A stretch of DNA of 27,610 bases from a virus. The position numbers and the translations under genes are program-made. The stretch spans positions 1-27,610 of the IMG/VR virus record IMGVR_UViG_3300032087_003092, one strand, 5' to 3'. Each line of letters starts with the position of its first letter. Position 1 is the first letter of the stretch. The notes below the pieces were generated by a model. That model had not been told where the DNA came from. It saw only the letters and a program-made list of their open reading frames with translations, and did no database searches. Of this stretch, positions 1 through 27,610 are shown piece after piece.

Positions 1-921
1 TCCATATTCTTGTTCAATAACAGGGATAGCTTCTGCGTATATTTTTGTAAAATCTTCCATGCGGAAGTTTCCGCGCATGGGTCGTTCCCCTGCAAGTCCT
101 GTGCGCTGGGTTCCTGCTACAGTTCCTGCCCCGGTAAGTTGGGGATACATAGCAAGACTTAAATCAGAACCGGGAACCTTTTCCGTAAGACCAGATATGG
201 CATACTTGTCAAACAAATCGCGGACATTGTTTTCTAACGCCTGTAGATTACCTGCACGATTTGATTTATCAGGGCTACCTTCCCTAGTAAACAACTTAAG
301 AGTGGCTTCGTCTTTTAGATCTTTATAGGGCATGGTTATATCCAGCCCCATTTTTTTAAACCCAGATTTTAGTGCGTTTATTCTTTGCTTTGCGCTTTTA
401 CTTACTGTCGGACGGGATTGTGCAAAATCTATAGCTTCTTCAACAGTAGCTGTGCCAGCTTTTAGCTTTTCTACAAATTCTATTTCGGTAAGAGTTTTAG
501 TCATCGCTGTGCCTGTTGGCTTCGGATCATTTGCCGGTGTAGATTCTTTTGCTGTCTCTATATATTTTGATGCAAGTCCACCTTTCTCTTGCATCTCCAT
601 AATACTGCCATACTTTTTCTCATACTCTTCAAAACTAGGTATATCAAATAAGTCTGGGGACTCTATAGTTAATGCCCTTGCAATTCCAAAGTAGGCGTTT
701 TCGTTTGCAAGAGGAAACATTTTTGGAAACTGTTTCATAAAAGAAACAATTTGATTGGCTGTAAACTTCTTGGGAACTGGTATAGGTTTTCCAGCTTTGC
801 CGCCCAAAACCTCAGGGTCTACTGTATTAAAACTTTGCAACTCTTTTAATTCTACCCGTAGTGCATCCATCATAGCACTGACAGCAGATTTATTTTTATT
901 GATGTCGGTTGGTTCTGTCAT
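1..921 (-). CDS. Unassigned phage protein, 3' end outside the window (possible tyrosine recombinase)
   Basis: Open for 307 codons from an ATG at 921 to the left edge with no stop, so the C-terminus is missing. It starts 2 nt after the terminase stop codon, in the same transcription unit. The protein is soluble and lysine-rich. Residues about 150-250 read as alpha-helical, and the last visible part (EDFTKIYAEAIPVIEQEYG) resembles the segment between the core-binding and catalytic domains of tyrosine recombinases. No catalytic Arg or Tyr box lies inside the window, so this is only a suggestion. It is more A+T-rich than the terminase gene. The plus-strand open frames over this stretch have no ribosome sites and are shadows. 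The coding call is firm; the function is open. Confidence 0.75.
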   Translation of the reverse strand, partial: MTEPTDINKNKSAVSAMMDALRVELKELQSFNTVDPEVLGGKAGKPIPVPKKFTANQIVSFMKQFPKMFPLANENAYFGIARALTIESPDLFDIPSFEEYEKKYGSIMEMQEKGGLASKYIETAKESTPANDPKPTGTAMTKTLTEIEFVEKLKAGTATVEEAIDFAQSRPTVSKSAKQRINALKSGFKKMGLDITMPYKDLKDEATLKLFTREGSPDKSNRAGNLQALENNVRDLFDKYAISGLTEKVPGSDLSLAMYPQLTGAGTVAGTQRTGLAGERPMRGNFRMEDFTKIYAEAIPVIEQEYG

Positions 922-923
922 AC

Positions 924-2711
924 CTAATACCCAAAGACTTCATCTTGAACTTTGTGGACCTGATTCTTAATTGCGCCTAGCTGTTGGTGAATCGATGCGT
1001 AACCTGACATCCGTGTCATTACCATGTAGCGAAGGGCATCGTAGGCGTGGTCCTCTGCCTTTGTGTCCACATCTTCGCTGTTGGTTTTAGATAATGGAAT
1101 ACCTGCCATCTGCTTTACAGTGTTCTGGCAGGTTGCAAAAATACGTAGCCGGGGTTCCTCTGTGTAGGGGTCGTTGGCCAGTCGTCTGTGTAGTTCCATC
1201 TTCCCCTGCAGTCTGTTGCGGTCTGAGGGTGTCCAACGAACACCTGCCCGCATCATGGTTTCTGCTATGGATGGGCCGAACCCTGTCTTGTTCCAACAGG
1301 ACGAATCCAGCACGGTATAGTGGGGAAGTGGATCGAGTTGTTCTGCTTCTAGTATTTTATCGGCTAATTCTTCTGCTGTCAAGTGCTTGGCATACAACTC
1401 ACGATAAACCCAGATATTGTTATCCCAATCAATAGCCCCCCACAGAACGCATGACGGACTCGCGTAGCCGTAGTCTGCCGCCCGTATGCGGGGCCAATTT
1501 GTAGGTAACTCGAAAGGTTCGACAACGTGTCGTCTCCGTGAAAATTCTGGGAAAGCTGCACCCTCTGCAACATCCCAGTCCCCTTCGAGCAATCTGCGGC
1601 GTTCTACTTCAGGTAGGGAACGCAGCATGGCTTCGTATTGGCCATCGGCCATCAAGAATGGGTTGTCTGTCAACCGTGCCGGAACAAACTTCCGGTAGAA
1701 CAGCGGCTGACCTTCTTTCTCGTGGCCCGGTGGCCACACAAATGGGTTGCCTGTCTCTACATCAAATGCCGGAAAAGGCTTGTTGGGTTCCGGACCATCA
1801 ATGTAGGTCTTCTTGACCCACCAGCCACCAACACCCCCCGGGTTAGCTGTTGCCCGCATGTAGAGATGCTGCTGGAGTTCGGGGTCTGTGGCACGTAGTC
1901 GGGAACGCAGATAGTCCCACACGTAGGGCGTGGGATACTGGGTGATTTCGTCTATCCCTATCCAGTTGAACGCCTGACCCTGAAAACGGGTTACATCCTT
2001 GTCCTTGTCGAGGTAGGTGAACCAGATGGTTGCACCGGACGGGAAGTGCCACGTGGACTTTGATTCGCGGAACTTAGCCCCGGGGAACGCCTTCGTATAG
2101 AGTTGCCGGGACTTGTCAATCAGTTCGGTCAGTTCGTCTAAGGTGCGGCGAAGAAGCAGACCACGATGATTAGGATTGTGGCAGAAACGCAGAGGATCAG
2201 CCAGCAACGCGAAGGATTTTCCTCCACCTGCTGCCCCACCATAGAGGACATCTCTTTCAGACGATGAAAGAAACTCTTCTTGAGGTCCCGGATTAGGCCG
2301 GAATACGACCTCAGACTCGCCCACAAGGTCAGAGACAGACTTAGGTAGATTTTGTAAATCTCCCATGTCAATAGTGGCTGTGCCTTTTCCCTGCAGAGCC
2401 TTCTCAACTTTTCCAGCGGCTTTTTGAACCTTTTGAGCATAGTTCCGTTGATCCCGTGCTACCTGTGTGGTCTTGGCTGCACGTTTCTTTGCAGCACGAA
2501 CCTTCTTCTGTGTTTCTCGTCTGGCCAGTTCTGCCCGGGAGTAGTTGTAGACTGATTTGGGTTCACCGGGCTGTTTTTTGGGCCTACCGCGTTTTTTCGG
2601 CTGATTTGGCTGCTGTTCGTCCACGACAAACTTTACCCCCTTGTGCCATTTCTTCTCTAGGTGCAATACGTGGCTTTCTCTTCGGGACATACATGCCAGA
2701 CTCTGTATCAT
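924..2711 (-). CDS. terL: Terminase large subunit (packaging ATPase and nuclease)
   Basis: Motor of DNA packaging: it pumps phage DNA into the prohead through the portal and cuts the concatemer. Numbering from the longest frame: Walker A GGAAGGGKS at 158-166, Walker B IGIDE at 251-255, and a C-terminal RNase H-like nuclease with acidic residues near D413 (AADYG), D469 (VLDSS) and D558 (DHAYDALRY). The first ~125 residues are an unusual Lys/Arg-rich tail with an AT-hook-like KKRGRPKK at 39-46. The start is uncertain. ATG 2711 and ATG 2690 overlap the upstream gene by more than 100 nt, and GTG 2624 (VDEQQ) would cut the overlap to about 40 nt. The small subunit lies two genes upstream. Identity is secure from the ATPase and nuclease motifs together. 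Confidence 0.95.
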   Translation of the reverse strand: MIQSLACMSRRESHVLHLEKKWHKGVKFVVDEQQPNQPKKRGRPKKQPGEPKSVYNYSRAELARRETQKKVRAAKKRAAKTTQVARDQRNYAQKVQKAAGKVEKALQGKGTATIDMGDLQNLPKSVSDLVGESEVVFRPNPGPQEEFLSSSERDVLYGGAAGGGKSFALLADPLRFCHNPNHRGLLLRRTLDELTELIDKSRQLYTKAFPGAKFRESKSTWHFPSGATIWFTYLDKDKDVTRFQGQAFNWIGIDEITQYPTPYVWDYLRSRLRATDPELQQHLYMRATANPGGVGGWWVKKTYIDGPEPNKPFPAFDVETGNPFVWPPGHEKEGQPLFYRKFVPARLTDNPFLMADGQYEAMLRSLPEVERRRLLEGDWDVAEGAAFPEFSRRRHVVEPFELPTNWPRIRAADYGYASPSCVLWGAIDWDNNIWVYRELYAKHLTAEELADKILEAEQLDPLPHYTVLDSSCWNKTGFGPSIAETMMRAGVRWTPSDRNRLQGKMELHRRLANDPYTEEPRLRIFATCQNTVKQMAGIPLSKTNSEDVDTKAEDHAYDALRYMVMTRMSGYASIHQQLGAIKNQVHKVQDEVFGY

Positions 2712-3042
2712 ATCCTTTTCCGGACATGTTCATGTCTGTTTTGTATTCATTTGCCTTGTCCCGTCTGCTCTGACGGATCTTTTCCGCCCTTTTTCCACCT
2801 AGCAGTGTTGCTGAACTAACGGGCTTGAATGTTTCAGAATCAAACTCACGTAGACGCACCCGACTATTCAACAGGTCGTTAGTTGACTTGTCTTTGGGGA
2901 CTGCAGCAATATTTTCATTTGCAACAATTTCCTTGTAGATTTTCTGCTGCCCGGGGGACAGCTTATCTACTTCCGACTTTGTAACCTTACGAAATTTAGT
3001 GTTGAACTTCTTTCTAAATTTATCGTATTCATCGAGTGCCAT
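2584..3042 (-). CDS. Hypothetical basic protein between the terminase subunits
   Basis: A 152-residue, strongly basic protein (MALDEYDKFRKKF...). The N-terminal half is predicted helical and charged, and the C-terminal third is rich in Lys, Arg and Gly and looks disordered. I see no recognisable domain. Its 3' end overlaps the long N-terminal frame of the terminase large subunit, and it follows the small subunit by 12 nt, so it is probably co-transcribed with packaging genes. A DNA-binding or packaging accessory role would fit the charge and position, but this is inference. The overlap leaves some doubt about where this gene ends functionally and where the terminase begins. Confidence 0.75.
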   Translation of the reverse strand: MALDEYDKFRKKFNTKFRKVTKSEVDKLSPGQQKIYKEIVANENIAAVPKDKSTNDLLNSRVRLREFDSETFKPVSSATLLGGKRAEKIRQSRRDKANEYKTDMNMSGKGYDTESGMYVPKRKPRIAPREEMAQGGKVCRGRTAAKSAEKTR

Positions 3043-3054
3043 GATTGTTCCTTA

Positions 3055-3456
3055 TCATCCGTCTATGACGACTTCCTTTTTCGGGGGCAGCAACACAACG
3101 CCGTGAACAGCTTGAACGTTGTGGTTGATTGTCTCCTGTTTCGCCAAACCAACACGATTGAGAAGGGATTCCGCTGCGCGGAAACGAAGATCGTCCCCTC
3201 GTTCCGGAACATGGTTGTCAATCGTGCCAATTACCCTGTTCGCAGCCTTCAAGGCATTAGCTGCCAACAGATGTTTCGTCCGTTCGATGATTTCATCGGA
3301 CAACGTATCCTTCAGCCACGTCACAGAGCCGCGTGAGTAGCCCGCATCTAGGGCTGCTTGCGTCACATTACCCCCGTTTTCAAACAACAGGTCTAGGAAA
3401 GACTGTTGCTGGGTCGTGAGTTCGCGCTTCTTGTGCTGTTGTGGCAACAAATTCAT
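3055..3456 (-). CDS. terS: Probable terminase small subunit
   Basis: A 133-residue protein. Residues about 12-45 (LTTQQQSFLDLLFENGG followed by TQAALDAGYS) form the helix-turn-helix typical of phage small terminase subunits, which recognise phage DNA and load it onto the large subunit. The middle (AANALKAANRVIGTIDNHV, and AAESLLNRVGL) is helical and could form the oligomer interface. The length is in the usual range for the family. It stands two genes before the large subunit, on the same strand. The start follows the stop of the preceding small gene closely, suggesting translational coupling, and no strong Shine-Dalgarno sequence is visible. A search against small-terminase profiles would settle it. 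Confidence 0.8.
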   Translation of the reverse strand: MNLLPQQHKKRELTTQQQSFLDLLFENGGNVTQAALDAGYSRGSVTWLKDTLSDEIIERTKHLLAANALKAANRVIGTIDNHVPERGDDLRFRAAESLLNRVGLAKQETINHNVQAVHGVVLLPPKKEVVIDG

Positions 3457-3461
3457 GGTAT

Positions 3462-3665
3462 CTATACTTTAATCTTGTCCCCATCCACGTAGCAGATGGA
3501 ATCTAGGGCAACATGGTTGGGATATGCCCGGGGAATGTCCCGAATCATTTCCTCGATACGGGCCTCACAGTCCTTTTCCCGTAGATAGGGGCCTCGTGCG
3601 TCCTGAATTATAGCACACGGGGCCATATAGGGTAGCATACAGGCCAAAACAACTGCTTCAAACAT
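3462..3665 (-). CDS. Small hypothetical protein with a hydrophobic N-terminus
   Basis: A 67-residue protein starting MFEAVVLACMLPYMAPCAI. The hydrophobic N-terminus, followed by Cys, could be a signal anchor or lipoprotein-like leader, and the rest is soluble (REKDCEARIEEMIRD). The frame is open up to 3770, but the only start there is TTG with no ribosome site. ATG 3665 has an AGGG about 9 nt upstream, so I prefer it. The leftward promoter at 3783-3811 would give a leader of about 110 nt. Two Cys in the body (CEARI and SICYVD) could form a disulfide if exported. Function unknown. Confidence 0.65.
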   Translation of the reverse strand: MFEAVVLACMLPYMAPCAIIQDARGPYLREKDCEARIEEMIRDIPRAYPNHVALDSICYVDGDKIKV

Positions 3666-3782
3666 GATATTGGCCCTAGTATGGTGGAAAGGAGAGGCTG
3701 ACCAGCCTGACGAACATCCCTTTTTCATAGAATCGGGGTTTGTGCGTGGATGTGTGCTGGTTTGGTGCAACCCCTCATTGTT

Positions 3783-3811
3783 ATTTTAGGTCTCGTGCAA
3801 CCCATTGTCAA
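3783..3811 (-). promoter_or_regulatory. Leftward sigma70-type promoter
   Basis: Read on the minus strand: TTGACA (3811-3806), a 17-bp spacer, then TAAAAT (3788-3783). That is a perfect -35 and a 5/6 match at -10. It points at the packaging genes that start at 3665. The -35 sits inside a perfect inverted repeat, CATTGT at 3803-3808 and ACAATG at 3815-3820, which could be an operator. Confidence 0.75.
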
Positions 3812-3863
3812 GCAACAATGTAGGGGAAAACCCCCAATATACCAAAAAAAATAATCCGGGGGG

Positions 3864-3884
3864 GCCTTTTCTGGGGAAAAAGGC
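3864..3884. repeat. Perfect 7-bp inverted repeat between the divergent promoters
   Basis: GCCTTTT (3864-3870), a 7-nt loop, and AAAAGGC (3878-3884). It lies between the leftward promoter at 3783-3811 and the rightward one at 3907-3935. Read leftward it could be a weak terminator, although the T-rich stretch begins about 11 nt after the stem. It could equally be an operator. Confidence 0.5.
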
Positions 3885-3906
3885 TAAAAAAGTGACCCGG
3901 GGGGGG

Positions 3907-3935
3907 TTGACAAAACCGGATCAGACCCATACAAT
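3907..3935 (+). promoter_or_regulatory. Rightward sigma70 promoter of the small RNA
   Basis: TTGACA (3907-3912), a 17-bp spacer, then TACAAT (3930-3935): perfect -35, 5/6 at -10, ideal spacing. Transcription would start near 3942. There is no convincing protein gene downstream on this strand, but a strong intrinsic terminator follows about 50 bp later, so the promoter seems to serve a short RNA. Confidence 0.8.
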
Positions 3936-3941
3936 GGCTTC

Positions 3942-4029
3942 AGAGCCTCCCGGGTAAATATATACTACACCCACCCGGGCCTATATAAGGGATACCCTAG
4001 CGTAGTTGCTGGGGTGTCCCTTTTCTTTT
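3942..4029 (+). ncRNA. Candidate phage small RNA, about 88 nt
   Basis: Bounded by a near-consensus promoter (3907-3935) and an intrinsic terminator (3989-4029). The predicted RNA has a first hairpin with a 7-bp perfect stem (CCCGGGT 3949-3955 with ACCCGGG 3973-3979) and an A/U-rich 17-nt loop. A short linker and the terminator hairpin ending in UUUUCUUUU follow. No reading frame of useful length with a ribosome site lies inside. It is transcribed against the neighbouring genes. The pyrimidine 3' tail can pair with the A/G-rich leaders of minus-strand genes nearby, most extensively with the one before 5228, so regulation of those mRNAs is a hypothesis. Expression has not been shown. Confidence 0.65.
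3989..4029 (+). terminator. Intrinsic terminator of the small RNA
   Basis: GGGATACCC (3989-3997) pairs with GGGTGTCCC (4012-4020) over 9 bp with one G-U. It is followed directly by TTTTCTTTT (4021-4029). Confidence 0.85.
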
Positions 4030-4415
4030 GGGGGCTACCTATAGGTTACCCTTAAGGTGTTGCCGGGAAAACCATACAGGTAACCCAATTCCCAACAAAA
4101 TATGTCGACATTGCATAGACATTATACCGGACCCCCCGTGGCCCATGCGGGCGGGCGTGATGCAACATTTTTATCTTTCCCCATCGGTGATGCCCAAGGG
4201 CAAGCCCCGCCCCCTATCTTCCCGGCAACCCCGCCGGGATGCCCCGCCGGGCTAATCATGGCGCACACACATATGCGCGTATGCTGATTTGTCATGCAGG
4301 AAACAGGGGGGATGGCCGGGAATCCCTGTGGGTATAAACAGCCATTCAGGACAGCCCCGCCCGGGAAAAGCCCCGCCTATTCAGAGAGATACCTATTAAT
4401 CTGCCCCCCGCATAG
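4030..4415. other. Non-coding GC-rich region with hairpins
   Basis: No convincing gene here: the short open frames have no ribosome sites and are full of Pro, Arg and Gly from G/C runs. It holds a perfect hairpin TCCCGGC (4220-4226) / GCCGGGA (4233-4239), a smaller GCGCA/TGCGC hairpin around 4261-4278, and repeats of AGCCCCGCC. A lone leftward TATAAT (4126-4121) has no matching -35. Possible roles are replication origin, packaging signal or regulatory RNA; the sequence does not choose between them. Confidence 0.5.
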
Positions 4416-4428
4416 AAAAAGCCCCGCC
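4203..4428. repeat. Cluster of AGCCCCGCC repeats
   Basis: Four exact copies of the 9-mer at 4203-4211, 4353-4361, 4369-4377 and 4420-4428, plus a one-base variant (TGCCCCGCC) at 4240-4248. The last copy forms one arm of the minus-strand terminator at 4416-4447. Copies have irregular spacing, so they are not classical iterons. They may be remnants of repeated terminator arms. Confidence 0.55.
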
Positions 4429-4447
4429 GGGACTAGCCAAGCGGGGC
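4416..4447 (-). terminator. Intrinsic terminator of the leftward small-gene block
   Basis: On the minus strand GCCCCGC (4447-4441) pairs with GCGGGGC (4427-4421), with a 13-nt loop, followed by TTTTT (4420-4416). It lies about 60 bp after the stop of the gene at 4509-4730. Confidence 0.8.
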
Positions 4448-4508
4448 CAAGTTTGGGACGGGACAAGGGGGAGGAAAAACCTTGCCCCGGCCCAGTTGCT
4501 GGGGATCC

Positions 4509-4730
4509 CTAATCCTTAACGATCACCGGAATATCGAGGTTGGATATCTTGCGGGGATGCTGGTTTCCATAGCTTCCCAGCCCGGTGGCCTCTATAACTT
4601 CATTCAAAACTTCCAGCTGTTTGGTGATGGATGACACAAGGCCGATGATCATGCGGGCTTCATCCCGGGTGATTACCAAGTGCTGATCCAAATTATCTTC
4701 TTTGAGGTTCAGTTGAGTGATGGTTGACAT
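4509..4730 (-). CDS. Small hypothetical protein
   Basis: A 73-residue soluble protein (MSTITQLNLKEDN...). The middle (RDEARMIIGLVSSITKQLEVLNEVIE) is a likely amphipathic or coiled-coil helix, suggesting an oligomer. No domain is recognised. ATG 4730 is preceded by an A/G-rich leader with GGAA repeats ending GGAACC, the same leader as on the genes starting at 5228, 6326 and 7269. It is the last gene before the terminator at 4416-4447. Confidence 0.75.
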   Translation of the reverse strand: MSTITQLNLKEDNLDQHLVITRDEARMIIGLVSSITKQLEVLNEVIEATGLGSYGNQHPRKISNLDIPVIVKD

Positions 4731-4763
4731 GGTTCCTAGTTCCTTTCCTTTAGTTGATTAAGA

Positions 4764-4784
4764 GGCCGGACTAGATGCCCGGCC
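4764..4784. repeat. Intergenic hairpin
   Basis: GGCCGG (4764-4769) and CCGGCC (4779-4784) with a 9-nt loop, in the gap between the genes at 4797 and 4730. There is no T run after it in either direction, so it may be an mRNA-stabilising or attenuating hairpin rather than a terminator. Confidence 0.4.
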
Positions 4785-4796
4785 CCCCATTCTATA

Positions 4797-5228
4797 TCAT
4801 GCCGCCTTATCTTTGACGATACGGAAAATCTTTTGATATCCCTTGCCGGATCTGGCATTGGCCACCCGCCGGGATTCTATTTCAATCCCCAAGCACCGGA
4901 TATCGGTCATCAGCACATGGACATATTGGCGGGATATATTCAGCCGCCCGGCAATGGTTGCGGGGGCAGACCAGTTGCCATTGGCCAAAATATCATAGAC
5001 CTGTTGTCGGCGGGGAGATAGCTTCCGGGCAGGTTTTTCCGGCCCGTAAGCATCCCTCACGATTTGTTCCCAGTGTTTTAAATGATCTTCCCATATGCCG
5101 ATCCAAAATCGGCCTTGTTCATGGTCACCCATGCTATGCGCGATTCTGACCTGTTCCTCACAATCCCGACAGGCTTGACTGTGCAGACCTATGATTGCTT
5201 TTACTTGTTCTTTGGTATAGTTGTTCAT
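4797..5228 (-). CDS. Winged-helix-like DNA-binding protein
   Basis: A 143-residue protein. The C-terminal half (LSPRRQQVYDILANGNW, then ATIAGRLNISRQYVHVLMTDIR) is a helix-turn-helix followed by a basic wing (ESRRVANARSGKG), as in winged-helix regulators. The N-terminal half is helical, with a Cys pair (CRDC) and many His, Glu and Trp residues. I chose ATG 5228 over the in-frame ATG 5246 because a strong A/G-rich ribosome site (AAAGGAAAAGGAACC) lies directly before 5228. The protein probably regulates phage or host genes. Specificity cannot be read from the sequence. Confidence 0.8.
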   Translation of the reverse strand: MNNYTKEQVKAIIGLHSQACRDCEEQVRIAHSMGDHEQGRFWIGIWEDHLKHWEQIVRDAYGPEKPARKLSPRRQQVYDILANGNWSAPATIAGRLNISRQYVHVLMTDIRCLGIEIESRRVANARSGKGYQKIFRIVKDKAA

Positions 5229-5247
5229 GGTTCCTTTTCCTTTCATG

Positions 5248-5331
5248 TTAAAGCTGGATGAACAGCCCTATTAGGGCAATAAGTAGGATCACAACGGCGA
5301 TCCGGTAGAGGATATAGAGGCCTTCCAGCAT
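5248..5331 (-). CDS. 27-residue single-pass membrane peptide
   Basis: Tiny gene starting at ATG 5331, which overlaps the stop of the DUF932 gene as TGATG, so translation is probably coupled. The peptide begins MLEGLYILYRIAVVILLIAL and is nearly one transmembrane helix with an Arg near the start. It fills the gap between the DUF932 gene and the winged-helix gene. Small phage membrane peptides can be toxins, lysis regulators or superinfection-exclusion factors; nothing here decides. The uninterrupted hydrophobicity and coupling support it as real. Confidence 0.55.
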   Translation of the reverse strand: MLEGLYILYRIAVVILLIALIGLFIQL

Positions 5332-6326
5332 CAGGCCGCCACCCCCTCAAGGCTGGCCCATTCAGGGCTTGCAAGGATAGACCGGACATCCGCCTCGCGG
5401 CTGCGTTCCCGCATATGGACTGCGGCCCCGCTGCGGCTGCGGCTGGATTCGGTATGGGTGGACCAATGCGTCAGGGCATTATATCCGGCCCACATGGTTT
5501 CCCCCAGTTCCCCGGCTTCTTCCTTGTAGCGATCAATCATCCAATCGTGTAGTTTCCGGTTATACTGCGGCTTATCCGGATCCGCGTTCGGAGCATCGCA
5601 CAAGGTCGCCTTTAACAGGTCGCTAAAATCAGCAAGGGACAGGCGGGACGCTGCCCAGCGATCCATTAGTTCCCGCTGCCCCTGAAACATGGCAAGGGAC
5701 AGGGTCATTTTCCCGGTGATAGCTGCCGGGTCAAGGTTGCGGGTATGCTTCCTTTTCTGGTGATATGCTTTTTGCCCCCCAAAGACTAGGGAATTGCGGC
5801 AAAGATCCCGATAGGCCCCGCTGAATACTTGAAAAGCCCAAGACTGATCAACACTGTTGAAGATATCCAAGCGCGGGGAAACAGTATCTTGCCCGGCCCG
5901 GCTTTTCACCTCACTGGTCAGCCCGTCAAAACGGATCGTGCGGTGCATTTTCAGACCATTATCAAATAGGCGATCAATCACAGTCACCCGGCCCAGTTCC
6001 GGCCCCAGTTCGCTTGCCCATAGTTGATCGTTATGATCCGCAAGGGTTGATTCATGGGGGACTAGCTTATAGCTATCTGCGACTGGTCGCATATCGCATA
6101 CCTGATCGGTCGCCCGGTTATATATGGCAGAATATCCCTGCAACCGTTCCGGGGCGATTACATCCGAACCCGGCAGGGCGGGTCGCAAGGCTTCCACCGG
6201 GATTCGTTCAAATATCGCCCGCTGCTCATACAGGGACAGATCCCCTACATTATCGTGGACATACTCAAAACCGCCCCGGCCCAGTTGACGGACGGTCGGC
6301 TGCTCTATGGTTGCTATATCTAGCAT
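5331..6326 (-). CDS. DUF932 / phage-plasmid-like protein
   Basis: A 331-residue protein resembling the DUF932 family (phage/plasmid-like protein TIGR03299) by its order of segments: an N-terminal region ending in YSAIYNRATDQ and DSYKLVPHE, the central RLDIFNSVDQSWAFQVFSGAYRDLCRNSLVFG, and a helical C-terminal part. The biochemical role of this family is unknown; members are common on phages and plasmids. The frame extends to 6530, but that extension is translated non-coding sequence. ATG 6326 has the A/G-rich leader AAAGGAAAAACC immediately before it. It is followed directly by the coupled 27-residue peptide and the winged-helix gene. Confidence 0.85.
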   Translation of the reverse strand: MLDIATIEQPTVRQLGRGGFEYVHDNVGDLSLYEQRAIFERIPVEALRPALPGSDVIAPERLQGYSAIYNRATDQVCDMRPVADSYKLVPHESTLADHNDQLWASELGPELGRVTVIDRLFDNGLKMHRTIRFDGLTSEVKSRAGQDTVSPRLDIFNSVDQSWAFQVFSGAYRDLCRNSLVFGGQKAYHQKRKHTRNLDPAAITGKMTLSLAMFQGQRELMDRWAASRLSLADFSDLLKATLCDAPNADPDKPQYNRKLHDWMIDRYKEEAGELGETMWAGYNALTHWSTHTESSRSRSGAAVHMRERSREADVRSILASPEWASLEGVAA

Positions 6327-6382
6327 TGGTTTTTCCTTTCTCACTGGCCCGGCGGGATTGCCCGGCCCTGATTCCTTGTTAC

Positions 6383-6429
6383 CACAGATAAACAAACCGA
6401 AACAAGAGAAAAATACACAGATAAACAAA
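6383..6429. repeat. 14-bp direct repeat upstream of the DUF932 gene
   Basis: CACAGATAAACAAA occurs exactly at 6383-6396 and 6416-6429, start to start 33 bp, about three helical turns. It lies between the terminator of the upstream gene and the DUF932 start, which fits a pair of regulator sites on one DNA face. I see no clear -35/-10 pair here. Confidence 0.6.
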
Positions 6430-6457
6430 AAAGAGACCGGGCAAGAAATCTGCCCGG
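6427..6457 (-). terminator. Intrinsic terminator after the Gp88-like gene
   Basis: On the minus strand CCGGGCA (6457-6451), a 7-nt loop, and TGCCCGG (6443-6437) form a perfect stem. It is followed after TCTC by six T (6432-6427). It ends transcripts from the gene at 6580-7269. The rest of 6327-6579 holds no gene that I can support. Confidence 0.8.
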
Positions 6458-6579
6458 CCCCGCAAAACAGCCCCGCGACTCGCTGCCTTGCCCTGCCGAT
6501 ACCGCCCCCGGGAAAAAGGAAGAAACCCATACAGACATATCAGCCCCAATTTAGTGTCGCCCAGTTTGTCACGATCCCC

Positions 6580-7269
6580 CTAGTGGGTCGCAAATATAAC
6601 TTGGCGATCCTGCGCTTGCCAGCAAGCCGCACATGATGCACAATTTGCTACCTGCCCGGTCTGTTCTGGACAGGCAAAAGACTTGCCCGGGACGGGTTCC
6701 GCCCGTTCTTCTGACAGGGCCGCGAAATTATGATCCAGCGCATCCGAAAACCGGACGGAAAAACGCTGCCCGTATTTTTCCCGGACAATCCCCACAAGCT
6801 GCCCCAGCATACTTGCCGGGGCGTGGCCCGTGAATCCCCAGACTGCCAGATTGTCATACTTGGCCAGCATATCATCCCATAGCTGGACATAGGCCGGGGA
6901 ATAAAAATCGCCCAAGATATGCAAGCGCACAATAACGCCTTTATATAGGCTGGTATGTTCTGCCAGTTCCGCCCGGATCCGTTTTTCCAGTTCCGGCCCA
7001 TGCTCTATCCGGTGGGCGAACGCCATATTATTGCCGTAACAAGTATCCCAGTGATAGCAATAGCGGGGACAAGTTGCCCGTTCTTCTAGGGTCAGGGTCA
7101 GGATCACATATCCCTTGAATATCCCCTTGCGGATAATGGGAAGCCCCCGTTTATCTGCGATCTTGTTATTCTTGGAAAACTTGAGAACGCCCGTTTTATA
7201 ATCAGCAAGAGACCGCCGGGCTTTAGGATACATGGTCGCCGCTGGTTTATTTATATCTGCCTTTTTCAT
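6580..7269 (-). CDS. Cys-rich protein, phage Gp88-like family (tentative)
   Basis: A 229-residue protein with two Cys groups: CPRYCYHWDTCYG near residues 67-80 and CASCAACW near the C-terminus. Between them is a conserved-looking core (VIVRLHILGDFYSP, then LAVWGFTGH). The layout recalls the phage 'gene 88' family, whose function is not known; the Cys suggest a metal or Fe-S site. ATG 7269 has the GGAACC leader shared with neighbouring genes. It is followed by an intrinsic terminator at 6427-6457. I am sure it is a gene and only moderately sure of the family. Confidence 0.8.
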   Translation of the reverse strand: MKKADINKPAATMYPKARRSLADYKTGVLKFSKNNKIADKRGLPIIRKGIFKGYVILTLTLEERATCPRYCYHWDTCYGNNMAFAHRIEHGPELEKRIRAELAEHTSLYKGVIVRLHILGDFYSPAYVQLWDDMLAKYDNLAVWGFTGHAPASMLGQLVGIVREKYGQRFSVRFSDALDHNFAALSEERAEPVPGKSFACPEQTGQVANCASCAACWQAQDRQVIFATH

Positions 7270-7310
7270 GGTTCCGGATTCCTTTTTCCTTGTTTGGTTC
7301 CGATCCCTAG

Positions 7311-7499
7311 CTACACCGGGCAGGGCCGCTTGTCAAACACAATCGGCGTTTTTTTCTGGATATCCTCAAAATAGCATCCGGCGCACAAGATAGACCAATC
7401 ATCCGGCTTCACATCCCCCGGTTCCCCGCAACGATCACAGGGCGGGCGATCCGTGTGCTTTATAGTGTGGCGTGATTTGTCTTGTCTTGTGTTTGTCAT
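7311..7499 (-). CDS. Small zinc-ribbon protein
   Basis: A 62-residue protein with CDRCGE and LCAGCYF, that is two CxxC pairs about 17 residues apart, as in a zinc ribbon. The N-terminus is basic with several Lys, Arg and His residues. Such small ribbons often bind nucleic acid or a protein partner such as RNA polymerase, but no specific role can be claimed. The ribosome site is GGAG about 9 nt before ATG 7499. The 5' end of the gene lies inside a cluster of GACAAA repeats that extends upstream. Confidence 0.7.
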   Translation of the reverse strand: MTNTRQDKSRHTIKHTDRPPCDRCGEPGDVKPDDWSILCAGCYFEDIQKKTPIVFDKRPCPV

Positions 7500-7847
7500 T
7501 TGTCTTGTCTCCGGTTTGTCAGGTAGTTTGTCTTGTCAGTATTTGACAACAGAGTATCGCCGCCCCTCTTGGTGTAGGCGGGCTTGGTATCGGTGCATCT
7601 GTGGCTTGGCCCGTGTCCCCCGGCGTTCCATCATGGGGATCCACTTCTTGGCGTGGCGTATCCCTGCCTTTAGTTCCCTGTCGCTGTAGTGTGGCAGGGT
7701 TTGTCTTATCTTGCCGAAAGTATCCCGGCCATCCCGGACTGCCCCGATTATCTCTGTGGCCACTTTGTCTTTGTATGCCCCGGTCAAGCGTGGCTTGTTT
7801 GTCTCCGGTTCAATCCATGCGTGGCTTGGTTTGTCAGGCTGTTTGTC
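7476..7847. repeat. Cluster of TTTGTC (GACAAA) repeats
   Basis: TTTGTC begins at 7476, 7492, 7499, 7515, 7527, 7700, 7764, 7798, 7830 and 7842. Three are part of an 11-mer TTTGTCTTGTC at 7476, 7499 and 7527. A 12-mer TTGTCTCCGGTT occurs at 7505 and 7799. The cluster spans the start of the zinc-ribbon gene, the gap, and the next gene, so it is not explained by one protein repeat. Confidence 0.6.
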
Positions 7848-7922
7848 AGGGACAACACAGTCAGGATGTCCCCGCAACAGGAAGGTCGGGATAGGTGGCA
7901 GGTCGTCAGAATTTTGCAACAT
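7536..7922 (-). CDS. Hypothetical basic protein
   Basis: A 128-residue protein starting MLQNSDDLPPIPTFLLRG. ATG 7922 is chosen because it has a GAGAAG just upstream and overlaps the preceding gene by only 17 nt; the frame runs back to 8003 without a good site. The second half (KVATEIIGAVRDGRDTFGKI, then DRELKAGIRHAKKW) looks like a helix-turn-helix-type fold. The C-terminus is strongly basic, which suggests DNA or RNA binding. No family recognised. Confidence 0.7.
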   Translation of the reverse strand: MLQNSDDLPPIPTFLLRGHPDCVVPDKQPDKPSHAWIEPETNKPRLTGAYKDKVATEIIGAVRDGRDTFGKIRQTLPHYSDRELKAGIRHAKKWIPMMERRGTRAKPQMHRYQARLHQEGRRYSVVKY

Positions 7923-8094
7923 ACTTCTCGCCCCGGTCGCGTTGTTCGCGTAGTTCCTTGTATTCTTCCCAGAGGTGGGTGGCATCTTTGCCATCCCACT
8001 CAAGGTCGGTTATCTGCTTCATCAAGTTGACCATTGACCGTTCTATCGGCTCGTATAGTTCGGACAGGTCGCGGCTTGGTATCAGGCTACTCAT
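7906..8094 (-). CDS. Small hypothetical protein
   Basis: A 62-residue, charged, mostly helical protein (MSSLIPSRDLSELYEP...). The end (LWEEYKELREQRDRGEKYVAKF) is probably a coiled coil. ATG 8094 overlaps the end of the preceding gene by 8 nt and has GGAGACGACC just before it. No family recognised. Confidence 0.7.
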   Translation of the reverse strand: MSSLIPSRDLSELYEPIERSMVNLMKQITDLEWDGKDATHLWEEYKELREQRDRGEKYVAKF

Positions 8095-8272
8095 GGTCGT
8101 CTCCTTCCCACACTCTTACCAGAATCATCATCGGGTTTTTCTTATCTACAGTAAGACCGCTATCATCAAAGTCCCACTCTACCCGACAGTCGTGTCCATA
8201 GCTGTCTTCACACAGTTTCCGGATATCGTCAAGTAGTTTCACAAAAAGTTCCCCGTCATCTGCATAAGCCAT
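8087..8272 (-). CDS. Small acidic hypothetical protein
   Basis: A 61-residue acidic protein (MAYADDGELFVKLLDDIRKL...), with a likely alpha-beta arrangement (RVEWDFDDSGLTVDKKNPMMILVRVWEGDD). Its ATG shares the single base 8272 with the end of the preceding gene, and its own 3' end overlaps the next gene, so it belongs to a tight operon led by the promoter at 8775-8803. No family recognised. Acidic small phage proteins often mimic DNA or inhibit host enzymes, which is only a possibility. Confidence 0.7.
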   Translation of the reverse strand: MAYADDGELFVKLLDDIRKLCEDSYGHDCRVEWDFDDSGLTVDKKNPMMILVRVWEGDDHE

Positions 8273-8739
8273 TACGCATACTCCTCTGCCTCTGCCATTC
8301 GTTCAGATACGCCAAAGGTATCGTCCAGTTCAGGAAGCTGCTTGATTGCTTCCTCAATGTCGGATGTGCAGTAATCATCTATCTTGCCATCCTGTGCATA
8401 GAATTGACCGATATATCCCCAGCCCTCGTCAAAATACCGGGCATCTATATCAAAGCCCATAGTGACCAGTTCTTCAAAGACGGGGACAGGTGGTGACCAT
8501 GCTGTATCAAAACGCAGGGATATGGTGCTGTCGTCCATGCGTGTCCAAGATACATCGTAGATTTCCCATTTGGTTCCCCAGTTATCAATGCGCCAATTAT
8601 ACCAGTCGGCATCTTTGGGCATCGGGATAATGCTCTGCAGTAATTCCGAATCTTTGGTATCAAGCACAGCTTCTATTCTGTCCACAGCAATCTTGTTCTT
8701 GTGGGACAGGACAACATGGTTATCAGTATGATTTGGCAT
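8272..8739 (-). CDS. Api92/YubB-like protein (DUF1281-type ferredoxin-like fold)
   Basis: A 155-residue protein. The N-terminus MPNHTDNHVVLSH, followed by a PMPKDADWYNWRIDNWGTKW block at about residues 39-58, is characteristic of the Api92/YubB family found on phages and plasmids. The C-terminal part is acidic (YCTSDIEEAIKQLPELDD). The molecular role of the family is not established. ATG 8739 has a strong AAGGAG ribosome site 7-8 nt upstream and lies just after a clear leftward promoter, making it the first gene of its transcription unit. Confidence 0.85.
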   Translation of the reverse strand: MPNHTDNHVVLSHKNKIAVDRIEAVLDTKDSELLQSIIPMPKDADWYNWRIDNWGTKWEIYDVSWTRMDDSTISLRFDTAWSPPVPVFEELVTMGFDIDARYFDEGWGYIGQFYAQDGKIDDYCTSDIEEAIKQLPELDDTFGVSERMAEAEEYA

Positions 8740-8774
8740 CGGTTCGTCTCCTTGATTAGTTGCCAGTTTCGTTA

Positions 8775-8803
8775 CCTATACAGCAAACAAATACGCCTGT
8801 CAA
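8775..8803 (-). promoter_or_regulatory. Leftward sigma70-type promoter
   Basis: On the minus strand TTGACA (8803-8798), a 17-bp spacer, TATAGG (8780-8775). It lies between the terminator of the upstream unit and the Api92-like gene at 8739. Confidence 0.75.
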
Positions 8804-8808
8804 CACCC

Positions 8809-8843
8809 AAAAGAAAAACGGGGCCGGAAAAAATCCAGCCCCG
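8809..8843 (-). terminator. Strong intrinsic terminator
   Basis: On the minus strand CGGGGCTGGA (8843-8834), a 5-nt T loop, and TCCGGCCCCG (8828-8819) form a 10-bp stem with one G-U. It is followed by TTTTTCTTTT (8818-8809). It ends the unit that contains the genes at 8872-9431. Confidence 0.9.
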
Positions 8844-8871
8844 CTTCCCGGAGAAAGGAACCACACCCTAC

Positions 8872-9120
8872 CTAGACTTCGTAGGGTATAGCTTGTTTTA
8901 CCACCCAATCACGGTTAGTGTCAAGCCATTTTTCACATTCTTTTTCGTTTTTTCCGAAAAAAATTGGATACCATGACAGGTAGTCCACATGATATCCTGA
9001 CTTGACAGTTTCCTTGTCCTGCTCCCCCATCCGGGTTGCTGACAGTTTTGCCCACAGGACAGCATCATCTTTCCCCCGAAAGGAGATATCTGTCTCAAGC
9101 TGTATGTTTTTTCTGTTCAT
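8872..9120 (-). CDS. Small hypothetical protein
   Basis: An 82-residue soluble protein (MNRKNIQLETDISFRGK...), rich in Trp, Lys and Glu, with a likely small alpha-beta fold. ATG 9120 has GAGGAAA upstream and overlaps the ribbon-helix-helix gene by 26 nt. Its stop lies about 30 bp before the stem of a strong terminator. No family recognised. Confidence 0.7.
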   Translation of the reverse strand: MNRKNIQLETDISFRGKDDAVLWAKLSATRMGEQDKETVKSGYHVDYLSWYPIFFGKNEKECEKWLDTNRDWVVKQAIPYEV

Positions 9121-9313
9121 GTTCCATTTCCTCTTGATCCAAGTCAGCGATATACAGAGTGATTGCGGATCGCATCAGGTCAGCAACACTAATCTGTATT
9201 CCATAACGCTGTGTCTGTGTGTAGGAATGTTGGGCTAACTTATCCCAATCTTCAATCGGAAGATTCAGATTGTATGTCTTGGTCGGAACCAGTAGTTTGT
9301 TTGGTCTGGGCAT
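9095..9313 (-). CDS. Probable ribbon-helix-helix DNA-binding protein
   Basis: A 72-residue protein. KTYNLNLPIEDWDKLAQHS gives a short beta strand followed by a helix, and ISVADLMRSAITLYIADL gives a second helix, the layout of Arc/CopG-type ribbon-helix-helix repressors, which bind operators as dimers through the strand. The C-terminus is charged. It lies near the divergent control region at 9444-9540, where an inverted repeat overlaps the primase promoter, so it is a natural candidate regulator of that switch. That link is inference from position. Confidence 0.7.
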   Translation of the reverse strand: MPRPNKLLVPTKTYNLNLPIEDWDKLAQHSYTQTQRYGIQISVADLMRSAITLYIADLDQEEMEHEQKKHTA

Positions 9314-9431
9314 CTTCTTCTAGCCATTCCTCTAAATCTAGTTGTAGGGGTTCTTTCTTTTTATTAGGTATTACCCTTGTCCTATATTTATTAGACATAA
9401 GGTCTTTAGCTATATGATTTCTTTTCCTCAT
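9252..9431 (-). CDS. Small charged hypothetical protein
   Basis: A 59-residue protein with a basic N-terminal half (MRKRNHIAKDLMSNKYRTR) and an acidic, Ser/Gln-rich C-terminal half. ATG 9431 has GGGGGA 4-5 nt upstream; the in-frame ATG 9443 has none. It overlaps the ribbon-helix-helix gene by 62 nt in another frame, which is more than usual here, so one of the two starts may lie further downstream. First gene leftward from the divergent region. No family recognised. Confidence 0.5.
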   Translation of the reverse strand: MRKRNHIAKDLMSNKYRTRVIPNKKKEPLQLDLEEWLEEDAQTKQTTGSDQDIQSESSD

Positions 9432-9475
9432 AGGATCCCCCATAGGGTTGTTCTTCGTTATGTGTGCCAGATTTT

Positions 9476-9509
9476 GTCAAGCCCGTCAACCCAAAAAAAG
9501 ATGCTTGAC
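9476..9509. promoter_or_regulatory. Inverted repeat, possible operator in the divergent region
   Basis: GTCAAGC (9476-9482) and GCTTGAC (9503-9509) are perfect inverted copies; the right arm overlaps the -35 of the rightward promoter at 9505. A second leftward TTGAC lies 10 bp from the left arm. The layout fits one repressor controlling both directions, but a leftward -10 is not clear. Confidence 0.5.
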
Positions 9510-9533
9510 GGATTTTTTTGTTTCCTGTATAGC
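9505..9533 (+). promoter_or_regulatory. Rightward promoter of the replication operon
   Basis: TTGACG (9505-9510), a 17-bp spacer containing a T run, TATAGC (9528-9533). The expected transcription start is at about 9540-9541, which is the first base of the primase ATG, so the mRNA may be leaderless. Confidence 0.7.
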
Positions 9534-9540
9534 TATCAGC

Positions 9541-10338
9541 ATGAAAAGTCCAAGCTGGTTAAAATCCTATGTAGAATCGCTTGTCATCCAGCCGGGTGGT
9601 CGGTATCGGTCTGACTGTCCTGTGTGTGGCAAGCCCAATACTTTCAGCGTCACAGATGGCGGCTTGGAACGGATGTGGTATTGCTTCCATGCCGACTGTC
9701 ATGTCTCTGGTCGCACTGGCTTGACCCTGACACGGGACAAAGCCCGGACAGCTTTTGCCAGCAAAGTTGCTGAACGGATCCAACCGCCAGCCGGGGACTT
9801 TGAAATACCCAACACATTTGTTAGCTTGTCACGCAACCTAGATGCCGAATCGTATGTGCGCCGTGTCGGAGCCTACGATGCTTATTTGTCTGGTATGGCT
9901 GACATTCGCTACGATGTAAAACGCAACCGGGTCGCATACCTGATCAAAGACGGACGCAAGATTGTGGACGCAGCGGGTAGGTCGCTGGCCAATGTAAAAC
10001 CGAAATGGTATCGTTATGGGAATAGTGGACAACTTTTTGTATGCGGATTACAGCCCAGAGCATTTATTGTCGAAGATTGTGCTTCTGCTTGTAGTGTTAG
10101 TAGTGTTGTCACGGGCCTAGCCCTGCTGGGAACCAACCTCGTTGACAGCTACATTAGAACGATTACAAACTACGAGAAAGTATATGTTGCCCTTGACAAG
10201 GACGCGACATCTACGGCACTAGAGATTGTGAAACGCCTGAATGGGCGGGTGGCAACCAAGCTGGTTGTCCTGCCAAAAGATTTGAAAGATATGGGAAAGG
10301 ACGAACGGGATGACTTCATCAGATCCAAACTTACTTGA
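9541..10338 (+). CDS. DNA primase (zinc ribbon plus TOPRIM)
   Basis: A 265-residue primase that would make RNA primers for replication together with the overlapping helicase gene. A zinc ribbon with C26, C29, C48 and C53 (CPVC ... CFHADC) is followed by a TOPRIM domain with the catalytic acidic residue in VED (E178) and the DxD pair D219/D221 (ALDKDA). In T7-like phages primase and helicase are one protein; here they are two genes overlapping by 29 nt. ATG 9541 is preferred: the frame runs further up to 9448, but the promoter lies there. There is no Shine-Dalgarno sequence. Confidence 0.9.
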   Translation: MKSPSWLKSYVESLVIQPGGRYRSDCPVCGKPNTFSVTDGGLERMWYCFHADCHVSGRTGLTLTRDKARTAFASKVAERIQPPAGDFEIPNTFVSLSRNLDAESYVRRVGAYDAYLSGMADIRYDVKRNRVAYLIKDGRKIVDAAGRSLANVKPKWYRYGNSGQLFVCGLQPRAFIVEDCASACSVSSVVTGLALLGTNLVDSYIRTITNYEKVYVALDKDATSTALEIVKRLNGRVATKLVVLPKDLKDMGKDERDDFIRSKLT

Positions 10339-11539
10339 CAGGCAGATACTAGGCTTCTGTCTCAAGGCCGACTTCTTCGGTCGTGTCAAGAACATCATTG
10401 ACAGAACCATGTTTGAACGAGAGATGCGTGACATATTTGACACGCTGTCTTATTCACACACAAAGTATGGCAAAGACCTGACCCTGCCAGAGTTGGCTGC
10501 GCTATTTAATGACCGCAACCCTGCCATGCCCGAATCATCCCGGCGTGGTGTTTTGGAAGTCATAGATATTTTAGAGCCGGGCAACCCAGACAACAATGAG
10601 TTGCATCTGGATATCGTCAACAACTTCTGGCTTCGTGACCGTGCGCGGCAGATAGGTGAGAAGGCTATTGAAATCTTTACGGGAGAAAGTGAGGAGTTTG
10701 GTGAGTTGCGCCGCCTCATAGAAGTCGTTGAAGATGGTAGGATTTCTGACAAAACTACATACTCAAAGGTTGAATTAGACCTTGACGAGTTGCTAGATGA
10801 AGAAGCAGGAGATCCTGATTTCCCTTTTGATTTTAGCCACATTGCAGAGGAAATCCCGGGTCTCAATCGTGGCAATCTAGGTATTTTATTTGCCCGGCCT
10901 GAAGTAGGTAAAACAACCTTTTGTTGTTTCCTTGCTGCTTCCTACATCAAGCAAGGTTTCAAGGTAACCTACTGGGCAAACGAAGAACCAGCCCCAAAGA
11001 TTAAGCTGCGTATCATCCAGTCATACTTTGCCATGACAAAGGACGAGATGAAGTATGACAGGGTTGCGCTTTTGCAACAATACAGGGACGAGATTGAACC
11101 TCTGCTGACTATCATGGATTCGGTCGGAACCAGCGTGGAAGAGGTGGACGAGTATGCCAAGCTGAACAGTCCAGATGTTATGTTCTGTGACCAGCTTGAC
11201 AAGTTCCGCATCTCCGGTGATTATAACCGGGGTGATGAACGCCTCAAGGAAACCTATGTGGTTGCCCGGGAGATTGCCAAGCGCAACAAGCTGCTTCTCT
11301 GGGCTGTCAGTCAGGCAAGCTATGAGGCACATGACCGACAGTGGATTGACTACTCTATGCTGGACAATTCACGGACAGGCAAGGCTGGTGAAGCTGACAT
11401 CATCATCGGTGTGGGCAAGACCGGATCTAGCGAGGTTGAGAATACTGTGCGTCACATCTGTATATCCAAGAACAAGATAAATGGATGGCACGGTATGATT
11501 AATACGCAGATAGACATAGCGAAAGGAGTATATTACTAA
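10310..11539 (+). CDS. DnaB-like replicative helicase
   Basis: A 409-residue protein. The N-terminal helical domain (about 1-110) resembles the DnaB N-domain, and a RecA-like motor follows: Walker A ARPEVGKT around 195-202, of the same type as in DnaB, a DEAD-like CDQLD around D294, and the later motif LLWAVSQAS with an Arg-rich stretch behind it. It would unwind DNA 5'-3' on the lagging strand and recruit the primase encoded just upstream. ATG 10310 lies inside the primase end; a weak G-rich site precedes it. The stop overlaps the next start as TAATG. Confidence 0.9.
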   Translation: MTSSDPNLLDRQILGFCLKADFFGRVKNIIDRTMFEREMRDIFDTLSYSHTKYGKDLTLPELAALFNDRNPAMPESSRRGVLEVIDILEPGNPDNNELHLDIVNNFWLRDRARQIGEKAIEIFTGESEEFGELRRLIEVVEDGRISDKTTYSKVELDLDELLDEEAGDPDFPFDFSHIAEEIPGLNRGNLGILFARPEVGKTTFCCFLAASYIKQGFKVTYWANEEPAPKIKLRIIQSYFAMTKDEMKYDRVALLQQYRDEIEPLLTIMDSVGTSVEEVDEYAKLNSPDVMFCDQLDKFRISGDYNRGDERLKETYVVAREIAKRNKLLLWAVSQASYEAHDRQWIDYSMLDNSRTGKAGEADIIIGVGKTGSSEVENTVRHICISKNKINGWHGMINTQIDIAKGVYY

Positions 11540-11688
11540 TGAGCCATGATGGTAACGAACGCCTTTTACAGGGCTTATACGACAGCTGCATGGAGTTCTT
11601 GCGTAGGCAGTATCCGTGCCTGACAGAGGACGAGTTGGAAGAGATTTCCGCAAAGATAGCCCGCGCACGATTTAGGGAGTATGAGTGA
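11539..11688 (+). CDS. 49-residue hypothetical protein
   Basis: Small gene filling the gap between helicase and the next gene; it starts in a TAATG overlap and ends in a TGATG overlap, so it is translated as part of the chain. A GGAG lies about 12 nt before the ATG. The protein (MSHDGNERLLQGLYDSCMEF...) is helical and charged, with LTEDELEEISAKIARARF near the end. No family recognised. Confidence 0.65.
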   Translation: MSHDGNERLLQGLYDSCMEFLRRQYPCLTEDELEEISAKIARARFREYE

Positions 11689-12020
11689 TGCCATACACGA
11701 TAGAGGATTTGCCTGAACTAGAAAAGTGGCTTGCCAAAGCCATAGAAAAGTCAAAGCTAGCTACTGAAAGAGACTGGCACAAAGACTATCACGGTAATTC
11801 TGAAAAGAAGGAAGTGGCAAGGCTCACCAAACTTATAAAGCTGGTTGAACATGGCTTGTATGTAGAAGACTATAGCCCGGGTCTAGTTTTGATTGGCGGA
11901 AAATTTGTGGTCAGCTTGACAAATAATAAGTGGAGAGTAGTAAATAGGAATGTATGGTATAGACATAAGAATGATTTGGATCATTTTGTGTCTAATTACA
12001 TAAAGGATAGCAACCCATGA
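11688..12020 (+). CDS. Hypothetical protein in the replication operon
   Basis: A 110-residue protein (MPYTIEDLPELEKWLAKAIE...). The first half is charged and helical, the second half beta-rich (GLVLIGGKFVVSLTNNKWRVV). It is coupled to both neighbours (TGATG before, ATGA after). Third base use and A+T content are higher near its end. A possible weak promoter (TTGACA at 11915) inside is not supported by a good -10. No family recognised. Confidence 0.7.
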   Translation: MPYTIEDLPELEKWLAKAIEKSKLATERDWHKDYHGNSEKKEVARLTKLIKLVEHGLYVEDYSPGLVLIGGKFVVSLTNNKWRVVNRNVWYRHKNDLDHFVSNYIKDSNP

Positions 12021-12628
12021 GAATCCTGACCTTTGATGTGGAAACCACACACCGTAAGAAAGAGAGTGGCGGGTCAACAGCATCCCCCTTCTTCGGTAAC
12101 CGTCTTGTCTCGATTGGCTACAAGTGGTGGGGTGGCTACACGACACACTACCTGTGCTTCTACCATCAGGACAAGGAGCCTGACAAGGATGCCTTCAACA
12201 TCTTTCAGGATGCCTTGAAGCTGGCCGATGTTGTCATTGGACATAACATCAAGTTTGATATAACATGGGTTCGTTCATGTGGATTTGAATACGAGGGACA
12301 TATTTATGACACGATGGTTGCGGAGTATATTCTGGCGAAAGCAAGACGCTGGCCTCTCAGCCTTGCTGCTCTTGCAGGGAAGTATGGTGGAGTGCAAAAG
12401 GAGAAAGACCTTGTTCAGCCGTATCTGGACGAGGGGAAGACATTCTATGAGATCCCGTGGGAGATAGTAGAGGAATACGGAAAAGCAGATGTGATGGCAA
12501 CGGAGAACATTGCCGCTGCACAACTAAAAGCCTTTGGCACTACATTCGAGGAACTATACAATGGAAAACAGTTTAACGCCTACCCTCAAGCTGACGCTGG
12601 AGATGACAGATACGCTGGCGCGAATTGA
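12017..12628 (+). CDS. 3'-5' proofreading exonuclease (DnaQ-like, family A polymerase type)
   Basis: A 203-residue stand-alone exonuclease. It has all three motifs: Exo I with D7 and E9 (FDVET), Exo II with N77 and D81 (GHNIKFD) and Exo III with Y154 and D158 (YGKAD). In most family A polymerases this domain is part of the polymerase chain; here it is a separate gene whose last 68 nt overlap the polymerase gene in another frame. The two products should work together to proofread. It starts in an ATGA overlap with the preceding gene. The C-terminal ~30 residues, in the overlap, look non-globular. Confidence 0.9.
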   Translation: MRILTFDVETTHRKKESGGSTASPFFGNRLVSIGYKWWGGYTTHYLCFYHQDKEPDKDAFNIFQDALKLADVVIGHNIKFDITWVRSCGFEYEGHIYDTMVAEYILAKARRWPLSLAALAGKYGGVQKEKDLVQPYLDEGKTFYEIPWEIVEEYGKADVMATENIAAAQLKAFGTTFEELYNGKQFNAYPQADAGDDRYAGAN

Positions 12629-14099
12629 ACAGGCAGGTATCAAGATCAACCTAGACACCCTCAATCAAGTCCAACAGGAATACGAAACGGAGTTGCATGA
12701 ATTGGAGCAACGCCTCGAGGAGTTGGCCCGGGAAGCTATGGGCGACACACCTATTAACTTGGCTAGTCCTGATGACCGCAGTGCGCTGATATACTCACGC
12801 CGCGTCAAGGATAAGAAGCTGTGGTCAAGCACCTTCAATCTGGGACATGAGATGCGCGGCTCTACCATGAAGCCAAAGATGCGCCGCCGCATGAAAGCAA
12901 CGGAGTTTAAGAACACAGTCCGCAGCCAGACAGAGATTGTGCAGAAGACGCGAATGTCCCGCTGCACAGACTGTGACGGGGTAGGCCACTACTTCCCGAC
13001 AAAGAAGGACGGGACACCCGGCAAGGCCAGACGCATCTGTCGTCCCTGCAACGGTGCAGGGGTAATCTACACACCGACAGGCGAGGTTGCTGGGTTCAAG
13101 CTGATTCCTCGCGGCCCGATGGATGTTGCTGCTGCTGGGTTCAAGGCAGACAAGACAACCCTTGAGGATCGCATGGATGCCATGCAGGGAACAGGACGGG
13201 AGTTTGCACAAGCCTACACCCGCTACAATGCCCTGCGAACTTACTTAAGCACTTTTGTAGAAGGAATGAAGAACAATGTTGACGAGAATGGTTTCATCCA
13301 TCCGGAGTTCATGCAGTGTGTTACGGCGACGGGTCGCCTTTCGTCTAGGAATCCTAATTTTCAGAATATGCCGCGTGGAAATACCTTCGCTATACGGAAG
13401 GTGGTCGAGAGCCGCTTCGAGGGTGGCCAGATACTTGAGGGGGATTACTCCCAGCTAGAGTTCCGTGTTGCTGGTTTCCTTGCCAAAGATCCGCAAGCCT
13501 ATCACGATGTTGAAGCTGGGACGGATGTTCACAGCTACACAGCCAGCATCATTGGCTGCAGCCGACAGGAAGCGAAGGCTCACACCTTCAAGCCCCTGTA
13601 TGGTGGAGTGACAGGAACGCCGGAACAGCAACGATATTACCGTGCCTTCAAGGAAAAGTATGCGGAAGTTACCGTGTGGCACGAGGAACTACAGAAGGAA
13701 GCTGTATCCACCAAAGAGATTGCCCTTCCCTCTGGCAGACGCTATGCCTTCCCCGATGCCAAGTGGACGGAATGGGGGACAGCTACCAACCGGACTGCAA
13801 TCTGTAACTACCCTGTGCAGGGCTTTGCCACCGCTGACCTGTTGCCGATGGCCCTTGTTCGTCTCAGCAACGCCTTCAGGGAAAACAACTTGCAGTCCGT
13901 AATCTGCAACACGGTTCACGATTCAATCGTAATCGATGTCCATCCGGACGAGAAAGATATCTGTATCAAGCTGATGCGGGAAGCAATGCTCTCCCTGCCT
14001 GAACAGACACAAGAACGCTACGGCGTGTTCTACGATATGCCTGTGGAAATAGAATTAAAAATAGGCAAGAATTGGCTTGACCTTTCTGTCGTAGACTAG
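12561..14099 (+). CDS. polA: Family A DNA polymerase with DnaJ-like zinc insert
   Basis: A 512-residue replicative polymerase without its own exonuclease domain. Residues 135-167 hold two CxxCxGxG units (C135/C138 and C160/C163) like half of a DnaJ zinc domain, as reported for HMO-2011-type phages. Motif A is DYSQLEFR (295-302); motif B has R335, K339, F343 and Y347 with the spacing of E. coli R754, K758, F762 and Y766; motif C is VHDS (H453, D454). F343 equals position 762, the dNTP/ddNTP selection site. ATG 12561 has GAGGA 8 nt upstream; the upstream TTG of the frame has none. There is no 5'-3' exonuclease domain. Confidence 0.95.
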   Translation: MENSLTPTLKLTLEMTDTLARIEQAGIKINLDTLNQVQQEYETELHELEQRLEELAREAMGDTPINLASPDDRSALIYSRRVKDKKLWSSTFNLGHEMRGSTMKPKMRRRMKATEFKNTVRSQTEIVQKTRMSRCTDCDGVGHYFPTKKDGTPGKARRICRPCNGAGVIYTPTGEVAGFKLIPRGPMDVAAAGFKADKTTLEDRMDAMQGTGREFAQAYTRYNALRTYLSTFVEGMKNNVDENGFIHPEFMQCVTATGRLSSRNPNFQNMPRGNTFAIRKVVESRFEGGQILEGDYSQLEFRVAGFLAKDPQAYHDVEAGTDVHSYTASIIGCSRQEAKAHTFKPLYGGVTGTPEQQRYYRAFKEKYAEVTVWHEELQKEAVSTKEIALPSGRRYAFPDAKWTEWGTATNRTAICNYPVQGFATADLLPMALVRLSNAFRENNLQSVICNTVHDSIVIDVHPDEKDICIKLMREAMLSLPEQTQERYGVFYDMPVEIELKIGKNWLDLSVVD

Positions 14100-14105
14100 T
14101 AAGAT
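14077..14105 (+). promoter_or_regulatory. Possible internal promoter before the ssDNA-binding protein gene
   Basis: TTGACC (14077-14082), a 17-bp spacer, TAAGAT (14100-14105), overlapping the polymerase stop. It would boost the next gene, whose product is normally needed in large amounts. Confidence 0.5.
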
Positions 14106-14146
14106 TGTCTTACGCAACCCCTAATCGTATAGGAGACTTACAGAAA

Positions 14147-15004
14147 ATGATTGGGACAGAAATAGTAAATATCGACAATGAAATGGATCAACTGGTATCA
14201 GCGTTCAACAACGATGATGCCGAAGCCCTGATGAAGATGACCGGGCAATCAGAGGGAACCAAGAAGACTGGTTTGCCTCGCCTGAACATTAACTATCAGG
14301 ATGAATCAGAGGATGGTCATACCCTTCCTCGTGGCTCTTGGAAGATTATGCTGGACGGTGAGTTCCTTTATGCCAAGCAGCCGCAGCTTCGCCCTATTCT
14401 CCGCACCTACGAGTGGAGCCTGTGGGATCAGGATGAAGGCACATTCGCTGCCAAGTCCGTTCAGAAGCCTAGCCTGTCGGGTTCTTTCCCTGACAGCGTT
14501 GGTGGCGACAAGTGTGGTCGTCTGCCCAAAGAGCAGGAAGAAGTGCTGGGTGAGGATCATCCGGATGTCATGCGTTCCCGGGCTGCAATCTGTAATCAGG
14601 TAATCTACGGTATCATCTCCGGTGACTTTACCAAAGCAGATGGCACAGAGGTTACGGTTGACCGCCAGCCTGTTGTTGCCTACTTCAAGAAGTCCGGCTT
14701 CATGCCAATCAGCAACTTCATCAACAGCCTGTCCAAGCAGAAGAAGGTCATGCAGCGTTGCGTGATTGACTTGGGGACAGACCGTAAGAAGATGGGCAGC
14801 GTTACCTACTGGGTTCCGGTTCCAACTCTCAGCGGTGAGGTCGATGTCACTGACGAGGACAAGGAACTGATGACCATGTTCGTAGAGTCCGTCAAGGTGC
14901 ATAACGAAGCTGTTATGTCTCAGCATCGTGAAGCTGCAAAGCTGATCATGTCAGATGACGACAGTGATTTGGCTGCGGACTTTGAAGATGCTTCTGCAGC
15001 TTAA
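14147..15004 (+). CDS. Probable single-stranded DNA-binding protein
   Basis: A 285-residue protein placed right after the polymerase. The core is beta-rich (GSWKIMLDGEFLYA, and SVTYWVPVPTLSGEV) and the C-terminus is a short acidic tail ending DLAADFEDASAA, which in phage ssDNA-binding proteins contacts polymerase and helicase. No OB-fold motif can be proven by eye. I prefer ATG 14147, with AGGAG 11 nt upstream, over the TTG at 14105, which overlaps the promoter-like sequence. It could instead be another replication accessory protein. Confidence 0.65.
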   Translation: MIGTEIVNIDNEMDQLVSAFNNDDAEALMKMTGQSEGTKKTGLPRLNINYQDESEDGHTLPRGSWKIMLDGEFLYAKQPQLRPILRTYEWSLWDQDEGTFAAKSVQKPSLSGSFPDSVGGDKCGRLPKEQEEVLGEDHPDVMRSRAAICNQVIYGIISGDFTKADGTEVTVDRQPVVAYFKKSGFMPISNFINSLSKQKKVMQRCVIDLGTDRKKMGSVTYWVPVPTLSGEVDVTDEDKELMTMFVESVKVHNEAVMSQHREAAKLIMSDDDSDLAADFEDASAA

Positions 15005-15872
15005 CCTTCAAGACTATCTGAACAAAGCTACCCGGGGGGAGTTAGACCTTCCCCCGGTCTCTTTGAAGCAGTTCACACAGGATTGTGAGGAAGCTGTTTC
15101 CCGGCAACTACGCAGGGAAAACAAACCTTATCGTCTGCGTATGTCCGGCTTGGGTCGCCCCTTGTGTCAACAGCTTGTTGAACGCAGTGGTGTTCGAGAA
15201 GAGATGGACTACAACGGTGTGCTGCGCTTCTTGTTTGGGGACATTGTGGAAGCCCTGATGATGTTGCTCCTGCGTGAAGTGGGGGCCAAGATTGTCAGCT
15301 TTCAGGAATCCGTTGAACTGGAGATAGCTGGGCAACAAATCAAGGGAACTCTCGATCTAACCCTCGAGGATGAACTGGGCCAGAAGAAGGTCTGGGACAT
15401 CAAGTCCGCAAGTGAGTGGGCCTTCAACTACAAATATTCTGGCGGATATGATAAACTCAAAGAGGACGACCCCTTTGGCTACCTGATGCAGGGTTACCTA
15501 TACTCAGAAGCCACAGGATTGCCATTTGGGGGCTGGATAGTGGTCAACAAGTCCAGCGGGCAGGTTTTGATTGTAGAAGCCCCGGACTGGCAAGAAGAGG
15601 ACAAGAAAGCATACCTGAAGGATGCTGAACGGCGGGTGCGTATCCTGACTGATCCTGATTCAGAGGTAGTCAAGCTGGATACAGAGTTTGAAACCTACCG
15701 TGCAAATGGCGAGGTTATCCGCACGGGCAACAAGACACTGGCCAAACAGTGCAGCATGTGTGGATATCGTTCCCACTGTTGGCCCGATGCGGTGTTGCAT
15801 GACAAGGTAACATCCAAAGCCAAGAACCCGCCACAGGTCTGGTATTCAACCTTGAAGAAGAAAGCCCTGTGA
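14988..15872 (+). CDS. Cas4/RecB-like PD-(D/E)XK exonuclease with probable Fe-S cluster
   Basis: A 294-residue nuclease. The active site is E88 (GDIVEA), D123 (GTLDL) and D137-x-K139 (WDIKS). C-terminal C255, C258 and C264 (CSMCGYRSHC), with an upstream Cys (C33 or C60), reproduce the C..CX2CX5C 'iron staple' of Cas4, AddB and Dna2 nucleases, so a 4Fe-4S cluster is likely. In phages such enzymes process DNA ends during recombination or degrade host DNA. It starts inside the end of the preceding gene (ATG 14988, GAAG upstream). It is not linked to any CRISPR array here. Confidence 0.85.
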   Translation: MLLQLNLQDYLNKATRGELDLPPVSLKQFTQDCEEAVSRQLRRENKPYRLRMSGLGRPLCQQLVERSGVREEMDYNGVLRFLFGDIVEALMMLLLREVGAKIVSFQESVELEIAGQQIKGTLDLTLEDELGQKKVWDIKSASEWAFNYKYSGGYDKLKEDDPFGYLMQGYLYSEATGLPFGGWIVVNKSSGQVLIVEAPDWQEEDKKAYLKDAERRVRILTDPDSEVVKLDTEFETYRANGEVIRTGNKTLAKQCSMCGYRSHCWPDAVLHDKVTSKAKNPPQVWYSTLKKKAL

Positions 15873-15873
15873 C

Positions 15874-16275
15874 ATGCCTGTCCTTTACACCAAAGAATAC
15901 GACCTGTCTCTCGTGGATCTCAACGAGGAACTCCTCATGCTCTATGTGGAATCCCACGCCAAGTCGGGGGGCGGGAGACGGGTCGTTTTTCTCAGGCAAC
16001 ACGAACGGGGCATCCCCGTAATCATCCGCGAGAACTACTCAGAAAGTGGCGTCATCACCCCTGCAACAGAGGTGCGTGACCTAGAAGCAGTAGAGTCTTG
16101 CTTCCAAGTGATCGGCAACCATCTCGCAAACGGAAAGACTGTATGCGTCCCGATATACCCTCTCACCGAAGAAGTTATCTCCATAGAAAAACAATCCCCG
16201 AAAGTGGCCGCGTATCTCAGAAAGAGAATGGCCAGCTACAACATGAAATACCATTTGGGAAATACCACAAGATGA
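15874..16275 (+). CDS. Hypothetical protein
   Basis: A 133-residue mixed alpha-beta protein (MPVLYTKEYDLSLVDLNEEL...). Its ATG begins 1 nt after the stop of the nuclease gene, and its stop overlaps the endonuclease start as ATGA, so it is coupled to two DNA-processing genes. No motif or family recognised; a helper of DNA processing would be a guess from position only. Confidence 0.75.
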   Translation: MPVLYTKEYDLSLVDLNEELLMLYVESHAKSGGGRRVVFLRQHERGIPVIIRENYSESGVITPATEVRDLEAVESCFQVIGNHLANGKTVCVPIYPLTEEVISIEKQSPKVAAYLRKRMASYNMKYHLGNTTR

Positions 16276-16658
16276 AGCGGTTTGCGGGATATAGGTCACA
16301 GTTTGAACTGGACTTGGCGCGAACTCTAGTCAAGAACAAAATTGAGTTTGAATACGAGAAGGCCAAGATAGCCTACCAGCCAAAGGTCCGGATATACACC
16401 CCGGACTTCTACATACCGGCGACAGGTATCTACATAGAAGCAAAGGGCCATCTCGACAAAGATGATCGCGTCAAGATGCGACTGGTCAAAGAGCAGCATC
16501 CTGACTTGGACATCCGGTTTGTTTTCCTGCGGGCATCAAATCGACTTTACAAGGGTAGCAAGACCACCTATGCTGCATGGTGTGAACGCTATGGATTTCA
16601 ATGGGCAGAGAAGACGATACCACCTGAGTGGCTAAAGAAGGGAAAAAACAATGTCTGA
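16272..16658 (+). CDS. Endonuclease I-like Holliday-junction resolvase
   Basis: A 128-residue protein resembling T7 endonuclease I, which cuts branched DNA and helps degrade host DNA. Catalytic residues line up as E12, D45 (YTPDFY), E56 and K58 (YIEAKG), compared with E20, D55, E65 and K67 in T7. The C-terminus is basic with a Trp-rich helix (YAAWCERYGFQWAEK). ATG 16272 overlaps the previous stop as ATGA; the frame further upstream lies in the previous gene and is a shadow. Length is close to T7 endonuclease I (149). Confidence 0.85.
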   Translation: MKRFAGYRSQFELDLARTLVKNKIEFEYEKAKIAYQPKVRIYTPDFYIPATGIYIEAKGHLDKDDRVKMRLVKEQHPDLDIRFVFLRASNRLYKGSKTTYAAWCERYGFQWAEKTIPPEWLKKGKNNV

Positions 16659-17019
16659 TAACGACAACATAGATGCAGAAGAAACTCTGGAGAGACAGCT
16701 AGAACTTGCCACCCTTCTTCCTGAACGATGGTATATCATCTTCAGCAACAAGGATGACGATACCGTTACCATGAACGCCTACGATACGACAACAGGCCCC
16801 GAAGATCCGGAAGCCTACGAGTCCGGTGTTGTCCTGCAGAACGGCATCATAGAGTTGCTTGAGAACGACTTTGAACGCATCGTAGAGGCTGGTATGGCCC
16901 GTCTCAGATTCAAGGAACTCGAGAAGGAAATCGTATCAGAAGTCAACGAGGAGATGGGCCTGTCCATTGAAACGTCCGGCGACAACATAATCAAGGTTGA
17001 CTTTGGAGCAAAGCAATGA
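16651..17019 (+). CDS. Acidic hypothetical protein
   Basis: A 122-residue, strongly acidic protein (MSDNDNIDAEETLERQLELA...), with a helical C-terminal half (ARLRFKELEKEIVSEVNEEM). It overlaps both neighbours by a few bases. No family recognised. Its charge could suit a DNA-mimic or a partner for the basic nuclease upstream, but there is no direct evidence. Confidence 0.75.
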   Translation: MSDNDNIDAEETLERQLELATLLPERWYIIFSNKDDDTVTMNAYDTTTGPEDPEAYESGVVLQNGIIELLENDFERIVEAGMARLRFKELEKEIVSEVNEEMGLSIETSGDNIIKVDFGAKQ

Positions 17020-17330
17020 ACGAGTATCAGAAGGCATGTCTGACCACCGCTGTATACCCCAAGATGCACAGCGTAACCTATCCGGCTCTGGGCTTGGCAG
17101 GAGAAGCAGGAGAAGTTGCCGACAAGATAAAGAAGATGCTGCGTGACAAGATTGATTCCCCAGAGTATCGGGAACAGGTCATGCTTGAGTTGGGTGATGT
17201 GCTGTGGTATGCTGCAGTTCTGGCAAGCGACTTGGGGTATGACCTCGAGACTGTCGCTAACCGCAACCTAGAGAAGTTGCAGGGTCGTCAGAAACGTGGA
17301 ACACTACATGGCACAGGAGACAACAGGTAA
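17016..17330 (+). CDS. mazG: MazG-like nucleotide pyrophosphohydrolase
   Basis: A 104-residue all-alpha NTP pyrophosphohydrolase. The metal-binding set is E30 and E33 (GEAGEVADKIKK) and E58 and D61 (LELGDVLWY), as in the MazG/dUTPase-zeta superfamily. It removes pyrophosphate from (d)NTPs; phage versions are thought to clean or rebalance the nucleotide pool rather than destroy ppGpp. It sits in a run leading to the ribonucleotide reductase gene, consistent with nucleotide supply. ATGA overlap with the gene before, TAATG overlap after. Confidence 0.9.
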   Translation: MNEYQKACLTTAVYPKMHSVTYPALGLAGEAGEVADKIKKMLRDKIDSPEYREQVMLELGDVLWYAAVLASDLGYDLETVANRNLEKLQGRQKRGTLHGTGDNR

Positions 17331-17602
17331 TGGATGTCCATCTAAGTCACGAAGAATATATGCGGGAGAAAGAAAAGCTGTTTGGCAAAGACATGGTGAA
17401 CAGTCCCCCGCACTACAATCAGGCAGGTATCGAGTGCATAGATGCTATCGGTGCTGCTACAGAAGAAGGCTTTGAATACTACCTTCAAGGCAACATCATA
17501 AAATACCTCTGGCGGTATCGCTACAAGAATGGCGCAGAAGATCTGAAGAAAGCCCAGTGGTATTTGAACAAACTAATCGAGGTAAAGGAAACACTAACAT
17601 GA
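17330..17602 (+). CDS. DUF3310 (SaV-like) protein
   Basis: A 90-residue protein with the DUF3310 signature: VNSPPHY near residue 25, then IECIDAI, and LQGNIIKYLWRYRYKNGAEDLKKA with a final helix. The family is common in phages next to nucleotide and replication genes; its function is unknown. The start is in a TAATG overlap with the MazG-like gene, and the stop forms ATGA with the ribonucleotide reductase start, so the three are translated as a chain. Confidence 0.85.
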   Translation: MDVHLSHEEYMREKEKLFGKDMVNSPPHYNQAGIECIDAIGAATEEGFEYYLQGNIIKYLWRYRYKNGAEDLKKAQWYLNKLIEVKETLT

Positions 17603-19524
17603 GCAATACACTACCAACCCCCTATCAGCAGTTCATCCACAAGTCCCGATACGCCCGGTGGATCGAGGAAGAAAATCGGCGTGAAGATTGGCACGAGACT
17701 GTTGACCGCTATGTGGACTACATGGCAAATCACGCAGAAGAGAAGCATGGCTACAAGCTGAAGGCAAGTGAGAAGGCAGATATCAACGAAGCCATCTTGG
17801 GCCTACAGGTTATGCCATCCATGCGGGCTGTGATGACCGCTGGCAAGGCTCTTTCCCGGGATAACATCTGCGGGTATAACTGTTCTTATATTCCGGTGGA
17901 TAGCCCTCGTGCGTTTGACGAGTGCATGTATATCCTGATGTGTGGCACAGGGGTTGGGTTCTCCGTTGAACGGGAGAATGTGGACAAGCTGCCTACCGTC
18001 AGTGATGCCATGAATAATTCAACGACTGTGATCAAGGTAGGTGATAGCAAGCCGGGCTGGGCCAAAGCCTATCGTGAGTTGATTGCCCTGCTCTATGCGG
18101 GACAAGTTCCTCAGTGGGATATGTCCGATGTGCGTCCAGCAGGGGAACGCCTGAAGGTCATGGGTGGCCGGGCATCCGGGCCGCAGCCGTTGGTTGACCT
18201 GTTCAGCTTCACCGTGGAAACCTTCAAGCGGGCAGCAGGTCGCAAGCTGTATCCCATCGAGTGTCACGACCTGATGTGCAAGGTGGGTGAGATTGTCGTT
18301 GTTGGAGGTGTCCGCAGGTCAGCCCTGATTTCGTTGTCCAACCTGAATGATGACCAGATGCGCCACGCAAAGGCCGGACAGTGGTGGGAGAACGAAGGGC
18401 AGCGGGCGTTGGCCAACAACTCCGTAGCCTACAAGTCCCGCCCAGAGATGGGAACCTTCATGCGTGAGTGGCTTGCCCTGTATGATTCCAAGTCAGGGGA
18501 ACGCGGTATCTTCAACCGGGAAGCGGCAGACAAGCAGGTAGCCCGGAATGGTCGCCGGGAAACCGGACACATGTGGGGAACCAACCCCTGTTCGGAAATC
18601 ATCCTTCGTCCCTACCAGTTTTGCAACCTGTCAGAGGTTGTGGTGCGGGCAAGCGACACCCTCGAAGATTTGACACGGAAAGTTAAATATGCAACCATCT
18701 TGGGGACGCTGCAGTCCACCCTGACGGATTTCAAATACCTTCGTAACATCTGGAAGAAGAACACAGAAGAGGAACGGCTTCTGGGCGTATCCCTGACAGG
18801 CATCATGGATCATCCGGTCTTGTCCAAGACTACGGACTCTGTGCGCTGGTTGACTACGATGCGGGAGACTGCTGTTGCCACCAACAAGGAATGGGCAAAG
18901 AAGCTGGGCATTAATGTGTCCGCAGCCATAACCTGTGTGAAGCCATCTGGAACCGTATCACAGTTGACGGACTCTGCTTCCGGCATCCATGCCCGTCACA
19001 ATGATTACTACATCCGCACTGTGCGGGGTGACAACAAGGATCCCCTGACACAGTTTCTTATCGAACAGGGTGTCCACAATGAACGAGACGTGATGAAGCC
19101 AGATAGCACCACAGTGTTCTCGTTCCCGATGAAGTCACCGGAAGGGGCTATCACCCGGACACAGATGACTGCCATTGAGCAGCTTGAGTTGTGGCTTACT
19201 TACCAGCGTCACTGGTGTGAACACAAACCATCAGTCACTATCTCTGTCAAAGAGAATGAGTGGATGGAAGTAGGTTCATGGGTCTACGAACATTTTGATG
19301 AGGTATCTGGTATCAGCTTCCTGCCATTCAGTGAGCATACATATCAGCAAGCACCTTATCAGGACATTGATGCTGACACATACAAAGAGTGGAAAGCAAA
19401 GATGCCTAAGAATGTAGACTGGACTAAGTTGCAAGACTTTGAGAAGGAAGACACTACATCAGGTGGACGTGAGTTGGCTTGTACTGCAGGCGTCTGTGAA
19501 ATTGTTGACATCGCGGCTGCGTAG
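17599..19524 (+). CDS. nrdJ: Class II (adenosylcobalamin-dependent) ribonucleotide reductase, monomeric type
   Basis: A 641-residue enzyme that reduces ribonucleotides to deoxyribonucleotides using vitamin B12 coenzyme, so it needs no oxygen or small subunit. The thiyl-radical site NPCSEI has C331, with C342 (FCNL) eleven residues later, the same spacing as C408 and C419 in the Lactobacillus leichmannii enzyme. C95 (NCSYIP) is the other active-site Cys. CVKPSGTVSQL and SGIHARH are typical. The C-terminal swinging tail ELACTAGVCE has C628 and C633 (CX4C), which hand electrons from thioredoxin to the active site. ATG 17599 overlaps the previous stop. A near-copy of the last 40 residues is a separate gene at 20006. 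Confidence 0.95.
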   Translation: MSNTLPTPYQQFIHKSRYARWIEEENRREDWHETVDRYVDYMANHAEEKHGYKLKASEKADINEAILGLQVMPSMRAVMTAGKALSRDNICGYNCSYIPVDSPRAFDECMYILMCGTGVGFSVERENVDKLPTVSDAMNNSTTVIKVGDSKPGWAKAYRELIALLYAGQVPQWDMSDVRPAGERLKVMGGRASGPQPLVDLFSFTVETFKRAAGRKLYPIECHDLMCKVGEIVVVGGVRRSALISLSNLNDDQMRHAKAGQWWENEGQRALANNSVAYKSRPEMGTFMREWLALYDSKSGERGIFNREAADKQVARNGRRETGHMWGTNPCSEIILRPYQFCNLSEVVVRASDTLEDLTRKVKYATILGTLQSTLTDFKYLRNIWKKNTEEERLLGVSLTGIMDHPVLSKTTDSVRWLTTMRETAVATNKEWAKKLGINVSAAITCVKPSGTVSQLTDSASGIHARHNDYYIRTVRGDNKDPLTQFLIEQGVHNERDVMKPDSTTVFSFPMKSPEGAITRTQMTAIEQLELWLTYQRHWCEHKPSVTISVKENEWMEVGSWVYEHFDEVSGISFLPFSEHTYQQAPYQDIDADTYKEWKAKMPKNVDWTKLQDFEKEDTTSGGRELACTAGVCEIVDIAAA

Positions 19525-19525
19525 T

Positions 19526-19801
19526 ATGGCTAGTCACGACACCACATACGAAGAAGTACTGATGCTTCGCAAGAAAGTTGCAGATTACGAAAATCTGTTT
19601 TCGGCGCTATCTGATGAACTCGTTGTAAAATCTTTGAAGAAATACTATGATATTTGTAGTATACCTGATAAGATTGATTTGTCAGACGAAATCATTGAAC
19701 CAGACGAAGAACTACTCCAAGCACTTGATAGGGTTCTTGCTGACTATATGACCCCATATGAATACGATAAATGGAAAGGAAAAGATGGCAAAGTCACATG
19801 A
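19526..19801 (+). CDS. Hypothetical acidic protein after the RNR gene
   Basis: A 91-residue protein starting 1 nt after the RNR stop (ATG 19526). It is acidic and helical (EVLMLRKKVADYENLFSALS; LSDEIIEPDEELLQALDRVL). The N-terminus MASHDTT resembles the N-terminus MAKSHDTT of the next gene. The 3' end overlaps the next gene by 17 nt. No family recognised. More A+T-rich than the RNR gene, so it may be a later insertion behind RNR. Confidence 0.7.
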   Translation: MASHDTTYEEVLMLRKKVADYENLFSALSDELVVKSLKKYYDICSIPDKIDLSDEIIEPDEELLQALDRVLADYMTPYEYDKWKGKDGKVT

Positions 19802-19955
19802 CACTACAGTGGCTAAGATGGTATGGAAAAGAGGGGATGGTTGGGTTATCTTCAACCCCCCTCGAAGCCATCCAAGTTACGATGAATGGATGAAAATGAA
19901 ACAGAAACTGCAGGAAAAAGAAAACACAATCAATGAAACCGATAGGGTTGATTAG
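19785..19955 (+). CDS. Small hypothetical protein
   Basis: A 56-residue protein (MAKSHDTTVAKMVWKRGDG...), basic in the middle, with a charged helix near the end. The A/G-rich GGAAAGGAAAAG before ATG 19785 is a good ribosome site; the frame's earlier ATG at 19758 lies deeper in the previous gene. Its stop overlaps the -35 of the promoter at 19948-19975. No family recognised. Confidence 0.65.
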   Translation: MAKSHDTTVAKMVWKRGDGWVIFNPPRSHPSYDEWMKMKQKLQEKENTINETDRVD

Positions 19956-19975
19956 TTTAATTTGTGTGGTATAAT
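19948..19975 (+). promoter_or_regulatory. Extended -10 promoter of the stand-alone RNR tail gene
   Basis: TTGATT (19948-19953), a 16-bp spacer, and TATAAT (19970-19975) preceded by TG one base upstream (extended -10, TGGTATAAT). Start is expected near 19982, giving a leader of about 24 nt that contains AAGGGAG. A consensus -10 inside this packed operon is unusual. Confidence 0.75.
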
Positions 19976-20005
19976 GGCACTAATAGTACCGAAAGGGAGT
20001 ATGTA

Positions 20006-20128
20006 ATGGCAGGAATGATTGACTGGGATAAGCTGACTGACTTTGAGAAGGAAGACAACACAACAGGATCTCGTGAACTTGCTTGCACAGCAGGGGTCTG
20101 TGAGGTTGTGGATCTGTCGGCAGCATGA
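20006..20128 (+). CDS. Stand-alone copy of the RNR C-terminal redox tail, 40 residues
   Basis: The product begins MAGMIDWDKLTDFEKEDN and continues through RELACTAGVCE to a stop. It aligns without gaps, Met to stop, with the last 40 residues of the RNR (19402-19524): 28 of 40 identical, including all of RELACTAGVCE with C27 and C32. Of the last 35 codon pairs, 15 are identical, 12 synonymous and 8 replaced, so it is not a fresh duplication. GGGAG lies 6 nt before ATG 20006, and an upstream ATG-TAA directly abuts it. In class II RNR this tail re-reduces the active site; a free tail might act in trans, compete for thioredoxin, or be a displaced old 3' end. Confidence 0.8.
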   Translation: MAGMIDWDKLTDFEKEDNTTGSRELACTAGVCEVVDLSAA

Positions 20129-20131
20129 CAG

Positions 20132-20145
20132 AGGGGCTAGACATG
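20132..20145 (+). repeat. Left copy of a 14-bp direct repeat (AGGGGCTAGACATG)
   Basis: Identical to 20933-20946. Each copy contains a Shine-Dalgarno AGGGG, a 6-nt spacer and the ATG of the gene that follows. The two copies bracket the membrane peptide gene, the GIY-YIG gene and the structured stretch after it. Confidence 0.7.
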
Positions 20146-20244
20146 CCTAACTGGTGGCAGTGGTGGTTGCTTGCGGCTATCACTGTCAACACCACGATAA
20201 ACATCATCGTGTTCTTTAAGCATAGGTTTAGGTCGAAGAAGTAG
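20143..20244 (+). CDS. 33-residue single-pass membrane peptide
   Basis: Small gene with ATG 20143 placed 6 nt after AGGGG; an in-frame ATG at 20125 overlaps the RNR-tail stop (ATGA) and would add six residues. The peptide has a Trp-rich start (MPNWWQWW), one hydrophobic helix (LLAAITVNTTINIIVFF) and a basic end (KHRFRSKK), so the N-terminus is probably outside and the basic end inside the cell. It could be a lysis, holin-like or exclusion peptide; nothing decides. No family recognised. Confidence 0.6.
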   Translation: MPNWWQWWLLAAITVNTTINIIVFFKHRFRSKK

Positions 20245-20253
20245 GGATGCTCT

Positions 20254-20784
20254 ATGCAGGAAGTTACGTGCAACACTTGTGGGAAAGCACTAGATGAATA
20301 CAACTGGTCAGATAGTTGGAAAAAAGCTGCTCGTCATCAGTGCAAGTCGTGTTCAAAAGAATACAATGACAAGTCCAACAAGAACCGCATGTATATAAAC
20401 GGTAAGTATATACCTCAAACACACCCCCTCTATAAACCCGGTAATTACAAGTCCCTTGACGATGCGTGGTCACACACAGAGATTGAGAAGACAACGGACG
20501 GGGAAGTCTATCTGGTTATCAACCCGGCGTGGCCTGATTGGGTAAAGCTGGGCAAGGCAGCAATAGCAACAGACCGTCTATCTGGCTACCAGACAGGATC
20601 TCCCTATAGGGACTATATACTTCTTTGCAGCGTATATGTTGATAACAGGCACGAAACAGAGAAAGAACTGTTGACTACATTCAAGAAACATGCTACAGAA
20701 TATAAAGGAGAGTGGTTTAAAATGTCTCATGGTGAGGCGATTGATCTACTCGAATCACGTTCCCATGACGGTGGGATCGCATAG
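20254..20784 (+). CDS. GIY-YIG family protein (T5orf172-like) with N-terminal zinc finger
   Basis: A 176-residue protein. An N-terminal CxxC...CxxC finger (C6, C9, C30, C33) is followed by a T5orf172/MUG113-type GIY-YIG domain: VYLV at 85-88, VKLG at 97-100, R108 in RLSGYQTGSP, E136 in the later helix, and GEWF at 152-155. Such proteins are candidate free-standing homing or DNA-nicking endonucleases, although many T5orf172 proteins have no proven role. AGGG lies 7 nt before ATG 20254. A structured non-coding stretch follows, and 14-bp direct repeats bracket the cassette, which fits a mobile insertion near RNR. Confidence 0.85.
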   Translation: MQEVTCNTCGKALDEYNWSDSWKKAARHQCKSCSKEYNDKSNKNRMYINGKYIPQTHPLYKPGNYKSLDDAWSHTEIEKTTDGEVYLVINPAWPDWVKLGKAAIATDRLSGYQTGSPYRDYILLCSVYVDNRHETEKELLTTFKKHATEYKGEWFKMSHGEAIDLLESRSHDGGIA

Positions 20785-20932
20785 TGGCTGAATAACCCCT
20801 TGTGACGGGGGTAAGGTATACACGGGGAGTGGTTCTCCTGCTCAACCAGCAAACGTGTAGTTCGGGCGAAGTATTAGAGATAGTTACTAGCCTGATGTGG
20901 GTATTAGTCAAATCCCACCTATGCACTTTATA
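20785..20932 (+). ncRNA. Candidate structured RNA after the GIY-YIG gene
   Basis: About 150 nt without a gene inside an otherwise gapless operon. Hairpins: ACCCC (20795-20799)/GGGGT (20808-20812); an outer stem ACACG/CGTGT around 20820-20858 enclosing TGGTT/AACCA; and GTGGG/CCCAC around 20897-20918. The order of nested stems next to a GIY-YIG gene recalls the P2 to P5 part of group I introns, but I could not place a convincing P3/P7 core, and no split exon is evident. It may be an intron remnant or a different RNA. Confidence 0.4.
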
Positions 20933-20946
20933 AGGGGCTAGACATG
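20933..20946 (+). repeat. Right copy of the 14-bp direct repeat (AGGGGCTAGACATG)
   Basis: Exact match to 20132-20145; its ATG (20944-20946) starts the 70-residue gene. The copies are 801 bp apart. Confidence 0.7.
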
Positions 20947-21156
20947 AGATACATGATTGACCCACCAAGCGGATGGAAGTATGGCTTTCCAAAGGCACTA
21001 CCATCAGAGGCGGTTATTTATTATGGTGGCAATGACTACGGAGTAAAGAAGTCTTTCAATCTCAACGGATGGATGATACAAGAAGGTTATCCCAAAGAAG
21101 AGATGGAAAGTTTAGGTGAACAATTTTGGTGTAGGCATTGGATAGAAAATGACTGA
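20944..21156 (+). CDS. Small hypothetical phage protein
   Basis: A 70-residue protein (MRYMIDPPSGWKYGFPKALP...), rich in Trp, Tyr and Gly, ending EQFWCRHWIEND. Proteins opening with a similar DPPSGWKYGFPK block seem familiar from marine phages, but no function is known to me. AGGGG 6 nt before ATG 20944 is a good ribosome site. The end overlaps the oxygenase gene by 8 nt. Confidence 0.75.
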   Translation: MRYMIDPPSGWKYGFPKALPSEAVIYYGGNDYGVKKSFNLNGWMIQEGYPKEEMESLGEQFWCRHWIEND

Positions 21157-21880
21157 TAAAGAAAAGCCGCAAGAAAAGCGCAAAGCACGTATGTTTGTTG
21201 ATTCAACAGCAGCCATCATGGTTGTTGAAGATTTTGTTACTGAAGAAAAGTGTAACGAAATAATAAAAATGGCAGACGACTATATAGGGGATTCCTCAAT
21301 ATATACCGAAGATATTATGAAAAAAACTGTGGTGGATAATACTTTTTATAGACAAGACTTGCAGTTGTTTCTTCCATTTGGATTTTCTCCAAGATACCCT
21401 TTTAATCTTTTTACATATACTCAGGAAATGTGTTTCTACGCAACTCATTTGTATGGTAAAGTATTTCATGGCGCAGTTGAATACCTAAAACCCATTTCAA
21501 GAACAGCCAAACTACAGAAAACAATTACGCATACAAAAGGTTTTTCAAACTGGCACATAGAACAAGCCTACGGAGATATGGCTGACCGGGCTTTAGTCTG
21601 GATGCTATACCTTAACGATGTAGAACAAGGTGGAACAACTGAATTTTTATATCAAGGAGTAACGATTAAACCCAAAGCAGGAACTTTTGTTCTTTGGCCA
21701 GCTGGAGTTACCCATCCTCATAGAGGAAATCCCCCTTACTCTAATGATAAATATATATTGACGGGCTGGTTACATGCACCTAGTCATACAGAAAAGGCGT
21801 ATGTTGAACATGTCTATGGGAACATGAATAACTATATCTTTGACCACATATTAACTTTTGATATGCCGGATGTGGAGTAA
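21149..21880 (+). CDS. 2-oxoglutarate/Fe(II)-dependent oxygenase (prolyl hydroxylase-like)
   Basis: A 243-residue protein with a C-terminal double-stranded beta-helix. Iron ligands are probably H136 and E138 (WHIEQA, an HxE instead of the usual HxD) and H189 (VTHPHRG, H189 or H191). The 2OG carboxylate would be held by K201 in KYILTGW. The N-terminal ~120 residues are a helical cap. The target is unknown; phage relatives are linked to hydroxylating proteins or DNA. The gene is clearly more A+T-rich than its neighbours, with runs such as AATAATAAAAATGG, suggesting separate acquisition. Confidence 0.85.
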   Translation: MTDKEKPQEKRKARMFVDSTAAIMVVEDFVTEEKCNEIIKMADDYIGDSSIYTEDIMKKTVVDNTFYRQDLQLFLPFGFSPRYPFNLFTYTQEMCFYATHLYGKVFHGAVEYLKPISRTAKLQKTITHTKGFSNWHIEQAYGDMADRALVWMLYLNDVEQGGTTEFLYQGVTIKPKAGTFVLWPAGVTHPHRGNPPYSNDKYILTGWLHAPSHTEKAYVEHVYGNMNNYIFDHILTFDMPDVE

Positions 21881-21884
21881 CTAT

Positions 21885-22076
21885 ATGAAACTCGAAGTAA
21901 CAGAATACATCGAACACGATGACGGTAGTGCAACGATGCACGTGGAGATGGATGACACTGCAAAACGGATTATGATTGCAGAGGGGCTAGTTGCTGTGCT
22001 AAAACGGTCTCTGCAATACCTTGAGGACAACTTTAAGTTTGAGGAAATCGATGCTGGAAATAGTGATAACTCCTGA
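21885..22076 (+). CDS. Small hypothetical protein
   Basis: A 63-residue acidic protein (MKLEVTEYIEHDDGSATMHV...), with a beta hairpin then a helix (AKRIMIAEGLVAVLKRSLQYL). GGAG lies 7 nt before ATG 21885; an earlier ATG at 21858 overlaps the oxygenase gene and lacks a site. It overlaps the next gene by 26 nt. No family recognised. Confidence 0.7.
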   Translation: MKLEVTEYIEHDDGSATMHVEMDDTAKRIMIAEGLVAVLKRSLQYLEDNFKFEEIDAGNSDNS

Positions 22077-22545
22077 CCACATATCCCGTGCCAAAAAGAA
22101 AACTGCCTCTGTAGGCATACTACAGGGCAGCATCACGGGCGGACTCAGCAACGTTGTTGGGGCAATCGGTGAGATAATCGTTGCCGACCTGACAGGGGCA
22201 TCCGAATCCAACACCCACAATTACGACCTCATAGAGAACGGCAAGCGTGTTGATGTGAAGACCAAGCGGTGCAACACCAAGCCGCTGCCCAACTACGATT
22301 GCTCTGTAGCGGCACACGGAACAAAGCAGGACTGTGACGAATACGTCTTTGTCCGTATCCTGTGCGACATGTCCCGGGCATGGATCTTGGGCCGCGTTGG
22401 TAAGCAACAATTCTTTGAGAAGGCAACCAGATACAGCCGGGGGGATGTGGATCCGGCTAACGGCTTTGTATTCAAGGCTGATTGTTACAACCTGCCCATC
22501 CGCAACCTAGAGCCTGTATCAGATGCCCAAGCTACGCAAAGCTAA
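22051..22545 (+). CDS. PD-(D/E)XK nuclease superfamily protein
   Basis: A 164-residue protein with E41 (GAIGEIIVADL), D59 (NYDLIENG) and D68-V-K70 followed by TK (RVDVKTKRC), the acidic-acidic-Lys arrangement of PD-(D/E)XK nucleases. The later part (CDEYVFVRILCD, AWILGRVGKQQFF, then FKADCYNLPI) is beta-rich with many Cys. It may cut host or phage DNA; similar unassigned proteins occur in marine phages. GAGGA lies 5 nt before ATG 22051, so I prefer this start to the upstream one at 22021. Confidence 0.75.
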   Translation: MLEIVITPDHISRAKKKTASVGILQGSITGGLSNVVGAIGEIIVADLTGASESNTHNYDLIENGKRVDVKTKRCNTKPLPNYDCSVAAHGTKQDCDEYVFVRILCDMSRAWILGRVGKQQFFEKATRYSRGDVDPANGFVFKADCYNLPIRNLEPVSDAQATQS

Positions 22546-22747
22546 ACTGTTCCAAATGGAAGTCAACCTACTCGACAATGGCAACGTGGAGATGTTGCTT
22601 GAATCAGCCGACCCGGACGAGTTACTCCGGATTGTCGATAGTCAGCTACCCGAATATGACGGGGGACACAACCTAGCATCCCTGCTGCGCTACCTGAAGC
22701 GAACGGGAGACGACATCTTGGAACGATCAGGACAGTTCGTCCATTGA
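22523..22747 (+). CDS. Small hypothetical protein, last gene of the rightward operon
   Basis: A 74-residue protein (MPKLRKAKLFQMEVNLLDNG...), acidic after a basic start, probably alpha-beta. It overlaps the nuclease gene by 23 nt. The stop is about 14 bp before the stem of a strong bidirectional terminator. No family recognised. Confidence 0.7.
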   Translation: MPKLRKAKLFQMEVNLLDNGNVEMLLESADPDELLRIVDSQLPEYDGGHNLASLLRYLKRTGDDILERSGQFVH

Positions 22748-22752
22748 GGACA

Positions 22753-22787
22753 AAAGAAAACCCCGGCAACTTGGCCGGGGCTTTTTT
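22753..22787. terminator. Bidirectional intrinsic terminator between convergent blocks
   Basis: CCCCGGC (22761-22767), loop AACTTG with a G, and GCCGGGG (22774-22780) make a 7-bp stem. On the plus strand TTTTTT follows (22782-22787); on the minus strand TTTTCTTTTG follows (22760-22751). It serves the rightward operon and the leftward virion genes. Confidence 0.9.
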
Positions 22788-22805
22788 GTAGGGGGGTGTG
22801 GTTAA

Positions 22806-23081
22806 TTACGATTTACCCTTACCATCAGCGGCATAGAACGGGACCATCTTACCGGCCTTGTTCTTGACCATCTTCAGCTTGCCGCCACTTGCCATCATGG
22901 GCATACCCGTCATGGGTTCCTTGCGGCGTTGCATACCTTGCTGCATCGGGGTAGCGGACATCATGCCGCCCATCTGCATCTTCTTCTTGTTGGTAGCCAT
23001 CCCGCCATACATCATCGGCTTACGGCGAGTAGCACCACCATACATCATGCCCTTGCGCGGGCCGTTGTTGTAGGTCTTCAT
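22806..23081 (-). CDS. Met/Gly-rich repetitive small protein
   Basis: A 91-residue protein in which about one residue in five is Met, arranged in short repeats such as KPMMYGG, GMMYGG and GKMVPF with Lys and Arg between them. It is probably disordered and basic. ATG 23081 overlaps the stop of the 1468-residue gene as ATGA, so the two are translated together; a virion role beside the large protein is inferred. It is the last gene before the bidirectional terminator. Met-rich repeats could bind copper or pack against membrane or DNA; there is no direct evidence. Confidence 0.8.
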   Translation of the reverse strand: MKTYNNGPRKGMMYGGATRRKPMMYGGMATNKKKMQMGGMMSATPMQQGMQRRKEPMTGMPMMASGGKLKMVKNKAGKMVPFYAADGKGKS

Positions 23082-26000
23082 TGGGTTGCTCCTTGTTTTC
23101 TTTCGTCTTGCTTTGCTGCTTCCATCGGGTCAGACGGAAGGAAGGTTGTTTCGTAGGTGAAGGGTTGATCGGCGGTATTCGTCATCCTGACACCTTCCCG
23201 AATCAGGAAGGACTTAGCCAGCGTTGTGAATGTCCGGATATCCTGATCCGTGAGATCTTCAGGTATCTCCATCATCTTAAGCATGATGTTCGCCGCTTGC
23301 TTGTCCGATGCTGCCAGAGAATACACAGACAAGTTATTCTGCTGCATCAGCCGGAAGGCAAACTCTGCGGCAACGTAGGTGGGGCTAACCATGCCCCGGG
23401 CAAGGTTAAATGAACGGCTGATTATCTCGTTGGCAGAGATAGGCCGGACACCGCCTTTAGGTGCGTAAGGGGTCTTTGAAACACCTGCGGCTATGAACAT
23501 GAACTCTGATATGTCGGACAGATATTGGATATGTTCGGAATCCATACCGATGTCTTCCAGTATCTCGATGACATTGGGATTGTCAATCTGCTCCATCAGA
23601 CCCGCAGGATTTAACATGGTTTCCATTGTCCGTGTTTCACCTGTCATGCTCTTGAAGGTTGCTTTGGGGCTTGCCTGAACTTGCCCTTTACGGAGGATCC
23701 CGTTGGTTACCATATAGAGTATACCATCGTTAAAACGCTTTGTTGCCTCGTCTGACGTAACTCCCTGCTCTACGAGTGACGCAACAAAGTTCTGGCGAAG
23801 ATGCTGGATTTCCGACACGTTTCCGTTTGCTACGTAGGTATCAAAGAAACGTTCAGGGTCACGAATGGTAAGCTGCTCCAGTTCGTTGATGTCTCGCTTC
23901 TGGAGATTTGTGAGAACTGCAATTTCATCTGAAGCGTCTGCAATCCGACCATTCACAGCGTCACCAAACTGATCCAACTCTGTCTGCAGTCTTTCGTTCT
24001 TGGTAACCAGAGAGGCTATATCGTTCTCTTCCGCAAGCATCTTCTCCAAGTTGAGCAGGGGTTCATCTACAAGTTCCCCGTCTTCATTACGCACAGTTAC
24101 CTGCAGGTTATCTTGGATACGGCGCATGCTTTCAATCCTGCTGAAATCATATCCGGTGTTGTTTTTCAAGCCCTGCTGCAAGTTCTTTAACTGGGTTGCA
24201 CCCCATGCTTCATATAGGTCTGCCTCTAGCATACCCCGGAGATTAGCCAGCTTGTCCCGTCCTGCTTGAGTTGTTGTGTCAAAAACAAACTTGCCATCCA
24301 CAGTCTCGTCACTCCAAAACCTTGCCAATTCGTCGGTGCTGTTCAGCAAGGTATCTTCAGAAAAGGGCTTACCGTCTATGGCATCCCCTATGTTGCTTAC
24401 CAGATCCAGATGCCACTCATTGGGACTCATGTTCTGCTTGTAGGGGTAACTAAAGCCACCTTCTGCTGGATCAACAAATTCAGGACCTGTGCGAGAATTG
24501 TCAATCTTGTCCCCAATGCTACCCGGACGCTTCCGATCAAATACCTCACTACGGTATTGATTGCGGGTATCTGCCATGATAGGACCAATCTTAGGATGCC
24601 CCATAATCAGGCTATCAAGGGAACTGGCTGCTTCTTTGTAGGGACGTGCTTTCGCATCGTCAGCCGTGCGTTGGCCCATGTTTCTGAAGTGACGATAAAC
24701 TACATCAGCTTCAAAGGCATTTGCAGTGAAGGGATTAAAATCAGCTTCCTGACGAAGATATAGGGCAACGTCTATTGGGCGAATATCTTTTCCTGCGTAT
24801 TCACGCCTATTCTGCAGTAAAGCGACAAATTCAGCCATGTTTTCTTCATCAACCCCCGCATTACGCAACGAACGAGCCGCCATGTCATTGAAGGCACTGT
24901 AGGCAAGTCTGCCAGACCGGCTGTTCAAGAAGTCACGGGACGGATCAAATATTCCCTTTAACTGTCTCCCTTCAAGGCTACCTATCTCGTCCACGAACTG
25001 CTGAACAAAATCCCCAATATCCAGAACTTCGCCCTCAAGGGCTTGATTTGCAGTTTCATACGCAGCCTTACCTCGTGCATAAATAGCAGACATGTGATTA
25101 TCGTAGGTAATCTCGAGGGTCCGTGCCAACTCCCGCCTGTGTGCCGGAGTTCCTCGCAACGTTCTCAGGTTATCCAGACGTTCCCTCAAACCTTGCTGCA
25201 CTTCTGAAGTAAGTCCTGATATAATCTCTTTCTGCTTTTCGATATCAGCTACAGCCCCCGGGGTCATCTTTATTTCCAAGTCTGCCATACGCTGAACGAA
25301 ATCAGTATCCACGTCTGCCAGCGGGTCTCGTATAACTGCGTTGCGATATTCGCGCAACAGACCCAGATATTCTCTTTTGCGGTCGGCTAACTCAACAGTC
25401 ATGGTGTCGGATGCTTTTTTCACGTTATCAAAGAACGAGAAAGCAACCTGACTATTTTCTGTATCCACCCCAGACTCTGAAAGCATCTCCCGAAGACGCT
25501 TCACAGCAAAGTCTGCCTGAGATATACTCAGTTCCATTGACTCCTGCATAGCTATAGCTTCTTCAAAACTAGACCCACGCAGGGCAGTAAAGGAGGCGTT
25601 CTCCATTGCTTGTAGAGGTGCGAGACCGGACACATGCCCAAAGGCAAGCGTAAACAATTCACCTGCTTCTTCACGTTTATCTTCTGGAAAAGCATCCATA
25701 ATACGGCCACGAAGATCCATATAATTCTTCATGCCGTTGTATACACCTTCACGCTGCTTTGGATTCAGGTTATTCATAATATCCGCAACAGCTTTAAAAG
25801 AGGTAGCTTCTTCAGTGGTGAGGGGTCTCCCTATAAAAGTTTCTATCTGGTCAAATTGACGATTGACAAAAATTCCCTGCATGTTCGGAACAAGGGGAAA
25901 CACAGCAGTTACGTCTTCTATAGTTCTTATAAGGTCCACCCCTACTTTGCTGGCTGTTCCCATAGTGACAAGATCTAATGCGCCTACTGAACCTGTATAC

Positions 26001-27484
26001 GTCAATTTGATTGCGGGCTTTCCAGCAAAAGCAAAACTAAGCGCACCCAACATTCCCCCGGTATCTGCATCCAGCCCAAGTTGAGGCCCAAGATTATACC
26101 CGGCAGTTTGACCCATTGCTATTACACCCTCGTCCACAAGAAGATTCGATACGTAGGGAGTAGCAGTTCCTTTGAACGCAAGTCGATTTATGCGACCATT
26201 TAACATGCTCAATTCACCATTAAGCATCCTCATTTTATTGGGATCTGGCTTCTCTAACTTTGCATCCCGTATCTCTTGCTGAACACGGGTTCTTTCTTTT
26301 CGCAACTTTGTGAGGGCATTTCTAGCACTTCTGGCTTGCTGGGCATTATCCAACGCACCGCTATACTTAAATTTAGCGGATATTCTGTTTGTCATGCCAT
26401 TCCACAGTCTACTAAATCTATTACTGCTATTATCCAGCTTTATTTGTCTGTAAAGATCTGCGTCACTAATAAATTTCTTTGCAGGTTTTCTCTTACGTTC
26501 CTCTTCTACCATCCGCAAGGCGTTTTTACCCTTTTGAATATGTCTAGCAGCAAACGGGGCTGTAAGACCCATGTTCTGAGCAACAAAAGATCCAAACTGC
26601 GCCTCTAAAGGAAGTTCCTTGAAGCTGAAATCCAGAAGGGAATTTCCCAGTTCATCGGATATAATTCGCCCTTCAACGGGTTCTATACCCTCGATGCCCG
26701 GATCAAATACATACCTACGCTTGTATTCCTCTTCCCCGTAGGTGTCGATGAATTTTTGCTTCATCGTTTCATTCAGGCTTTGACCAAACGATGTTGCCCC
26801 AATGGTTTCACGGACAATATTCTCGTAGTTGGACATAAAGCGTTTCAGGCCATCCTGCCTGTTATACCACGCAGTTTCAAAGTCTATGTTCTCTGAAAGG
26901 GCAGCTTCCCGAACCGCAGAGGTGTAGCTTCCTATCCACGCAAATGCGTTTGGAATTTTACCCGCAAGTCTAGGTAACTCCATCATCTGCCGACCTGTAT
27001 CCACCAACATCTCACCCCGGACAAAATGATCGAGGATAAGCTGGCGGGTCCGTGCATCTTGAACACCCGAACCAACAAGCAAGTTATTCAGACGAATACC
27101 CCCCGCACCATATTGCCGCAACTCCTCTGCAACAGGCTCTTCCAACTCCTCTGGGGCAGCAGGAACAAGCATCCCCGTCTGTGGATCACGCCCTGTCCCC
27201 GGTATCCGAACTTGCCGACTCTGTGCCGCTTGCATAGCAGAGGTTGCATCTATCCGCTGCCGGATAAAGTTCAGGGCTTGTTCGTCCTGTTGCAAAGCCT
27301 TCTGGGCAATGTCGTCCGGTATCTCCGTATTTCCAATCATCCGGGTTCCACCGTATATCACATCCTCTAGGGTTGGAATAGCGGCGGGTTCCCGGGTAAT
27401 CTGCTCCATTCCCGCTTCCCGTGCTTCAGGAGACAGGGTTGTGAACTTTGCGGTAGGTTGGGCGATTATCTGTTCAGTAGCCAT
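23078..27484 (-). CDS. 1468-residue probable internal virion (DNA ejection) protein
   Basis: The largest gene of the window. The N-terminal ~120 residues are Pro/Gly/Glu-rich and low in structure; then long helical regions with coiled-coil character (about 355-450, with many Lys, Arg, Glu and Leu; again about 690-830 and 1120-1200). Around 450-520 there is a Gly/Ala-rich hydrophobic patch (GMLGALSFAFAG). No lysozyme, protease or tail-spike motif is visible. Length, composition and coupling with a small virion-like gene suggest the large internal core protein that short-tailed phages inject with their DNA. The A/G-rich AAGG lies about 10 nt before ATG 27484. Confidence 0.85.
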   Translation of the reverse strand: MATEQIIAQPTAKFTTLSPEAREAGMEQITREPAAIPTLEDVIYGGTRMIGNTEIPDDIAQKALQQDEQALNFIRQRIDATSAMQAAQSRQVRIPGTGRDPQTGMLVPAAPEELEEPVAEELRQYGAGGIRLNNLLVGSGVQDARTRQLILDHFVRGEMLVDTGRQMMELPRLAGKIPNAFAWIGSYTSAVREAALSENIDFETAWYNRQDGLKRFMSNYENIVRETIGATSFGQSLNETMKQKFIDTYGEEEYKRRYVFDPGIEGIEPVEGRIISDELGNSLLDFSFKELPLEAQFGSFVAQNMGLTAPFAARHIQKGKNALRMVEEERKRKPAKKFISDADLYRQIKLDNSSNRFSRLWNGMTNRISAKFKYSGALDNAQQARSARNALTKLRKERTRVQQEIRDAKLEKPDPNKMRMLNGELSMLNGRINRLAFKGTATPYVSNLLVDEGVIAMGQTAGYNLGPQLGLDADTGGMLGALSFAFAGKPAIKLTYTGSVGALDLVTMGTASKVGVDLIRTIEDVTAVFPLVPNMQGIFVNRQFDQIETFIGRPLTTEEATSFKAVADIMNNLNPKQREGVYNGMKNYMDLRGRIMDAFPEDKREEAGELFTLAFGHVSGLAPLQAMENASFTALRGSSFEEAIAMQESMELSISQADFAVKRLREMLSESGVDTENSQVAFSFFDNVKKASDTMTVELADRKREYLGLLREYRNAVIRDPLADVDTDFVQRMADLEIKMTPGAVADIEKQKEIISGLTSEVQQGLRERLDNLRTLRGTPAHRRELARTLEITYDNHMSAIYARGKAAYETANQALEGEVLDIGDFVQQFVDEIGSLEGRQLKGIFDPSRDFLNSRSGRLAYSAFNDMAARSLRNAGVDEENMAEFVALLQNRREYAGKDIRPIDVALYLRQEADFNPFTANAFEADVVYRHFRNMGQRTADDAKARPYKEAASSLDSLIMGHPKIGPIMADTRNQYRSEVFDRKRPGSIGDKIDNSRTGPEFVDPAEGGFSYPYKQNMSPNEWHLDLVSNIGDAIDGKPFSEDTLLNSTDELARFWSDETVDGKFVFDTTTQAGRDKLANLRGMLEADLYEAWGATQLKNLQQGLKNNTGYDFSRIESMRRIQDNLQVTVRNEDGELVDEPLLNLEKMLAEENDIASLVTKNERLQTELDQFGDAVNGRIADASDEIAVLTNLQKRDINELEQLTIRDPERFFDTYVANGNVSEIQHLRQNFVASLVEQGVTSDEATKRFNDGILYMVTNGILRKGQVQASPKATFKSMTGETRTMETMLNPAGLMEQIDNPNVIEILEDIGMDSEHIQYLSDISEFMFIAAGVSKTPYAPKGGVRPISANEIISRSFNLARGMVSPTYVAAEFAFRLMQQNNLSVYSLAASDKQAANIMLKMMEIPEDLTDQDIRTFTTLAKSFLIREGVRMTNTADQPFTYETTFLPSDPMEAAKQDERKQGATQ

Positions 27485-27496
27485 AGATAAGTTACC

Positions 27497-27610
27497 TTAT
27501 TTTATTCGTATGAGGGATTGGGTAGCTTTGTCCCAAGTATATAATCCGGGAAGAAGACTTGCGCCTTTCCTCACCTCAACTGTATCTACTCCTTTAGGTG
27601 TTGCGGAGAA
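27497..27610 (-). CDS. C-terminal end of a gene that begins beyond the right edge
   Basis: On the minus strand a frame without stop enters at 27610 and ends at TAA 27497-27499, 12 nt before the ATG of the large virion gene. The visible 37 residues end TWDKATQSLIRIK. Its place suggests another virion gene of the same unit. The start and identity cannot be seen. Confidence 0.6.
   Translation of the reverse strand, partial: FSATPKGVDTVEVRKGASLLPGLYTWDKATQSLIRIK

Follow-up and report, generated by a model that had tools for sequence, protein, structure and literature searches.

Positions 3907–4029 of the 27.6-kb virus record under study (hereafter the window, meaning the whole stretch of DNA analysed) form, judged by sequence, a real and conserved noncoding transcription unit within a larger array of cis-regulatory sites. 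The unit is terminated, and the short cores repeated in and around it may be read as duplex DNA, controlling transcription in a stoperator-like manner, a tentative reading to which we give a probability of roughly 0.45.

Genomic setting and architecture of the unit

The window derives from an HMO-2011-type marine phage, its TerL being 58% identical to that of Roseobacter phage CRP-2 and 55% identical to that of HMO-2011. Phages of this type are a dominant and broadly distributed marine viral group, and their hallmark is a family-A DNA polymerase together with a partial DnaJ central domain containing two CXXCXGXG motifs (PMC9038755). The family-A polymerase of the window matches DNA_pol_A at 2e-53, and its DnaJ_CXXCXGXG match is weak (16.9 bits, under the curated cut-off of 32.3). 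As a sign of lysogeny, integrase (PF00589) was matched no more than weakly, by 2 of the 12 records, and had no match in the window. The unit sits in a 738-nt gap (3771–4508), with the leftward terminase operon on one side and leftward early genes on the other. The features of this region are as follows.

3055–3456, minus strand: terminase small subunit (TerS), landmark of the neighbouring operon
3783–3811, minus strand: strong divergent promoter TTGACA-N17-TAAAAT, facing the terminase genes, present in relatives too and overlooked by the initial annotation
3907–3935, plus strand: sigma70-type promoter TTGACA-N17-TACAAT, with TTGACA-N17-TAnnnT at the syntenic place in relatives
3942–4029, plus strand: predicted noncoding RNA (fold z −4.3), its start taken from the −10 spacing and its end within the U-tract
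3949–3979, plus strand: 5′ hairpin of 7 bp with a 17-nt loop, CCCGGGU/ACCCGGG (3949–3955 with 3973–3979)
3987–4029, plus strand: intrinsic terminator with a 16-bp stem, a 4-nt loop and a TTCTTTT tail
4005–4013, plus strand: core copy 1, inside the terminator hairpin
4059–4067, plus strand: core copy 2, downstream of the terminator
4086–4165, no strand assigned: block B, conserved and noncoding, downstream of the RNA, 90% identical in the nearest relative (locus L211) and recognisable in nearly all relatives
4221–4229, minus strand: core copy 3, a reversed copy found in other lineages too, at +267 to +370
4420–4434, minus strand: weak terminator-like site for the leftward early genes
4495–4503, plus strand: core copy 4, immediately beyond the stop codon of the leftward 73-aa gene
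4797–5246, minus strand: 149-aa winged-HTH protein, a divergent homologue of which adjoins the element in almost every lineage

The −35 element TTGACA (3907–3912) is followed by a 17-nt spacer and by the −10 element TACAAT (3930–3935), giving 11 of 12 consensus matches; the exact pattern occurs once in the window, and 2 of 100 shuffled windows have one. Transcription would start at about 3942, an A lying 7 nt past the −10 element, as estimated from the −10 spacing, and the predicted RNA would be about 80–88 nt long. The segment 3942–4029 folds with −40.1 kcal/mol (z = −4.3), and none of 200 shuffles was equally stable. The promoter, the 7-bp hairpin and the stretch of about 88 nt without a gene that the initial annotation had described are all present on the plus strand, no ORF of at least 50 aa being contained in 3907–4029; its terminator is likewise present, with a stem of 16 pairs (3987–4002 with 4007–4022, then TTCTTTT) instead of the 9 bp given. 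A 50-aa ORF (3805–3957, plus strand) and a 75-aa ORF (4028–4255, plus strand), both without supporting evidence, merely overlap the ends of the unit. In the 12 records, window included, no consensus-like promoter apart from the element's own has a strong terminator in the roughly 165 nt that follow it. For the unit, Rfam 15 at both thresholds yielded chance-level sub-threshold matches only, the best scoring 27.7 bits against a gathering score of 50, and a distant blastn search of 3600–4400 against 50,697 phage records returned 0 matches.

Elsewhere in the window, a manA RNA (RF01745) lies at 20761–20928 on the plus strand, between a 176-aa ORF and the next ORF, and scores 63.1 bits, above the gathering score. 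In addition, a 54-aa ORF (19964–20128, plus strand) repeats the C-terminal tail of the upstream ribonucleotide reductase (17557–19524), as is seen from FEKEDNTTGSRELACTAGVCEVVDLSAA and FEKEDTTSGGRELACTAGVCEIVDIAAA.

Conservation across relatives

Relatives were gathered by a terminase homology search, which gave 80 loci, and conservation was counted among those whose sequence runs for at least 1.7 kb upstream of the match to terminase. Absence of the promoter from relatives would have told against the initial annotation, a check that its proposal passes: TTGACA-N17-TAnnnT, oriented opposite to the terminase, is kept at the syntenic place in 39 of 39 such relatives, some of which are near-identical. 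Sites of this pattern are otherwise rare in these genomes, at about 3–4 per genome, one of them inside the terminase coding sequence; a pattern scan gave many further elements. An alignment of 28 elements has TTGACA without any change and the 5′ box CCCGCCGGG unchanged in parts, the window's own box being a deviating one. An intrinsic terminator is found at +40 to +215 in 20 of 41 distinct elements, with 0.9 expected, and the terminators of different lineages occupy the same place with unrelated (non-homologous) sequences. For the elements having no recognisable terminator, about half, further search gave only scattered candidates. No comparable promoter was found beside the terminase in the isolates CRP-2, HMO-2011 and CRP-13, and no copy of the terminase protein was found in GTDB genomes.

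The box CCCGCCGGGGGTAAACCC is also observed after TTGACA-N17-TAnnnT and before apparent protein-coding starts in further phage contigs (L111, L124, L134, L143, L145, L147, L149 and L167), and is perhaps a general leader element. In phages that are near-identical elsewhere, the centre of block B (..TTGATGTCGACATTGCATACAGGTACTGGTACCCCCCGGTGGCCC..) is occupied by one or another of several alternative sequences, and the block may serve recombination, packaging or replication.

Around the locus the nearest relative, L211, shares 89% identity with the window, and it was the only one found when more members of the window's own lineage were searched for. From the −10 element to the U-tract (3929–4024), 96 of 96 nt are identical; over 3936–4022 the identity is 87/87, with flanks at 80–91% and a varying spacer between −35 and −10. 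Both stems are unchanged in this sole close relative. Identical tracts are also present at 7533–7775 (243 nt) and 7839–7965 (127 nt), inside an otherwise 86% identical region, and such long tracts suggest recent exchange in this pair, so the 96-nt identity alone is no proof of selection. The stronger point is that the limits of the identity coincide with the −10 element and the U-tract of the unit. The winged-HTH protein (4797–5246, minus strand) is just 34% identical between the window and L211, the DNA around it being 89% identical.

The promoter in 39/39 relatives, the terminators in 20/41 elements and the −10-to-U-tract identity in L211 support the earlier proposal of a full, selected noncoding transcription unit in the control region. 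The small RNA of that proposal survives as a noncoding unit; action in trans is no more than possible, as the repeats behave more like duplex-DNA sites than like antisense seeds, and half of the relatives are without a recognisable terminator.

Lineage-specific cores and how they may be read

The transcribed segment of the relatives holds 1–3 copies of a lineage-specific core of 8–9 nt, repeats that the initial annotation had overlooked, the cores including GTACGTTTT, GTATGTTT, CACTGTTTT, GTCGGTTT, GTTGCAAA, GGTCATGC and GTTCGCGG, among others. In an unbiased 9-mer count the core ranks first in genomes G001, G009 and G002 and second in G007, and does not stand out in G003, G004, G010 and G011. 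The core of the window, GTTGC[CT]GGG, is present in 9 copies with 0.87 expected, and in L211 in 7 copies with 0.30 expected. The classes have a common layout: the RNA carries plus-strand copies, a copy in reverse orientation follows at about +270 to +370, and the counterpart of copy 4 is a plus-strand copy at about +500 to +630 with leftward terminators nearby. Genome-wide, core sites occupy intergenic, start-codon, terminator and coding positions on both strands. Some families (classes N and -) lack a dispersed core altogether, a point against the duplex-DNA reading. In G018 (L214–L216) and other class D records, AAACCAAC, which differs from the class-D core by one base, occurs 21 times against 0.3 expected. 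It is possible, if rather doubtful, that the cores amount to a regulatory code with a new layout, in which the core of each lineage, densest in the RNA unit and spread genome-wide, switches as a set, its reader being a fast-evolving regulator or the RNA itself. A sense-oriented lineage core also immediately precedes the TerS start codon in L185, L018, L061, L016 and L065, which represent several core classes.

The sequence itself shows a conserved unit and a set of repeats that are enriched across the genome without orientation bias. Relative to mRNA, both orientations are enriched about equally, class A having 56 copies against 3.2 expected in one and 19 against 1.1 in the other, and class B 21 against 4.2 and 25 against 2.8. 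The enrichment in both orientations holds relative to other lineages too, and flanking identity to the RNA copies is equal for both. An intrinsic terminator is no more than 25 nt away for 25 of 191 own-class cores, some eight of which are a single syntenic site, compared with 0 of 82 other-class cores and 4.5% of random positions. Duplex DNA sites, stoperator-like and without orientation bias, fit better than antisense seeds.

We infer transcription, a binding protein and a regulatory effect in the following form. Host RNA polymerase would read the sigma70 unit at 3907–4029 into a terminated noncoding RNA of about 80–88 nt; the control region that contains it has divergent promoters and separates the terminase operon from the leftward early genes. 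The core copies would be recognised as duplex DNA by a DNA-binding factor of the phage or the host, and its binding would switch or block the noncoding unit and the neighbouring operons during infection, as stoperators do. Two candidates for this factor were rejected: the neighbouring winged-HTH protein, since one HTH type is found beside several cores and one core beside several HTH types, and TerS, since its recognition region is nearly unchanged across core classes. A proteome comparison of 22-kb fragments found no protein shared by the two class-B lineages that follows the core class, and these negatives count against the duplex-DNA reading.

An alternative that we consider unlikely is that the RNA is a trans-acting antisense small RNA, the repeats serving as seeds that repress phage mRNAs by pairing with their ribosome-binding sites and 3′ ends. 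The predicted RNA is discrete and terminated, as such a role would have it, and class-matched complements are found between the Shine-Dalgarno sequence and the start codon at 20 starts (some of them orthologous) against 0.37 expected, in four core classes. These include orthologues of the GP88-like, DUF932, MazG-like, RNR and primase genes; the core at the orf102 orthologue is of class B in L205 and of class D in L065, and in L185 three different genes have AAACATAC[C/T]ATG at the start. A start-codon sequence from one class A lineage is gaggaAAACATACcATG. In several classes, moreover, the copy that follows the first early gene matches the RNA copies beyond the core. All start-codon copies are antisense-oriented, though A-rich spacers alone would favour that orientation. 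Own-class sites fall at start codons in 10.5% of cases, compared with 3.0% for other 8-mers starting with AAAC. The start-codon placement of the cores is thus real, and would be expected equally of a DNA site located at gene junctions. Antisense seeds would call for antisense copies only; however, sense copies are enriched as much, complementarity to the RNA has no extra extension beyond the core, and wobble variants are not preferred. The class-D variant described above, enriched 21 against 0.3, is unable to pair with the RNA, and the repeats in the RNA show no clear excess of loop exposure over controls. At k = 9, a permutation test free of seeds was not significant (p = 0.10), and RNAduplex, applied to the window RNA and the window start sites, made no start-codon target stand out. 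A trans-acting role of the RNA is possible on these data.

It is improbable that the locus is a replication origin or a cos/pac site, with the repeats as iterons or TerS sites, the transcript as a primer or by-product, and block B as a nicking or opening site. The locus does lie beside terS, and in it 2–3 direct repeats are followed first by an A-rich stretch and then by the conserved block B. However, the cores are scattered across the whole genome, the TerS recognition region is nearly identical in phages with different cores, and in about half of the elements a terminator stands between the promoter and block B. Least probable of all is a functionless RNA, made from a spurious promoter or as an ordinary 5′ leader, with the strong terminator insulating convergent/divergent operons from each other, for although the 5′ box CCCGCCGGG is also found behind protein-gene promoters in other marine phages, the 96-nt identity with L211 is bounded exactly by the −10 element and the U-tract, the promoter is kept in 39/39 relatives, and consensus promoters are otherwise rare in these genomes.

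Relation to known systems and significance

The stoperators of Cluster A mycobacteriophages (L5, Bxb1) are short, asymmetric, dispersed sites, many of them away from promoters, with a lineage-dependent consensus; they are 13 bp long and lie predominantly in one orientation relative to transcription (PMC6550527). The cores described here resemble them as lineage-specific sites dispersed over a phage genome. They differ in having 8–9 bp and both orientations enriched alike, in that their densest cluster lies inside a noncoding transcription unit, and in that a candidate repressor was not found. Phage small RNAs such as c4, STnc6030 and CfrI of cyanophage S-PM2 are short, some having their own promoters and some being antisense to genes of the phage (reviewed in PMC12197685). 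No sequence relation between them and the predicted RNA was found, and repeats dispersed over the genome go unmentioned in the passages of that review considered here. The best sub-threshold Rfam match, ctRNA_p42d (RF00489, the antisense RNA of repABC plasmids; 27.7 bits), shares a GC-rich terminator-like hairpin with the window RNA; however, it is below the gathering score of 50, the hairpin shape alone matches, and there is no repABC context.

In the main paper on HMO-2011-type phages the words 'promoter', 'sRNA' and 'noncoding' are absent from the text (PMC9038755), in agreement with the remark of the initial annotation that small RNA loci are rarely described in this group. Nothing is said there about transcription control in these phages (PMC9038755), and the present locus points to a control locus not described before. 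As it consists of a promoter, a predicted RNA and a per-lineage core with predicted sites, expression and binding are directly testable. If the dispersed cores are regulator sites, stoperator-like control would extend beyond the actinobacterial phages; if they are RNA targets, the unit would encode a phage small RNA with a multi-gene regulon.
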